Below, in pieces: positions 1 through 61,500 of a stretch of DNA of 61,500 bases. The position numbers and the translations under genes were made by a program. The stretch is from assembly GCA_913050185.1 (NCBI GenBank), contig CAJXBA010000004.1, positions 1-61,500 on the forward strand. Direction: 5' to 3'. The notes under the pieces are model-generated. The model did not search any database and had not been told where the DNA came from. It saw nothing but the letters and a program-made list of their open reading frames with translations. How positions within the stretch are numbered: the stretch's first letter is position 1; every line of letters begins with the position of its first letter. The stretch is from an uncultured Pelagibacteraceae bacterium (GTDB lineage: Bacteria > Pseudomonadota > Alphaproteobacteria > Pelagibacterales > Pelagibacteraceae).

Positions 1-65
1 AAGAAATTTACAAACTCGAACACACACCACATCCTATAGAGTTTGATATGTATTATAGTTGTTAG
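1..65 (+). CDS. possible 3' end of a gene cut by the window edge
   Basis: From base 3 an open frame runs to a TAG at 63-65 and encodes a plausible 20-residue C-terminus containing EHTPHPIEF. It would end 2 bp before the stop codon of the convergent small gene at 68-256, the same tail-to-tail packing seen elsewhere here. Only about 20 codons are visible, so neither the family nor even coding status is secure. Confidence 0.3.
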   Translation, partial: EIYKLEHTPHPIEFDMYYSC

Positions 66-67
66 TT

Positions 68-256
68 TTATTTCTTGCTTTTTAAAATTTTTTCGTTAGC
101 AATTCTATTCTTATTTACACCTTTTTTAATAGTATAATCCAAAGTTCCGTGAGCACCAGCTTCTACAGCCTTACGTTGAGTTCTGAACAACTTCTTCTCT
201 TTGGCTTCCTCTACCAATTTACTTGAATGCTCGTATAAAAATTTTTTGTCTCGCAT
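68..256 (-). CDS. small basic hypothetical protein, 62 aa
   Basis: I do not recognise this protein. It is rich in Lys, Arg and Glu (starts MRDKKFLYEH, ends KILKSKK), has no signal peptide, membrane segment or cysteine, and looks soluble and mostly helical. It lies 71 bp downstream of sufA on the same strand and could be the last gene of the suf transcript, as no convincing terminator separates them. A link to Fe-S cluster assembly would be inference from position only. The ATG at 254-256 is the only obvious start. Confidence 0.6.
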   Translation of the reverse strand: MRDKKFLYEHSSKLVEEAKEKKLFRTQRKAVEAGAHGTLDYTIKKGVNKNRIANEKILKSKK

Positions 257-327
257 GATATCCCATTATAGATAAATTATGCATTTTATGCAATTCTGAT
301 ATGCAGTCCTGATATATGTCAAATTTT

Positions 328-663
328 CTAGATTTTAAAGGACTCTCCGCAGCCACAACGTTCTGTTTCGTTAGGGTTTTTAAATACAAATGTAGAAGAA
401 AGTTCTTCCTTTTTATAATCCATTTCGGTTCCTAAAAGATACATAATTGCATTCGGGTCAATTAGAACCTTTACGCCTTTATCTTCAATAATTTCATCAT
501 TTGGATTAGCTTTTATCGCATACTCCATAACATAAGACATCCCCGCACATCCTCCTGTTGCCACCCCAACTCTAACACCAATTATTGGTTCTTTAGCTTG
601 AGCTATAATTTCTTTAACTCTTTTCGCAGCTCTATCACTTAAGGTTATTACTTGTTTACTCAT
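328..663 (-). CDS. sufA: A-type Fe-S cluster carrier protein SufA/ErpA-like
   Basis: A 111-aa protein of the HesB/IscA family. The three conserved cluster-binding cysteines are present: Cys39 in GGCAGMSY and Cys103/Cys105 in the C-terminal RCGCGESF. A-type carriers receive Fe-S clusters from the SufBCD scaffold and pass them to apo-proteins in the cytoplasm. It overlaps sufT by 4 nt (ATGA) and is the last recognisable suf gene of the operon. Sequence alone does not separate SufA from ErpA or IscA; position in the suf operon favours SufA. Confidence 0.9.
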   Translation of the reverse strand: MSKQVITLSDRAAKRVKEIIAQAKEPIIGVRVGVATGGCAGMSYVMEYAIKANPNDEIIEDKGVKVLIDPNAIMYLLGTEMDYKKEELSSTFVFKNPNETERCGCGESFKI

Positions 664-962
664 ATGTTTAGTTCTAATTTCGCTGCCTCTGACATCTTGT
701 CTTTATCCCATGGTGGTTCCCAGACTAGATTTAGATTTACATCTGAAACACCTTCAATTTTAATTATATTATCCTTAACTTGTTTCGGCAAACTTTCTGC
801 AACAGGACAATTAGGTGAAGTTAAAGTCATATCTATATCAATTTTATTTTTATCATCTACCTTTATTTTATAAATCAAACCTAATTCATAAATATTCACT
901 GGAATTTCTGGATCGTAAATTTTTTTAATTTCCTCGATAACTTTTTTTTTGATATCAGTCAT
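660..962 (-). CDS. sufT: SufT-type MIP18/DUF59 Fe-S assembly protein
   Basis: A 100-aa DUF59 (MIP18 family) protein with the typical opening VIEEIKKIYDPEIPVNIYELGLIY and the family motif around LTSPNCPVAESLP. SufT-type proteins act as auxiliary factors in Fe-S cluster maturation, and stand-alone DUF59 genes in suf operons are common. It overlaps sufU by 1 nt (TAATG) and sufA by 4 nt (ATGA), so the three are probably translationally coupled. The single Cys within the NCP motif is retained. Confidence 0.87.
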   Translation of the reverse strand: MTDIKKKVIEEIKKIYDPEIPVNIYELGLIYKIKVDDKNKIDIDMTLTSPNCPVAESLPKQVKDNIIKIEGVSDVNLNLVWEPPWDKDKMSEAAKLELNI

Positions 963-1432
963 TATTCCGTAATCTCAGTATTTACCTCTTCTTTTTTCTC
1001 ATCCATAGCTGACGCCAAAGTATGCCATGCTAAAGTAGCACACTTTACCCTCATTGGATATTGGTTAACTCCAGATAAAGACATAATTTTTGTCTTTTGG
1101 TCTTCATTTAATTCAGTCGATTTAATATCTAAATTATTTTTAATCATATTTAAAAAAATACTTATTATATTTTTTGCAACGTCAAAAGAGTTTCCTTTAA
1201 CCAATTCTGTCATTATAGATGTAGAGGCCATAGAAATGGCACAACCTGAGCCTTCGAAAGTTAATTTTTCTACTTTTTTTTCATTATTTAGTTTTAAATA
1301 AATTTGAACTAGATCACCACAAAGAGGATTATGTCCTCTTGCGTGATGGCTGTACCCATTAAATTTTCCAAAATTTCTAGGACTTTTACCATGTTCTAAA
1401 ATTATATCCTGATACAATTGTTTTAAATCCAT
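962..1432 (-). CDS. sufU: SufU-like Fe-S assembly / sulfur-transfer protein
   Basis: A 156-aa IscU/SufU-fold protein. Conserved ligand cysteines are visible at Cys38 (NPLCGD, with Asp40), Cys64 (EGSGCAIS) and Cys131 (VKCATLAW). The insert of about 20 residues before the third Cys is typical of SufU rather than IscU. SufU accepts persulfide sulfur from the desulfurase SufS. It sits 5 bp after sufS and overlaps sufT by 1 nt. There is no sufE in this operon, so SufU is the likely SufS partner. Confidence 0.9.
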   Translation of the reverse strand: MDLKQLYQDIILEHGKSPRNFGKFNGYSHHARGHNPLCGDLVQIYLKLNNEKKVEKLTFEGSGCAISMASTSIMTELVKGNSFDVAKNIISIFLNMIKNNLDIKSTELNEDQKTKIMSLSGVNQYPMRVKCATLAWHTLASAMDEKKEEVNTEITE

Positions 1433-1437
1433 TATTT

Positions 1438-2652
1438 TTATTCAAAAACCTTTCTGCATTTTTCAATTGATTGACAAAGAATATCAATATCTTCTTTCGT
1501 ATTATAGATACCAATAGATGCTCTTGCTGTAGCGGCTAAGCCTAATTTTTCATGCAAAATTTGACAACAATGATGGCCCGCTCTGATAGCAACTCCTTCT
1601 TCATCAACAATTGTGGAAATATCGTGCGGATGAATTCCTTTTAATGTAAATGAAATTACTCCAGCTTTATTCTTTGGATTGCCTATGATATTTACAGAGT
1701 TAATTGTTTTTAGTTTCTCTAAAGCATAGTCTGTGATTTCTTTTTCATGCTTCATTATATTTTCAATTCCAATTGATTGTATAAATTTAATCGATTCATT
1801 AAATGCCACAACCTCAGCAGTCGGCATGGTTCCTGCTTCATATTTTTCTGGAACAGACGCATATGTAATTTTATCTTTTTTGACTTCACTAATCATTCCG
1901 CCGCCCCCTATATAGGGTGGTAATTTTTCAAGCCATTTTTTTTTTGCATACAATATACCAACGCCCGTTGGCCCATAAACTTTATGGCATGAAATTACGT
2001 AAAAATCACAGTCCAAATCTTTAACATTAATTTTAATATGAGGAGCGCTTTGACAACCGTCCACTAAAACTGGAATATTTCTTTTATGTGCAATCTCTAC
2101 AATATCTTTGATGGGTACAATTGTGCCAGTCACATTTGATACATGAGTAACAGAAATTATTTTTGTCTTTGATGTAATCAATTCTTTTAATTTATCAATT
2201 ATGATATCTCCATTTTCATCAATGGGTGCAAATTTTATAACTGCTCCTCTTGTTTCTCTAAGATAGTGCCATGGAACATAATTTGAATGATGTTCTAATT
2301 CTGTTATTAAAATCTCATCTCCTTTTTGAATATTTTGCTGACCAAAGGTAGTTGCAACTAAATTAATAGATTCAGTAGCATTTTTGGTAAACACAATCTC
2401 ATCTTTAGAACTAGCATTAATAAAGTTCTTTATGCTCATTCTTGTTTCTTCATATTTGTTTGTGGCATTTACAGCTAATGAATGAATGCTTCTACCAATA
2501 TTAGAAAATTCGTTTTTATAAAAATTATCGAGACTGTTCAAAACACTTTTTGGTTTCTGTGATGAATTAGAACTATCCAAATAAACTAGAGTCTTGCCAT
2601 TTACTTTATTGGAAAAAATTGGAAATTCCGATTTAATTGTTTTAATGTTCAT
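1438..2652 (-). CDS. sufS: cysteine desulfurase SufS
   Basis: A 404-aa class V aminotransferase-fold PLP enzyme that takes sulfur from L-cysteine as a persulfide for Fe-S assembly. Visible landmarks are His121/His122 (ELEHHSN), Asp198 (VDGCQSAPH), the PLP lysine Lys224 (SCHKVYGPTG) and the catalytic cysteine Cys362 in RAGHHCCQ. The RAGHHC context is that of group II (SufS/CsdA) desulfurases. Its start overlaps the end of sufD by 11 nt, indicating coupled translation. Confidence 0.95.
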   Translation of the reverse strand: MNIKTIKSEFPIFSNKVNGKTLVYLDSSNSSQKPKSVLNSLDNFYKNEFSNIGRSIHSLAVNATNKYEETRMSIKNFINASSKDEIVFTKNATESINLVATTFGQQNIQKGDEILITELEHHSNYVPWHYLRETRGAVIKFAPIDENGDIIIDKLKELITSKTKIISVTHVSNVTGTIVPIKDIVEIAHKRNIPVLVDGCQSAPHIKINVKDLDCDFYVISCHKVYGPTGVGILYAKKKWLEKLPPYIGGGGMISEVKKDKITYASVPEKYEAGTMPTAEVVAFNESIKFIQSIGIENIMKHEKEITDYALEKLKTINSVNIIGNPKNKAGVISFTLKGIHPHDISTIVDEEGVAIRAGHHCCQILHEKLGLAATARASIGIYNTKEDIDILCQSIEKCRKVFE

Positions 2653-3880
2653 TAATACGATCCTCTAATTTAGAATTAACAAATTTCTTGATTGAAGAAC
2701 TTTTAACAAATTCTACTACATCTTCCAAAAAACCCTTTACTAAAAGTTTGATAGCATCGTCGCGATTCAAACCTCTTGTCATTAAATAATATAGAGAGTC
2801 TTCGTCAACACTTCCAGAAGTTGAACCGTGGGAACACTTGACATCATCAGCATAAATTTCTAGTTCTGGTTTTGAATCAAATTCAGCGTTTTCACTCAGC
2901 AACAGCGCCTTGCTTTGCTGATACGCATCTGTTTTTTGTGCATTGTCTTTAACATAAATTTTCCCCTGATATACTCCTTTACTTTTTGAACAGAGAACTT
3001 TCTTTACATTTTGAAAACTTTTACAATTTGGTGCTAAATGATTTATGCGAGTTTTAATTTCTTGGTGTTCATTTTTATCTAAAAATAGCGCTGATAATAT
3101 ATTACACTTACAATTTTTCTCTATTAAATCGCATTCTATGTCCATTTTGTTAAATTTAAGTCCTGAAGAAAAAATTAAACCTAAATAATCGGAATTATAA
3201 TGTAGTTTATTTTGTAAAAATTTATAAAAATATCCTTCATTTTTATTGCTCTGAATGTATAAACTTTTAAGCTTGGAATTTTTTTCTAAAACTATGTGTT
3301 CATAGACGTTATTTATAAATTTTGACTCGTTGATAGTATATTCCACAAAATGAATCTCTGAATTTTCATTTATTTTAATTTTATTTTTAATATTTAGAAT
3401 TTTGTTTTTTACTTCTTTCGTAAAAAAATTATATATAATTAAAGCTTTCTTGAACTTATAATTTTTTTCGATCTCTAGTGAATATCCATTTTCTGCAAAA
3501 GCATGATTTAAACATATAAGAGAATTTGTACTAGTTGGGTAATTAAAATCATTATCATAAGAATTGATCTTGATTTTACTTTTTTCTTCATGGTTAAAGT
3601 TACTAGTATGTAAATTGCCATTTACTAGAAAAATATAGTTATGATCAAAATCTTTGAGTAAATTAATTTTATTTATATTGGGAACTGCTACTTTTACATC
3701 TAATTGGTCAAAATTTCTATAAATTATTTCTTTTAAATCTGTAAATTTCCAATTCTCCAATCTTTTATTAGGAAAACCTAATGAATTAAAAAGTTTTAAA
3801 TTTTTATTTCTAAATTCTTTTTCTTTCAAAGTAATTTTTTTGTTGTTAATTTTTTCAAAATTAATTTCAAAGTCATGCAT
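2642..3880 (-). CDS. sufD: Fe-S cluster scaffold subunit SufD
   Basis: A 412-aa SufB/SufD-family protein. The N-terminal half is poorly conserved and very Lys/Asn-rich, as expected in an AT-rich genome. The C-terminal core holds the family signature DDVKCSHGSTSGSVDEDSLYY, with the SufD-type histidine of CSHG, followed by MTRGLNRDDAIKLLVKGF. SufD pairs with SufB and SufC in the SufBC2D scaffold and is needed for iron acquisition. The gene lies 3 bp after sufC and overlaps sufS by 11 nt. Confidence 0.93.
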   Translation of the reverse strand: MHDFEINFEKINNKKITLKEKEFRNKNLKLFNSLGFPNKRLENWKFTDLKEIIYRNFDQLDVKVAVPNINKINLLKDFDHNYIFLVNGNLHTSNFNHEEKSKIKINSYDNDFNYPTSTNSLICLNHAFAENGYSLEIEKNYKFKKALIIYNFFTKEVKNKILNIKNKIKINENSEIHFVEYTINESKFINNVYEHIVLEKNSKLKSLYIQSNKNEGYFYKFLQNKLHYNSDYLGLIFSSGLKFNKMDIECDLIEKNCKCNILSALFLDKNEHQEIKTRINHLAPNCKSFQNVKKVLCSKSKGVYQGKIYVKDNAQKTDAYQQSKALLLSENAEFDSKPELEIYADDVKCSHGSTSGSVDEDSLYYLMTRGLNRDDAIKLLVKGFLEDVVEFVKSSSIKKFVNSKLEDRINEH

Positions 3881-3883
3881 TGT

Positions 3884-4618
3884 TTAGTTTAATTTTTTAT
3901 ATCCTGTCTTTTCTACTTCTTCAGCCAATTCACTGCATCCAGTTTTAACAATTTTTCCATCGGATAAAACATGAACAAAATCTGGTTTAATATAATCAAG
4001 TAGTCTCTGATAATGCGTTATAACTAGAAAAGACTTTTTCTTATTTCTTGATGAGTTTACACCTTTGGCAATAATTCTTAGTGCATCAATATCTAGTCCT
4101 GAATCAGTTTCGTCTAAAATAGAAAGATTAGGATCCAAAATTTTCATTTGTAAAATTTCGTTTTTTTTCTTTTCTCCACCGGAAAAACCCACGTTCAATT
4201 GTCTTGAAAGGATTTTTTCATCGATTCCAAGTTCAGACGTTTTTTCTTTTACCAATTTTAGAAAAGATAAAGAATCTATTTCTTTTTCACCTTTGGCTTT
4301 ACGAATTGAATTTAAAGATGTTTTTAAAAAATTATTTGTATTAACGCCAGGTATTTCCAAGGGATACTGAAAAGCTAAAAATATACCTCGCTGAGCTCTT
4401 TTTTCTGTCGGAATTTTTTTTAGACTTTTTCCATTAAAATTCAGTTCACCTGAAATTTCGTAACCATTTTTTCCTGATAAAACGTTGGCAAGCGTACTTT
4501 TTCCAGAACCATTTGGCCCCATAACTGCATGTAACTCTCCTGGTTTAATAGTTAGATTTAAACCTTTAATTATCTGCTTATTATTGATCGAAACTTGTAA
4601 ATTTTTAATCTCTAACAT
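3884..4618 (-). CDS. sufC: Fe-S assembly ATPase SufC
   Basis: A 244-aa ABC-type ATPase without membrane segments. Walker A is GPNGSGKST (residues 34-42), the signature is FSGGEKKKNEILQM, and Walker B is LSILDETDSGLDIDAL, all as in SufC. The extended KKKNE after the signature is typical of SufC. It powers conformational change in the SufBC2D scaffold. It overlaps sufB by 1 nt (TAATG) and precedes sufD by 3 bp. Confidence 0.97.
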   Translation of the reverse strand: MLEIKNLQVSINNKQIIKGLNLTIKPGELHAVMGPNGSGKSTLANVLSGKNGYEISGELNFNGKSLKKIPTEKRAQRGIFLAFQYPLEIPGVNTNNFLKTSLNSIRKAKGEKEIDSLSFLKLVKEKTSELGIDEKILSRQLNVGFSGGEKKKNEILQMKILDPNLSILDETDSGLDIDALRIIAKGVNSSRNKKKSFLVITHYQRLLDYIKPDFVHVLSDGKIVKTGCSELAEEVEKTGYKKLN

Positions 4619-6054
4619 TAACCCACACTTCCCTCTAAACTAATGTCTACTAATTTCTGTGCTTCGACAGCAAACTCCATAGGTAGTTGCTGTAATACCT
4701 CTTTACAAAAACCATTGATAATTAAACTTACAGCCTCTTCTTGGTCTAATCCCCTCTGGTTGCAATAATATAATTGATCTTCATTAATTTTAGATGTTGT
4801 AGCTTCATGCTCCACAATTGCAGACGAATTTTTATTCTTAATATAAGGTACTGTATGAGCTCCACACTTGTTGCCCATCAATAATGAATCACATTGTGTA
4901 TAGTTTCTGGCCCTTGATGCATTCTTACTAATATCAACTAAACCTCTATAAGTATTATCTGCATGGCCTGCTGATATACCTTTGGATATAATTTTGCTTT
5001 TTGTATTTTTTCCAAGGTGAATCATTTTGGTGCCTGTGTCAGCTTTTTGATGATTGTTAGTGATGGCTATGGAATAAAACTCACCCACAGAATTATCACC
5101 TTGTAAAATACAACTTGGGTATTTCCAAGTTATAGCTGAACCAGTTTCTACTTGTGTCCAGGAAATTTTTGAATTTTTTCCTCTACAGACTCCTCTTTTT
5201 GTGACAAAATTATATATACCACCTTTACCATCTTTATCTCCAGGATACCAATTTTGAACTGTAGAATATTTTATTTCAGCGTCATCGAAGGCAACTAATT
5301 CTACGTTTGCAGCATGAAGTTGATTTTCATCACGCATAGGAGCAGTACATCCCTCCAGGTAACTAACATAACTTCCTTTATCTGCAATTATTAAAGTTCT
5401 TTCAAACTGACCTGTTTGAGATGCATTTATTCTAAAATATGTTGATAGTTCCATGGGACATCTAACTCCTTCAGGTACATAAACAAATGAACCATCGGTA
5501 AAAACAGCTGAATTAAGAGTAGCAAAATAATGATCTGTAATTGGAATTACTGAACCCAAATATTTTTTCACTAAATCTGAATGTTTTTGAATTGCTTCTG
5601 ATATAGGACAAAAAATAATTCCCTTTTCAGTTAATTTTTTTTTAAAAGTTGTTGCTACAGATACTGAATCGAAGACAGCATCCACGGCTATTCCACTTAA
5701 TTTTTCTTGCTCCTTTAACGGAATACCTAATTTTGCATAGGTTTCTATCAATTTAGGATCTACTTCATCAATATTTTTTGGTTTGTTTTTTACACTTTTG
5801 GGAGCAGAATAATAATATAAATTCTGGTAGTTAATTTTTGGATATTTTGGTTTTTGCCAATTTGGCTCTTTAACGCTTTGGAGTCTAGCGTAAGCTTTAA
5901 GTCTCCAGTTTAACATCCATTCTGGTTCTTTCTTTATTTTTGAAATAAATCTTATAATATCTTTGTTAAGACCTCTTGGAGCCTTAACGCTTTCTATATC
6001 AGTTGTAAAACCGTATTTATATTCTTTAGTTTTTTCTAGTTCTTGATATTTCAT
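4618..6054 (-). CDS. sufB: Fe-S cluster scaffold subunit SufB
   Basis: A 478-aa SufB, the usual length. The C-terminal core includes the conserved cysteine in [12 protein letters not shown] and the [17 protein letters not shown] segment that supplies cluster and SufC contacts. The middle carries the well-conserved [18 protein letters not shown] region. SufB is the site where nascent Fe-S clusters are built on SufBC2D. The ATG overlaps the stop of the Rrf2 regulator by 1 nt (TAATG), so regulator and scaffold are made from one message. Confidence 0.97.
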
Positions 6055-6491
6055 TAATTTAATTGTTTTTGTTTACTTTTACTAGCTCTGAATAAAATAT
6101 CCTTCAGAGTATTTTTTTCAAAAAAATTATTTATATAAATTTCAAGATCATTCCACAAATCATGTGTCATACATTTAGATGTTTTGCCATGACATCCTTT
6201 TTGGGAATCTTTTATACAGCCAGCAGTTTTTACTCTTTCGTCGACAGCTTTAATTATATTTGATAAAGTAATTTCATCTGCTGACCTGGATAAAAAATAC
6301 CCACCTGTGGCCCCTCTAAAACTTGTAACCAATTTATTACTTTTGAGTTTTGAAAAAATTTGCTCTAGAAAAGATATTGGTATTCCTTGCCTTAATGAAA
6401 TTTCAGCAAGACTTATTGGTTCTCCTACATTATTTCTTGCCAAATCGGCCATTGCCATTACAGCGTATCTTCCTTTGTTGGTTAATTTCAT
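6054..6491 (-). CDS. iscR: IscR-like Rrf2-family [2Fe-2S] transcriptional regulator
   Basis: A 145-aa winged-helix regulator closely resembling Isc[19 protein letters not shown] at the N-terminus, the LEQIF helix and the RGATGGY wing. Cys92, Cys100, Cys107 and His110 (C-x7-C-x6-C-x2-H) match the C3H cluster ligands of IscR with slightly longer spacing. By analogy with IscR, the cluster-loaded form would repress the suf operon when clusters are plentiful. It is the first gene of the operon, and an IscR type 1-like palindrome lies 40 bp upstream, implying autoregulation. The symbol is by homology; the gene heads a suf, not an isc, operon. Confidence 0.9.
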
Positions 6492-6530
6492 ATTATATAT
6501 GTGTTATTTCACTTGATTTATTTAATTATT

Positions 6531-6547
6531 CCTACTAAATTAGTCAA
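6531..6547 (-). promoter_or_regulatory. putative IscR type 1-like operator overlapping a -35 element
   Basis: On the plus strand this reads CCTACTAAATTAGTCAA. It fits 16 of 17 positions of the E. coli type 1 IscR core (YYGACTRWWWYAGTCRR) and is nearly palindromic. On the minus strand it reads TTGACT at 6547-6542, a good -35, followed 17 nt later by TAAATA as a weak -10. The start codon of the regulator is 40 bp downstream. The site lies between divergent genes, so it might also affect the hydrolase gene at 6632. Confidence 0.6.
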
Positions 6548-6588
6548 GATTAAAAAAAATCAAAATAACTATCTGTAATCATGATATA

Positions 6589-6613
6589 TAACTATTTTTT
6601 TTGAAAATAGTTA
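6589..6613. promoter_or_regulatory. 10-bp perfect dyad between divergent genes
   Basis: TAACTATTTT (6589-6598) and AAAATAGTTA (6604-6613) form a perfect inverted repeat with a 5-nt spacer. It ends 18 bp before the ATG of the hydrolase gene at 6632. It could be an operator or a weak RNA hairpin in the 5' leader. There is no GC-rich stem, so it is a poor intrinsic terminator. Confidence 0.4.
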
Positions 6614-6631
6614 TCGTTACTAATTAAAACC

Positions 6632-7288
6632 ATGAAAAATGAGAACGAAGAAATTTTTATTCCTGGTACGTGCGGAAGAATTCAAGCAAAGTATATTAAA
6701 AGTAGGCAGCAAGGAGCGCCTATAGCTTTAGTTCTTCAACCTCATCCTCAATATGGCGGTACAATGAATAATAGAATAGTTTACGAAACCTACAACTGTT
6801 TTTATAAAAACGATTTTTCAGTGATAAGAATAAATTTTAGAGGCGTGGAAAAAAGCGATGGTATATTCGATAATGGTCAAGGTGAACTTTCCGACGCTGC
6901 GGCTGCGTTAGATTGGATCGAAAAAGAAAATCCTGACTATAGTCAATGTTGGGTTTCCGGTTTTTCATTTGGTTCAATAATTTGTATGCAATTGATAATG
7001 AGAAGACCCGAGGTTAATAAATTCATTTCTATCTCACCGCAACCCAATATTTATGATTATTCTTTTTTGTCTCCATGCCCAATTTCTGGATTAGTAATAT
7101 ATGGAAAAAATGACGAACTTGTTCCTGAAGAACATATTTTAAACTTAAAAAAAAAACTAAGTATGCAAAAAAATATTGATGTCAAATTCAATTCTATAAG
7201 TAATGCTAATCATTTTTATAAAGGTAAAGAAAAAGCTCTAACTTCTTCCATAGAAACTTATTTAAAAGATAAAATTTCTGTGTTTTAG
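6632..7288 (+). CDS. alpha/beta hydrolase (COG2945-like)
   Basis: A 218-aa single-domain alpha/beta hydrolase. The opening PGTCGRIQAKY, the LQPHPQYGGTMNNRIV block and INFRGVEKSDGIFDNGQGE match the COG2945 family. The nucleophile is Ser112 in GFSFGS; likely partners are Asp161 (YGKNDELVP) and His194 (NANHFYKG). There is no signal peptide, so it is cytoplasmic. The substrate is unknown. It is transcribed away from the suf operon, and its 3' end overlaps the convergent anmK by 4 nt. Confidence 0.85.
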   Translation: MKNENEEIFIPGTCGRIQAKYIKSRQQGAPIALVLQPHPQYGGTMNNRIVYETYNCFYKNDFSVIRINFRGVEKSDGIFDNGQGELSDAAAALDWIEKENPDYSQCWVSGFSFGSIICMQLIMRRPEVNKFISISPQPNIYDYSFLSPCPISGLVIYGKNDELVPEEHILNLKKKLSMQKNIDVKFNSISNANHFYKGKEKALTSSIETYLKDKISVF

Positions 7289-8406
7289 CTCTTTAAAATT
7301 ATTCCACCAGTACAAGGCTTACTTACTCCAGTAGTTGTAGGAAAAGAAATTGGTAATTTAAGATAAGATCTAATAGCAAGATAAGCAAAAGCTTGGGACT
7401 CTACAAAATCTCCATTAATACCAAGATCATCAATTAATTTTAATTTATTAGAAAACTTTTCTTCAATTCTTTTTATCAAAAATTTATTTTTTCTTCCTCC
7501 TCCCGATATTATAACATTGTTAAGACCAAGAAGGCTAAATAACTCTACATCTTCTATAATTTTTGATGTATATTCTGTTAAAGTTGCTGCCCCATCTTCC
7601 AATGACAATCCTTTAACAAAAGATATATCAAAATCTTTTACATCAAGGGATCTATTAAAATATTTGCCTTTTGTCTTAACAGAAAGTTTTTCTAAAGCTT
7701 TTTTTAAAATTTTTTTATTTATTTCGCCTGACATTGCAATCTTTCCATCTTTATCATATTTCATTTTTGAATTCATTCTTATCCATTGGTCAATTAAACA
7801 ATTTCCTGGACCTGCGTCACAGGAATACATGTTATTTTGAGAATCTATGCCAGTAATATTAGTTATGCCTCCAATATTTAAAATAATTAAAGGTGGCTTT
7901 AATTTATATTTATTTTTTATTAACATATGGAAAATTGGTGCCAAAGGAGCTCCTGCGCCACCATTTTTCAAATCATTTTGTCGGAAATTAAATACAACTG
8001 TTTTTTTTGTAAGCTTTGATAAAAGTTTTCCATCTCCTAACTGCTTAGAAATTTTTTCCTTATTGGAAAGTAAGAAATGTGCATTATGATAAATAGTCTG
8101 ACCATGAAAACCTATTAGGTCAATATTTGCTTTTGATTCTTTTAATATTTCATTAACAGCTTTGGCATGAAATAAAGTGATTTCTCTTTCTATATTTTTT
8201 AACTCCTTTGAAGATTTTTTTAAATCTTTAGAGCTTTTAATTTTATCTCTAAGTTTTGTTAAATCTTTATAAATGCCTTGAGAGTATTCAAAATATTTAT
8301 CTATAATTACTTTATATTTCGTCTCGCCATCTGATTGAATAATTGATGCATCAACACCATCCATTGACGTGCCGCTCATAAGACCCAAACTGCAATAGGA
8401 TTTCAT
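7285..8406 (-). CDS. anmK: anhydro-N-acetylmuramic acid kinase
   Basis: A 373-aa protein with the N-terminal signature GLMSGTSMDGVDAS (residues 8-21), IGFHGQTIYHN and CDAGPGNCLID, all diagnostic of AnmK. It phosphorylates 1,6-anhydro-MurNAc during recycling of peptidoglycan fragments, giving MurNAc-6-phosphate. Length matches the family. It is divergent from tyrS, a pairing I recall as common in alphaproteobacteria, with about 60 bp between the starts. Confidence 0.95.
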   Translation of the reverse strand: MKSYCSLGLMSGTSMDGVDASIIQSDGETKYKVIIDKYFEYSQGIYKDLTKLRDKIKSSKDLKKSSKELKNIEREITLFHAKAVNEILKESKANIDLIGFHGQTIYHNAHFLLSNKEKISKQLGDGKLLSKLTKKTVVFNFRQNDLKNGGAGAPLAPIFHMLIKNKYKLKPPLIILNIGGITNITGIDSQNNMYSCDAGPGNCLIDQWIRMNSKMKYDKDGKIAMSGEINKKILKKALEKLSVKTKGKYFNRSLDVKDFDISFVKGLSLEDGAATLTEYTSKIIEDVELFSLLGLNNVIISGGGRKNKFLIKRIEEKFSNKLKLIDDLGINGDFVESQAFAYLAIRSYLKLPISFPTTTGVSKPCTGGIILKS

Positions 8407-8466
8407 AAATTATATTTATTTTAAAAGGAATCTTGTATATTACAATTTTAATTAAGCTAAAAATTC

Positions 8467-9708
8467 ATGCAAGAAACATTTCTAACAGAGTTCGAAAAAA
8501 GAGGTTATTTTAGTCAATGTACTGATCATTCTGGCTTAGACGAATTGATGTCTAAAGGTAAAATTATGGCCTATATTGGCTTTGATTGTACGGCCCCAAG
8601 TTTGCATGTGGGAAGTTTATTGCAGATTATGTGTCTTCGACTTCTCCAAAAATATGGACATCAGCCAATAGTATTACTTGGTGGAGGAACAACATTAATA
8701 GGCGATCCTTCTGGTAAAGAAGAAACTAGAAAAATTCTTAGCAAAAAAGAGATAGATAAAAACATAAAAAGTATTGAAGATGTGTTTAAAATTTTTTTAA
8801 AATCAAAAAATTCAAAAACGAAACCTATTTTTGTAAATAATTATTCTTGGCTAAGTAAACTGAACTATATAAATTTTTTAAGGGAAATTGGTAAACATTT
8901 TACCATAAATAAAATGCTAACCTTTGACAGTGTTAAACTGCGTTTAGAAAGAGAACAATCTTTAAGTTACATGGAGTTTAATTATATGATGCTTCAAGCG
9001 TACGATTTTTTTGAACTTAATAAAAGACACAAATGTATTTTACAAATTGGTGGTTCTGATCAGTGGGGAAATATAGTTAATGGAACTGATTTAATTAAAA
9101 GAAAAGAAAAAAAACTCGCCTATGGATTAACAACCCCATTACTGACACTTGCCTCCGGAGCAAAAATGGGGAAAACAGAAAAAGGAGCTATTTGGTTAAA
9201 TAAAAAAATGCTTTCACCATACGATTATTGGCAATTTTGGCGAAATACTGACGATAAAGATGTAATAAATTTTTTGAAACTTTTTACAGATATAGACCTT
9301 GAACAAATTGAAAGTCTAATAAGTAGTAACCAAAATATTAATAAACTTAAAGTTTTGCTTGCCAATGAGACCACAACTATGTTGCATGGATCTAAAACTG
9401 CTAAAGATTCTGAATTAACAGCACAAAAAACTTTTGGTGATAAATCAATAGGAAAAAATCTTCCAATAATAAAAATTAAAAAAAATTCATTAGTTAATGG
9501 TATGAATATTCTAGATCTTGTTCTCTTAACTCCTCTCGCAAATTCTAAAGGTGAAATTAGAAGGTTAATTAAAAATAATGGTCTTAAAATTAACAACGAA
9601 ACTGTCAGTGATGAAACAATAATAATTGATCAAAATAATTTTGATCAGGATAATAATATGAAAGTTTCACACGGAAAAAAACAACATTTAATTGTTAAAA
9701 TTATTTAG
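8467..9708 (+). CDS. tyrS: tyrosyl-tRNA synthetase
   Basis: A 413-aa class I aminoacyl-tRNA synthetase. The HIGH-like motif is LHVG (residues 46-49) after GFDCTAPS, and the KMSKS loop is KMGKT at 233-237. Tyrosine-site residues lie in YMEFNYMMLQAYDF and QIGGSDQWGNI. The C-terminus from about residue 345 is an S4 RNA-binding domain (SKGEIRRLIKNNGLKIN). Its 3' end overlaps the convergent AsmA-like gene by 8 nt. Confidence 0.97.
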   Translation: MQETFLTEFEKRGYFSQCTDHSGLDELMSKGKIMAYIGFDCTAPSLHVGSLLQIMCLRLLQKYGHQPIVLLGGGTTLIGDPSGKEETRKILSKKEIDKNIKSIEDVFKIFLKSKNSKTKPIFVNNYSWLSKLNYINFLREIGKHFTINKMLTFDSVKLRLEREQSLSYMEFNYMMLQAYDFFELNKRHKCILQIGGSDQWGNIVNGTDLIKRKEKKLAYGLTTPLLTLASGAKMGKTEKGAIWLNKKMLSPYDYWQFWRNTDDKDVINFLKLFTDIDLEQIESLISSNQNINKLKVLLANETTTMLHGSKTAKDSELTAQKTFGDKSIGKNLPIIKIKKNSLVNGMNILDLVLLTPLANSKGEIRRLIKNNGLKINNETVSDETIIIDQNNFDQDNNMKVSHGKKQHLIVKII

Positions 9709-11950
9709 TTTGTTCTCTTTTTTTTTTCATATCTTTCATTTTCTTTAAAGTTCTGGTAATAAATCTTGGTGTTAAGGTTTTAATGGGATTCACTGTAGTT
9801 TTTATATTCTTAGGATGGCCTTTCATTTTAAAACTAACTCCAAAAACACCCTCTCCGACTTTGTTTCCGACTAAAATTTTACCAACTAAAGGTATCCAAC
9901 CAATCACTTTATTAACAGTTCTTGCTGGAACCAAAGTTCCTTTTAAACTAACCAGTTTTTTTTTTACAACGTATCCTTCCATCAACAGAGATATGGCTGG
10001 ACCGATTGCATAAAGTTCTTCAATATTAATAACTTTTTCTCCATCTTTTTTAGATGAATTGAAATCCATCTCCATCTCAGTAAATCTAATACCCTCCCCA
10101 GCTAAAGTATCTGCAATACCTTGTAAAGAGGCTAGAGTAAGTAGTTGAGTTAGGGCTGGTACTTTTGATACTTTAAAATTTGAAATCTTCAACTTTGATT
10201 TTGAAACTTTATTGCCATAAATAGATTCATAATCTAATTTACCACCCTCAAATCCCTTTATAAATTTATAATTGTGAACAAATGGTTCAGCCCTATCAGA
10301 GTATATTTGAATCATCTTTGTTTTCCCATCATCCATCGTATGCATTACGACATCTAAAAATTCATTTTCAGAAAATTCACCCTTTGCAGTAAATTTTTCA
10401 TGTTTTCCTTTCTTGATATTTGAAATCAATGAAAATTTTGACAGGTTAGTCTGTTTTTCGCCTATTATTTTTTTGAAACTAACAGTTAATTCACCATTAA
10501 ATTCTTTGCTTAACAATTTTTTTTCATCATTTTTATCTAAACTTTTTAAAAAAGGCCTCGCATCAAATACTTCACCTTGAATTGTTATATTTTTATTATT
10601 AATTAATTTAAAATTATTATTTACTAAATTATCGCTAACAGTTTTAACTAGTAACTCTTTTAAATTATTTACCTGGATTTTATTATTAAACTCTATATTT
10701 TTTATTAAAATTAAATTATCTGACCCTCTAAATTCAATAATGTCAAAAATATAACTCCCTTTTTTTTTATTATTTCCTACAAATTTTATTTTTGCTGGAC
10801 TATTAATTTCTTTTTTATAATTAAGGTTCTGCATTTCAATAGCGAAAGATTTAATATCAATTTCAGTGTCAAAGGTTGCGTTATTTTTTTTCTTATCAAA
10901 AATTATTCTAGATTGAAAATCTTCATATTGATTGGTTAAATTAGTTAAACCCTGTAGCAAAATATCATGCTTTTCACTATCTGATAAAAAACTTATATCA
11001 GTGTCCTTAAGCTGAAACGAATTATTATAATTGGTAAATATTTTTTTCATCCCTAACGTATTTAGATTATGTTTAATATTTAAAGAATAAATTTTTCCAT
11101 TTCCGTTAATTTTTAGATTTTTTAACTTTATATATTTCTCTAATTGAAATCTTAAAGAACTTTTAACATCAAAAGAAATTTCAGATTCACTAATTTTTCC
11201 TTTAAGAAGTTTAATTTTAAATAAATCAAGTATATCTTGAATATTCCTTAAATTTGCTTTGGTTACCAAATTACCTTCGACATTGAGATTTTTATTTTCC
11301 TTATTAATTTCAAATTCACTGCTTGTTAAATCAATTTCATTTATATTTCCTTTTGCTACATAAAATTTGTAACGATCTTTAAAAAATTCAAAATTTGTAT
11401 TGATTTGACTTAGACTGAGTTTCTTTAATATTTCTGCATTAAAATCAGATACTAGACCTGTAATTTTATAATCATCTTGAATTTTTCCCGTATTATCAAA
11501 ATTGATTTCTACTTCTCCTTCTATTTTTCCTTCCTTAAAAATTTTTTTCGCAATAATTAAGAATGGCGATGGCTTAATTTGATTTACTATTTTAACAAGC
11601 TGCTTTATATCTGTTTTGAACAGACCAAATTCTCCATGTTGCAACGCAAACTCGTCTTTTAATAAAGACTTAATTGATATATCTAAATTTAATTTACTCA
11701 GATTGGTAGAAGTGCCTTTGACATTAATTTTTGGATCTCTAATTTTAACTTTTAATCCTAAATGCTTTATATCCAGTAAAATGTTTGTTTTTTGAAACTC
11801 TAAATTAATATTTGGATTTAATGCTCTAACTTTTTCTTGAATGGTTGAATTAAAATAAGTTGTTTCTATTCCATAAAATGTCAAAAAAAATAGAAAAAAT
11901 AATTGTGAAAATACCAATACTATAAATAGCCTTGTGATCCATTTAATCAT
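9701..11950 (-). CDS. AsmA/YhdP-like (DUF3971-type) envelope protein
   Basis: A 749-aa protein with one N-terminal membrane helix (about residues 5-27) and a long beta-rich, Lys/Asn-rich periplasmic region. The C-terminal block around LTQLLTLASLQGIADTLAGE, followed by a domain ending near LTPRFITRTLKK, resembles the AsmA/YhdP superfamily, whose members bridge inner and outer membrane and are implicated in phospholipid transport. The middle is too divergent to assign. The ATG directly abuts the prfB stop codon, so it belongs to the PBP1A-prfB transcription unit. Confidence 0.75.
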   Translation of the reverse strand: MIKWITRLFIVLVFSQLFFLFFLTFYGIETTYFNSTIQEKVRALNPNINLEFQKTNILLDIKHLGLKVKIRDPKINVKGTSTNLSKLNLDISIKSLLKDEFALQHGEFGLFKTDIKQLVKIVNQIKPSPFLIIAKKIFKEGKIEGEVEINFDNTGKIQDDYKITGLVSDFNAEILKKLSLSQINTNFEFFKDRYKFYVAKGNINEIDLTSSEFEINKENKNLNVEGNLVTKANLRNIQDILDLFKIKLLKGKISESEISFDVKSSLRFQLEKYIKLKNLKINGNGKIYSLNIKHNLNTLGMKKIFTNYNNSFQLKDTDISFLSDSEKHDILLQGLTNLTNQYEDFQSRIIFDKKKNNATFDTEIDIKSFAIEMQNLNYKKEINSPAKIKFVGNNKKKGSYIFDIIEFRGSDNLILIKNIEFNNKIQVNNLKELLVKTVSDNLVNNNFKLINNKNITIQGEVFDARPFLKSLDKNDEKKLLSKEFNGELTVSFKKIIGEKQTNLSKFSLISNIKKGKHEKFTAKGEFSENEFLDVVMHTMDDGKTKMIQIYSDRAEPFVHNYKFIKGFEGGKLDYESIYGNKVSKSKLKISNFKVSKVPALTQLLTLASLQGIADTLAGEGIRFTEMEMDFNSSKKDGEKVINIEELYAIGPAISLLMEGYVVKKKLVSLKGTLVPARTVNKVIGWIPLVGKILVGNKVGEGVFGVSFKMKGHPKNIKTTVNPIKTLTPRFITRTLKKMKDMKKKREQTK

Positions 11951-13055
11951 TTAATGCTTGTTCGCCTTTAGTTTAAACAATGAATTCTCAAGAAAACTGT
12001 CAATATCACCATTTAAAACATTACTTGGATTTGTGTCCTCATAATCGTTTCTTAAATCTTTGACCAACTGGTATGGCTGTAAAACATATGATCTAATTTG
12101 GTGCCCCCAACCAATGTCTGTTTTTGATTTTGCTAAGCTTTCTGACGCTTCTTCTTTCTTTTGTATTTCATAATTGTGCAAACGAGCTTTTAGCATGTTA
12201 AAACATGTTGCCTTGTTTTTATGTTGAGATCTCTCATTTTGACATTGAACAACAATGTTGGTTGGTAGATGTGTTATTCTAACAGCGCTATCAGTTGTGT
12301 TTACATGTTGTCCACCAGCTCCACTCGATCGATATGTGTCTATTCTAATTTCGTTTTCTTTAATGTCTATTTTAATATTGTCGTCTACAACAGGATAAAC
12401 CCAAACGCTAGCAAAACTAGTGTGTCTTCTTGATCCGGAATCAAAGGGAGAAATTCTCACCAATCTGTGTACTCCCGATTCTAATTTTAGCCAACCAAAC
12501 ATATGAGAACCAATTATTTTTAATGTACTGGATTTTATTCCTGCTTCTTCACCTCTGTGTTCACTGATTATTTCAAATTTACATTTTTTTCTCTCCACCC
12601 ATTTAGAATACATTCTCCTAAGCATTTGTGCCCAATCTTGGCTTTCTGTACCACCTGCTCCAGCATGGATTTCTAAATAAGCGTCTAGATGATCATCTTC
12701 GTTGGATAAAAAACATTTAACTTCGGTTTTTTTTATTTGATGTAGTAATAAATTTATTTTTTCGTCACAATCTTTTATTACAACGTTATCATTTTCGTTT
12801 GAAGCCAATTCCAACAGTCCTTCTAAATTTTCTAATTCATTCGTCGTATTATTAAAACTGTTAGAAATATCTTCAAAGAATTTTTTTTTTTTAAGAATCT
12901 TTTGAGCTAAAAATTTATCTTTCCAAAAATTTATTTCTGTTGTTTTACTAACGAATGTCCGAATCTTATCTTCAACGTTGTTTTTTTCAAAGATACCCCC
13001 GAACATTATCCATCACTTTTTTTATTTTAATGATATTTTCTTTTGTTCTATCCAT
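11951..13055 (-). CDS. prfB: peptide chain release factor 2, expressed by programmed +1 frameshift
   Basis: RF2 terminates translation at UGA and UAA. The frame opens with ATG at 13055-13053, 3 bp after the TAG of the upstream PBP gene, and runs 22 codons to an in-frame TGA at 12989-12987. The sequence there is GGGGGTATCTTTGA, identical to the E. coli RF2 recoding site (internal Shine-Dalgarno plus CTT-TGA). A +1 slip at CTT continues with GAA ([12 protein letters not shown]) to give about 367 aa, the normal RF2 length. The SPF tripeptide (RISPFDSG) and GGQ (GAGGQHVN) are present. An in-frame ATG at 13006 would give a 351-aa protein but lies inside the slippery region and is an artefact. Confidence 0.95.
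12985..13005 (-). promoter_or_regulatory. RF2 autoregulatory +1 frameshift site
   Basis: The minus strand reads CGGGGGTATCTTTGAA. The G-rich run acts as an internal Shine-Dalgarno, CTT is the slip codon and TGA (12989-12987) the in-frame stop. When RF2 is scarce, slow termination at UGA allows the +1 slip and more RF2 is made. The match to the E. coli element is exact over 14 nt. Confidence 0.93.
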
Positions 13056-13058
13056 AAG

Positions 13059-15413
13059 CTAATAAAATCTCAAAATCGTTTTTTCAAATTTTAACTCGCG
13101 CAATTTCAATCTATCTTTATTTAAAGATTTTTCAAGTCCAATGATAGAATCTTTTTTTTGTTTAAAAGATTCATAAATTATCTTTTTTGTATTGTCGTTT
13201 GGCAATAAACCTGTTTCAACGTCTATCATTACCAAATTTATTTTTTTTGGAATTTTGAACGGAAGTGCTTCTTTTTTTTTTATTACTTTATGAACAAATT
13301 TTTTAAAGATTGGCAAAGCTGCTTTCGCTCCAGTTTCATATCTACCCAAACTCTTAGGTTCATCAAATCCAACATATACGCCGATGACTAGTTTTGAAGT
13401 AAATCCCAAAAACCAAGCGTCCATATTCCTATTGGTTGTACCGGTTTTGCCAGCTAAAATGAGATTTAAATTCTTTAGTCTTCTTCCTGTTCCTCTTTTG
13501 ATGACCCCTTCCATCATTGATGTGATTTGATAGGCAGTTTCAGGAGAAATAATTTGCTCTTTATTATCTAAAATTATTGGTATTTCATCTTTTAAATAGG
13601 ATATTTCTTCACAACCAATGCATTTTCTTTTGTCAGCATTAAAAATTGTTTTACCACGTCTATCTTGAATTCTATCAACAAAAATTGGTGTTACTTTTTT
13701 TCCTCCATTAACAAACGTGCAATAGGCATTGGTAAGTTTCGCAAGAGTTGTTTCAGCAGAACCTAGAGAAACTGATAAAATTTTTGGAATATCCTTATAT
13801 ATGCCCAACTTGTTTGTAATCTTTGAAATTTGATCGAAGCCAACTTTTTGAGCTATACGCACAGTTATTAAATTTCTAGATTTTTCAATACCAGTTCTTA
13901 AAGTTGAAGGTCCATAAAATTTCTTCCCATAATTTTCTGGTTTCCAAGTTTTTTGTCCTTCCCCTTGATCTATAACGAATGGGGCATCTAAAACTAATGT
14001 TGATGGTGTGAAACCATTTTCAAGAGCTGCGGCATAAACAAACGGTTTAAATGCCGAACCCGGTTGTCTTTGAGCTTGTGTAGCTCTATTAAATTCACTT
14101 AAATTGAAACTAAAACCTCCAACCATAGCAAGTACTCTACCAGTATATGGATCCATCACTACAATTGCTCCATTGATTTTTGGCAGTTGTTTCAAATTCC
14201 ATTTGTTTCTTTTTATTTTTTTTACATAAATAATATCATTTAAATTTAATAATTCTTCAAAGCTTTTCTTTCTAGTCCAGCTGACGCTATCAAAATCTAT
14301 GAAACCTATTTCTTTGTCTTCCGTTTCGATTTTTGCAGATAATTTTTCTAAATCAATTATTTTTGCTAATTTCCAATTTAAACTTTTATCAATCTTTAAT
14401 TCCTTAATATTTTCTATCCAGTTTTTTTTAGCTATATTTTTCAAAGAGCCTCTCCATCCATGCCTCATGTCATATTCTTGCAAACCTTCTCTGAGAGATT
14501 TTAATGCTTCGATTTGATAATTAGAATTTAAAGGTGTTCTTATTGATAAACCCCCTTTGTATAATTCGTCATATCCATAGCTATCACTAATTAACCTTCT
14601 AACCTCTTCTGTGTAAAAATTTGCTTCTTCTAGCAGCTTAATTTTTCTTTTTTTCAGTTTAATTTTTTTTTTAATAAAATTTTGATACTGTTTCCGATCT
14701 ATATAAGAATTTTCGTACAAATTTTTTAGGACATTATTTCTTCTCTGTATAGCTCTTTTATTTGATTTGTAAGGATTATATTTGCTAGGCGCTTTTGGAA
14801 GAGCAGCAAGAAGAGCTGCTTCGCTATAATCTAAATTTCTTACTGATTTATCAAAATATTCTAAACTAGCAGCAGCTACTCCATATGTGCCTTGTCCCAA
14901 ATATATTTGGTTCAAATAAAGTTCCATGATTCTTTCTTTTGAATAAGCTCTTTCAATTCTAAAAGCCAAAATAGCTTCTTTGATCTTTCTTTTAATAGAA
15001 ACCTTATTAGTGAGCAAAAAATTCTTCGCTACTTGTTGTGTTATTGTAGATGCTCCCTCCAATCTTTTGTTCGACGAAATATTTTTTATATTTTTGATTA
15101 TTGCTCTGGTGATACCTTTTAAGTCAACACCGGGATGTGAAAAAAAATTTTTATCCTCTGCCGACAAAAACGAATAAATTACTGTTTTGGGTAAAGAATC
15201 GTAAGGAACAAATAGTCTTTTTTGTAACGCATATTCTGCAATTAGTTGACCATCTCCAGAATGCACTCTGCTTGAAATTGGAGGTTTATAATTGGATAAT
15301 ATTTTGTAATCAGGAAGATCCGAAGAAAAGTACCAAAGTGTCGAGAATAAAAAAATTAAACCTAACGCAAAAATTATAATAATAAATTTTATGAACTTCT
15401 TAAAAATAAACAT
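13059..15413 (-). CDS. mrcA: penicillin-binding protein 1A (bifunctional class A PBP)
   Basis: A 784-aa inner-membrane enzyme that polymerises and cross-links peptidoglycan. There is one N-terminal anchor (about residues 7-28). The transglycosylase domain has Glu86 in SAEDKNFFSHPG and GASTITQQVAKNFLL. The transpeptidase domain has SxxK at Ser453-Lys456 (GSAFKPF), SRN at 512-514 and KTGTT at 656-660. An OB-like insert lies between the domains (about 300-400). prfB follows 3 bp after the stop, so the two share a transcript. Confidence 0.95.
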   Translation of the reverse strand: MFIFKKFIKFIIIIFALGLIFLFSTLWYFSSDLPDYKILSNYKPPISSRVHSGDGQLIAEYALQKRLFVPYDSLPKTVIYSFLSAEDKNFFSHPGVDLKGITRAIIKNIKNISSNKRLEGASTITQQVAKNFLLTNKVSIKRKIKEAILAFRIERAYSKERIMELYLNQIYLGQGTYGVAAASLEYFDKSVRNLDYSEAALLAALPKAPSKYNPYKSNKRAIQRRNNVLKNLYENSYIDRKQYQNFIKKKIKLKKRKIKLLEEANFYTEEVRRLISDSYGYDELYKGGLSIRTPLNSNYQIEALKSLREGLQEYDMRHGWRGSLKNIAKKNWIENIKELKIDKSLNWKLAKIIDLEKLSAKIETEDKEIGFIDFDSVSWTRKKSFEELLNLNDIIYVKKIKRNKWNLKQLPKINGAIVVMDPYTGRVLAMVGGFSFNLSEFNRATQAQRQPGSAFKPFVYAAALENGFTPSTLVLDAPFVIDQGEGQKTWKPENYGKKFYGPSTLRTGIEKSRNLITVRIAQKVGFDQISKITNKLGIYKDIPKILSVSLGSAETTLAKLTNAYCTFVNGGKKVTPIFVDRIQDRRGKTIFNADKRKCIGCEEISYLKDEIPIILDNKEQIISPETAYQITSMMEGVIKRGTGRRLKNLNLILAGKTGTTNRNMDAWFLGFTSKLVIGVYVGFDEPKSLGRYETGAKAALPIFKKFVHKVIKKKEALPFKIPKKINLVMIDVETGLLPNDNTKKIIYESFKQKKDSIIGLEKSLNKDRLKLRELKFEKTILRFY

Positions 15414-15605
15414 GATAATTATAAAGAAATAATTGAATTTTGGCTTTCTTAAGGCATTTTACTGCTCAAATCTAAATTAATTAGAGATAAAATTACATAT
15501 ATTTTTTGGCAATTTTAAGATATAGGTACACTTGGAACATATAGCAAGATTCAGATTTATGAACAAAACTATTATTACAAATATTATGAACAGGAATGAA
15601 TTTCC
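15414..15605. other. 192-bp intergenic region between divergent PBP1A and RNase E/G genes
   Basis: AT-rich spacer that must hold promoters for both genes. I see no tRNA, clear terminator or strong -35/-10 pair. A weak Shine-Dalgarno-like AGGA (15592-15595) lies 10 bp before the ATG at 15606. Confidence 0.5.
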
Positions 15606-17453
15606 ATGGAAAAGAACTTATATATCGATGCTTCGCATCCTGACGAAACTAGAGTCGTGCTTAAATCAAAAAATCATATTGAAGAGTATGAGTACGAAAA
15701 TAAAAATAAATTAAATTTAAAGAATAACATCTATCTGGGAAAAGTTAGCAGAGTCGAGCCATCTTTGCAGGCTGCATTTGTTAACTACGGAAGACAAAGA
15801 TTTGGATTTCTAGCATTTAACGATATTCAGTCGGATTACTATCAAATACCGCATGATGACAAAGAAAAACTTAAAAAAGAGGAGGAGAATTTAAGAATAG
15901 AACTTAAAGAAAAAAATAAACATGTTGAAGAAGTTAACAAATCTGTAGGAGAAACTACAGATTTGCCTTCCGCAAATGAAAATGTAATTGGAAAAAATTT
16001 TACTAAAGATAAAATTAAAAACGAAAATTCATCGGTAGAAAAAAATGGCCAATTTGATGAGCTCAAAAAAAGATATGGAATTAGGCGCTATAAAATACAA
16101 GAGGTAATAAAACCAGATCAGATAGTGTTGGTTCAAATTTTAAAAGAAGAAAGGGGTCAGAAAGGCGCCGCGTTAACAACCTTTATTTCCTTAGCTGGCA
16201 GATATAGCGTTTTGATGCCAAACACACCAAAAGGTGGGGGTATTTCTAGAAAAATATCTAATGCTGATGACAAAAAAAAAATTAGAAGTATCCTGCATGA
16301 AATTAAAATTCCTGACAGTATGGGTTTGATAATTAGAACCGCAAGTATAAACAAAACGAAAAATGAACTTGAAAAAGATATTTCTAATACTATCAGTACA
16401 TGGGAAAAAATTAAAGACAAGGCTGTTAAATCTATTGCCCCATCTTTAATTTATGAGGAGGGTGATATTATAAAGAGAGCCCTTAGAGATATATATGATA
16501 ACGAAACAAAACACGTAATTATTGAAGGAAATGAAGGTTACCAAAAAGCAAAAAGTTTTATGAAAATTTTGATGCCTGAAAATGTAAAAAAAATAAAAAA
16601 ATATAGAGGAAAGATACCTCTCTTACATGATGCGAAAATTGAAAAAGAATTAAATCTAATTTTTGAACCTACTGTAAAATTAGAATCTGGAGGATATATG
16701 GTCATCAATCCAACAGAAGCTTTAGTTTCAATCGATATAAACTCTGGTCAATCAATTAAAGAAATAAATATAGAAAAAACAGCACTAAAAACTAACCTTG
16801 AGGCAGCAGAAGAAATATCAAGACAAATTAAAGTGAGAGATATTTCTGGATTAATAGTAATTGATTTTATAGATATGTGGAATTTTTATAACAGGAGATT
16901 AGTTGAAAAAAAATTAAGAGAAAAGTTAAAAGACGATAGAGCAAGAATCCAATTTGGAAGAATAAGTAATTTTGGATTGTTAGAAATGACGCGTCAAAGA
17001 TTAAGAGAAAGTTCAGTGAAGTGGAATATGACGCTTTCACTTGATTCTTTTGCCTTAAAAATTGTTAAAAAAAGTGAGGAACTGGCTTTTTCAAGTAAAG
17101 CAAAAATTATAAATATAAGTATTCCTGAAAAAGTTAAAATTTTTATTGAGACAAACCTAGCAAAAGATATGAATTATTTCGAGAAAACATATAAACTAAA
17201 ATTTAACTTAATCTCTGACAAAAATTTGATACTTCCAGAATATAAGATAGAACTACTTAATAGAAATAATAAAATTATAAAAAAAATTGAAAATATTGAT
17301 CAATATGAATCAAGCTTCATGTGGCAAAAATTTAAGAAAAAAGAGTTTAAAAAGAAAAAATTTATTGGAAAAAATAAACTTAATAAAAAATTTGGCCACA
17401 AACCTAAAACGCAAAGAAGTAGTTTTGACAACAAAAAATCTATTGGTTATTAA
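15606..17453 (+). CDS. rne: ribonuclease E/G family protein lacking the zinc-link cysteines
   Basis: A 615-aa RNase E/G. The S1 domain starts at about residue 40 (NIYLGKVSRVEPSLQAAFVNYG) and is split by a charged insert (about 82-155), as in other alphaproteobacteria. Catalytic metal ligands are Asp377 (SIDINSG) and Asp420 (IVIDFIDM), followed by ISNFGLLEMTRQRLRESS. After that motif the usual zinc-link CPxCxG is missing, and the whole protein has no cysteine. The C-terminus is a short Lys-rich tail instead of a long degradosome scaffold. It should process mRNA and rRNA. Length lies between RNase G and RNase E, so rng is an alternative name. Confidence 0.88.
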   Translation: MEKNLYIDASHPDETRVVLKSKNHIEEYEYENKNKLNLKNNIYLGKVSRVEPSLQAAFVNYGRQRFGFLAFNDIQSDYYQIPHDDKEKLKKEEENLRIELKEKNKHVEEVNKSVGETTDLPSANENVIGKNFTKDKIKNENSSVEKNGQFDELKKRYGIRRYKIQEVIKPDQIVLVQILKEERGQKGAALTTFISLAGRYSVLMPNTPKGGGISRKISNADDKKKIRSILHEIKIPDSMGLIIRTASINKTKNELEKDISNTISTWEKIKDKAVKSIAPSLIYEEGDIIKRALRDIYDNETKHVIIEGNEGYQKAKSFMKILMPENVKKIKKYRGKIPLLHDAKIEKELNLIFEPTVKLESGGYMVINPTEALVSIDINSGQSIKEINIEKTALKTNLEAAEEISRQIKVRDISGLIVIDFIDMWNFYNRRLVEKKLREKLKDDRARIQFGRISNFGLLEMTRQRLRESSVKWNMTLSLDSFALKIVKKSEELAFSSKAKIINISIPEKVKIFIETNLAKDMNYFEKTYKLKFNLISDKNLILPEYKIELLNRNNKIIKKIENIDQYESSFMWQKFKKKEFKKKKFIGKNKLNKKFGHKPKTQRSSFDNKKSIGY

Positions 17454-17465
17454 TTTTTTCAAAAA

Positions 17466-18236
17466 TCATATTAAATGTTGTTGTGGTGACGAAGGATTTC
17501 CGTATTTTCTCTTCTTCATTCTTTCAGCTTTGTAGGCTTTTCTTCCTGCTATTACAGCATGTTTCATAGATTCTGCCATCAAAACTGGATTTTTGGATTC
17601 TGCAATTGCTGTATTAATTAGAACTCCATCACATCCTAGTTCCATCGCAATGGTCGCGTCGGAGGCGGTTCCAACACCCGCATCAACAATAACGGGTACT
17701 GCTGATTGTTCTTTTATTAAAGTAATATTTGTTTTATTTTGTATACCTATTCCAGAACCTATTGGCGCAGCTAATGGCATAATAGCAGAAACTCCAATAT
17801 CTTCTAATTTTTTTGATAAAATTGGATCGTCCGTACAATAGACCATCACTTTAAAATTTTCTTTGACCAAAATTTCGGCAGACTTTATTGTTTCGATCAT
17901 ATTTGGATAAAGGGTTTTTTTGTCTCCCAAAACTTCTAACTTGACTAGTTTCCAATCACCAATTTCGCGGGCCAATCTGAGAGTTCTAAGTGCTTCATCT
18001 GATGTGTAACATCCCGCAGTATTTGGCAAATATGTAATAGATTTTGGGTCCAAATAGTCCATTAGTAAAGGTTGACTTTTGTCAGATATATTTACTCTTC
18101 GAACTGCCACCGTAACAATATCAGCGCCAGAAGCTTTGACGGCATCAGCTGTTTGTTTGAAATCTTTGTATTTTCCCGTACCAACAATTAATCGTGACTT
18201 ATAATTTTTATTTGCTATCGTAAAAACATCTTGCAT
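17466..18236 (-). CDS. thiG: thiazole synthase ThiG
   Basis: A 256-aa TIM-barrel enzyme that builds the thiazole phosphate of thiamine from deoxyxylulose phosphate, dehydroglycine and ThiS-thiocarboxylate. Lys99 in [10 protein letters not shown] is the Schiff-base lysine; other signatures are [25 protein letters not shown] and [23 protein letters not shown]. thiS lies 5 bp upstream in the same operon. The 3' end faces the RNase E/G gene across 12 bp. Confidence 0.96.
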
Positions 18237-18241
18237 GTCTC

Positions 18242-18460
18242 CTATCCTCCACCAATAAAATGTACAATTTCTACCTTATCATCTTTATTCAAAACAACTG
18301 TTGGATATTTATTTTTTTCTACAATTTCGCCATTAACTTCAATAGCTACTTTATTTTTCTTAATTTTTAGTTCGTTAAGCAATTGATTCAAGTTAGTTTC
18401 GGAGCTTATTTCGTATGGACTACCGTTTAATTGTATTTTTGCCACATTTAAGTTATTCAT
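18242..18460 (-). CDS. thiS: sulfur carrier protein ThiS
   Basis: A 72-aa ubiquitin-fold protein ending [10 protein letters not shown]; the C-terminal Gly-Gly is adenylated and thiocarboxylated to deliver sulfur to ThiG. The core [21 protein letters not shown] and [10 protein letters not shown] fits the family. The N-terminus is a few residues longer than usual, so a start slightly downstream is possible. The gene is only 23 bp from the divergent aroQ. Confidence 0.92.
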
Positions 18461-18483
18461 TTGAATTATTTTAACTTATTTAA

Positions 18484-18924
18484 ATGACAAAAAAAATACT
18501 AATAATAAATGGACCTAATTTAAATCTTCTCGGTGAAAGAGAAGAATCTAAATATGGAACAATCACTCTCGATGAACTTAAAAATAATTGTGAATCTCAT
18601 GCAAAATCGATTGGCTTTAAAATAAAATTTGAACAATCCAATATTGAGGGTGAAATAGTAACAATGATACAAAAAGCTAAAGGTATTTTTGACGGAATAA
18701 TTATTAATGCTGCTGGATATACACATACTTCAGTTGCAATTTTGGACGCTCTTCTTGCAATAAAATTACCTACAATAGAAGTTCATATAACAAATATATA
18801 TAATCGTGAAGAATTTAGAAAAAAATCTTTAATAAGCAAAGCTGCAAGAGGAATTATTTGTGGATTCGGTATAAATGGATATATTATGGCATTAGATTCC
18901 ATGAAAGAAATTTATAATAAATAA
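18484..18924 (+). CDS. aroQ: type II 3-dehydroquinate dehydratase
   Basis: A 146-aa dodecameric-type dehydroquinase catalysing the third step of the shikimate pathway. Signatures: INGPNLNLLGERE, the catalytic Tyr in SKYGTITL, the IINAAGYTHTSVAI block and EVHITNIYNREEFR with the catalytic His. No Shine-Dalgarno is visible in the 23 bp before the ATG, so a very short leader or leaderless message is possible. accB follows after 1 bp. Confidence 0.96.
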   Translation: MTKKILIINGPNLNLLGEREESKYGTITLDELKNNCESHAKSIGFKIKFEQSNIEGEIVTMIQKAKGIFDGIIINAAGYTHTSVAILDALLAIKLPTIEVHITNIYNREEFRKKSLISKAARGIICGFGINGYIMALDSMKEIYNK

Positions 18925-18925
18925 A

Positions 18926-19342
18926 ATGAAAATAAATAAAAAAATTATTGAAGAACTAACTGAATATTTAAAAGAATTTAAACTTAGTGAAATTGAGTAT
19001 GCCGAGGGTACAACTAAGGTAAAAGTTTCTCGGTCAATAAGAAACCCAAATGTTGTGTCTGAAGAAATAAAAGAAAAACAGCCTGTTATTAAGGAAAACA
19101 TTGATTCGGATTTAAAAGTAACATCACCAATAGTTGGAACAGTATATTTGGCCGTAGAACCTGGCGGAAAAAAATTTGTAAAAGTGGGTCAAAAAATTAA
19201 AAAAGGACAAACCATCATGATTGTTGAAGCAATGAAAACTATGAATCATGTTCCTTCCACTTATGATGGCACAGTTAGTAAAATCCTAGTTAATGATGGT
19301 GAGCCTGTAGAATTCGGACAATCTCTTATTTCAATTAAATAA
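18926..19342 (+). CDS. accB: acetyl-CoA carboxylase biotin carboxyl carrier protein
   Basis: A 138-aa BCCP. An N-terminal helical region is followed by a short linker and a C-terminal biotinyl domain starting near residue 65 (VTSPIVGTVYLAVEPG). The biotinylated Lys104 sits in EAMKTMNHV. It shuttles CO2 from AccC to the carboxyltransferase for malonyl-CoA synthesis. It overlaps accC by 1 nt (TAATG). The aroQ-accB-accC order is widespread in proteobacteria. Confidence 0.96.
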   Translation: MKINKKIIEELTEYLKEFKLSEIEYAEGTTKVKVSRSIRNPNVVSEEIKEKQPVIKENIDSDLKVTSPIVGTVYLAVEPGGKKFVKVGQKIKKGQTIMIVEAMKTMNHVPSTYDGTVSKILVNDGEPVEFGQSLISIK

Positions 19343-20679
19343 TGTTTAAAAAAATCTTAGTCGCTAACCGTGGAGAGATAGCGGTTCGCATAATTAGAGC
19401 TTGTAAGGAATGGGGAATATCAACGGTAGCAGTACATTCTGACGTTGACGCTGACTCCATGCATGTAAGATTAGCGGACGAAAGTATTTGTATAGGATCA
19501 CACCAACCTCAAAATAGTTATTTAAATATTGCTGCTTTAATGTCTGCTGTTGATGTAACTGGAGCAGAAGCAATTCATCCAGGGTATGGATTCTTGTCAG
19601 AAAATGCTCAGTTTGCAGAAATTGTTACTAAACATGGAATAAAATTTATTGGACCCAGTCCTGATTTAATTAAAAAAATGGGAGATAAAATTGAAGCTAG
19701 AAAAATTGCAAAAGAAAATGGATTACCTGTAATAGAAGGTTCTGCTGGAAATGTTAACTCAGTTGATGAAGCAAAAAAAATTAGCGAGAATATTGGATAC
19801 CCAGTTTTAATTAAAGCTGCGGGTGGCGGTGGAGGAAAAGGCATGAAAGTCGCTAAGGAACCTGAGAAATTGGATCAATTGTTTCTTATGGCTAAACTGG
19901 AGGCAAAAAAATATTTTAAAAATGACAATATATATATAGAAAAATATTATAATAATCCTAGACATATAGAAGTGCAAATTATGTCAGGAAAAAATAGAAC
20001 TGTTCATTTATATGAAAGAGATTGTTCGGTTCAAAGAAAATATCAAAAACTAATAGAAGAAACTCCTAGTCCAGTTATTGATGAAAAAATAAGATCGGAT
20101 TTATTAAATAAAACTATAAAAATGGTAGAAAAAATTGGTTATGAAGGCGCCGGTACAGTTGAATATATATATGAAAATGGAAAGTTTTATTTTCTTGAAA
20201 TGAATACAAGAGTTCAAGTTGAACATCCAATAACAGAAATGACTACAGGAATAGACATAGTCAAAGAACAAATATGTATAGCAAATACAGGTAATACAGC
20301 CTTAACTCAAAATGATATTAAACCAAGGGGACACGCAATTGAGTGTAGAATTAACGCTGAAGATCCAAGCAAGAATTTTCAACCATCACCAGGAATAATT
20401 AATGTTTGTCACCAGGCTTCAGGATTTAGAACAAGGGTTGATGGAGCCATTTTTCAAGGATGCAAAATTACACCATATTATGACAGTTTAATTTGCAAAT
20501 TAATATGCCATGGTCGTAATAGAAAAGAAGCAATACAGAGAATGCTTAGAGCTTTAGATGAATTCGTAATTGAGGGAATAACCACAACAATTAATTTACA
20601 TAAAAAAATACTAAGCCATGAAAAATTTATTAGTTCTGATTTTGATGTAAATTGGTTGGCCGACGAATCATTTTATTAA
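19342..20679 (+). CDS. accC: acetyl-CoA carboxylase biotin carboxylase
   Basis: A 445-aa ATP-grasp biotin carboxylase. Visible blocks: KILVANRGEIAVRIIRA, HPGYGFLSENAQFA, the glycine-rich GGGGKGMKV loop, ERDCSVQRKYQKLIEE and MNTRVQVEHPITEM. It carboxylates biotin on AccB using ATP and bicarbonate. The length equals the E. coli enzyme within a few residues. Its end overlaps the convergent DUF2155 gene by 4 nt. Confidence 0.97.
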   Translation: MFKKILVANRGEIAVRIIRACKEWGISTVAVHSDVDADSMHVRLADESICIGSHQPQNSYLNIAALMSAVDVTGAEAIHPGYGFLSENAQFAEIVTKHGIKFIGPSPDLIKKMGDKIEARKIAKENGLPVIEGSAGNVNSVDEAKKISENIGYPVLIKAAGGGGGKGMKVAKEPEKLDQLFLMAKLEAKKYFKNDNIYIEKYYNNPRHIEVQIMSGKNRTVHLYERDCSVQRKYQKLIEETPSPVIDEKIRSDLLNKTIKMVEKIGYEGAGTVEYIYENGKFYFLEMNTRVQVEHPITEMTTGIDIVKEQICIANTGNTALTQNDIKPRGHAIECRINAEDPSKNFQPSPGIINVCHQASGFRTRVDGAIFQGCKITPYYDSLICKLICHGRNRKEAIQRMLRALDEFVIEGITTTINLHKKILSHEKFISSDFDVNWLADESFY

Positions 20680-21209
20680 ATGTTTTCACAGCTTGTAAGC
20701 CATAAATCATAGACCGGATGATCAATTGATTGAAGAGTAGGGCCAGATACAAAAGTCCAGCCATTAAATAAAAAAACTTGATTATTATCCTTAGCTGACA
20801 AATCTTTAACTTGTATGTAAGCAACAGTATCGGAAGTATCTTTGTTTACTGAGAGTTGACATTTAAAGGCTTTGATTTCTAGTGAACCAAAAAAACTTTT
20901 GTCACCAATCGCCAATCTAATAGAAGACGTTTTTGCTGTTATTTTGTCTAGAGCTGTTAGATTTATATAAACTTTATCACTCTTTGCTGATTTATGTTCG
21001 CTAGAAGAAATGATTTTTTTTTTGTCTATAATAATGTTTTTATCTTCAACACTCTCTAATTCGTCCTTATCTTCTTCAAAAGTTGGAGATAATTCTTCCA
21101 AATTTATTAGAGGAACTATTTCTATTTTATCTTCTGCAAATGTAGAGAAAGTACCAATCAAAAAAAAAATAAAGATCAAAAAAAAAATTTTAGTATTTCC
21201 ATATTTCAT
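20676..21209 (-). CDS. DUF2155 family exported protein
   Basis: A 177-aa protein with an N-terminal signal sequence (about residues 8-25, FFLIFIFFLIGTFSTFA). The C-terminal domain (about 85-175), running from LDKITAKTSSIRLAIGDKSFFGSLEIKA to PVYDLWLTSC, matches DUF2155, a domain of unknown function common in alphaproteobacteria. Two cysteines (in KCQL and TSC) could form a disulfide in the periplasm. The start overlaps the end of the NDUFA12-like gene by 20 nt. Confidence 0.82.
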   Translation of the reverse strand: MKYGNTKIFFLIFIFFLIGTFSTFAEDKIEIVPLINLEELSPTFEEDKDELESVEDKNIIIDKKKIISSSEHKSAKSDKVYINLTALDKITAKTSSIRLAIGDKSFFGSLEIKAFKCQLSVNKDTSDTVAYIQVKDLSAKDNNQVFLFNGWTFVSGPTLQSIDHPVYDLWLTSCENI

Positions 21210-21558
21210 ACTTTTTCATACTTTTCTTGTCATCGGAGCTTAATAAACCATCCGGTTTATAGGCTTTGGCTGTTCCCGTTAAATTTTCTTCATGTTTTTT
21301 TTGCCACTTGAATTTATTTGAACTGTCTAAGGGTTTTTTATCTTTTAAAAAATGTATCCACATATGCCACTCTGCAGGAATTGTCGATGATTCAACTTTG
21401 TTATTATAAATTACCCATCTTTTTCCCTTGAAATTAAAATAGTACTTGTTACCGAATTGATCCTTGCCAGCAAACTTTCCTGTGAAAAAAGTATAAATAA
21501 AAGTGCCTACAGTTTGTCGATTCCACCACGTAAAAATTTGTTTAATAAATCCTGTCAT
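21190..21558 (-). CDS. NADH:ubiquinone oxidoreductase 17.2 kDa subunit-like (NDUFA12 family)
   Basis: About 122 aa. The opening FIKQIFTWWNRQTVGTFIYT, then GKDQFGNKYYF, RWVIYNN, IPAEWHMWIHF and the HEENLTGTAKAYKPDG tail match COG3761/NDUFA12, an accessory subunit of complex I found in alphaproteobacteria and mitochondria. I chose the ATG at 21558 because AAGGA lies 7 nt before it; an ATG 15 bp upstream (21573) with AAGG is an alternative giving 127 aa. The DUF2155 gene follows, overlapping. Confidence 0.9.
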   Translation of the reverse strand: MTGFIKQIFTWWNRQTVGTFIYTFFTGKFAGKDQFGNKYYFNFKGKRWVIYNNKVESSTIPAEWHMWIHFLKDKKPLDSSNKFKWQKKHEENLTGTAKAYKPDGLLSSDDKKSMKKYEIWKY

Positions 21559-21573
21559 AAAATTTTCCTTCAT

Positions 21574-21715
21574 TTCACAGCCTTATCCTTCTAAAATAAA
21601 TGTACACACAATTATGAATTGTAAATAATTTATTAGATATAAAATATATTTAGTATATATCATATAAACATACACGATATATAAAAAAAATAATTAAATC
21701 TTGGAGACCGTATTT
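21574..21715. other. divergent intergenic region, extremely AT-rich
   Basis: Spacer of about 140 bp between the NDUFA12-like and NrdJ-like genes. It holds an 8-bp dyad, TATATATC (21654-21661) and GATATATA (21676-21683), possibly chance in such AT-rich DNA. Promoters for both genes should lie here, but no single -35/-10 pair stands out. I see no cobalamin riboswitch or clear NrdR box. Confidence 0.4.
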
Positions 21716-22573
21716 ATGTCAAAGTATTTAGTAGAAACGTTTTATACCTGCACGTTTAAAATAATTCACAAACTTGATGAGTTGAACGAGAAGAAGCTTT
21801 CTGAGCTTGAAAATCGCAATGATGGCAAAGTTGAGATAATCGATGTTAGATTAAATAATAGAAAAACTAAAACTGTTAACCATGAAAATAAAGATGTGCA
21901 TTCAGATGAATTGATCACCGAAAAAATTCCCAATATTTCCTCTTTGGTTAATGAAACAGTTATCAATTCAAATAAATTACAGGGTGCAAATGACTTCAAT
22001 AGAAAAGGTACTAACGTTCAAAAACTGAATAAAAACACGACCAATAGATCGAAAATGCCTGATAGAAGAAAAGGTTACATACAAAAAATTTCAATAGGAG
22101 ATCATAAAATATACTTACACACTGGCGAATATGATGATGGAAAAGTTGGTGAAATTTTTATCGATATGAACAAAGAAGGTGAACTTGTAAAAGCGTTAAT
22201 GAACAATTTTGCAATAGCTATTTCTCTGGGCCTTCAGTATGGCGTGCCACTGGATGAATTTGTTGATGCTTTTATTGAAACTAAGTTTGAACCATCTGGA
22301 GAAATTAAAGGTAATGATAGAATTTTAAACGCCTCTTCAATTTTAGATTATATTTTTAGAGAACTAGCCATATCATATCTGGGAAGAGAAGATCTTGCAC
22401 ACACACCTTCTATTAACAAAACTTTGAATGATAAAGTTATAGGCGATGATGAGGATGAAGCTTTTCTGAAATTGGTAAAAAATATTACAAGCAAGGGTTT
22501 TGTAAGAAGCAACTATAAAGACAAACTCGTTGATTTAAGCAACGTAAGAATTAATTTGAAAAGCAAAAAATAG
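21716..22573 (+). CDS. orphan NrdJ C-terminal-domain (TSCPD-type) protein
   Basis: A 285-aa protein. Residues about 124-239 closely resemble the C-terminal region of adenosylcobalamin-dependent (class II) ribonucleotide reductase Nrd[50 protein letters not shown] and [15 protein letters not shown]. The catalytic barrel is absent, as are the C-terminal redox cysteines; the only Cys is Cys12. Residues 1-52 form a separate small domain and 53-120 a polar linker. The start is the ATG at 21716, because GGAGA (21703-21707) precedes it; a TTG at 21701 overlaps that Shine-Dalgarno. The function is unknown; a regulatory role in RNR or nucleotide metabolism is inference. Confidence 0.75.
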
Positions 22574-22577
22574 AAAA

Positions 22578-24371
22578 TTACTTTTTCTTTTCTAAAACTT
22601 TAATATTTAACTCTTTTAATTGAGTTTCGTTGACTTTTGAAGGTGCTCCCATTAATAAATCTTCAGCGTTTTGATTCATTGGAAACAGAGTAACTTCGCG
22701 GATGTTTTCCTTATTAGCCAGCAGCATAACAATTCGATCTATTCCAGGAGCTATACCACCATGAGGTGGGGCACCATAAGAAAGTGCCTTGATCATACCT
22801 CCAAATTTTTTGTCAACTTCTTCTTTTGAATAGCCAACTTTTGAAAATACTTTGTACATTAATTCTGGTAAATGATTTCTTATTGCTCCTGATGATATTT
22901 CCGAACCATTACATACCAAGTCGTATTGATACGCGAGTATTGATAAAGGATCAGATTTTTCAAAATTTAATGGATTAATTTGAGGCATTGAAAAAGGGTT
23001 ATGATTGAAATCAATTTTTTTTTCTTTTTCGTCATATTGATACATAGGAAAGTCGATTATCCAACAAAATTCAAACTTATTGTTATCTATAAGGTTAAGT
23101 TCATGACCTAATTTTTGTCTTGCTATTCCAGAAATTTTTTCAGCATTGTTTTTTGTGTCACATGAGAAAAAAATAGAGTCATTTTCCTTTAAATTACAAA
23201 CTTTTATCAAGTCATTAATTGCTCTTTCTGAAAAAAATTTTGCTATTGGTCCTTTGCCAAGAAGATTATTTCCAATTTTCTCTAGAGTTATATAACCTAA
23301 ACCTTTGGCCCCCATTTCTTTAGCCCAATTATTGTACCCATCAAAAAAATTTCTGGGTTTTGATGATGTCTTTGGAGCAGGTATTGCACGCACAATTGCA
23401 CCTTTGGAAATAGATTTTTTAAAAATATCTAATTTGACATCCTCTCTATTAATTATTTCTGTTACATCAAATATCTCTATTGGATTTCTCAAGTCTGGCT
23501 TATCAGTGCCATATTTTAACATCGAATCTTTATATTTGATTCTTTTAAAAGGTGTTTTGGAGACAATTTTATTTTTTCCAAATTCGTTAAATACCTCAAA
23601 AAAAATAGGTTCCAATGTTTTAAAAATATCTTCCTGCTCTACGAAAGACATTTCAATATCTAATTGATAGTGTTCTCCGGGACTCCTATCCGCTCTACTA
23701 TCTTCATCTCTAAAGCAAGGTGCTATTTGAAAATATTTGTCAAAACCAGAAATCATAACCATTTGTTTAAATTGTTGAGGCGCCTGAGGTAGTGCATAAA
23801 ATTTACCGGGGTGCAATCTACTAGGAACTAAAAAATCCCTAGCACCTTCTGGGCTGGAAGCTGCTAATATCGGTGTTTGAAATTCTAAAAAACCACTACT
23901 TATCATTTTATTTCTTATAAAAGAAATTATTTTTGATCTCAAAACAATATTACGATGCATTTCTTCTCGCCTTAAATCTATAAATCTATACTTCAATCTT
24001 ATCTCCTCAGGATAGTCCTGTTCTCCAAAAACGGGCATGGGTAAATCTTTTGCAGCAGATAAAACTTCAAATGATGAAACTGCAATTTCTATTTCTCCTG
24101 TAAATAAATCTTTGTTAATTGTATCAACCGATCTTTTTACAACTTTACCTGATACACAAACTACAGATTCAGGTTTTGCTCTCTCTATTTTCTTAAAAAA
24201 AGTGCTGCTATTTTCTGCAACACACTGTGATAAACCATAATGGTCTCTCAGATCAAAAAAAAGAAGATTCCCATGATCTCTTTTTCTATGAATCCAACCT
24301 GAAAGCTTGACGGCTTTACCAGTATCTCCTTTAGTTAGTTCTGAACACTTATGAGTTCTATATTTGTTCAA
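22578..24371 (-). CDS. aspS: aspartyl-tRNA synthetase, TTG start
   Basis: A 597-aa class II synthetase. The N-terminal OB domain begins [15 protein letters not shown]...[12 protein letters not shown], as in bacterial AspRS. Class II motifs include [24 protein letters not shown] (motif 2 region) and [13 protein letters not shown] (motif 3). The bacterial GAD insert lies between. The start is TTG at 24371-24369, supported by AGAAGGA 6 nt upstream and by alignment of the family N-terminus; no in-frame ATG fits. It follows hda by 20 bp, so DUF2066-hda-aspS is probably one unit. Confidence 0.96.
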
Positions 24372-24391
24372 ATCGATTCCTTCTCATGAAT

Positions 24392-25051
24392 TTATATCAT
24401 TTTTAATACTTCTTTAATTAATTTTAAACTAAATGGACTACCTTTTTTTAATGAATATTTATCTAAAATCAAAATAAATTGAGATATTTTTTCATAGGAT
24501 CTGTCTATTCTTTTTATTATGTAATCGATATGCTTTTTTTCAATCTTTATTTGTTTATCTGAAAAGCTTTTTGCCAGAATAACGCTGATTAAATCATCGT
24601 CGGGAAGCTTGATTGCAAAACTTATACAACTTTTAATTCTAGAATTTAAATCAGGTAATTGAAATTTGTATGTGTTAATTGGCTTGTTAGAAGTAATTAA
24701 GAGATATTTATTATCTTGTAAGACGTTATTCCATAACGAAAATAGTAGATTTTCTGAAATTTTACTATCTAAATTTTCAATTATCAAAGCTTCCTTTGTT
24801 TTAAATTGAAGAAAAACTTTATCATTTAATTTGTTTGATTGAATCTCAAATGTTGTTGTTTTGTTTTTTAAAATTGATGTTAAATGTGTTTTACCTGATC
24901 CTGCTGGACCAAATATGTTAACAATTCTTTTAATCCATTTAGGCCAGCTATTTATAAAATCGTATGCTTGTTTATTACTTGAAGAAACATAAAAATCTTC
25001 CTTCAAATAAACTTTACTTGTTGGAAATTTAAGGATTAATTGGTCACTCAT
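24392..25051 (-). CDS. hda: HdaA-type DnaA-related replication regulator
   Basis: A 219-aa AAA+ protein resembling DnaA domain III without the DNA-binding domain. The P-loop is FGPAGSGKTHL (residues 47-57), with a DnaA-like sensor region LLITSNKPINTYKFQLPDLNSRI. Hda/HdaA with the sliding clamp stimulates hydrolysis of DnaA-bound ATP and prevents over-initiation. It overlaps the DUF2066 gene by 8 nt, a gene order I recall from many alphaproteobacteria. Confidence 0.85.
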   Translation of the reverse strand: MSDQLILKFPTSKVYLKEDFYVSSSNKQAYDFINSWPKWIKRIVNIFGPAGSGKTHLTSILKNKTTTFEIQSNKLNDKVFLQFKTKEALIIENLDSKISENLLFSLWNNVLQDNKYLLITSNKPINTYKFQLPDLNSRIKSCISFAIKLPDDDLISVILAKSFSDKQIKIEKKHIDYIIKRIDRSYEKISQFILILDKYSLKKGSPFSLKLIKEVLKMI

Positions 25052-26126
25052 CTAAATAAATCTCCCAATATCCTTGGTCATTTTTCAATCGATAATCAAA
25101 TTTTAAAAGCTCTGTCTTCAATCTTTTAGGATTACCATAATAATCAATTTTAAAAAAAGAATTGTTAATATCTAATTCTTCTAGAGAAAAATTGTTGACA
25201 AAATCTATGTTATAAAAAATATTTTTTAACTGGTCCAAATCCTGAAGTTTAGTATAGCTAAATTTTATTCTTATTGACAATGGAACTGATGGATTAATAA
25301 GATTTTCTTTTTTCCAAATTTCTGTGATTTGTGTCTTTAAATTTTTCAAAATAAAATATAATCTTGTCTCATTATTTATATCATCAAGTTCGTATGAAAA
25401 ATTTTTACTCGTTTTACTCTTCTCGAAGTTTATTTTAAGATGAATGTCTAGCTGTTTGTTTTGAAAGTTTATTAGTGCAAAAATAAAATTTTTAGTATCA
25501 TATTTATTGACAAAATCATTAATATTCAAATCTTCAATTCTATTTTTCGTTTCCTTTATTTTAGAAATATCATCTAAATCTTCTAATGGAAGTATAAAAT
25601 TTATTAGTTCATTTGTAATTTCAATATCTATCCATTTTTTGTAAAAAAAATTTTCGTAAAAATCCTGCATTTCATCATTTATAAAAAGCATTGGAAAGAA
25701 AACTGCTGAAATATTTTTCTGTTGCGAAAATGAAATATTTTTTTGACCAAGGAACTTTTTAATTTTAGCTTCATTATAATATATTCTAAAATTCGCTTTA
25801 TACTCGTTTTTTCTGTATGTCTCCTCATAAATTTGAAAGCTTTTTATTAAATTTTTTATTTTATTCAAACTTATATTACTTATTTTATTTGAGTCTTTTG
25901 ATAACAAAATTCTAGACATAAGAATTTCAAATGATTTTAAAAACGCTTTGTCGATATATTTTTCCCTTGAAAAATTTATATCTATCTCACCTTTGACTTT
26001 AATATTATCGATAACAAAAACATTTTCTTTTGAATAACTTTTTGAAAGCAAAATCACCAAAAATATTATTGTTGTCAAAACAATAAAAACACATCTTCTA
26101 AACTTAAATATAAAATATTTAAACAT
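25044..26126 (-). CDS. DUF2066-like exported or membrane-anchored protein
   Basis: A 360-aa protein with a strong N-terminal hydrophobic segment (about residues 12-28, VFIVLTTIIFLVILLSKS) followed by a Lys/Asn-rich region. The layout and position directly upstream of hda match DUF2066 proteins, whose function is unknown. Residues 36-120 (IDNIKVKGEIDINFSREKYIDKAFLKSFEIL) fit the family N-terminus. Primary sequence similarity is weak, so the family call leans on context. Confidence 0.6.
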   Translation of the reverse strand: MFKYFIFKFRRCVFIVLTTIIFLVILLSKSYSKENVFVIDNIKVKGEIDINFSREKYIDKAFLKSFEILMSRILLSKDSNKISNISLNKIKNLIKSFQIYEETYRKNEYKANFRIYYNEAKIKKFLGQKNISFSQQKNISAVFFPMLFINDEMQDFYENFFYKKWIDIEITNELINFILPLEDLDDISKIKETKNRIEDLNINDFVNKYDTKNFIFALINFQNKQLDIHLKINFEKSKTSKNFSYELDDINNETRLYFILKNLKTQITEIWKKENLINPSVPLSIRIKFSYTKLQDLDQLKNIFYNIDFVNNFSLEELDINNSFFKIDYYGNPKRLKTELLKFDYRLKNDQGYWEIYLDE

Positions 26127-26160
26127 TGAATAATATTTCTCACTAAATAGGTCTATAATA

Positions 26161-26208
26161 CTTATAAGAAAAGCGGTTTTAATAGGGCAAATGTTGATAA
26201 GTTGACAA
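26161..26208 (-). promoter_or_regulatory. candidate promoter(s) for the DUF2066-hda-aspS unit
   Basis: On the minus strand, TTGTCA (26208-26203) is followed after 18 nt by TATTAA (26184-26179), and TTGCCC (26190-26185) after 18 nt by TATAAG (26166-26161). The rest of the 144-bp gap (26127-26270) shows no gene and no clear terminator for ndk. Confidence 0.4.
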
Positions 26209-26270
26209 ATTACATTTCAAAAAAAACTGAAAAAGTTAGAAAAAAATACAAAAATTCGAAATTTAAAGGA

Positions 26271-26675
26271 TTATTTATTAAAGAAAAATTCTATTTCTGT
26301 TTTCGCATTTTCCAAACTGTCTGACCCATGCACTGAATTTTTATCAATTGAAATTCCATACATTTGTCTCAAAGTTCCAATATTTGCCTTTGAAGGATCC
26401 GTAGCACCTATAATTTCTCTATTTTTAATTACCGCATTTTCTCCCTCCAATACCATTACTATGATTGGCCCGGATGATAAATAATTACATAAATTTTCAT
26501 AAAATGCCTTTGTTTGATGTATTCTATAAAACTCTGCAGCTTCATCTTTGGTAATTTGTATTTTTTTATGTTTAAAAATTTTTAAGTTTTTTTTTTCATA
26601 AAAGGATTTTATTTTATCTTCCAAATTTCTCTCTACTGCGTCTGGCTTAATAATAGATAATGTTTGTTCGGTCAT
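26271..26675 (-). CDS. ndk: nucleoside diphosphate kinase
   Basis: A 134-aa enzyme (start MTEQTLSIIKPDAVERN) exchanging phosphate among nucleoside di- and triphosphates. The phosphohistidine is His116 in NSVHGSDSLENA. I use the ATG at 26675 because the family begins there; an upstream ATG at 26741 would add 22 residues inside the pepA frame. The ATG lies 4 bp after the pepA stop, suggesting translational coupling. Confidence 0.96.
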   Translation of the reverse strand: MTEQTLSIIKPDAVERNLEDKIKSFYEKKNLKIFKHKKIQITKDEAAEFYRIHQTKAFYENLCNYLSSGPIIVMVLEGENAVIKNREIIGATDPSKANIGTLRQMYGISIDKNSVHGSDSLENAKTEIEFFFNK

Positions 26676-26679
26676 ATCC

Positions 26680-28158
26680 TTACTCGTAATATTCTTTGAC
26701 CAAATAATTAAGTAACATAACGCCAAATCCGGTAGCTCCACCCGGATTTAAATTTGCTGCTTTTTTTGAAAAGGACATACCAGCAATATCTAAGTGAGCC
26801 CAAGGTGTCCTGTTTAAAATAAACCTTTGTAAAAATTGAGCTGCTGTTATAGAGCCAGCCCCTCCTACATAGTTGATATTTTGAACATCTGCTATTCGAG
26901 AATCTATTAATTTGTCGTAATTTTTATGTAGAGGTAGCCTCCAAACTTTTTCATTTACATTTTCACCAGCCTTGTAAATATTTTTTGATAATTCATCATT
27001 ATTTGAAAACAAACCTGCATACTCCTCTCCTAAACTGATAATTATAGCTCCTGTTAAGGTAGCTAGATCTACAATAAATTTTGGCTTGTACTTTTTTTCT
27101 GCAAAACTTAACGCATCGGCCAAAACAAGTCTTCCTTCCGCGTCAGTATTAAGCACTTCTATAGTTTTTCCTGAAAATGATTTAACAATATCACTCGGTC
27201 TTTGAGCATTACCACCGGGCATATTTTCAACCAAACCAACTACACCAATTGCATTAATTTTAGCCTTTCTTAAAGCAAATGATTTTAATAATCCTACAAC
27301 GACAGCTGACCCTGCCATATCGTATTTCATTTCTTCCATAAAGCGTGCTGGTTTTAAAGAAATACCACCAGTGTCAAAACAAACACCTTTTCCAACGAAA
27401 GCTAATGGTTTTTGATTTGATTTTTTTTTGCCATTCCATTCAATAGTTGCCAAATAAGATCCATTAACACTTCCTTGTCCAACACCTACTAGTGCGTTTA
27501 ATCCCAATCGTTTCATTTCTTTTTCATTATAAATTTTAATATTTAATCCAAATTTTGACAGTTTTTTTATTTCTTGTACGTAAGCTTTAGGATTTAATAT
27601 ATTTGGCGGCTCAGAAACTAAATCTCTAGTTAAAAATATACCTTTTTTTATAGCATCGTAGTATCTATATTCTTTTTCTATTGTGCTTTTGTTTGAAGTA
27701 ATAATTTTAAAATTAATTTCTTTATTGCCTTTTTCTTTACTTGAAGTTTTATACTTATCAAAAGTGTAGTTTTTTAAATTAAAACCAAAAATAAATTGTG
27801 AAAAAAAAATTACCGATTTTGTTTTATCAAAATCTAAACTATCCAAATAGAAATAAACTTTCTTAATGTTTTTAAATTTTTTTATATACGAAAATAAGTC
27901 GCCACCACTTTCTTGTGGAAAAAAACTTTTATATTTATTTTTTACTTTAATTATGAAGCATTTTTGTTTCTCTGAAATATCAAAAGAGCTTACTTCTTCA
28001 TCTTTTCTTTTTTTTTTTAATAACCTAAGAAAAGAATTAATTTTTTGAACAGTAATACTCGATAAAACATTTTGTTTATCTTTGAAGTTGTATTCTTCTG
28101 TCACGAATATAACGAAAGCTTCAATATCTGAACTTAAATTGGTTGCAAAACTTAACAT
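26680..28158 (-). CDS. pepA: leucyl aminopeptidase (M17 family)
   Basis: A 492-aa cytosolic metallo-aminopeptidase. The C-terminal catalytic half has VGKGVCFDTGGISLKPA, MKYDMAGSA and the signature NTDAEGRLVLADAL, which supply the two-metal site. The N-terminal half is divergent and Lys-rich. It removes N-terminal residues from peptides; E. coli PepA also binds DNA, but nothing here shows that. It is divergent from lptF with a 74-bp gap and heads a pepA-ndk pair. Confidence 0.95.
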   Translation of the reverse strand: MLSFATNLSSDIEAFVIFVTEEYNFKDKQNVLSSITVQKINSFLRLLKKKRKDEEVSSFDISEKQKCFIIKVKNKYKSFFPQESGGDLFSYIKKFKNIKKVYFYLDSLDFDKTKSVIFFSQFIFGFNLKNYTFDKYKTSSKEKGNKEINFKIITSNKSTIEKEYRYYDAIKKGIFLTRDLVSEPPNILNPKAYVQEIKKLSKFGLNIKIYNEKEMKRLGLNALVGVGQGSVNGSYLATIEWNGKKKSNQKPLAFVGKGVCFDTGGISLKPARFMEEMKYDMAGSAVVVGLLKSFALRKAKINAIGVVGLVENMPGGNAQRPSDIVKSFSGKTIEVLNTDAEGRLVLADALSFAEKKYKPKFIVDLATLTGAIIISLGEEYAGLFSNNDELSKNIYKAGENVNEKVWRLPLHKNYDKLIDSRIADVQNINYVGGAGSITAAQFLQRFILNRTPWAHLDIAGMSFSKKAANLNPGGATGFGVMLLNYLVKEYYE

Positions 28159-28181
28159 TTTTTCTTCCTTTAACGTATAAA

Positions 28182-28210
28182 TTGAATTCTATCCCAAGTT
28201 GTTTTATTAA
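28182..28210 (+). promoter_or_regulatory. candidate sigma-70 promoter of the lptF-ksgA operon
   Basis: TTGAAT (28182-28187), a 17-bp spacer and TATTAA (28205-28210) lie 22 bp upstream of the lptF ATG. No other space upstream is available, since pepA starts at 28158 on the other strand. Confidence 0.5.
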
Positions 28211-28232
28211 CTGTATATTATAGATATTTGAA

Positions 28233-29384
28233 ATGAAAAAGACAATTTACAATTATTTTTTTCACGAAATCATACGCTATTTTGTAATAGTAATATTTGC
28301 TACAACTGCGATTATTTGGACAGTTCAGGCAGTAAATTTCTTGGACCTTGTAACCGATGATGGCCATGCTTTTATGGTCTATATTTTCTATTCATCTCTA
28401 ACAATACCAAAAATAATAACAAAATTAATTCCTTTCTCCTTTTTAATAGCTTTATTGCTAACAATCTTAAAATTAGAAAAAGATAATGAACTAATCATTC
28501 TATGGATGTCAGGTTTAAATAAAATTCACATTGTAAATCTTATATTTCGCGTATCAATATTAGTCATGTTCATACATTTATTAATGTCAGTTGTTATAAA
28601 TCCGAAAATTCTGAATTTTTCAAGAACTATACTAAAAGATTCAGAGTTACAATTCGTCTCCTCATTGCTGAAAGAAAGAGAATTTAACGATTCTGTAAAA
28701 GGACTCACGATTTTTGTTGATAAAAAAAAAAAAAATAATACTTATGAAAACATTTTTATAAGAGACGACGGTCAAGTTCTAACCCAGATTTCCGATGGGC
28801 CGTCTACAATTTTTGCTAAAGCTGGATATGTAACAGAAAATAAAGAAAATTTAGTTTTATTAAATGGGAATATTCAAAAAACAAAAAATGACGGAACCGT
28901 AACTATTATCAAATTTGAAAAAACTGCAATAAACGTTACTGGTCTTTCTACAAGAAGTACAATTGAACCAAAAATCCAAGAAACATCAACCATACACATT
29001 CTTAAATGCGTTCAGGAAAAAAATTTATATTTAAATAATTGCATTGACTATGTTACTGAGGAAAATATAGAAAGAAAAAAACAATTACTTAAGGAAAACA
29101 AAATGGAAATTAATAAAAGATTCGGTACACCTTTTTTTATACCACTGATTTCACTGATATCGTGCTTTCTGCTTTCTTCAAGAAGAGACAAAAAATATTC
29201 TAATATTGTTAAATACTTATGTTTTCTTATCGGTTTTATGTTTCTTATAGGAGCTGAAATAATGGTTAGATATTCAGGCACCTCATGGAATCACACTGCA
29301 GTCTATTATTTGGTCCCTATTGGATTTCTTCCTTTAATTTACTTTTTTTTAATAAAATCATTTAAATATGAAAACTTAAATTAA
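28233..29384 (+). CDS. lptF: LPS export ABC transporter permease LptF
   Basis: A 383-aa inner-membrane protein. It has N-terminal helices (about residues 13-110), a periplasmic beta-jellyroll domain (about 135-260, with LPS export-type repeats) and three C-terminal helices (about 295-378). This is the YjgP/YjgQ fold that, with LptG and LptB2, extracts lipopolysaccharide from the inner membrane. The opening NYFFHEIIRYFVIVIFATTAI resembles other LptF proteins. lptG follows after 5 bp. Confidence 0.9.
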   Translation: MKKTIYNYFFHEIIRYFVIVIFATTAIIWTVQAVNFLDLVTDDGHAFMVYIFYSSLTIPKIITKLIPFSFLIALLLTILKLEKDNELIILWMSGLNKIHIVNLIFRVSILVMFIHLLMSVVINPKILNFSRTILKDSELQFVSSLLKEREFNDSVKGLTIFVDKKKKNNTYENIFIRDDGQVLTQISDGPSTIFAKAGYVTENKENLVLLNGNIQKTKNDGTVTIIKFEKTAINVTGLSTRSTIEPKIQETSTIHILKCVQEKNLYLNNCIDYVTEENIERKKQLLKENKMEINKRFGTPFFIPLISLISCFLLSSRRDKKYSNIVKYLCFLIGFMFLIGAEIMVRYSGTSWNHTAVYYLVPIGFLPLIYFFLIKSFKYENLN

Positions 29385-29389
29385 TATAT

Positions 29390-30484
29390 ATGATTAAATC
29401 ATTCATTATAAATAATTACTTAAGCCGTGAATATTTAAAAATTACTTTTAACATGACTTTAGTATTTTTCAGCTTGGGTTTTGTTGTAAATTTATTTGAA
29501 GAAATAAATCTATTTAAAGACTACGATATAGGAATGGGAATACCGATCTTACTTACCTTGTTATTTATTCCAAGTCTGATTTACAACATGTTTCCCTTTA
29601 TAATTTTATTATCGGGAATTTGGTTTTTTCAAAAAATAAAAAAGACAGATGAAATTATTGGAATGAGAGTTTCCGGAATGTCAAACTTCTCGGTAATTAT
29701 GATTCCCAGCGTTTTATCTTTAATCTTAGGAGTATTATTTATTACCATAATCAATCCAATCACCTCTAGCATGGTAAAGAAATATGAATCTATCAAAAGT
29801 AATTATTATGAAAAAGAGCAAGACTATTTAGCTACTGTTACCAACAATGGAATTTGGATAAAGGAAAAAAATTTAGGAAGAAATTTCATAATAAGATCTT
29901 CGAAATTAAATGATAATAAATTGATGAATCTTACTATTTATGAATTTGATCAAAACAATAATTTTATAAAAAGAATAGAAGCTAAATCTGCTGATATCAG
30001 TACACAACATTGGCTTATTGAAGACGCAAGTATAATAGACAAAAATGGAATAACCGTTTTTAAGAATGGTGGAGATCTCCGTCACACAAGTATTTATGAT
30101 ATCAATAAGATTAAAAGCTTATATTCAAATCTCGACACTGTTTCGTTTTGGAACCTTAACAATGAAATTAAGCTTTTGAAAGATAGAGGTTATTCGACAA
30201 AAGCTATGAAGTCAAAGTTACAACAATCTTTAGCGTTTCCTTTTTTTCTTTTAAGCATGATTCTACTAAGCGGCGTATTTACACTGGGTATGCGCTTTAA
30301 GGAAAACAACTGGAATTATACATTTATAGCAATAATTACGAGTATATTAATATTTTATTTTATTGATTTTTCAGCTGCGTTAGGCAAAACTGATAAATTG
30401 CCAATTGAAGTTTCTGTTTGGATGCCAATTGTCGTCATTTTCATTTTCAGCGCTGTAGGAATAATACATGCAAATCAAAAATAA
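29390..30484 (+). CDS. lptG: LPS export ABC transporter permease LptG
   Basis: A 364-aa YjgP/YjgQ-family permease. The opening INNYLSREYLKITFNMTLVFFSLG, the coupling-helix region KKTDEIIGMRVSGMSNFSVIM, a periplasmic domain (about 130-265) and C-terminal helices with LAFPFFLLSMILLSGVF are typical. It pairs with LptF. Its end overlaps lptD by 17 nt, so transporter and outer-membrane translocon are co-expressed. Confidence 0.92.
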   Translation: MIKSFIINNYLSREYLKITFNMTLVFFSLGFVVNLFEEINLFKDYDIGMGIPILLTLLFIPSLIYNMFPFIILLSGIWFFQKIKKTDEIIGMRVSGMSNFSVIMIPSVLSLILGVLFITIINPITSSMVKKYESIKSNYYEKEQDYLATVTNNGIWIKEKNLGRNFIIRSSKLNDNKLMNLTIYEFDQNNNFIKRIEAKSADISTQHWLIEDASIIDKNGITVFKNGGDLRHTSIYDINKIKSLYSNLDTVSFWNLNNEIKLLKDRGYSTKAMKSKLQQSLAFPFFLLSMILLSGVFTLGMRFKENNWNYTFIAIITSILIFYFIDFSAALGKTDKLPIEVSVWMPIVVIFIFSAVGIIHANQK

Positions 30485-32909
30485 AATTTTTTTAATCATT
30501 GTTATTTGTCTTTTTAATCTGAATGTATTGCCTGTTTATCTTTTTGCAGATGAGTTTAATATTTCTGCTACCAAAGTTTCAATTGACCAAAAAAACAACA
30601 TTGTTATTGGCGAAGGTTCTGTTGAAGTTACCGATGTAGAAGGCAATCTTATAAAAACTGATAAGGCAACTTATAAAAAAACTAAAGAATTTTTGATGGC
30701 AGAAGGTTCTGTCGAAGTTTTTGATACCGATGGTAATATATTAAAAACTGACAAAGCAACATATGATAACATAAAAAACCTAATCATTACTTACGATAAT
30801 TCTGAATTGATTCTGACAGAAGGCTATAAACTTACATCAAACAAAATATTATATAATATTAAGAATAAAATATTAAGCTCCGACCAAGATTCAATTTTTA
30901 CTGATATAGATGGCAATATCGTTATGGTTGACATGTTTCAATATCAAATAGAAAAAAATTTATTTTCATCGATAGGGGAAATAAAAATTATTGACGTCAA
31001 GAAGAATAAATACTTCTTCAAAGAAATACATGTAGACACAATAAAAAAGGAAATGATTGGTTCTGACGTCAGTGTTGCCTTGGATAACAAAAGCTTTGGG
31101 GTGAGTGAAGAAAATGATCCAAGATTCGCCGCCAATGATATACTTATAACCAAAAATAAATATAATTTGTCTAAAGGTGTTTTTACGGTATGTAGGCAAA
31201 AAGAAGGTAGATGTCCACCTTGGATGATACAAGCAAATAAAATCCTTCATGATAACATAAAAAAAAAAATATATTATGAGCATGCAACATTAAAAATTTA
31301 CGATGTGCCCATATTTTACTTTCCAAGATTTTCTCATCCTGATCCGTCCGTCAAAAGACAATCTGGCTTTTTAACTCCTTTTTTTACTGATTCTACAAAT
31401 GTAGGTGCCGGTTTTGGACTACCATACTTCTGGGCCATTAGTCACGACAAAGATCTTACTTTTACCCCAAAGATTTATGCAAAAGAGAATGTATTACTTT
31501 TGAATGAATACAGGCAAGCTTATAAAAATTCTTTTTTGACATTAGATACCAGTTACACTCAGGGATACAAAGATACTAATAGTACAAAAACAGATGGTTC
31601 AAGAAATCATATTTTCGGTGAATTAAGTATTGATTTTGGTAAAAATAAAACTTTTGATAGTAGCTTATCTTTCAAAATGCAAAAAACATCCAATGATACG
31701 TATTTTAGAGTGCATGATGTCAATACTACATTGGTTGATTCCGAAAATACAAATCTAGAAAATAAAATTGATTATAGTTTTAATAAAGATGACATGTATC
31801 TAAATATTTCAGCAACTGTTTATGAAGATTTAAGAGAAAAATCAAACGATAGATATGAATATATTTTACCCAATATATTGTTTGGGAAAAATTTTTTATC
31901 TGAAAAATTTGGATCATTTGATTTAAAATCAAATGCTCTTTACAAAAACTACGATGGTAATAAATACATAACTTCTCTAACTAACGATGTTGTTTGGAGT
32001 GCTGGCAGTAAAATTACACAAAATGGATTTGTTAACATTTTAGAGGGCATGGTTAAGAATACCAACTATAATGCAAAAAACACACCAGACTATAAAACGA
32101 ACAAAACTACAAACGAACTTAGCAGCGTTTTAACTTTTAAGAGTTATTTGCCAATGGAAAAAAAAGGAATGAATTTTTCTAAAACTTTTTCACCAAATGT
32201 TATGTTTAGATATGCACCAGGCCACATGAGGGATTTGAGTGGAGATGATGTGATCTTAAATTATGCAAATTTGTATTCAATGAATAAAACTTCAGAAATT
32301 GAGGATGGTTTAAGCGCTGTTATAGGTTTTGACTATAAATCATCCAGAAAAAGTAAAAAAGAAGAAACTGATAAGGACAAATTTTCAGTGTCAATGGGAC
32401 AGGTCTTTAGAGGCAAAAGAAACGAAAATATTCCATCAAGAAGCTCATTAGATCAAAAAATGTCCGATGTGGTGGGTGATATTAACTACAATTTTTTAAA
32501 AATAGGCAATGTTAGTTACAAATTTTCACTTGATCACAACTTTAATACTCTAAATTATAATAACGTCTCAACTAGTTTAAATTTTGGTAAGGTTAGTTTT
32601 AATTTGGATTACCTAGAGCAACGAAATCATGTAGGAGACGAGCATTACCTTAGTCATGGTATCGACCTAAACATCAACGATCATAATAAATTTGGTTTTT
32701 CAACTAAGAAAAATTATAAAACTGATAGTACGGAATTTTATGATATAAGTTATCAATATGCTATTGATTGTTTAACGGCTGGTTTAGTTTTTAAAAGAGA
32801 GTTTTATGACGATACTGATAGAGACTTAGAACCGAAAGATTCTTTAATGTTTACAATAAGCTTTATTCCATTGGGGGGAGTAAAAACTTCAGCATTTGTT
32901 AGTCCGTGA
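30468..32909 (+). CDS. lptD: LPS-assembly outer membrane protein LptD
   Basis: An 813-aa protein that inserts LPS into the outer leaflet. It has a signal peptide (about residues 1-27), an LptA/OstA-like jellyroll (about 28-190) and a beta-barrel. The junction motif VPIFYFPRFSHPDPSVKRQSGFLTP is diagnostic of LptD. Cysteines in VCRQKEGRCPP and one near the C-terminus could form structural disulfides. Residues 48-77 and 78-107 are a tandem 30-aa duplication. The TGA overlaps the GTG of the next gene. Confidence 0.95.
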   Translation: MQIKNKIFLIIVICLFNLNVLPVYLFADEFNISATKVSIDQKNNIVIGEGSVEVTDVEGNLIKTDKATYKKTKEFLMAEGSVEVFDTDGNILKTDKATYDNIKNLIITYDNSELILTEGYKLTSNKILYNIKNKILSSDQDSIFTDIDGNIVMVDMFQYQIEKNLFSSIGEIKIIDVKKNKYFFKEIHVDTIKKEMIGSDVSVALDNKSFGVSEENDPRFAANDILITKNKYNLSKGVFTVCRQKEGRCPPWMIQANKILHDNIKKKIYYEHATLKIYDVPIFYFPRFSHPDPSVKRQSGFLTPFFTDSTNVGAGFGLPYFWAISHDKDLTFTPKIYAKENVLLLNEYRQAYKNSFLTLDTSYTQGYKDTNSTKTDGSRNHIFGELSIDFGKNKTFDSSLSFKMQKTSNDTYFRVHDVNTTLVDSENTNLENKIDYSFNKDDMYLNISATVYEDLREKSNDRYEYILPNILFGKNFLSEKFGSFDLKSNALYKNYDGNKYITSLTNDVVWSAGSKITQNGFVNILEGMVKNTNYNAKNTPDYKTNKTTNELSSVLTFKSYLPMEKKGMNFSKTFSPNVMFRYAPGHMRDLSGDDVILNYANLYSMNKTSEIEDGLSAVIGFDYKSSRKSKKEETDKDKFSVSMGQVFRGKRNENIPSRSSLDQKMSDVVGDINYNFLKIGNVSYKFSLDHNFNTLNYNNVSTSLNFGKVSFNLDYLEQRNHVGDEHYLSHGIDLNINDHNKFGFSTKKNYKTDSTEFYDISYQYAIDCLTAGLVFKREFYDDTDRDLEPKDSLMFTISFIPLGGVKTSAFVSP
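30609..30788 (+). repeat. tandem duplication of 90 bp within lptD
   Basis: Two adjacent 90-bp units encode 30-aa repeats sharing EGSVEV-D--GN--KTDKATY. The DNA is also similar (for example GGTTCTGTTGAAG at 30615 and GGTTCTGTCGAAG at 30705), which points to a fairly recent in-frame duplication on top of the natural repetitiveness of the jellyroll. Confidence 0.8.
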
Positions 32910-34060
32910 TCAATTTTAAGAAAATATTTTTTATTAGCATAACCGCTTCTCTTACTCTACTCACGCTTTTGGCGTTAGTTTTATTTTTTTATACAATTTT
33001 CTTTTTCGAAAAACCTATTGTCCAAAAACAGACCACTGAAAGTGAGGAAGTAATAAATGTTGAAAAACCAGTTGAAAATGTTGAAGAACCGATTGAAAAA
33101 GTTAAAAAACCAGTTGAAAAAATTGAAACAACAAAAAAAATTACAAAAGATAATACTAAGCAAGTTAAATCCACCACTTCAAAAAGCAAAACTGCAATCA
33201 AAGATGCTTTGTATGCCAGCATTGGAAACAAAGCTATAACCAAATTAGATATCGTGAATGAGATGAAAATAATTTTGATACTAACTAATCAAAGTTTTTC
33301 TGAAAATACTAAAGATCATATACAAGCAGCAGCAACACAATCTATAATTAAAAGGATCATAAAAACAATTGAAATTGAAAAATATAAGTCTTTAAGCTTT
33401 AATCCTACAGATCTTCAAAACGAATTAGAGAAGTGGGCACAAAATATAAATATGGATTTAGATACGTTTAAAAATACTTTTGTGGTTAATAAAATTAATT
33501 TTTCTGATATTTCTTCTCGAGTTAAAACAGAACTTTTATGGAATAGTTTAATATTTGAATTGTACAAAAACAGATTAATAGTTAATGAAGATGAAATAAA
33601 TGACCAATTAAAAACTATTCAAAATAAAAAAGAAGTTAAAGAATATTTAATTTCAGAAATTATAATTAAACCTACTGCAGAAAATAAATTAGAAACTGCT
33701 GTAAAAGAAATAAAAAACAAAATTAAAACCGAAGGTTTCGAAAAAGTTGCTATGAACCAAAGTATTTCAGAAACAGCTTTCAAAGGTGGGGATTTAGGAT
33801 GGGTTAATGAAAATGCTATTGCTAAAAAATTCAAATCTCAAATAATTAACACAGCTATAGGGAGTATCTCACAACCCATTATTTTGCCTCAAGGTATTTT
33901 ATTTTTTAAAATAAGAGATAAACGAAAAATGAAAAAAAATATAAACTTTGATAACTTAAAAAAACAATTGGTCAATGCTGAAAGAACAAAAATTCTTAAT
34001 ATGTACTCACTGTCTCACTATGATAGTCTAAACAGATCTATAACAATTAAATATTACTAA
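32906..34060 (+). CDS. membrane-anchored SurA-like peptidyl-prolyl isomerase/chaperone
   Basis: A 384-aa protein starting with GTG, overlapping the lptD stop (GTGA). The N-terminus is a hydrophobic segment (about residues 7-33) with no clear cleavage site, so it is probably an anchor. A Lys/Glu/Pro linker (about 34-95) contains three heptapeptide repeats, VEKPVEN/VEEPIEK/VKKPVEK. A SurA N-like helical domain follows (about 98-235, starting ALYASIGNKAITKLDIVNEM), then a parvulin domain (about 245-345, ISEIIIKPTAEN...FKGGDLGWVNENAI). Its place after lptD and before pdxA-ksgA is the classic surA position, so it should help fold LptD and other barrels. Confidence 0.85.
   Translation: MINFKKIFFISITASLTLLTLLALVLFFYTIFFFEKPIVQKQTTESEEVINVEKPVENVEEPIEKVKKPVEKIETTKKITKDNTKQVKSTTSKSKTAIKDALYASIGNKAITKLDIVNEMKIILILTNQSFSENTKDHIQAAATQSIIKRIIKTIEIEKYKSLSFNPTDLQNELEKWAQNINMDLDTFKNTFVVNKINFSDISSRVKTELLWNSLIFELYKNRLIVNEDEINDQLKTIQNKKEVKEYLISEIIIKPTAENKLETAVKEIKNKIKTEGFEKVAMNQSISETAFKGGDLGWVNENAIAKKFKSQIINTAIGSISQPIILPQGILFFKIRDKRKMKKNINFDNLKKQLVNAERTKILNMYSLSHYDSLNRSITIKYY
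33059..33121 (+). repeat. three tandem 21-bp repeats encoding a heptapeptide linker
   Basis: Units begin GTTGAAAAACCAGTTGAAAAT, GTTGAAGAACCGATTGAAAAA and GTTAAAAAACCAGTTGAAAAA. They encode VEKPVEN, VEEPIEK and VKKPVEK in the linker of the SurA-like protein; a fourth unit decays after ATTGAAAC. Minisatellites of this kind often vary in copy number between strains. Confidence 0.85.
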
Positions 34061-35035
34061 ATGACTAGAAGAACTATAGCTATAATTGCCGGAGAGCCTA
34101 ATAGCATTTCATCAGAAATTATTTTTAAATGTTGGAAAAAAAGAAAACAGTACATCCATCAACCACTTTTAGTAATTGGAAGTATACATCTATTAAATTT
34201 ACAAAAAAAAAAATTAAAATATAATATTAAAATTAAAAAAATTAATAGTAATTTTAAAACAAGGGACTTAATCGGAAACAAGATTCCTGTTTATGATGTA
34301 ATATACAAACAAGAAAAACCTTTCCAAAAAATATCAAGCAAATCGAACAAATATATTTTCAAATGTTTTGATATAGCAAAAAAATTTATTAATGATCAAA
34401 AAATCTTAGGTTTTATAAACTGTCCAGTTTGCAAAGAATCCTTATTTAGAGAAAAATATCAAGGAATTACAGAATTTCTTTCCAAGAAAACCAATAGGTC
34501 TGGCAATGAGGTGATGTTAATTTATAACAAAAAATTATCAGTATCACCGATAACAACGCATATACCGTTAAACCAGGTAAGTAGAAAAATAAATAAATTA
34601 GAAATTGTAAAAAAGGTAAAAATTATAAGTAATTTTTATAAAAAAATTTTTAGGAAAAGTCCAAATATTGCCATTATGGGATTAAACCCACATAATTTCT
34701 CATCAAAAAAGAAATCTGAAGAAAAAGAAATTATTTTACCGGCAGTAAAAGCTATTAAAAAATTAGGAATAAAAGCAATGGGACCAATTTCTCCTGATGC
34801 ATTTTTTGCAATTTTTAAACAATATAAAATTGATGTAATTGTTGGAATGTACCACGATCAGGTACTTTCTCCTTTTAAAACTTTATTCAAATATGATGCA
34901 ATAAACATTACACTGGGACTTCCTTATATCAGAATATCGCCAGATCATGGCGTGGCAGAAAATATAATTGGTAAAAATGTTGCTGATCCCAAAAGTTTAA
35001 TTGAATCGATTAAATTCTTTAATTGCGTAAAATAG
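34061..35035 (+). CDS. pdxA: 4-hydroxythreonine-4-phosphate dehydrogenase PdxA
   Basis: A 324-aa NAD-dependent enzyme of the DXP-dependent pyridoxal phosphate pathway. Recognisable parts: the N-terminal IAIIAGEPNSISSEII, the ITTHIPLNQVS metal-ligand region, IMGLNPHNFS, VGMYHDQVLSPFK and RISPDHGVAENIIG. It lies directly after the surA-like gene (0 bp gap) and is followed immediately by ksgA, the same surA-pdxA-ksgA order as in E. coli. Confidence 0.94.
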   Translation: MTRRTIAIIAGEPNSISSEIIFKCWKKRKQYIHQPLLVIGSIHLLNLQKKKLKYNIKIKKINSNFKTRDLIGNKIPVYDVIYKQEKPFQKISSKSNKYIFKCFDIAKKFINDQKILGFINCPVCKESLFREKYQGITEFLSKKTNRSGNEVMLIYNKKLSVSPITTHIPLNQVSRKINKLEIVKKVKIISNFYKKIFRKSPNIAIMGLNPHNFSSKKKSEEKEIILPAVKAIKKLGIKAMGPISPDAFFAIFKQYKIDVIVGMYHDQVLSPFKTLFKYDAINITLGLPYIRISPDHGVAENIIGKNVADPKSLIESIKFFNCVK

Positions 35036-35050
35036 TTGATACATCTGTTT

Positions 35051-35845
35051 ATGAATTTTAAAAAAAGCTTGGGACAAAATTTTTTAATTGATCAAAATAT
35101 AATTGAGAAAATCATTAAAATTGGAAAGATCGAAAAAAACAAAACAATCTTAGAAATAGGTTCGGGTAATGGAAGTTTAACAAGAAAAATTACAAGCACG
35201 AACGCAAAAAAAATCATTGCAGTCGAAAAAGATAATAAATTAGCTTCGTTATTAAAAAACAATTTTAATAATTTTAAAAATGTAAAAATAATCAACGATG
35301 ACATTTTTAATGTCATAAAAAATAATAATTTGGAACAAAACACCATCGTATTTGGTAACCTTCCATATAATATCTCTACTCAAATATTGGCTTCTCTCAC
35401 ATTGCTTGAAAAATGGCCTCCTTGGTATGAAGTTATGATTTTAATGTTTCAAAAGGAAGTTGCTAACAGAATTCTAGCAAAAAAAAATACTAAAGACTTT
35501 GGTCGGTTATCAATCCTATGTAACTGGAGACTAGATATAAAAAAACATTTTGACGTTTCAAAAAATTGTTTCTTTCCTAAGCCTAAAGTTAATTCAACAG
35601 TTTTATCGTTTAGACCAAAAAAAAATATTAATTTTAATATAAAAAATCCTAAAAATCTTGAAATGATAACAAGAGTCCTATTCACAAATAGAAGAAAAAT
35701 GATTAATAAAAATTTTACAAAATTATTTATGAATAATAAACTAGTAGCTAAGGATTTAAATTTAGACCTAAGTCAAAGGCCTGGAGAGTTAAGTAATGAA
35801 ATGTTCTACAAAATCGTAATGAGGTATGAAAAGTTATTTGATTAG
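35051..35845 (+). CDS. rsmA: 16S rRNA dimethyladenosine transferase KsgA/RsmA
   Basis: About 264 aa from the ATG at 35051 (MNFKKSLGQNFLID), the usual N-terminus; a TTG at 35036 would add five residues. The SAM motif is LEIGSGNGSLT and the catalytic motif IV is GNLPYNIST. It dimethylates two adjacent adenines near the 3' end of 16S rRNA (A1518 and A1519 in E. coli), a late quality check in 30S assembly. It overlaps the convergent gmk by 12 nt. Confidence 0.95.
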   Translation: MNFKKSLGQNFLIDQNIIEKIIKIGKIEKNKTILEIGSGNGSLTRKITSTNAKKIIAVEKDNKLASLLKNNFNNFKNVKIINDDIFNVIKNNNLEQNTIVFGNLPYNISTQILASLTLLEKWPPWYEVMILMFQKEVANRILAKKNTKDFGRLSILCNWRLDIKKHFDVSKNCFFPKPKVNSTVLSFRPKKNINFNIKNPKNLEMITRVLFTNRRKMINKNFTKLFMNNKLVAKDLNLDLSQRPGELSNEMFYKIVMRYEKLFD

Positions 35846-36466
35846 TTTTCCCACTTTTTTTGCGATTTCATCTATGTTTTGTGTTTGATTAATTCCTTTT
35901 TTTTCATTCATAATTATTTCTAATATTTTGCTATAACAAGTTTCCAAATCATCATTTATCACAACATAGTTATATTCTTTCCAATGAGAAATTTCTTCGT
36001 TGAATTTATTCATTCTTTCTTTAATCAATTTTTCTTGTTCTTTGTGACGGTTTAGCAATCTTTTTTTTAAAATTTCAATATTTGGCGGAAGGACAAAAAA
36101 TGTTACTAGAGGTAGACTTTCAATTTTCTTTAATTGTTGTGTTCCCTGCCAGTCAATATCAAATATTACATCTTTTCCAGCAGACAAAAGTTTTAGTACT
36201 GGTTCTTTTACAGTCCCGTAATAATTATCAAAAATTCTGGCGTATTCAAAAAAATGATTGCCTTTGATCAATAAATCAAAATCTTTTTCACCAACAAAAT
36301 GATAATCTTTGCCATTTATTTCACCTGGCCTTGGTTTTCTCGTTGTATGGGAAACTGAAATTATAAAATTAGAGTTATTTTTTTCAATTTTTTTTGCCAA
36401 AGTAGTCTTGCCTACACCTGAGGGTGACGACAACACAAACATCATGCCATTTGTTGTTGTTAGCAT
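35834..36466 (-). CDS. gmk: guanylate kinase
   Basis: About 210 aa. The P-loop is SSPSGVGKTTL, followed by the GMP-binding SHTTRKPRPGEINGKDYHFV. It phosphorylates GMP to GDP. I prefer the ATG at 36466; a TTG at 36475 and the double ATG just before FVLSSPSG are alternatives. It lies 47 bp downstream of acpP on the same strand and its end overlaps ksgA. Confidence 0.95.
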   Translation of the reverse strand: MLTTTNGMMFVLSSPSGVGKTTLAKKIEKNNSNFIISVSHTTRKPRPGEINGKDYHFVGEKDFDLLIKGNHFFEYARIFDNYYGTVKEPVLKLLSAGKDVIFDIDWQGTQQLKKIESLPLVTFFVLPPNIEILKKRLLNRHKEQEKLIKERMNKFNEEISHWKEYNYVVINDDLETCYSKILEIIMNEKKGINQTQNIDEIAKKVGKLIK

Positions 36467-36513
36467 ATTGTACAATTATGAACTTTGTTCTTATTTAAGC
36501 AACAATAAGATCT

Positions 36514-36759
36514 CTATGATTGGGCCGATTTACTTTCGATAAATTTTATAGCATCGCCTACGGTAAGAATCTTTTCTGCTTCGCTGTCAGAAATTTCTGA
36601 ACCAAATTCTTCTTCGAAAGCCATCACTAACTCAACCGTATCTAAACTATCGGCACCCAAATCATCAATAAAATTTGCCTCGTCGGTCACTTTTGCCTCA
36701 TCAACCCCTAAATGATCAGCGACCATCTTTTTGACCTTAACTGGTACATCTTTCTTCAT
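36514..36759 (-). CDS. acpP: acyl carrier protein
   Basis: An 81-aa acidic protein; the phosphopantetheine serine is in [19 protein letters not shown]. It carries acyl chains in fatty acid synthesis and supplies lipid A precursors. It follows fabG in the fabD-fabG-acpP order but has its own good promoter in the 55-bp gap, as expected for a protein needed in much larger amounts than its neighbours. Confidence 0.97.
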
Positions 36760-36790
36760 TTGTAATTCCTTAATTTGACTTAATTATCCT

Positions 36791-36818
36791 TTAATAGATT
36801 ATTAATAAATTTTGTCAA
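36791..36818 (-). promoter_or_regulatory. acpP promoter overlapping the fabG stop codon
   Basis: On the minus strand TTGACA (36818-36813) is a perfect -35 that contains the fabG TGA (36817-36815). A 16-bp spacer leads to TATTAA (36796-36791) as -10. The acpP ATG is 31 bp further, preceded by AAGGA. Confidence 0.65.
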
Positions 36819-37549
36819 GACATATACATTCCACCATTAACGTGCAATGTTTCACCGGTGATGTAAGATGCTTGGTCAGAAGATAAAAAGACCACACAGT
36901 TGGAAACGTCCTCGCCTGTTCCGAACTTTCCCATAGGAATCCTTGATGTCAGGTACATTTTGACTTTTTCGGCTATATTCATGGTCATGTCAGAAATTAT
37001 AAAACCGGGAGAAACACAATTAACAGTTATATTTTTTTTGGCATACTCAATAGCAAGACTTTTTGACATACCAATAATACCAGCTTTTGTGGCAGCGTAG
37101 TTCGATTGTCCTAAATTTCCAGTGTGCCCCACAACAGACGTAATGTTGACAATTCTCCCAAACTTATTTTTCAACATTTTTTTTATTGAATATTTTGTTA
37201 ACAAAAATGTTGAAGTTAAATTTACATCAACTACTTTCTTCCATTCTTCTTCTTTCATTCTTAAAGATAAGTTATCCATATTGGTTCCTGCATTATTGAT
37301 TAAAATATCTAAACCACCTAACTCTAGAACAACATTTTCAACAAATTCCTCTATTCTAGAGTGTTCAGATATATCAAATTTTAATATTTTAATATTTGAA
37401 TATTTTTTTTTAATTTGATCTAATTTTTCCGCTTTGGTTCCAGTTGCGACTATATTTGCACCTAGAGAAAAAAATTTTTTTACAAGTTCTCCGCCTATTC
37501 CACCCGTCGCTCCAGTTATAAGAACATTTTTATTTTTAAAGCTAATCAT
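36815..37549 (-). CDS. fabG: 3-oxoacyl-ACP reductase FabG
   Basis: A 244-aa short-chain dehydrogenase. The cofactor loop is GATGGIGGEL, the catalytic residues lie in NITSVVGHTGNLGQSNYAATKAG (Ser, Tyr and Lys), and INNAGTNMDN is typical. It reduces 3-oxoacyl-ACP with NADPH in each elongation round. The start overlaps the fabD stop by 4 nt (ATGA), so the two are coupled. Confidence 0.95.
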   Translation of the reverse strand: MISFKNKNVLITGATGGIGGELVKKFFSLGANIVATGTKAEKLDQIKKKYSNIKILKFDISEHSRIEEFVENVVLELGGLDILINNAGTNMDNLSLRMKEEEWKKVVDVNLTSTFLLTKYSIKKMLKNKFGRIVNITSVVGHTGNLGQSNYAATKAGIIGMSKSLAIEYAKKNITVNCVSPGFIISDMTMNIAEKVKMYLTSRIPMGKFGTGEDVSNCVVFLSSDQASYITGETLHVNGGMYMS

Positions 37550-38463
37550 TTTTTTATATCATCTAAAGAATTAATATTTGATACTTGAGCATTACTATCT
37601 ATTTTTTTTACTAAACTAGAAAGCACTTTTCCAGGACCAATTTCTACAAAATCGACAACTCCCTCTTTTATCATATAGCTCACACTTTCTCTCCACCTAA
37701 CCCTGGACGTAATTTGTCCAACTAGCAAAGATTTTATTACACTTATATCATCTTCTTTTTTGGCTGTAACATTACTTATAATACTAGGTTTGGGTTTTAG
37801 AAAATCAGTGCTTTCAATTTTATTCTTCATAATTCCAGAAGCCTTTTTCATCAAGGAACTATGGAATGGAGCACTTACAGGTAAGACTATTCCTTTTTTC
37901 TTTTTTTTTTTTAAATTTTTGCTAAGAATTTCAATGGCAGTTGTTGTACCGCTAGCAACAACCTGGCTATTACTATTGTCATTTGCAATCTCACAAATTT
38001 CCTCTTTTGGCAACAAATTGATCTCTTCTTCAACTTCATCTATTTTCATACCAAGTACAGCTATCATCGCGCCTCGTCCTTCTGGTACAGCTTCTTGCAT
38101 TGCTTTGCCTCTCTCGTGTAATAAGTATGCAGCTCTTTCTATACTTAATGAACCAGCACAAACAAGAGCTGTGTATTCTCCTAATGAATGGCCAGCAAAA
38201 AATTTTGAATCTTTTAAATTTAAATTACAAATTTGATTTAAAACATTAAATATAGAAACACCTACTACCATTATTGCTGGCTGTGTATTTCTTGTTAATT
38301 TGAGTTCTGCTTCAGGTCCATTCAATATAAGACTTGAAAGTGAGAAACCCAAAGTCTTGTCAACTATTTCAAAATTTTTTTTAACAGATTGAAACTGTTT
38401 ATAAAAATCAGATCCCATCCCTACATATTGAGAACCTTGCCCAGGAAATAAAACTGCCCGCAT
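37546..38463 (-). CDS. fabD: malonyl-CoA:ACP transacylase FabD
   Basis: A 305-aa acyltransferase. The opening LFPGQGSQYVGMG, the nucleophile motif AGHSLGEYTAL and the SAPFHSSLM histidine are diagnostic. It loads malonyl groups on AcpP. It is the first gene of fabD-fabG-acpP and diverges from the ribosomal rpsF operon across a 136-bp gap. Confidence 0.96.
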   Translation of the reverse strand: MRAVLFPGQGSQYVGMGSDFYKQFQSVKKNFEIVDKTLGFSLSSLILNGPEAELKLTRNTQPAIMVVGVSIFNVLNQICNLNLKDSKFFAGHSLGEYTALVCAGSLSIERAAYLLHERGKAMQEAVPEGRGAMIAVLGMKIDEVEEEINLLPKEEICEIANDNSNSQVVASGTTTAIEILSKNLKKKKKKGIVLPVSAPFHSSLMKKASGIMKNKIESTDFLKPKPSIISNVTAKKEDDISVIKSLLVGQITSRVRWRESVSYMIKEGVVDFVEIGPGKVLSSLVKKIDSNAQVSNINSLDDIKK

Positions 38464-38501
38464 AAGATAATAAAAATTACAATATAATTGAATTTAAACA
38501 G

Positions 38502-38530
38502 TTGTATATTGAAAATTATAATAGTATAAA
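38502..38530 (+). promoter_or_regulatory. candidate promoter of the rpsF-rpsR-rplI operon
   Basis: TTGTAT (38502-38507), a 17-bp spacer and TATAAA (38525-38530). An alternative TATAAT lies just upstream. A leader of about 60 nt follows, with the Shine-Dalgarno TTAGGA at 38585-38590. I cannot convincingly fold an S6:S18-binding leader motif there. Confidence 0.5.
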
Positions 38531-38599
38531 ACTCCAACTTATATCGATAAAGTACGGCTTATTTGCAGGGAAATATTAAACAACTTAGGAAAAACGTGA

Positions 38600-38920
38600 A
38601 TGAATTGTTACGAACATACTTTTATAACAAAAGGTGATTTACTAGAAAAACAAAAAGATAGCTTAGTTGATAAATACGAAAATATTATCAATAAAAATTT
38701 GGGAAAAGTTATAAAAACAGAACATTGGGGATTAAGAACTCTTGCTTATAGAATAAAAAATAATAAAAAAGGTTTTTATTTTCATATAAAGTTTGAGGGA
38801 GACAGCAAAACAATTGAGGAGTTAAAAAAGGCGGAGAATATTGATGGATTTTTGCTTAGATTTTTGACGATAAAAGTAAAAAAACATAATCTTGATACTA
38901 ATTTTTTTGAAAAAAAGTAA
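38600..38920 (+). CDS. rpsF: 30S ribosomal protein S6
   Basis: A 106-aa protein beginning MNCYEHTFITKGDL, with the conserved HWGLRTLAYRIKNNKKGFYFHI segment of S6 that binds the central domain of 16S rRNA with S18. The acidic C-terminal tail of some S6 proteins is missing; it ends at FFEKK. TTAGGA 9 nt upstream supports the start. rpsR follows after 22 bp. Confidence 0.96.
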   Translation: MNCYEHTFITKGDLLEKQKDSLVDKYENIINKNLGKVIKTEHWGLRTLAYRIKNNKKGFYFHIKFEGDSKTIEELKKAENIDGFLLRFLTIKVKKHNLDTNFFEKK

Positions 38921-38942
38921 CTAAAATAGATTCTGAAAAAAA

Positions 38943-39215
38943 ATGAAAAAGAGAAAAAAAGGTAAAAAAATACGAAAAACCTCAAGATATATGAAATTAA
39001 GTTTATTTCAAAAGCTTGGATCAAAATTTTTTAAGCCCTGCCCCTTGTCTGGAAAAAATGCACCAATTATTGATTATAAAAATATCAAATTGTTAAGAAA
39101 ATATGTCTCTGAGAGCTCAAAAATTTTACCTTCTAGGGTTACTTCTGTGTCACTAAAAAAACAAAAAGAACTTGCTAGAGCGATAAAGAGAGCAAGAGTG
39201 TTGGCTTTAATTTAA
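38943..39215 (+). CDS. rpsR: 30S ribosomal protein S18
   Basis: A 90-aa basic protein. The core [25 protein letters not shown] followed by the [12 protein letters not shown] terminus is typical of S18. The N-terminus is extended and Lys-rich ([16 protein letters not shown]), with [10 protein letters not shown] retaining one Cys. It forms a heterodimer with S6 on the 30S platform. Confidence 0.96.
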
Positions 39216-39223
39216 AAGATAAA

Positions 39224-39688
39224 ATGGAAGTAGTATTACTAGAAAATATTAAAAATCTTGGTCAGATTGGCGACATTGTAAAAGTTAGAAGAGGACATGG
39301 TCGTAATTTTTTAATTAAATATGGAAAAGCACTAAAGTCATCTAAAGAAAATATTGATATAGTTAATAAAAAAAAATACACACTTAATCAAAAAAATCTT
39401 GAATTAAAAAAAGATGCAAAAAAAATTTTTGATATCATTAACAATACCAATTATAAATTCTCTAAAAGAGCAAAAGAAAATGGTGAATTGTATGGTTCTA
39501 TAAAACCAGTTGAATTATCTAAGGCCATCAGTAGCGCAAAAAAGATTGAAATCAAACCCTCTCAAATAGATGTGGGTAAAGAAATTAAGAAAATTGGCAC
39601 CTATGAGATAAGAATTAATTTACATGCAGAAATTCAGGGAAAAATTCATATTGAAGTTGTGAAGGAAGAAGAAAAGCCTAAAACTTAG
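39224..39688 (+). CDS. rplI: 50S ribosomal protein L9
   Basis: A 154-aa protein beginning MEVVLLENIKNLGQIGDIVKVRRGHGRNFLI, the N-terminal rRNA-binding domain of L9, followed by a connecting helix and a C-terminal domain (about 75-150). It lies 8 bp after rpsR and closes the ribosomal operon; dnaB follows after 85 bp, as in many bacteria. Confidence 0.96.
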   Translation: MEVVLLENIKNLGQIGDIVKVRRGHGRNFLIKYGKALKSSKENIDIVNKKKYTLNQKNLELKKDAKKIFDIINNTNYKFSKRAKENGELYGSIKPVELSKAISSAKKIEIKPSQIDVGKEIKKIGTYEIRINLHAEIQGKIHIEVVKEEEKPKT

Positions 39689-39773
39689 GATTAATTTTCC
39701 ACAGAAAACCAATTTAATGTATAACTTTTGGGTTTTTTTAATTACTTATATAGTATTAGATAGTTAAGTTTTT
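39689..39773 (+). other. rplI-dnaB spacer with a DnaA-box-like site and weak terminator-like repeat
   Basis: TTTTCCACA (39695-39703) matches a common DnaA-box variant. AAAACC (39705-39710) can pair imperfectly with GGGTTTTTTT (39730-39739), giving a weak terminator-like hairpin plus T-tract. TTGGGT (39728-39733) with TAGTAT 17 nt later could be a dnaB promoter. None of these is strong. Confidence 0.3.
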
Positions 39774-41210
39774 ATGACAACTTATCAACCACTTAAAGTA
39801 GTTCAAGATTCCCAAAAAAAAATGCCATGCAATATAGAGGCAGAACAAGCCCTTATCGGTTCCATTTTAGTATCTAACGACATTTACGATGAAATAGCAT
39901 TAATAATTAACTCCAAAAAATTCTTTGATCCTATACACTCAAAAATTTTTAACACTATTGAAATGTTAATATCTAAGGGACTATTAGCTAATCCAATTAC
40001 ACTAAAAAATTATTTTGAGAATGAAGTGGGTTTAAAAGAATTAGGAGGGCAAGAATATCTAGTAAAAATTACAAAATTCTCAACAACTTCTGTAAAACAA
40101 GTCATTGATTATGCAAATATTATTAATGAAATGCATATACGAAGAGAACTAATTAGAATTTCAGAATCAGTTCTAAATGAGGTTTTTAGTAATGACGAAA
40201 TTACTTCTTCAGGAGAGGAGTTGATTCAAAATGCTGAGAAATCTTTATTCGATTTAGCTGAAAGAGGTCATTTTAATCAATCTTTTTTAAAATTCGAAAA
40301 TGCACTCCAACAAACAATTGAAATGGCAAAAAATGCCTACCAAAATGAAGAAGGTATAGTGGGAGTTCCAACCGGATTAACTGATTTGGACTCAAGGTTA
40401 GGAGGAATGCACAAGCAAGATTTGTTAATTATAGCTGGAAGACCTTCTATGGGTAAAACAGCCTTAGCAACCAATATTGCATATCATGCAGCAAAAAATA
40501 TGGAAAAAAAAGGATCAAAGTCGGCTGTAGCTTTTTTCTCTTTAGAAATGTCTGCAGAACAACTCTCAACAAGAATACTTTCTGAACAATCAAGAATAAG
40601 ATCAAATGATATTAGAAGAGGAAAAGTATCAGAGAAAGAATTTGAACAGTTTATAGAAACATCGAAAAATATATATAATTTGCCGCTATATATTGATGAA
40701 ACTCCTGCCATCACTATTTCTGCCATTAGTAATCGATCTAGAAGAATAAAAAGACTATTTGGATTAGATTTAATTGTTGTTGACTATATACAGTTAATGA
40801 GGGCTACTAACAGAAAATACGATGGAAGGGTTCAAGAAATTTCAGAAATCACACAAGGATTGAAAGCATTAGCAAAAGAACTTAATGTACCAGTCTTGGC
40901 AGTATCTCAACTTTCTCGTGCAGTTGAGCTGCGGGATGACAAAAAACCACAATTAGCTGATTTAAGAGAATCTGGATCTATTGAACAGGACGCAGACGTA
41001 GTGATGTTTGTCTTCCGAGAAGCCTATTATCTTGAAAGAAAAGAACCCACTCTAGGCTCCATCGAACATGCTGAATGGCAACAAAAAATGGATGAAATAT
41101 CTCGTTTAGCGGAAATTATGATAAGTAAGCAGAGACATGGGCCAACAGGAAATGTTCGAGTTGAATTTGAAGCTATGTATACAAAATTCAAGGATCTAGA
41201 AAATAAATAG
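39774..41210 (+). CDS. dnaB: replicative DNA helicase DnaB
   Basis: A 478-aa hexameric helicase. The N-terminal domain starts MPCNIEAEQALIGSIL; the RecA-like domain has Walker A GRPSMGKTALA, the FFSLEMSAEQL motif, DLIVVDYIQLM (Walker B) and the DLRESGSIEQDADVV loop. It unwinds DNA ahead of the replication fork. No intein or insertion is seen. Confidence 0.97.
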   Translation: MTTYQPLKVVQDSQKKMPCNIEAEQALIGSILVSNDIYDEIALIINSKKFFDPIHSKIFNTIEMLISKGLLANPITLKNYFENEVGLKELGGQEYLVKITKFSTTSVKQVIDYANIINEMHIRRELIRISESVLNEVFSNDEITSSGEELIQNAEKSLFDLAERGHFNQSFLKFENALQQTIEMAKNAYQNEEGIVGVPTGLTDLDSRLGGMHKQDLLIIAGRPSMGKTALATNIAYHAAKNMEKKGSKSAVAFFSLEMSAEQLSTRILSEQSRIRSNDIRRGKVSEKEFEQFIETSKNIYNLPLYIDETPAITISAISNRSRRIKRLFGLDLIVVDYIQLMRATNRKYDGRVQEISEITQGLKALAKELNVPVLAVSQLSRAVELRDDKKPQLADLRESGSIEQDADVVMFVFREAYYLERKEPTLGSIEHAEWQQKMDEISRLAEIMISKQRHGPTGNVRVEFEAMYTKFKDLENK

Positions 41211-41223
41211 CTTTAAAATTTCA

Positions 41224-43677
41224 ATGATTGAAAAAATATACAGAAGTTCAGTAATTGAAAAACCTAAATTTACCCTATCTATACTTATTATTTTATTACT
41301 AAGCTTTGGATATTTTGCAAAAGATTTTCAACTAGATGCGTCATCAGATACTTTGCTTCTAGAAAATGATCCTGATTTGAAATATCTTAGGGAGGTAAAC
41401 ACTAAATACGGTTCAAAAGATTTTCTAGTCCTAACATATGCTCCAAAAGAAAATTTATTATCTCCTGTTGTAGTTAAAAACCTTACAGATCTAAAAAATG
41501 ATTTAGTAAGTCTAAGATGGGTGAGCAATGTGATTACTATTTTAGACGTCCCTTTGCTAAAAAATAACGATGATCCTCTGTCAGAAAGAATTAAAAATTA
41601 TAAAACTTTATCTAGTAAAGACTCTGACAAAAAAAGAGGGTTTGATGAAATTATAAACAGCCCAATTTATAAGGAATTTGTAATTAGCAAAGATGGTAAA
41701 ACAAGTGGAATATTAGTTTACATAAAAACTGATAAAAAATTATCTAGCCTTATAAAAACTAAAAATAACTATCTGGATAGAAAAGATAAAGACCAGTTAA
41801 CGTCTGAGGATAAAAAAAAATACAAAAAATTTCTAAAAGAGTATGATGACTACAAAAAATCATATAATCAGAAAAATCATCAAAATATAAACGAAATTAG
41901 AATAATCTTAGAAAATTACAAAGATACCGCCAAAATTCATTTAGGAGGCATTCCCATGATCGCTGATGATATGATGACTTTCATTAAAAACGACATAATA
42001 GTATTTGGGGCTGGAGTATTTCTTTTTATTGTTTGTACACTCTGGTTCATTTTTAGAAATTTGCTGTGGGTATTTATTCCACTTTTAAGTTGTTTTTTCT
42101 CAGTTCTTATTATGGTCGGTTTGCTTGGATTGGTGGGATGGAAAGTCACAGTAATATCTTCAAATTTTATAGCCTTAATGCTCATTCTAACTATGGCTAT
42201 GAACATTCATATGAGTGTCAGATATTTGCAGTTTAAAAAAGAAAATCCAAGTATTTCGAATAGCGAAGCCATACTTTGGACTTCAGGAAAAATGTTTTGG
42301 CCAATACTCTATACTGTACTCACAACCATTTGTGCTTTTTTATCACTTATATTTAGCGACATAAAACCCATTATTGATTTTGGATGGATGATGACCGTAG
42401 GTCTGTTGGTATCGTTATCTATAACTTTTACTTTGTTGCCTGCTATTTTAAATATCTTGAGTAAGGAAAATGTAAATTATGAAGGTGAGAAAAAATCAAT
42501 AATTACTTCCTTCTTAAGTAAATTTGCACAAAAAAACACAAAAACTATTTTTGTATCGACCTTACTTGTTATTATCGTAAGCATTATTGGTATTACAAAG
42601 CTTGAGGTTGAAAATAGTTTTATAAATTATTTTGATAAAAAGACCGAAATCTACAAGGGTATGAAATTAATTGATGATGAACTTGGTGGCACAACTCCTC
42701 TTGATATAATAATCAAATTCCCAGACAAAGAGGAAATAGAAAAGACAGATGATGATTTTGATAGTTGGGATGATGAAGATAAAGATGAAGCAAAATATTG
42801 GTTTACACGAAATAAAATAGATAGAATTACTAAAGTTCATGATTATTTGGATAATTTGCAAGCTGTAGGTAAAGTTATATCTTTTGCATCTATGGTTAAG
42901 GTTGCGGAGGATTTAAATGACGGAAAAGAGTTACAAGGACTGGAGATGGGAATTTTATATACAAAAATACCCGATTCAATTAAAAAAGAAATAATAGATC
43001 CATATATATCTATAACAAATAATGAAGCTAGGATTAACTTAAGAATTTTAGATTCAAAAGAAGATCTTAGAAGAAATGACTTAATTACTAAAATTAACCA
43101 TGATTTAGAAAATCAACTAGGTTTAAATCGAAAAGAATTTAAACTGGCGGGTGTGCTCATTCTATTTAATAATCTTTTGCAAAGTTTATTCAAATCTCAA
43201 ATATTAACTCTAGGCATAGTGATGGTTGGTATAACTGTAATGTTTCTTATCCTTTTTAGAAATATTACTTTATCGTTAATCGGTGTTGTTCCCAATTTTA
43301 TGGCTGCTTTCCTTATACTTGGTATTGTTGGACTATTAGAAATTCCGTTAGATATGATGACTATAACGATTGCTGCAATCACCATAGGAATAGCGGTTGA
43401 TAATAGCATCCATTACATATACAGATTTAAAGAAGAATTCAAAAAAATAAATAATTACAATCTAACTCTCGAAAAATGTCACAATACTGTAGGTGTGGCA
43501 ATTTTGAATACATCTATAACAATTGTCTTCGGTTTTTCCATACTTGTTTTATCCAATTTTATACCAACCATCTATTTTGGTATATTTACAGGAATAGCAA
43601 TGCTCTTGGCCATGATTTCTGTTTTAACTTTATTGCCAAAATTAATTTTAATTGTAAAACCCTTTGATAATGGATAG
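41224..43677 (+). CDS. RND/MMPL-family exporter (COG1033-like)
   Basis: An 817-aa inner-membrane protein. It has an N-terminal helix (about residues 17-33), a periplasmic domain with DASSDTLLLENDPDLKYL typical of COG1033, a helix bundle (about 255-415), a second helix (about 438-460), a second periplasmic domain (about 461-650) and a second bundle (about 655-810) with IGIAVDNSIHYIYRF. The substrate is unknown; relatives move lipids or hydrophobic compounds. It lies between dnaB and cvpA and overlaps cvpA by 8 nt. Confidence 0.85.
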   Translation: MIEKIYRSSVIEKPKFTLSILIILLLSFGYFAKDFQLDASSDTLLLENDPDLKYLREVNTKYGSKDFLVLTYAPKENLLSPVVVKNLTDLKNDLVSLRWVSNVITILDVPLLKNNDDPLSERIKNYKTLSSKDSDKKRGFDEIINSPIYKEFVISKDGKTSGILVYIKTDKKLSSLIKTKNNYLDRKDKDQLTSEDKKKYKKFLKEYDDYKKSYNQKNHQNINEIRIILENYKDTAKIHLGGIPMIADDMMTFIKNDIIVFGAGVFLFIVCTLWFIFRNLLWVFIPLLSCFFSVLIMVGLLGLVGWKVTVISSNFIALMLILTMAMNIHMSVRYLQFKKENPSISNSEAILWTSGKMFWPILYTVLTTICAFLSLIFSDIKPIIDFGWMMTVGLLVSLSITFTLLPAILNILSKENVNYEGEKKSIITSFLSKFAQKNTKTIFVSTLLVIIVSIIGITKLEVENSFINYFDKKTEIYKGMKLIDDELGGTTPLDIIIKFPDKEEIEKTDDDFDSWDDEDKDEAKYWFTRNKIDRITKVHDYLDNLQAVGKVISFASMVKVAEDLNDGKELQGLEMGILYTKIPDSIKKEIIDPYISITNNEARINLRILDSKEDLRRNDLITKINHDLENQLGLNRKEFKLAGVLILFNNLLQSLFKSQILTLGIVMVGITVMFLILFRNITLSLIGVVPNFMAAFLILGIVGLLEIPLDMMTITIAAITIGIAVDNSIHYIYRFKEEFKKINNYNLTLEKCHNTVGVAILNTSITIVFGFSILVLSNFIPTIYFGIFTGIAMLLAMISVLTLLPKLILIVKPFDNG

Positions 43678-44218
43678 CACGTTAGAATTTATTATAAATA
43701 ATATTACTACTTTTGATCTTGTTGTCGTTCTAATTACTATTTATTCAATGACACAATGCGCAACCAAAGGATTCACTCTAAGCTTACTATCGTTTTCAAA
43801 ATGGCTAATTGCTCTTGTTGTTACAATAGTTTTGGTACCAAATTTCAGTCCCTTTCTAGAAGATTATATAGAATCTAAATTTGTTGCAGATATTGGGTTA
43901 GGTATTTTCATATTTATGTTGGCACTTTTTATTGTAATTAATATAAGTAAAGCAATTAGTAGTACGATTACCTGGTCCGGCTTAGGAATGGTAGACAAAA
44001 CTTTTGGTTTAATTTTTGGAATTTTTAGAGGTTATATAATTTGTGTGTGCATTTTTTCTCTATCAAATTGGTTTTATCCTCATGAAAAATGGCCTATAGC
44101 AACTGAAGATACTTATTCTTTTCCAATTATATTTAGCGGAAGCAAATTTTTGATTAAAGAGCTTCCAAATAGTGAAGATTATTTAGAAGATACAAAAAAT
44201 AAAATTGAAGATATTTAA
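43670..44218 (+). CDS. cvpA: CvpA family membrane protein
   Basis: About 182 aa from the ATG at 43670, with four predicted helices (about residues 15-35, 40-60, 75-100 and 115-140). The WSGLGMVDKTFGLIFGIFRGYII segment matches the CvpA family (colicin V production, envelope integrity). I prefer this ATG over the TTG at 43664. purF, the frequent downstream neighbour of cvpA, is absent; bamB converges after 1 bp. Confidence 0.87.
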   Translation: MDSTLEFIINNITTFDLVVVLITIYSMTQCATKGFTLSLLSFSKWLIALVVTIVLVPNFSPFLEDYIESKFVADIGLGIFIFMLALFIVINISKAISSTITWSGLGMVDKTFGLIFGIFRGYIICVCIFSLSNWFYPHEKWPIATEDTYSFPIIFSGSKFLIKELPNSEDYLEDTKNKIEDI

Positions 44219-44219
44219 T

Positions 44220-45569
44220 TTATCTAAATCCCAATATTCGTGAATTACTAGTTAAAATATATAACGACCCATTGCTTATAATTGGAGCGGTTGTTATTTT
44301 ATCACTGATTTTTTTAAAATATTCAACTCTTCCCGAAACTGCAGAACATACAATTAAATATCCATTTAAACTCACGGCATAAATTTTACCAGAACCCATA
44401 ATAAAACCAGTTATTTGAGTTTTTTGTTTTTTTTGTTTTAAAATTTTTAGTATATTGGTTGACCAAATTATTTTTCCAGTATTTCTATCAATATTTATAA
44501 AAAAACCGTCATCAGAAACCAAAAAGATATTTTTACCATCTATAATTGGAGTATTTTCAGAACCTATTTTCTTTACCCAGTTAAGATAGCCGTTCGTTAA
44601 ATTAAAAGAAAAAGTTGATGACATTGAAGAAAAAATAATTTCATTACCATTGATCACAACATCTGATGATTTAAAAAAATCAGTAGCGTGAGCAAACGTG
44701 GATCCTGTCGCGTTCAAAGACCAAATTATCGTTCCACTGTGTGATCTTATTTTTAATAATTCTCCACTAGAATTAAGTACAATCAAATCTCCTTCTTTCG
44801 AAATAGCCAAGGACAATAAGCTTTGTGACTTTATGAAAGATGATAAAGACCGAACGTCCCAAATTTTAGACCCTTGCTTTATATCAAAACAAATAATTCT
44901 ATTATCTTGGTTTATTACAAAAATTTTGTCGTTAAAAATTTTTATGTTAGATTTTAATGGTATGCCGTGATTTTTAATCCAAATAAGTTTACCACTTTCT
45001 GTGCTGATTGCATAAATAAAACCAAAGTTATCGGAGATAAAAATTTTATTTTCGTAAATAGAGAGAGATAAATTTTTATAAATGTTTTTATTTATTTTTT
45101 TGTAAATATTTTTTTTCCAAATAACTTTTCCTCTTTGATTAATTTTAAAAATTGTTCCAGTATCGTCAGAAAAAAAAATATTATCGTTAAATATTAGTGG
45201 TGACGTTGTGTTTTGTGATATCGAAAATTTATCCTTTCCAATTTTCTTGCGAAGAAAATTATTGTTAGTACCAGATAAATAAATATTTCCAAAAAAATTT
45301 TGGAGATTCAAACCAGGCATTTTCCATGAAGAATTTTTTTTTGCTTTAGTTAAATTAACATTTTTTGTTGGAGGTATTTCCTTCAAAAAATAACCTTTTG
45401 AAGAATAAACATTAATTATTTCTGGTTTGCTTTTTTGCTGTTCTTGTTTTGAGATTCTCTTCCTTTTTTTTGAATCTTCAGTCCAAATTCCAGTTTTATT
45501 ATCAAACGAACAACTAGCTAATAAAAGAAATATTAAAAAAAAAATAAAATATTTTATTTTTTTATTCAT
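44220..45569 (-). CDS. bamB: BamB-like outer membrane assembly lipoprotein (PQQ-type propeller)
   Basis: A 449-aa protein. Residues 1-20 form a lipoprotein signal with lipobox LLASC (Cys20 about). Then come repeated beta-propeller blades of the PQQ type, each with a G-x-W-like motif (GKVIWKKNIYK, GKLIWIKNHG, GSKIWDVRS, GTIIWSLNA, GKIIWSTNI). BamB assists BamA in folding outer-membrane barrels. It overlaps the YfgM-like gene by 8 nt, the same pairing as in E. coli yfgM-bamB. Confidence 0.88.
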   Translation of the reverse strand: MNKKIKYFIFFLIFLLLASCSFDNKTGIWTEDSKKRKRISKQEQQKSKPEIINVYSSKGYFLKEIPPTKNVNLTKAKKNSSWKMPGLNLQNFFGNIYLSGTNNNFLRKKIGKDKFSISQNTTSPLIFNDNIFFSDDTGTIFKINQRGKVIWKKNIYKKINKNIYKNLSLSIYENKIFISDNFGFIYAISTESGKLIWIKNHGIPLKSNIKIFNDKIFVINQDNRIICFDIKQGSKIWDVRSLSSFIKSQSLLSLAISKEGDLIVLNSSGELLKIRSHSGTIIWSLNATGSTFAHATDFFKSSDVVINGNEIIFSSMSSTFSFNLTNGYLNWVKKIGSENTPIIDGKNIFLVSDDGFFINIDRNTGKIIWSTNILKILKQKKQKTQITGFIMGSGKIYAVSLNGYLIVCSAVSGRVEYFKKISDKITTAPIISNGSLYILTSNSRILGFR

Positions 45570-46209
45570 TTGTAATAAATCTTAGTTGAGTTCGGGCTTG
45601 CTCGTATAGTCCTTCATTTAAGTTTTTCAAAGATAAAATCTGTGTATAAAACTCAGTTGCTTTTGAATATTCTTTTTTAAAAACAAAATAATCCCCAAGC
45701 AACATCAGGATGTGAGGTTTCCATAATGTATTGGTATTTAATAATGGTTTTGTAAAATCTAATAATTCATGTTCACTTACAAAATTTGATTGAAATAAAG
45801 CCTTTTTAAAAATTAATAAATTTTTAATTTCTTTCTCAAATTTATTATTTTTTAGCACATGATCAAATAAATTAGATAATTCCTGTTGGTCTGTTATCAA
45901 ATTCTCATTTAATATTAAAAAAAGTGATAAAGTCGAATAAGTATTATCGTTTGCAAAAATTATATTTTCCAGAACATCTTTTGCTTTATTTCTTTCTTTA
46001 TTTGATAAATAAATTTTTGCTGTAACATAATTTTCTGCCAAAGAAATTTTTTTTCTTTCTTTTGATTCTGAATAAAAAATAATAAAGGCAATAAGAATTA
46101 TAAAAAAAGATATTGTGCAAAGAATTAAAATTTTATTTGATTCGTAAAATTTTTTAATTTTTGTTTTTTTTGTTACATCGTATCGGGCTTCAATTAATTT
46201 TTCATCCAT
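45562..46209 (-). CDS. YfgM-like TPR membrane protein
   Basis: A 215-aa protein with a cytoplasmic N-terminus (about 1-25), one membrane helix (about 28-47, ILILCTISFFIILIAFIIFY) and a periplasmic helical region with TPR-like repeats (ENYVTAKIYLSNKERNKAKDVLENI; GDYFVFKKEYSKATEFYTQIL). Architecture and position before bamB match YfgM, a SecYEG-associated chaperone-like protein. Sequence similarity alone is modest. Confidence 0.75.
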   Translation of the reverse strand: MDEKLIEARYDVTKKTKIKKFYESNKILILCTISFFIILIAFIIFYSESKERKKISLAENYVTAKIYLSNKERNKAKDVLENIIFANDNTYSTLSLFLILNENLITDQQELSNLFDHVLKNNKFEKEIKNLLIFKKALFQSNFVSEHELLDFTKPLLNTNTLWKPHILMLLGDYFVFKKEYSKATEFYTQILSLKNLNEGLYEQARTQLRFITNE

Positions 46210-46222
46210 TTAAATAATTATT

Positions 46223-47005
46223 TTAAAATTTATATACATTTCGAGAAGATGGGAACCTCTTTTGTCTTACATCGTTACAATAACTTTTAACACTTTTTTC
46301 TATAGTTTTTCTTATATCAGAATATTTTTTTACAAATCTTGCGTGAAAATTACTCAATCCTATCATGTCATCTGTAACGAGTATTTGACCATCGCAGTAT
46401 TTAGATGCTCCTATGCCAATAGTTGGTACGGAAATTTCGTTAGTGATCTCTCGTGCTAAACTTTCTACAACACATTCAATTACTAGTGCAAAAACACCAG
46501 ATTTAAAAAGAGACTTAGCATCTTCCAAAATTTTTTTTCTTTGAGCAGAATTTTTTCCTTTTAATATAAAATTTAAAGAATGCTGTGGCATTAATCCTAC
46601 ATGTCCCATAACTGGAATTCCTTTTTTTGTAAGATATCTAACTGTGTTAGATATTTTCTTTCCTCCTTCTATTTTGATTGCATCACATTTTGTTAATTTC
46701 ATAGCCCTTTTTGCATTTTTGTAAGCAAGAAATTTATTTGAATATGTATTATGAGGCATATCAAAAACTACCAAGCTTCTTTTTGTCGAATTTTTTACTG
46801 CCTTAGCGTGAAGAATCATGGTCTCAAATTTTACTTTTTTTGTTGTGTTCATTCCATATAAAACCATACCGACTGAATCGCCAACCAAAATTATATCACA
46901 ATATTTATCAAGAATTTCTGCAATAGGGCTTGAGTAGGCGGTCAGACAAATGAGAGGATTTTTTCCTTTTCTTTTTAAAATATTTTCAATTTTTATTTTT
47001 TGCAT
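46223..47005 (-). CDS. panB: ketopantoate hydroxymethyltransferase PanB
   Basis: A 260-aa TIM-barrel enzyme making ketopantoate for pantothenate and CoA. Signatures: ICLTAYSSPIAEILD, ILVGDSVGMVLYGM, AIKIEGGKK, GHVGLMPQH and TIGIGASKYCDGQILVTDDMIGL. Its start overlaps the small TPR gene upstream by 20 nt. No panC is in the window. Confidence 0.95.
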   Translation of the reverse strand: MQKIKIENILKRKGKNPLICLTAYSSPIAEILDKYCDIILVGDSVGMVLYGMNTTKKVKFETMILHAKAVKNSTKRSLVVFDMPHNTYSNKFLAYKNAKRAMKLTKCDAIKIEGGKKISNTVRYLTKKGIPVMGHVGLMPQHSLNFILKGKNSAQRKKILEDAKSLFKSGVFALVIECVVESLAREITNEISVPTIGIGASKYCDGQILVTDDMIGLSNFHARFVKKYSDIRKTIEKSVKSYCNDVRQKRFPSSRNVYKF

Positions 47006-47435
47006 CTTTAGGTATCAGTTTGTTAAATTTATCTTGAATTTCTATTTTTTTTGAACAAAATGATATACAAATTAAATTAAATTTTTTTATTAGTTTTTTT
47101 GCTTCATTATAATTAGACTGTTTAATTTTAAGAACAACAAGCATATAAATAGCTTCCTCATTTAGTGGATTCACCACAAGAACATTGTTCAAATTGATTT
47201 CCTGTTGCTTATCGTCATCATTTTCATTGAAAATTTTAGCTAAATATAAGTATGATTTTTCACTTTTAGGATTGAATACAATGTCTCTTTCGAAAAAAAT
47301 TTGCGATTTTTTAAACTCCTTTTTATCAAAAAGTATTTTACCTTCTTCAAAATATTTGGTCTTTGCTGCCAATGCAGTTGGGTTTAATAGCAAACATATA
47401 ATAAAAATTTTTAATAAAGAATAGTATTTGTTCAT
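46986..47435 (-). CDS. small exported TPR-repeat protein
   Basis: A 149-aa protein with a signal peptide (about residues 1-23, ending ALAA-K) and two or three TPR-like helical pairs: KKEFKKSQIFFERDIVFNPKSEKSYLYLAKIF, then INLNNVLVVNPLNEEAIYMLVVLKIKQ. I do not recognise a specific family. It is coupled to panB by a 20-nt overlap; periplasmic scaffolding is a guess. Confidence 0.65.
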   Translation of the reverse strand: MNKYYSLLKIFIICLLLNPTALAAKTKYFEEGKILFDKKEFKKSQIFFERDIVFNPKSEKSYLYLAKIFNENDDDKQQEINLNNVLVVNPLNEEAIYMLVVLKIKQSNYNEAKKLIKKFNLICISFCSKKIEIQDKFNKLIPKDAKNKN

Positions 47436-47495
47436 AATAATGTATGTTTTTTGATTTTTGTTTCAATTTACATTATGTATCATGCTTTGAAAAAA

Positions 47496-48113
47496 TTAAA
47501 GGACTTTGATGCCGCTGCAATAAATATAAATTTCTTTGGATTCTTTTCTACTCGATAAAGGTTTATACTTAATAACATTTTTAAAGCTTTCGTTCGCCTT
47601 TTTATTAATTTCTACAAATATAGATCCCATAAAAACCTTAGATAAAAAACTGCCATTTTTGTGCAAAATTTTATAGGCTAAATTCATCCCTTTTAAACAT
47701 AATTCTCCAGTTCTATAAGAATCAAGACTTTTATTTCCAGAAGTATTTGCTGCCATATCAGATACAACAACATCAATTTTTTTGCCAAAGTAGGTATAAA
47801 TTTTTTCTAAAATTTCGTTATCAAATAAATCTCCTTTTAAAAAGTCAACGTTTTCAATTTTCTTCATAGGCTTAACGTCTACTGCTAAAATTTTACCCTT
47901 AGTTATTTTCTTTGCCGCAACTTGTGACCATCCTCCAGGAACAGATCCCAAATCTAATAAGTTAGTATTTTTATAAAGAAATTTAAACTTCTGATCCATT
48001 TCCATTAATTTAAAAGCAGATCTTGATCTATATCCTTGAATTTTTGATTGCTTAAAAAACTGATCTTTATGTTTTTTAATCAACCAATTTTTTGAAATTC
48101 TATTTTTTTTCAA
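47496..48113 (-). CDS. rlmE: 23S rRNA 2'-O-methyltransferase RlmE
   Basis: A 205-aa FtsJ/RrmJ methyltransferase. SAM motif LLDLGSVPGGWSQVA; catalytic K-D-K-E residues are visible in the N-terminal RSAFKLMEMDQKFKF, VVSDMAANTSGNKSLD, SFLSKVFMG and SSRKESKEIYIYC. It methylates U2552 (E. coli numbering) in the ribosomal A-loop. A 60-bp gap separates it from the TPR gene; an 8-bp dyad there (47437-47444 and 47469-47476) may be chance. Confidence 0.94.
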   Translation of the reverse strand: MKKNRISKNWLIKKHKDQFFKQSKIQGYRSRSAFKLMEMDQKFKFLYKNTNLLDLGSVPGGWSQVAAKKITKGKILAVDVKPMKKIENVDFLKGDLFDNEILEKIYTYFGKKIDVVVSDMAANTSGNKSLDSYRTGELCLKGMNLAYKILHKNGSFLSKVFMGSIFVEINKKANESFKNVIKYKPLSSRKESKEIYIYCSGIKVL

Positions 48114-48133
48114 TTGTTAATTATTGATGTGCA

Positions 48134-48931
48134 TTATAATACATCTTCCATTTCTTCTTCATCGTGTGAAAAAATTAATGATTTTTTTCTTAAATATCTG
48201 AAATGAAAAAAACTAATTGGAATTAATAAAATATAAATTAAACCAGTAATAAACAAAGTTTTAAAAGTATAAAAAATTATCAAACTTAAATATATTCCTA
48301 TTCCCAGCAATAAAAAAATTGTCATGTGTCTTGGAATTAAAATTCTTTTTAGTGAATAAGTGGGTATTTTGCTTATCATTAAAATAGATGTTGTTAAAAT
48401 TACGATTGAACTTGTAATAGCATGGTTCTCAAATTCAAATAAACCGCTTAAATTTAAAATCAGAGGTAATAGTATCAAACCGGCTGCGGCAGGCGATGGT
48501 ACACCTTCAAAAAAATTTATTTTCCATATTTCTGTTTCTTCCACAGTAGTTAAATTAAATCTTGCTAAACGCAGCGCACAACATACTGTGTAGATTAATA
48601 TGAGAAGCCATCCTAATTTTCCCAACTCATTTATTGTCCAAAAATACATTATAAAACTTGGAGCGACGCCAAAACTAATGACGTCAGTGAGAGAGTCTAG
48701 CTCTTTTCCAACCTTGGATGTTCCTCTAATCAATCGAGCAACTCTACCATCGAGTGTATCAAGAATCGCAGCGAATGTTATTGCAATTACTGACATTACG
48801 TAATTGGCATCTAAAGCAAATTTTATTGAACTTAATCCTAAACAAACACCAAAAATAGTTAACGCGTTTGGAAGAAGAGACCTAGGGTTTTTTTTTGAAA
48901 TAAGTTTAAATTCTTTTTTATTTTCAAGCAT
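48134..48931 (-). CDS. pssA: CDP-diacylglycerol-serine O-phosphatidyltransferase PssA
   Basis: A 265-aa integral membrane enzyme with about six to eight helices. The CDP-alcohol phosphatidyltransferase motif is complete: Asp58, Asp61-Gly62, Ala65-Arg66, Gly75, Asp79 and Asp83. Together with psd, 4 bp upstream, it forms the phosphatidylserine to phosphatidylethanolamine pathway. Confidence 0.94.
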   Translation of the reverse strand: MLENKKEFKLISKKNPRSLLPNALTIFGVCLGLSSIKFALDANYVMSVIAITFAAILDTLDGRVARLIRGTSKVGKELDSLTDVISFGVAPSFIMYFWTINELGKLGWLLILIYTVCCALRLARFNLTTVEETEIWKINFFEGVPSPAAAGLILLPLILNLSGLFEFENHAITSSIVILTTSILMISKIPTYSLKRILIPRHMTIFLLLGIGIYLSLIIFYTFKTLFITGLIYILLIPISFFHFRYLRKKSLIFSHDEEEMEDVL

Positions 48932-48935
48932 GAGT

Positions 48936-49586
48936 TTATCTTTTTTTTGCTAATAAAGTTTCTCCAGCATATGTTTTCTGATTTTGACGAACGAGCAATT
49001 GATAATTTTCAAAATATAAATCAACTCTACTACCAAATCTAATTATTCCAAATCTATCTCCTTGTGTAATCGTTTCACCCTTTTTAACATCACAAACTAT
49101 CCTTCTGGCAATCATTCCTGCTATCTGTACCACAATTAACTCATCTCCATTAGAATTTTTAAGTTTAATATAATTTCTTTCATTCTCCTCGCTAGCTTTA
49201 TCAAGTGTAGCGTTTATATATTTTCCAGTTTTGTAGTATATTTCTGCGACTTCAACGTTACAGGGAACTCTATTCACATGACAATTAAAAATGTCCATGA
49301 AAATACTTATTCTCGTATATTTTTTACTTTCCAAACCTAGCTCTTTTGGTCCTTCTGTTTCCTTAATTTGTGTTATTTTTCCATCTGCGGGACTTACTAA
49401 ATAGTTTTCATCTTTAATTGGATATCTTTCTGGATCTCTAAAAAAATAATAAACCCATATGGTAATCACTAAACCTATTAGTCCTAAATAATTATTTATC
49501 AATAGAAGGATAAATGTAATTACTGCTGCTATAGCTACAAATCTGTAGCCTTCTTTATGCAGTCTGGGAAATAAAATATCCAACAT
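48936..49586 (-). CDS. psd: phosphatidylserine decarboxylase
   Basis: A 216-aa short-type (Psd-B) decarboxylase with an N-terminal hydrophobic region (about 15-48). VSPADGKI and the histidine in FNCHVNRVP are conserved. Self-cleavage should occur at Gly185-Ser186 in IRFGSRVDLYF, giving the pyruvoyl group. It converts phosphatidylserine made by PssA to phosphatidylethanolamine. Confidence 0.94.
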   Translation of the reverse strand: MLDILFPRLHKEGYRFVAIAAVITFILLLINNYLGLIGLVITIWVYYFFRDPERYPIKDENYLVSPADGKITQIKETEGPKELGLESKKYTRISIFMDIFNCHVNRVPCNVEVAEIYYKTGKYINATLDKASEENERNYIKLKNSNGDELIVVQIAGMIARRIVCDVKKGETITQGDRFGIIRFGSRVDLYFENYQLLVRQNQKTYAGETLLAKKR

Positions 49587-49609
49587 GTCAATAAACTTTA
49601 TAATTTACG

Positions 49610-49637
49610 TTAATATGTATATTAATATGTATATTAA
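49610..49637. repeat. 12-bp tandem repeat in the psd-icd promoter region
   Basis: TTAATATGTATA occurs twice in direct tandem (49610-49621 and 49622-49633), followed by TTAA. It lies in the 84-bp divergent spacer, 34 bp before the icd ATG. It could be promoter or operator DNA, or a simple slippage product. Confidence 0.6.
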
Positions 49638-49670
49638 GTAATTAAATTCAATTGATAAGATTAAGGTATA

Positions 49671-50885
49671 ATGGCAAAAATTAAAGTTAAAAACCCCATT
49701 GTCGAGCTAGATGGTGATGAAATGGCGCGAATAATATGGAATTTTATCAAAAATAAACTCATTCTTCCTTACCTAGATATTGATATTAAGTATTACGATC
49801 TGGGTATAAAAAGTAGAGATAAAACATCTGACAAAATAACAATAGATTGTGCCAATGCAGTAAAAAAGATTGGCGTTGGTATTAAATGTGCGACGATTAC
49901 TCCTGACGAAAATCGTGTAAAAGAATTTAAGCTAAATAAAATGTGGAGATCTCCAAATGGTACAATAAGAAATATTTTAGGAGGTACCGTTTTTCGTGAA
50001 CCAATAATTTGCAAAAATATTCCAAAACTGGTTCCTAGTTGGACAAACCCAATTGTAATTGGAAGACACGCTTTTGGTGACCAATATAGAGCAACAGATT
50101 TTAAGGTTCCTGGCAAAGGTAAGTTAGAAATAAAATGGACCTCAGAAGACGGAAAAGAAAAAAAAGAATTTGAAGTTTTTAATTTTGGTGGACCAGGAGT
50201 TGCGTTAGCAATGTATAACTTAGATCAATCTATTAAAGATTTTGCTAGAGCATGTATGAATTATGGACTTAACAGAAAATGGCCAGTATATCTTTCCACA
50301 AAAAATACTATTTTGAAAAGTTATGACGGAAGATTTAAAGATTTATTTCAAGAAGTTTACGAAAAAGAATTTGAAAAAGAATTTAAAGAAAAAAAAATAT
50401 CTTATGAACATAGACTTATAGACGATATGGTTGCATGTGCAATGAAATGGAATGGAAATTACATTTGGGCATGTAAAAATTATGATGGAGATGTACAATC
50501 TGACACAATTGCTCAGGGATTTGGTTCGTTAGGTCTTATGGCAAGTATTTTGATGTCACCAGATGGCAAAATTATAGAATCTGAAGCTGCACATGGTACT
50601 GTAACAAGACACTACAGATTACATCAACAAGGTAAGGAAACTTCAACAAATCCAATAGCTTCTATTTTTGCATGGTCAAGAGGTTTATATCATAGGGGCA
50701 AGCTAGATAGTAATGAAGATTTAAAGAAATTTGTAAAAATTTTAGAAAAGGTTTGTGTGGATACGATTGAAAGTGGTTCTATGACCAAAGATCTAGCTTC
50801 ATTAATCGGTAAATACCAAAAATATCTTACCACAAATCAATTTTTAGAAGTAATAGATTCTAATTTAAAAAGAAGACTTAATTAA
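49671..50885 (+). CDS. icd: NADP-dependent isocitrate dehydrogenase (eukaryote-like type)
   Basis: A 404-aa enzyme of the class related to mitochondrial and cytosolic IDH rather than E. coli Icd: [77 protein letters not shown] and [11 protein letters not shown]. It oxidises isocitrate to 2-oxoglutarate in the TCA cycle and makes NADPH. AAGG lies 4 nt before the ATG. Its 3' end overlaps the convergent alaS by 8 nt. Confidence 0.96.
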
Positions 50886-53553
50886 TTTTTTTGCTTAAGG
50901 TTTCGAAAGCCTCATCAATTTTATCTTTATTCGCTCCACCTGCTTGAGCAAAATCTTTTCTACCTCCGCCACCTTTGCCACCAAGAACTTCTGAAACAAT
51001 TTTTACAAGTTTCACTGCATCGTATTTTTTTGTTAATTCATTCGTTACACCAACCGCTACACCAACTTTTTCTTCAAAGGTAGAAAAACCAACAACAATA
51101 CCTTGCTTAATGTCTTTCTTGCCTTGATCTATTATCCTTCTCAGCTCTTTAGGTGGAAAATCTGTTAGAACTTGATGTCTTAAAGTAAAAGAGCCAACTT
51201 TTTTATCCTTAATAACATTTCTGTTTTTGTCTTCAATAACCATTTGAATATGTATTTGCTCCATTTGTTTGTTTAATTTTTTTATCTGTTCATGTGGAGG
51301 AAAATTACTGATATCAATAGGTTTTATATTTTTACTTTTTAATTCTGCTAATATTGCTTCAATTACATCTTGGGTAGCTTTATTTGTTTTTTCAGCGCTT
51401 GCTTTTATTTTATTTAAATAATTAGAGAGATGTTCACCTCTTAAAGCTTCAACGCGTCTAATACCTGCTGCTATTGATGTTTGACTCACAATTGCAAACT
51501 TTCCTATCTCAGAAATATTCCTTGCATGAGTGCCTCCACAAAGTTCAGTGGAAAAGTACCCCCCATTTTCTTTACCCATAGACAAAACTCTTACCTCTTC
51601 ACCATATTTTTCACCAAACATAGCTAAAGCACCTTTATCCACAGCCTCTTTAGGTGTCATAATTCGAGTTTTAATATCACCAGCTGTATTAACCATGTCG
51701 TTTACATACTTTTCAATTTTTTTAATTTCTTTTTCTTCAATAATTTTGTTGTGACTGAAATCGAATCTCAATTTTTCAGAACTTACCAAAGAACCTTTTT
51801 GGGTTACATGCTTACCAAGTGTTCTTCTTAAAGCTTCATGAAGTAAGTGTGTAGCAGAATGATAAGCTCTAGCATTATTTCTCCTATTAACATCAATTTC
51901 CAGATTTACATTTTGATTAACTTTTAAGAAACCTTTGTCAATTTTTCCGAAATGAACATGAAGATCGCCCATTTTTTTTTGTGTATCTTTAATAATGACA
52001 TTACATTCATTAGAATAAATTACACCTTGATCACCAACTTGACCTCCGGATTCAGCATAAAAAGGCGTTTGATTAGTTACTATCTCCACTTCATCACCAA
52101 TTTTTGCCTCGTTCACAAAGTCTTTACCTTTAGATATTTTAAGGACAACCCCTTCTAGTTTATCAAATTCGTAACCTAAAAATTCTGTAGGGTTAAGTTG
52201 TTCTCTAACTTTAAACCATTTCTCTTCTAACGACTTATCACCAGATCCTTTCCAATTAGCACGAGCTAATTTTTTACTTTTTTCCATTTCTCTATCAAAA
52301 CCTACATTGTCAATTTTTATATTTTTATTTTTTAAAATATCTGCAGTAAGATCTAATGGAAAACCATAAGTATCATATAATTTAAAAGCAACCTCACCAG
52401 GAAAGGAATTATTTTTTACCTTATTTAAATTCTCATTTAAAATTTCTATTCCTCTGTTAAGCAATGAAGAAAATTTTTCCTCTTCTGTCTTTAATGTCTC
52501 TGTAATTAAAGGCTCTGCTCTCTTTAATTCCGGATAAGAATCTGACATTTCTTTAATTAATGTTGGTACCATTTTATAAAAAATAGATTCCTTGCTTCCT
52601 AGTGCATGTGAATGCCTCATTCCTCTTCTCATTATTCTTCTTAAAACATAACCTCTGCCTTCATTTGAGGGTAAAACTCCTTCTGCAATCAAAAATGAAC
52701 CAGCTCTAAGGTGGTCCGCTATAACTCTATGACTTGCTATATTTTCTTTAGTTGCTTTGGTTCTAGTCAAATTTGAAGAAGCCTCAATTAAAGTTTTGAA
52801 ATGATCAGTTTCATAATTATCATGTGTCCCTTGAAGCAAAGCTGAAATTCTTTCTAAGCCCATTCCAGTATCTACTGATGGTTTCGGGAGATTTACTCTT
52901 TTTTCTTTTGAAATTTGTTCGAATTGCATAAATACCAAATTCCATATTTCTATAAAACGATCTCCATCCTGGTCTTTGCTGCCCGGAGGTCCTCCTTTTA
53001 AATGCTCTCCATGATCATAAAAAATTTCTGAACAAGGTCCACAAGGTCCAAATTCACCCATCGACCAAAAATTATCGTTGGTTGCTATTTTATAAATTCT
53101 ATTTTCTGGCAATCCTGCAATTTTTTTCCATAGATCAAAAGCTTCCTTGTCTTCCGCATAAACACTTACACTAAGTCTGTCTTTTGATATTTGAAATTCG
53201 TTTGTTATTAAATCCCATGCCAACTCTATGGCAACATCTTTAAAATAATCTCCGAAAGAAAAATTGCCTAACATTTCAAAAAATGTGTGGTGTCTTGGTG
53301 TGTAACCTACATTTTCTAAATCGTTATGCTTTCCCCCAGCTCTAACACATTTTTGTGAAGTAACAGCTCTTTTATAAGGGCGTTTTTCTAAACCAGTAAA
53401 AACATTTTTAAATTGAACCATGCCTGAGTTGGTAAACATTAATGTAGGATCATTACTTGGGACCAAATTACTAGATTCTACAATTTGATGTTCTTTGCTT
53501 GAAAAATAATCCAAGAATGCTTTTCTTACGTTTTTTAATGTTTTTTCGACCAT
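50878..53553 (-). CDS. alaS: alanyl-tRNA synthetase
   Basis: An 891-aa class II synthetase. The catalytic domain has [23 protein letters not shown] and [17 protein letters not shown]; the editing domain has [12 protein letters not shown] and CGGTHARN zinc ligands; the C-terminal DHHA1-like domain ends with [16 protein letters not shown]. It charges tRNA-Ala and clears mischarged Ser/Gly. It lies downstream of recA beyond a terminator; TAGACA and TATTTA spaced 16 bp apart in the 44-bp gap could be its own promoter. Confidence 0.97.
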
Positions 53554-53597
53554 CTATCTAATAAATACAGTTTTTTAGAATGATGTCTAGACGAGAA

Positions 53598-53624
53598 GAA
53601 AGGCGCTCTTAATAGGCGCCTTTC
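53598..53624 (-). terminator. intrinsic terminator after recA
   Basis: GAAAGGCGC (53598-53606) and GCGCCTTTC (53616-53624) form a perfect 9-bp stem with a 9-nt loop. It starts 23 bp after the recA stop, and the stem is followed on the minus strand by a short pyrimidine run. It is the only GC-rich hairpin I see in the window. Confidence 0.7.
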
Positions 53625-53647
53625 AAAAGGGTGAAAAATTAAACGTT

Positions 53648-54745
53648 TTAATTTTTTTTGTCGGCTGTAGATTCTTCAACTGCTGGATTTCCTTCGATTT
53701 TTTTTGAAATTAAGCCAGCTTTAGTTCTAATAGCCATTTCAATTTCAGCAGCAACTTTAGTATTTTTCTCTAAGTATACTTTGGCATTCTCTCTACCTTG
53801 GCCAATTTTTTCTCCTTTGTATGCATACCAAGCTCCTGATTTTTCAACTATTCCTACCTTCGAGCCTAAATCAATTAATTCACCAGACTTACTAATACCT
53901 CTTCCATACATTAAATCAAATTCAACCACTTTAAATGGTGGTGAAACTTTGTTTTTAACCACTTTAACTCTAGTAGAATTACCAACAATTTGCTCTTTCT
54001 CTTTAATAGCTCCTATCCTTCTAATATCCATTCTCACTGAAGAATAAAACTTCAAAGCATTACCTCCTGATGTTGTTTCGGGATTACCAAACATAATTCC
54101 AATTTTCATTCTTATCTGATTAATGAATATGACCATGGTATTGGTTTTTGCTATAGAACCAGTTAATTTTCTAAGAGATTGGCTCATCAATCTAGCTTGT
54201 AAACCAACATGATGATCTCCCATTTCGCCTTCTAATTCTGCTCTTGGTGTCAAAGCTGCGACTGAATCAATTACTAAAACTGAAATCGATCCAGATTTAA
54301 TTAGCGTATCAGATATTTCCAAGGCCTGTTCGCCAGTATCTGGTTGTGATATTAAAAGCTCCTCAGTTTTAACACCCAATTTTCTAGCATAAACTGGATC
54401 TAAAGCATGTTCCGCATCAACAAAAGCGCAAATACCACCGGTCTTTTGAGCTTCAGCCAAAACTTGTAAAGCTAAAGTTGTTTTTCCAGATGCCTCTGGT
54501 CCATAAATTTCTACAACTCTTCCCTTGGGAAGTCCCCCAATTCCAAGTGCTAAATCCAAACCTAGCGATCCTGTTGATATAGATTCAATATTTATTGCGG
54601 CTTTTTGACCAAGTTTCATCACTGAACCTTTTCCAAAACTTTCATCTATTTGACTAATTGCTGCTTCTAGAGCTTTATTTTTTTCTTTTATTTCCGCTTC
54701 TTGATTTTTGCTTGATTTCACTACTTTTAAGTTATTTTTAGTCAT
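53648..54745 (-). CDS. recA: recombinase RecA
   Basis: A 365-aa RecA. Walker A is [10 protein letters not shown]; other signatures are [60 protein letters not shown] and the short charged C-terminal tail. It drives recombination and LexA/UmuD self-cleavage. A near-match SOS box lies 50 bp upstream, and a strong terminator follows. It is flanked by TolC and alaS; no recX is present. Confidence 0.98.
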
Positions 54746-54794
54746 AATTTGTCATTTCCTTTAAAAAATTAGCTAACGAATCATAAATATAAAT

Positions 54795-54809
54795 GTACAC
54801 ATTTTGTTC
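54795..54809 (-). promoter_or_regulatory. putative SOS (LexA) box of recA
   Basis: On the minus strand this reads GAACAAAATGTGTAC, one base away from the alphaproteobacterial SOS motif GAAC-N7-GAAC (equivalently GTTC-N7-GTTC). It shares the first nine bases with the exact SOS box before umuD, in the same orientation relative to the gene. It lies 50-64 bp upstream of the recA ATG. Confidence 0.6.
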
Positions 54810-54825
54810 TTTTTATCAATAGCCA

Positions 54826-54862
54826 ATAAAAAACCATAAAATCATTGCTTTTCAGCAAATGC
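54826..54862 (-). terminator. possible weak terminator after the TolC-family gene
   Basis: On the minus strand GCATTTGCT, loop GAAA and AGCAATG form a stem with one bulge, followed by a T-rich stretch ending in TTTTTT. It begins 11 bp after the TolC stop codon. Confidence 0.4.
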
Positions 54863-54873
54863 TTAATTCTACT

Positions 54874-56163
54874 TTAGTTATTTTCTACCAAATTTAGATG
54901 TTTTGCTGTAAGTCGACCAACAGCAAACAAAATGTTAAATCGAGATACAAGAAAATCCTTTTTTGAAGTCGCTAAATCTATTCTTGAATTCAGTAATATT
55001 GAGCGTGATTGAATAACATCAAGGGTAGTTCTGTTGCCCGCTCCCGATTCATATTCCAATGTTATCCCTTCGTTTGCTATTTCAGCAGCTTTGACCTGTG
55101 ATCTAATTGAGTTTAACACACTTTTAGAAGATTGATAACTTGACCAAGCATTAGCTACGCCTGTGCTCACTGCCTTTTTGCTATCCGCATACAAAAGGCT
55201 ATATTTATTCTCTAGTTCTTTTGCCTTTTTTAAACTAGATAAATTGCTACCTCCAGAATATAGAGGCCATGTGGCTGTGGCCTTTAAAGTTTGCTGTTTT
55301 CTTTCCTGAACTGCTGCGCTAAAATCATCTTGTTCTGCCAACTTATAAGATAAAGTTGCGGACGGAGCTAAATTCGACTTAGCTATTCTAACATCTTCCA
55401 CAGATTTCATATGTTCTAACATTGCGATTATTAAATCTGGATTTTCATTTTTGGATATTTTGTAAGCTTCTGCAAGAGATTGGGGTAATCTAAAACTAGT
55501 AAACTTTATATCTTGAATATTTCCAGTGAATTTTTTACCGACAATTTTTTCGAAATTTGCTTTACTAGATATTAAATTGTTTTGAGCAGCAATTAATTTT
55601 GCCTCTGCCCCAGCTAGTGATGCTTCGGATTGTGCTAAATCGGTCAAACTTATTTCTCCTCTTTCAAGTCTATCCTTTTCGGTTTCTAACTGCCTCTCCA
55701 ACAAATCAATATTCACTTTGTTAATATAAATTTTTTTTCGACTAAGCAACAAATCGGCATGAGCTTCCGTTGCTGCCAATAAAATCTCTTGTTCAATTTT
55801 TTGAAGTTTAAATTCTGCTAAGCTGTACTCGTATTCTTGTTTCTTTAAATTAGCAACTCCACCAAAACCTTGGAAAATTTTTTGTTCAATAAGCAATGAT
55901 TGTTCAGAAGGTTTGTAATTTGACTCGTTACCTTTGGTATTATCTTGTTCGCTAACATATCCTGAAATGGTAACGCTTGGTTTAAATTCACTTAAAGCTC
56001 CTTTTTTATCCTCATTGATTGCGCGAACGTTAGCTCTTTCTGCATTAAGTTTTGGGTTTTTCGAATAAGCAGAATTCAAAGTATCAAGCAAGGTAGATGC
56101 TTTTAAATCTGCAAAACTTGCAGTTAACATAACAATCAATGCAATTTGAAATTTATTTTTCAT
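54874..56163 (-). CDS. tolC: TolC-family outer membrane efflux protein
   Basis: A 429-aa protein with a signal peptide (about residues 1-22) and two outer-membrane efflux domains rich in heptad-like helices: LLDTLNSAYSKNPKLNAERANVRA at the start and a second repeat from about residue 225 (LAEAYKISKNENPDLIIAMLEH). AGNRTTLDVIQSRSILLNSRIDLATSKKDFLVSRFNILFAVG near the end is typical. It would form the trimeric exit duct for type I secretion or efflux. The ATG overlaps the GFA gene stop (ATGA). No adaptor or pump gene is adjacent. Confidence 0.88.
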   Translation of the reverse strand: MKNKFQIALIVMLTASFADLKASTLLDTLNSAYSKNPKLNAERANVRAINEDKKGALSEFKPSVTISGYVSEQDNTKGNESNYKPSEQSLLIEQKIFQGFGGVANLKKQEYEYSLAEFKLQKIEQEILLAATEAHADLLLSRKKIYINKVNIDLLERQLETEKDRLERGEISLTDLAQSEASLAGAEAKLIAAQNNLISSKANFEKIVGKKFTGNIQDIKFTSFRLPQSLAEAYKISKNENPDLIIAMLEHMKSVEDVRIAKSNLAPSATLSYKLAEQDDFSAAVQERKQQTLKATATWPLYSGGSNLSSLKKAKELENKYSLLYADSKKAVSTGVANAWSSYQSSKSVLNSIRSQVKAAEIANEGITLEYESGAGNRTTLDVIQSRSILLNSRIDLATSKKDFLVSRFNILFAVGRLTAKHLNLVENN

Positions 56164-56528
56164 TTTTTCTTATCAAGTGGATGATTAGTGCCATCATTAA
56201 CTGAAACGTTTTTTAATTCAAATGGATTTATATCTTCAACGCAGGCTACATTTATTCCATATATTTTTGGATTACTTCTTGGATTGTTATGTGTGTGGAT
56301 ACCGCAATTTGAACAAAAATAATGTTTTGCGACTTTTGTGTGGTATTGATAGAGTTTTAAGAGGTTTTCTCCTTTAACAATCTTTAGATCGTCTGAGCCA
56401 ATCACTCCTATAATGTATCCCTTCCTTTTGCATAAAGAACAATTACATCGCATAAGTTTTTTGAATCCTTCTCCTGGTATCCTAACTTGGATCTCTACTC
56501 CACCACAGTGACAGGTTAATTTTTTCAT
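56160..56528 (-). CDS. GFA/CENP-V family zinc protein
   Basis: A 122-aa protein with the zinc-binding pattern of the GFA (glutathione-dependent formaldehyde-activating) family: CHCGG (residues 6-10), MRCNCSLCKRKG, and FCSNCGIHTHN. It resembles COG3791 proteins, many of which have unknown substrates; the GFA name does not prove formaldehyde chemistry. It is translationally coupled to the TolC-family gene by a 4-nt overlap. Confidence 0.88.
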   Translation of the reverse strand: MKKLTCHCGGVEIQVRIPGEGFKKLMRCNCSLCKRKGYIIGVIGSDDLKIVKGENLLKLYQYHTKVAKHYFCSNCGIHTHNNPRSNPKIYGINVACVEDINPFELKNVSVNDGTNHPLDKKK

Positions 56529-56728
56529 TTTTTCTAATTTAAATTTTTTAACAATATTTTCATAAGGTAGTAATAGTTATCCACATCATTACAAGATCTA
56601 GTTTCGATGTTCATGTTTTGATTCAGTTTAGATTCTTTTTTGGACTCAAAATACAACCAATCGTGTGCATTATGTATATCTTGCTACCTACCTTTTTATA
56701 CTGTAATTTAGAACAAAATAGGAACATT
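56529..56728. other. 200-bp divergent spacer with DnaA box and the umuD control region
   Basis: The largest gap in the window. It contains a perfect DnaA box TTATCCACA (56577-56585), a secondary SOS-like sequence GTTCATGTTTTGATTC (56610-56625) with non-consensus spacing, and the umuD promoter and SOS box. An open frame with a TTG or ATG start from 56618 continues into umuD, but its extra 37 residues do not look like UmuD and are probably not translated. Confidence 0.5.
56681..56725 (+). promoter_or_regulatory. umuDC promoter with exact SOS box
   Basis: TTGCTA (56681-56686), a 17-bp spacer and TAATTT (56704-56709) form a candidate promoter. Directly downstream GAACAAAATAGGAAC (56711-56725) is an exact GAAC-N7-GAAC site, the alphaproteobacterial LexA operator. 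It covers the expected transcription start and the Shine-Dalgarno AGGA, ending 3 bp before the umuD ATG. Confidence 0.75.
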
Positions 56729-57124
56729 ATGAAGCTATTGCTACCATTTCACTTACACAAAGTTGGAGCCGGTTTTCCTTCACCAGCTATAGACTACGTG
56801 GAAGATGACATTGACCTCAACACTCACTTGATAAAAAACATCCCTTCTACATTTCTTATTAGAGTCCAAGGCAAATCTATGAACGGTGTCGGAATTCACA
56901 ATAATGACCTTTTGATAGTAGATAGAAGTTTGAATCCAAAAAATTTTTCTACCGTAATCACCAATGTAAATGAAGAATTAGTTGTAAAAACTTTCATAAA
57001 AGAAAAAGATGAATCATTTCTAACCTCTGGTTCAAAAAAATTGAAAGATAAAATTAATTTAACTGAAAATTCTGAAATCTTTATTTGGGGTGTGGTAACT
57101 TACGTAATTCATGCTTTGCAGTAA
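56729..57124 (+). CDS. umuD: UmuD-like self-cleaving subunit of DNA polymerase V
   Basis: A 131-aa S24 peptidase-type protein starting at the ATG at 56729, supported by AGGA 5 nt upstream. The cleavage site is Ala14-Gly15 in GAGFPSPAIDYVED, and the Ser50/Lys87 dyad lies in QGKSMNG and VVKTF. Spacings of 36 and 37 residues match E. coli UmuD (24, 60, 97) exactly, but the N-terminal arm is about 10 residues shorter. RecA filaments would trigger cleavage to UmuD'. It overlaps umuC by 14 nt. A LexA identity is ruled out by the missing DNA-binding domain. Confidence 0.93.
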   Translation: MKLLLPFHLHKVGAGFPSPAIDYVEDDIDLNTHLIKNIPSTFLIRVQGKSMNGVGIHNNDLLIVDRSLNPKNFSTVITNVNEELVVKTFIKEKDESFLTSGSKKLKDKINLTENSEIFIWGVVTYVIHALQ

Positions 57125-58391
57125 AAATAAAATAGCTTTGGTAGACTGTAACTCGTTTTATGTTTCTTGTGAAAGATTATTCAATACTTCAATAATTAAA
57201 AAACCAGTTATTGTATTATCAAGTAATGATGGATGTGTAATTTCTCGATCAACAGAAGCTAAAACCCTGGGTATTAAAATGGGAGAACCATATTTTAAAG
57301 TAAAAAAAATAGTAAAAGAAAATAACGTAAAAATTTTTTCATCAAATTATTCACTATATGGCGATATATCAAGGAGAGTTATGAAAACGTTAAAACAATT
57401 CTCACCAAAAATAGAAATTTATTCGATTGATGAAGCGTTTTTGGATTTATCTTCAATTAAAGATAAAGATCTGCTTGAGTATGGCAGCATAATTAGAAAG
57501 ACTATTTTGAAATGGACAGGAATACCAACGAGTATTGGTATAGCAACAACAAAAACTTTAAGCAAAATAGCAAACCATGTTGCAAAAAAAGATAGTTTAG
57601 GAGTTATTAATTTAATTAACACGCAACAAATAGATAAAATACTTAAAAAAATCAAAATAAATGATGTTTGGGGAGTTGGACGTCAATTAACTAAATTTTA
57701 TATTAAAAATGGAATAAATACAGCCTATCAGCTTAAAAAAATGCCTGATGCCTGGATTAAAAAAAATACAAATGTTTTCGGAGGACGTACTGTAATGGAA
57801 CTAAAAGGACTATCATGTATTTCTTTGGAAACATATCAAGAAAAAAGAAAAAATTGTTGTGTATCAAGATCGTTTGGAAGAAAAGTTACAAAATTAGAAG
57901 AATTAAATGAATCTGTAACAACACATTGTCTTAACGCAGCAGAAAAAATTAGATTAGATAACCAAACAACAAAAAAAATAACTGTCTTTATAAGAACAAG
58001 TCCTTTTCAAAAGGATAAAAATTATTATGTAAATTCAAAAGATATAGATTTGCCGATCAGAACAAATGATAGTATTGAATTAGTTAAGCAAGCCTTAATT
58101 GCTCTAAAATATATATACAAAAAAGGATACAAATATCAAAAAGTTGGAATAATTTTTTCGGCATTAAGTGATGTTGGTATTTACAAAAAAAATTTATTTT
58201 CATTAATAAATAGTGAAGAAAAGAGAAAAAAATTAATGAAAGCGATTGACTATACAAATAATAAATATGGTCGTAACGCTTTAAGTATTGCACACGCAGG
58301 ACTAAAGAAAAAATGGAACATTAAAAGACAACACTATTCCAAAATTGATACCGCTTGCTTTGATTTTTTACCTATTGTTAAAATCGCTTAA
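57111..58391 (+). CDS. umuC: Y-family DNA polymerase UmuC (Pol V catalytic subunit)
   Basis: A 426-aa translesion polymerase. Active-site residues are Asp12 (ALVDCNSFYVSCE) and Asp107-Glu108 (IYSIDEAFLDL). SSNDGCVISRSTEAKTLGIKMGEPYF and the fingers/thumb region GIPTSIGIATTKTLSKIANHVAKK are typical of UmuC. The C-terminal little finger and UmuC-specific tail are complete. A possible beta-clamp motif is KKNLF near residue 364. It completes an SOS-controlled umuDC operon; its end overlaps the convergent glycosyltransferase by 24 nt. Confidence 0.95.
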   Translation: MLCSKNKIALVDCNSFYVSCERLFNTSIIKKPVIVLSSNDGCVISRSTEAKTLGIKMGEPYFKVKKIVKENNVKIFSSNYSLYGDISRRVMKTLKQFSPKIEIYSIDEAFLDLSSIKDKDLLEYGSIIRKTILKWTGIPTSIGIATTKTLSKIANHVAKKDSLGVINLINTQQIDKILKKIKINDVWGVGRQLTKFYIKNGINTAYQLKKMPDAWIKKNTNVFGGRTVMELKGLSCISLETYQEKRKNCCVSRSFGRKVTKLEELNESVTTHCLNAAEKIRLDNQTTKKITVFIRTSPFQKDKNYYVNSKDIDLPIRTNDSIELVKQALIALKYIYKKGYKYQKVGIIFSALSDVGIYKKNLFSLINSEEKRKKLMKAIDYTNNKYGRNALSIAHAGLKKKWNIKRQHYSKIDTACFDFLPIVKIA

Positions 58392-59255
58392 AGCTTGAAT
58401 ACTATCAATATTTTCCAATGAATTATTTAATTGTTCAATATTTTCACGAGAAGAAGTTTTGATAATTAGAAATAAAAATAAGAGTATAGCAAGTACCGGA
58501 AAAAAAGTAATAGCAGATAGATTGCTAGAAATAAAAAATAAATAAAAAATCAAAAATAATACAGTACGTGCTATTACGGATCCTTTAAAAACCGCAATGA
58601 TAGAAAAAGAATGTATCAAAAGATCAAAAAAACTCATTCGAGATGGACCAAAATATCTTCGGCCTCTGATAGAAGATATTAGTACTCGATCATGGATAAT
58701 TTTTGATACAGAACCAGAAAAGCTACTCCAAATACAAGCTTCCTTGATTAATTTAACAACTGCTTTCTTTGGCAAACAACTGTAATTCCCAAACTTAATA
58801 AGATGTCCCGTAAACACATAGGTCAATATTTTATGACATTCATACATTAGTTTAAATAAAGGGCCTTCAGAGCGTTCAATTCTATTAGCAGTAACTGTTT
58901 TTTGGGGATAATTGCTAGATTTTTTAAAAAGCAGGCTAAGTTCTTCTGGTCTATCTTCTCCGTCTCCATCCATCAAGATAACATAATCAAAATCTTCTTT
59001 TTCCGTTAAAAATTTTAGTCCGGTCGCATAACATCTAGCGTGTCCTTGATTGTTTTTCATATTGATAATTCTAGCTGACTTTATATTCTTAAAGTTTAAT
59101 TCAGTTTTCGGTTTCTTTTCAGTTGAAGCATCGTTAACTATTAAAACTGAAACATTTGCATTCCATTCTGCAATTTGCAAATCGATATTTTTTAAAAGTT
59201 CAAAAACTGATTTCCAATCATTATATAAAGGTATTAATATTACAAATCTTTTCAT
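58368..59255 (-). CDS. family 2 glycosyltransferase (polyprenyl-phosphate sugar synthase-like)
   Basis: About 295 aa from the ATG at 59255 (MKRFVILIPLYNDW), which overlaps the upstream stop as ATGA; an ATG at 59273 is an alternative. The GT-A domain has VLIVNDAST and the metal-binding DGDGEDRPEEL. Two C-terminal helices (about residues 215-260) resemble enzymes such as ArnC and dolichyl-phosphate mannose synthase, which load a sugar on a lipid carrier. It probably supplies the adjacent GT39-type transferase. Confidence 0.85.
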   Translation of the reverse strand: MKRFVILIPLYNDWKSVFELLKNIDLQIAEWNANVSVLIVNDASTEKKPKTELNFKNIKSARIINMKNNQGHARCYATGLKFLTEKEDFDYVILMDGDGEDRPEELSLLFKKSSNYPQKTVTANRIERSEGPLFKLMYECHKILTYVFTGHLIKFGNYSCLPKKAVVKLIKEACIWSSFSGSVSKIIHDRVLISSIRGRRYFGPSRMSFFDLLIHSFSIIAVFKGSVIARTVLFLIFYLFFISSNLSAITFFPVLAILLFLFLIIKTSSRENIEQLNNSLENIDSIQALSDFNNR

Positions 59256-60646
59256 TTTTTTCCAAACATACAAATATCATTGAGAGGTTTGATTTGATAC
59301 AGGACACCTTTGCAATTATCTATTTTATTAAAACCTTGAATCCAAATAGTTCCAACATTTATTTCGTCTTTAAGTTCAGTTTTCCATTTTGGTCTTGATT
59401 CAAGATGATAAGATAAATTACCTGCAAACCATCCTCCATTTATCCAGCCATATCCAACTACTATCTCAATTTTATTCGAGAAATTGCTTTCCCATTTGTT
59501 TTGGACCTTTTCTGAAATCTCTCTACCTGGATAATCTGTTCTTTGATTTGTTTGATTATAAGACACAACATAATAAGCCATCGGAGAAAAAATAAATAAG
59601 AATAAAAATACTAAAAAGAAACTTTTGAGTTTTTTTAGATTAATACTAGTCTGATATATATACATAAACAATACCCCTATATATAAGTAAAAGGAAGTCA
59701 TCCACATTGTTCTAATTCTTGCTCCTGTAATTAGAGAAGTGAAGAACATGAAAATTAAAGGTAAAATAGTAACCGAAAACAAAAATAAAAATTTTTTATT
59801 TCTATAATTTATTTTTGTTTTAAATTTTGTAACAATAATTAAAAGCATAAAAATAAAAGGTATAAGCAAGCTGATTTGTTTCGCCAAAAATAAAAATGGA
59901 TAAAATAAATGATCTAAAAATTTGGGACCTTCAAATCCTGACAAAGGATCGTTAACTGATCTAAATATAGCATTATTAATAGTGATATAATCATTATCTA
60001 CTAACCAAATTAGATGAGGTAAAAGTACTATAAAAAAACTGAATAAAGAGATTAGATATTTGTAATTAAATCTTTTTTCCTTAACTATAATATAAATAAA
60101 AAACAAAACTAGTGATAACAATAAATAAAATGTCAAATAAAAAGATAACATTCCTAGGCCAGCAAAAACTCCTAATAAAATCCAGCTGATATTATCGTTT
60201 TGTTTAATCCCTCTCCAGCAGTAATAAACTGTTGCTGCCCAAAAAGGCAATTGGCAAATGTAAACATTAAATTCTGAAGTAGTAAAATTATAAAAGTAAA
60301 TACCTTCCAACAACAGTATAGATAATAAACTATAAATTTTATTTTGAAAAAAATTTTTTGAAAATTTAAAAATAATAATGAAACTCGTTATAACAAATAT
60401 TTGACTAAGAAAATAATATGCCCAATCCTGACTTCCAAATATTTGGTAAAAAAACTCAGAAAACCAGGCACTGAATGGTGGATGTTTATGATATCCAAAT
60501 TGTAGCTCGTTGCCCCAAGCTAAAGCTTCTATAGTGTCCAAAGGTAAGTTAGTATTTGAGACGCTTGGTACTAACGTCCAAACGATAAGATGAGCAAAAA
60601 GAAAAAATATTAAAACCTTATTAACATTTTCTTTTTTAATTTGCAT
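59252..60646 (-). CDS. GT39/ArnT-like polytopic glycosyltransferase
   Basis: A 464-aa membrane protein with about 11-12 helices and a soluble C-terminal domain (about 370-464). The first periplasmic loop, DTIEALAWGNELQFGYHKHPPFSAW, matches GT39/PMT_2-type enzymes that use lipid-linked sugars. Likely acceptors are lipid A, LPS or an envelope glycan, but none is shown. The gene overlaps the following GT2 gene by 4 nt. Confidence 0.85.
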   Translation of the reverse strand: MQIKKENVNKVLIFFLFAHLIVWTLVPSVSNTNLPLDTIEALAWGNELQFGYHKHPPFSAWFSEFFYQIFGSQDWAYYFLSQIFVITSFIIIFKFSKNFFQNKIYSLLSILLLEGIYFYNFTTSEFNVYICQLPFWAATVYYCWRGIKQNDNISWILLGVFAGLGMLSFYLTFYLLLSLVLFFIYIIVKEKRFNYKYLISLFSFFIVLLPHLIWLVDNDYITINNAIFRSVNDPLSGFEGPKFLDHLFYPFLFLAKQISLLIPFIFMLLIIVTKFKTKINYRNKKFLFLFSVTILPLIFMFFTSLITGARIRTMWMTSFYLYIGVLFMYIYQTSINLKKLKSFFLVFLFLFIFSPMAYYVVSYNQTNQRTDYPGREISEKVQNKWESNFSNKIEIVVGYGWINGGWFAGNLSYHLESRPKWKTELKDEINVGTIWIQGFNKIDNCKGVLYQIKPLNDICMFGKK

Positions 60647-60674
60647 AACTTTAATTTATACAAGTTTATATACC

Positions 60675-60702
60675 TTGACATCCAAAAAAACGCCCATATA
60701 CT
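60675..60702 (+). promoter_or_regulatory. strong sigma-70 promoter of dksA
   Basis: TTGACA (60675-60680), a 16-bp spacer and TATACT (60697-60702). The dksA ATG is 33 bp downstream. This is one of the best matches to the consensus in the window. Confidence 0.65.
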
Positions 60703-60735
60703 GTCCAACTTTAAATAATATATATTACAGTAAAG

Positions 60736-61143
60736 ATGTCAAAAAAATATATTCCCAATTTAAAAGAAAAGTATATGTCTCCGAAACAGAAAACATATTT
60801 CAAAAAAAAATTAATGGATTGGAAAAAAGAGATTATAGAATCTAATAGCAACAATCGCTACTTAAACGAGGTTGATCAAGAAATTTCTGCATCCGATGTA
60901 GTTGACCAAGCTTCTTCTCAGACTGAAAAAACAGTAGAAATGCGTACATTGAATAGAAAGAGAAAACTTTTATCAAAAATTGATAAAGCTATAGATAAAA
61001 TAAAAAATAACACCTATGGTTATTGTGAAGAAACAGGTGATCCTATTGGTGTAAAAAGACTGATTGCAAGACCAATAGCTACCCTTTCAATTGAAGCTCA
61101 AGAAAGACACGAGAAAAATGAGAAAATATACGCTGATAGTTAG
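60736..61143 (+). CDS. dksA: DksA-type RNA polymerase-binding regulator, zinc-finger cysteines reduced
   Basis: A 135-aa protein. An N-terminal region (YMSPKQKTYFKKKLMDWKKEII) leads to a coiled coil whose tip has the acidic residues DQEISASDVVDQASSQTE. The globular end is TYGYCEETGDPIGVKRLIARPIATLSIEAQERHE, where only one of the four zinc-finger cysteines remains. Such one-Cys forms are known in alphaproteobacteria. With ppGpp, DksA adjusts transcription of rRNA and amino acid genes. It is followed after 1 bp by the convergent GST gene. Confidence 0.93.
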   Translation: MSKKYIPNLKEKYMSPKQKTYFKKKLMDWKKEIIESNSNNRYLNEVDQEISASDVVDQASSQTEKTVEMRTLNRKRKLLSKIDKAIDKIKNNTYGYCEETGDPIGVKRLIARPIATLSIEAQERHEKNEKIYADS

Positions 61144-61144
61144 T

Positions 61145-61500
61145 TTAAACTTCTGGTATCTTCTCACCATTATTTAAACAATCGTATCCTTTTTTCACAG
61201 CCTGCCTACCAGATATGATTTTGTACCATCTTGTTAAGTTTTTATAATTTTTTAAACCTATGTCATGCCAGTCGTGTCTTGCAATCCAAGGAAAGGTCGC
61301 TATATCGGCTATTGAATAATTTTCACCTGCAAGATATTTTGATTGGCCTAATCTTTCGTCTAAATCTCCATATATAGTTTTGGTTATTTTAAAGTATCTT
61401 TCTTCGCCCCATTTATCTTTACCAGAATTATAACGATGAAATTGGTGGTGTTGTCCTAGCATTGGACCAACATAACCCATTTGAGCCATTAACCATTGGT
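61145..61500 (-). CDS. glutathione S-transferase (YfcG/YghU-like), 5' end outside the window
   Basis: The C-terminal domain of a GST: WLMAQMGYVGPMLGQHHQFHRYN, YLAGENYSIADIATFPWIARHDWHDIGLKNYKNLTRWY. The frame stays open through the window edge (codons for Gln-Trp-Leu precede an internal Met at 61489), so the thioredoxin-like N-terminal domain lies beyond 61500. Close relatives act as disulfide-bond reductases or peroxide-linked GSTs. Confidence 0.88.
   Translation of the reverse strand, partial: QWLMAQMGYVGPMLGQHHQFHRYNSGKDKWGEERYFKITKTIYGDLDERLGQSKYLAGENYSIADIATFPWIARHDWHDIGLKNYKNLTRWYKIISGRQAVKKGYDCLNNGEKIPEV

Follow-up and report, generated by a model that had tools for sequence, protein, structure and literature searches.

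A conserved putative LexA operator precedes umuDC in a Pelagibacteraceae genome

The umuDC operon (DNA polymerase V) of an uncultured Pelagibacteraceae bacterium is preceded by an exact GAAC-N7-GAAC motif that recurs at the same place in relatives. This site is very probably the LexA operator of the operon, which would place error-prone synthesis under the ordinary LexA/SOS control of Alphaproteobacteria. The motif lies in the window, by which we mean the whole 61,500-nt stretch of DNA that was analysed (29% G+C); the source genome (1.24 Mb in 87 contigs, ~94% complete) carries it as contig C4.

Results

An exact box lies directly upstream of umuD

The features of the window that bear on this reading are the following.

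53648..54745, - strand: recA (TIGR02012 above cut-off), ~2 kb from umuD
54795..54809, - strand: putative variant LexA operator of recA, GAACAAAATGTGTAC, GAAC-N7-GTAC, one mismatch to consensus
56681..56686, + strand: -35-like hexamer TTGCTA of the umuDC promoter, from sequence
56704..56709, + strand: -10-like hexamer TAATTT, 17 bp past the -35, from sequence; weak conservation
56711..56725, + strand: putative LexA operator (SOS box) of umuDC, GAACAAAATAGGAAC, exact GAAC-N7-GAAC, conserved in relatives
56729..57124, + strand: umuD, autoproteolytic subunit of Pol V, 131 aa (Pfam Peptidase_S24; NCBIfam NF007621)
57111..58391, + strand: umuC, Y-family polymerase, 426 aa (Pfam IMS, IMS_C, DUF4113)

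A single A separates TAATTT from GAACAAAATAGGAAC, which starts 18 nt and ends 3 nt upstream of the umuD ATG (56729). Its second half-site occupies the position where the umuD ribosome site would sit, and AGGA or AAGA is present inside the umuD box. A preliminary description of this DNA had placed an exact SOS box at the umuD start, just past a plausible promoter and overlapping the ribosome site; we found all three points to be correct, with the promoter pair being a consensus match only, and the left edge given there (56681) is the first base of TTGCTA. Among relatives, the best TTGACA-like hexamer fell 30-32 nt upstream of the box in 103 of 109 umuD loci, a count that flatters the -35 position in that the offset is the best of 12 positions per locus.

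Both gene products have domains and residues expected of a polymerase V. UmuD scores 134.2 bits against NF007621 (cut-off 110), aligns with UmuD chains in the PDB and has the A14-G15 cleavage pair together with S50 and K87. Only 14 residues precede the cleavage pair, and the S24 domain alone was reported by Pfam at E 0.001. In UmuC, the IMS, IMS_C and DUF4113 domains each exceed their Pfam cut-offs and the residues for catalysis, D12, D107 and E108, are present; its score against NCBIfam NF002955 is 412.5 bits, below the cut-off of 431 (a curated threshold rather than a biological property), and that of the next family is 171.4. The nearest named relative of UmuC, among the matches listed, comes from a Pelagibacteraceae MAG (86% identity), and the remaining named matches listed are almost all from Pelagibacteraceae or SAR11. 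UmuC is the sole Y-family protein found in the genome; neither ImuB nor DinB was seen in this assembly, which is ~94% complete.

In E. coli, umuDC consists of two overlapping genes that encode DNA polymerase V, with the roles given in textbooks. The pair described here resembles it in its gene overlap (14 nt), in the cleavage pair, Ser and Lys of UmuD, and in a UmuC with DUF4113; it differs in the length of UmuD, which is 131 aa compared with 139 in PDB chain 8gmt_B. The LexA box of E. coli is a different, palindromic sequence.

The box is conserved at umuD across relatives

A umuC match was obtained in 31 of 40 genomes, and the loci of up to 30 matches were examined per search. In all 30 umuC loci taken, our own genome among them, umuD is preceded by an exact box. 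The same holds for 79 of 80 named loci (the best 80 of 554), which may overlap with the other genome set; the sequence of the eightieth, L160, begins 4 bases before umuD. The 109 umuD loci amount to 90 distinct 100-nt contexts. Across the named loci (again the best 80 of 554) the box takes 8 forms that vary in the centre only. Half-site conservation is 2.0 bits by construction, rows having been anchored on the exact match, and the locus counts are the real measure. The distance from box start to the umuD ATG is 18 nt in the window's genus, between 15 and 23 nt, most often 19, for the best 80 of 554 named loci, and 32 nt in three loci of family f2, where the match is still exact. By place and conservation the umuD box exceeds chance; the motif match by itself does not clearly do so.

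lexA and recA have putative operators of a similar kind

The preliminary description had pointed to lexA as the gene to look for, and it is present in the genome with a TIGR00498 score above cut-off, with both its DNA-binding and protease parts, and with an exact box of its own. Of 30 lexA loci one is cut, and the other 29 all have an exact box upstream. Thirty further genomes, hand-picked to cover genera, added 28 family loci, all 28 with the box; two of these genomes, G050 and G053, yielded no more than weak matches, confined to the LexA protease part. When the stretches of the 28 loci were shuffled with base composition alone preserved, an exact match appeared in 5/1400.

The lexA operator of the window's genus is an extended array, GAAC-N7-GAAC-N7-GTAC-N7-GTTC, with four half-sites in an 11-nt register (C3:28978-29014 in our own genome). 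This form is strict in 18 of 30 loci, and one more, from another genus, has a 6-nt gap; the 11 loci that lack it comprise ten from family f2 and one that is cut. In the further set, GTTC occurs 16-20 nt past the second GAAC in 28/28 lexA loci. Elsewhere in our own genome, GAACATTAAATGTAC, which equals the middle of the lexA operator, is found between two frames at C2:18767-18781.

Upstream of recA, the variant box was found in 29 of 30 loci (28 identical, one with a changed centre base), and in the thirtieth, L100, the sequence upstream is too short. Eleven of the 30 recA loci, all from family f2, have an additional exact GAAC-N7-GAAC ~121 nt upstream of recA. By eye, the altered GTAC half-site overlaps a -10-like TACATT, which might be the reason that GTAC is kept in the recA box.

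An exact box precedes nrdA and none was found at uvrA

In our own genome, an exact GTTC-N7-GTTC lies 106 nt upstream of nrdA, which encodes the alpha subunit of ribonucleotide reductase (C18:10937-10951). The exact box is present at all 20 family loci that include the gene start, our own genome among them; L211, whose sequence is cut, and L212-L220, which are weak matches from family f2, are outside this count. A further 28 loci, drawn from 8 genera, all have it as well; in that set two weaker matches in G053 (L290, L291) were omitted and two genomes had no match, and base-composition shuffles of its stretches yielded an exact match in 5/1400. In total, 48 of 48 family loci have the box. The box adjoins a -35-like TTGAT, and downstream of it lies a repeat that we take to be NrdR-box-like. 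The divergent neighbour of nrdA is identical in 47 of the 48 loci, where the box could serve that neighbour instead; L284, with a different neighbour, retains the box.

For uvrA, no match with at most 1 mismatch was found in the 150 nt before the start at any of 24 loci (30 taken, 6 dropped with the gene start cut off), and on this evidence we rejected uvrA as a LexA target. These genes are among the few examined as regulon candidates. Two other exact boxes lie near genes named by eye: one is 24 nt before an integrase-like gene beside a tgt-like gene (C9:2239-2253), and one, at 24355-24369, overlaps the first codons of an aspS-like frame (TTG start 24371, - strand).

Alternative explanations for the umuD box

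A chance match with no regulatory role has to be considered in an AT-rich genome, and the motif counts are in keeping with it. The window holds 3 exact matches, compared with a shuffle mean of 0.88 (4 of 100 shuffles reach 3), and 34 matches with at most 1 mismatch versus 29.6 expected. The GAAC-N7-GTAC variant is not enriched either (10 versus 14). Across the whole genome there are 19 exact matches versus 33 for a reversed control pattern, and we rejected the genome-wide count as proof of an operator on these numbers. By eye, the intergenic ones among the 19 are those at lexA, umuD, nrdA and the integrase-like gene; one more overlaps the first aspS codons, and the remainder, most of the 19, lie in coding frames, where they are likely due to chance and were set aside. 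Chance would nevertheless have to produce an equal box at an equal place in 30/30 and 79/80 umuD loci (the latter from the best 80 of 554), and the same motif before lexA in 28/28 loci whose shuffles matched at 5/1400. We therefore consider it extremely improbable that the umuD box is a coincidence.

The stretch could instead be conserved as the ribosome site or 5' leader of umuD, and the AGGA or AAGA within the box, together with its end only 3 nt from the umuD start codon in this genus, would suit such a role. However, the box remains exact at the 32-nt spacing of three family f2 loci, which argues against a mere ribosome site, and the motif also occurs before lexA and, at a distance of ~105 nt, upstream of the nrdA start codon; we regard this explanation as very improbable. 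Another regulator might use the box. UmuD and LexA have the S24 domain in common, and the UmuDAb protein of Acinetobacter, which lacks LexA, provides a precedent for a UmuD-type regulator in the material we drew on from PMC3978071. Here, in contrast, the cleavage pair of UmuD is preceded by only 14 residues, Pfam reports no further domain at E 0.001, and the genome has a lexA gene with the same motif before it, so that control by a regulator other than LexA is, like coincidence, extremely improbable. An operator bound by LexA is the reading that we adopt below.

Discussion

LexA control of umuDC is well supported at the level of sequence, and it is a well-known kind of control that is common to the relatives. 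From established SOS knowledge, LexA at 56711-56725, directly past the -10, would cover the likely transcription start and block the umuDC promoter. RecA filaments on single-stranded DNA would then lead to LexA self-cleavage, and the umuDC operon would be expressed. RecA would also prompt the self-cleavage of UmuD, and cut UmuD together with UmuC would allow copying past lesions. The preliminary description had predicted a LexA-repressed umuDC; the control itself is well supported by the presence of lexA, by the conserved boxes at umuD, lexA and recA, and by the joint rise of these genes in HTCC1062 (PMC12753301, in the part available to us), and that LexA binds the box and represses the operon, and that DNA damage induces it, is what SOS knowledge would lead one to expect.

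The Caulobacter LexA motif is given as GTTC-N7-GTTC in the accessible part of PMC12700426, and the same half-sites and 7-nt spacing are found before umuD, lexA and nrdA here. Unlike that motif, the recA box here is GAAC-N7-GTAC, and four half-sites in register make up the lexA operator of this genus. A further likeness is to the imuA-imuB-imuC (dnaE2) cassette of many Alphaproteobacteria, which is likewise described as LexA-controlled error-prone synthesis in the text available from PMC3901139; in contrast to genomes with that cassette, UmuC is the only Y-family protein found here, in an assembly ~94% complete.

In the open literature searched, which leaves most subscription papers outside it, we found no description of LexA boxes in SAR11 or of LexA control of SAR11 nrdAB. 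We take the SAR11 strain HTCC1062 to be a member of the family tested here. According to the available text of PMC12753301, recA, lexA, umuD and umuC rise together when HTCC1062 is infected by the pelagiphage HTVC027P, as do the three excinuclease genes. In the same infection nrdA is up 3.12 to 8.87 fold and nrdB 2.53 to 5.83 fold, and the host genes dnaE, dnaN, dnaQ, dnaX and dnaG are up with both phages (PMC12753301). In the authors' interpretation the increase in nrd expression serves the replication of phage DNA, and in the part of the paper available to us no nrd genes are identified in HTVC027P; the words promoter and motif are absent from its main text as available (PMC12753301). In Pelagibacter ubique, lexA, recA and mucA share one cluster under late iron stress, as given in the accessible portion of PMC2864753. 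Co-induction alone is not proof of LexA control, because the excinuclease genes rose even though no box was found before uvrA at the 24 loci examined here and because replication genes rose with both phages. The nrd rise may be part of a wider replication response, since the dna genes also rose with both phages.

Ribonucleotide reductase as a member of the SAR11 SOS regulon may be the more interesting lead from these sequences. We tentatively propose, as something possible rather than probable, that SAR11 has a small SOS regulon of lexA, recA, umuDC and the nrdA operon, with nrdA a direct LexA target, and that the rise of nrdAB during HTVC027P infection would reflect host SOS induction feeding deoxynucleotides to the phage, not separate phage reprogramming. 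The nrdA box would thereby provide a simple, testable reason for part of the published phage-infection response.

The preliminary description had also remarked that small AT-rich genomes often lose mutagenic systems of this type. That expectation disagrees with the counts in this group: among 296 genomes of the order with a completeness of at least 85%, 271, our own among them, have a umuC match, as do 139 of the 152 with a completeness of at least 90% and no more than 5% contamination. Some of the 25 genomes lacking a umuC match may reflect assembly gaps. Two genomes, G023 (95% complete) and G052 (85%), have lexA and no umuC match, and may be real secondary losses of umuC or, again, gaps in assembly. 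SAR11 cells, which carry very small genomes, are among the most abundant in the ocean. The retention of umuC in most of the SAR11 genomes examined, with the putative LexA box intact at the loci whose upstream DNA was inspected, suggests that inducible error-prone synthesis pays despite streamlining.
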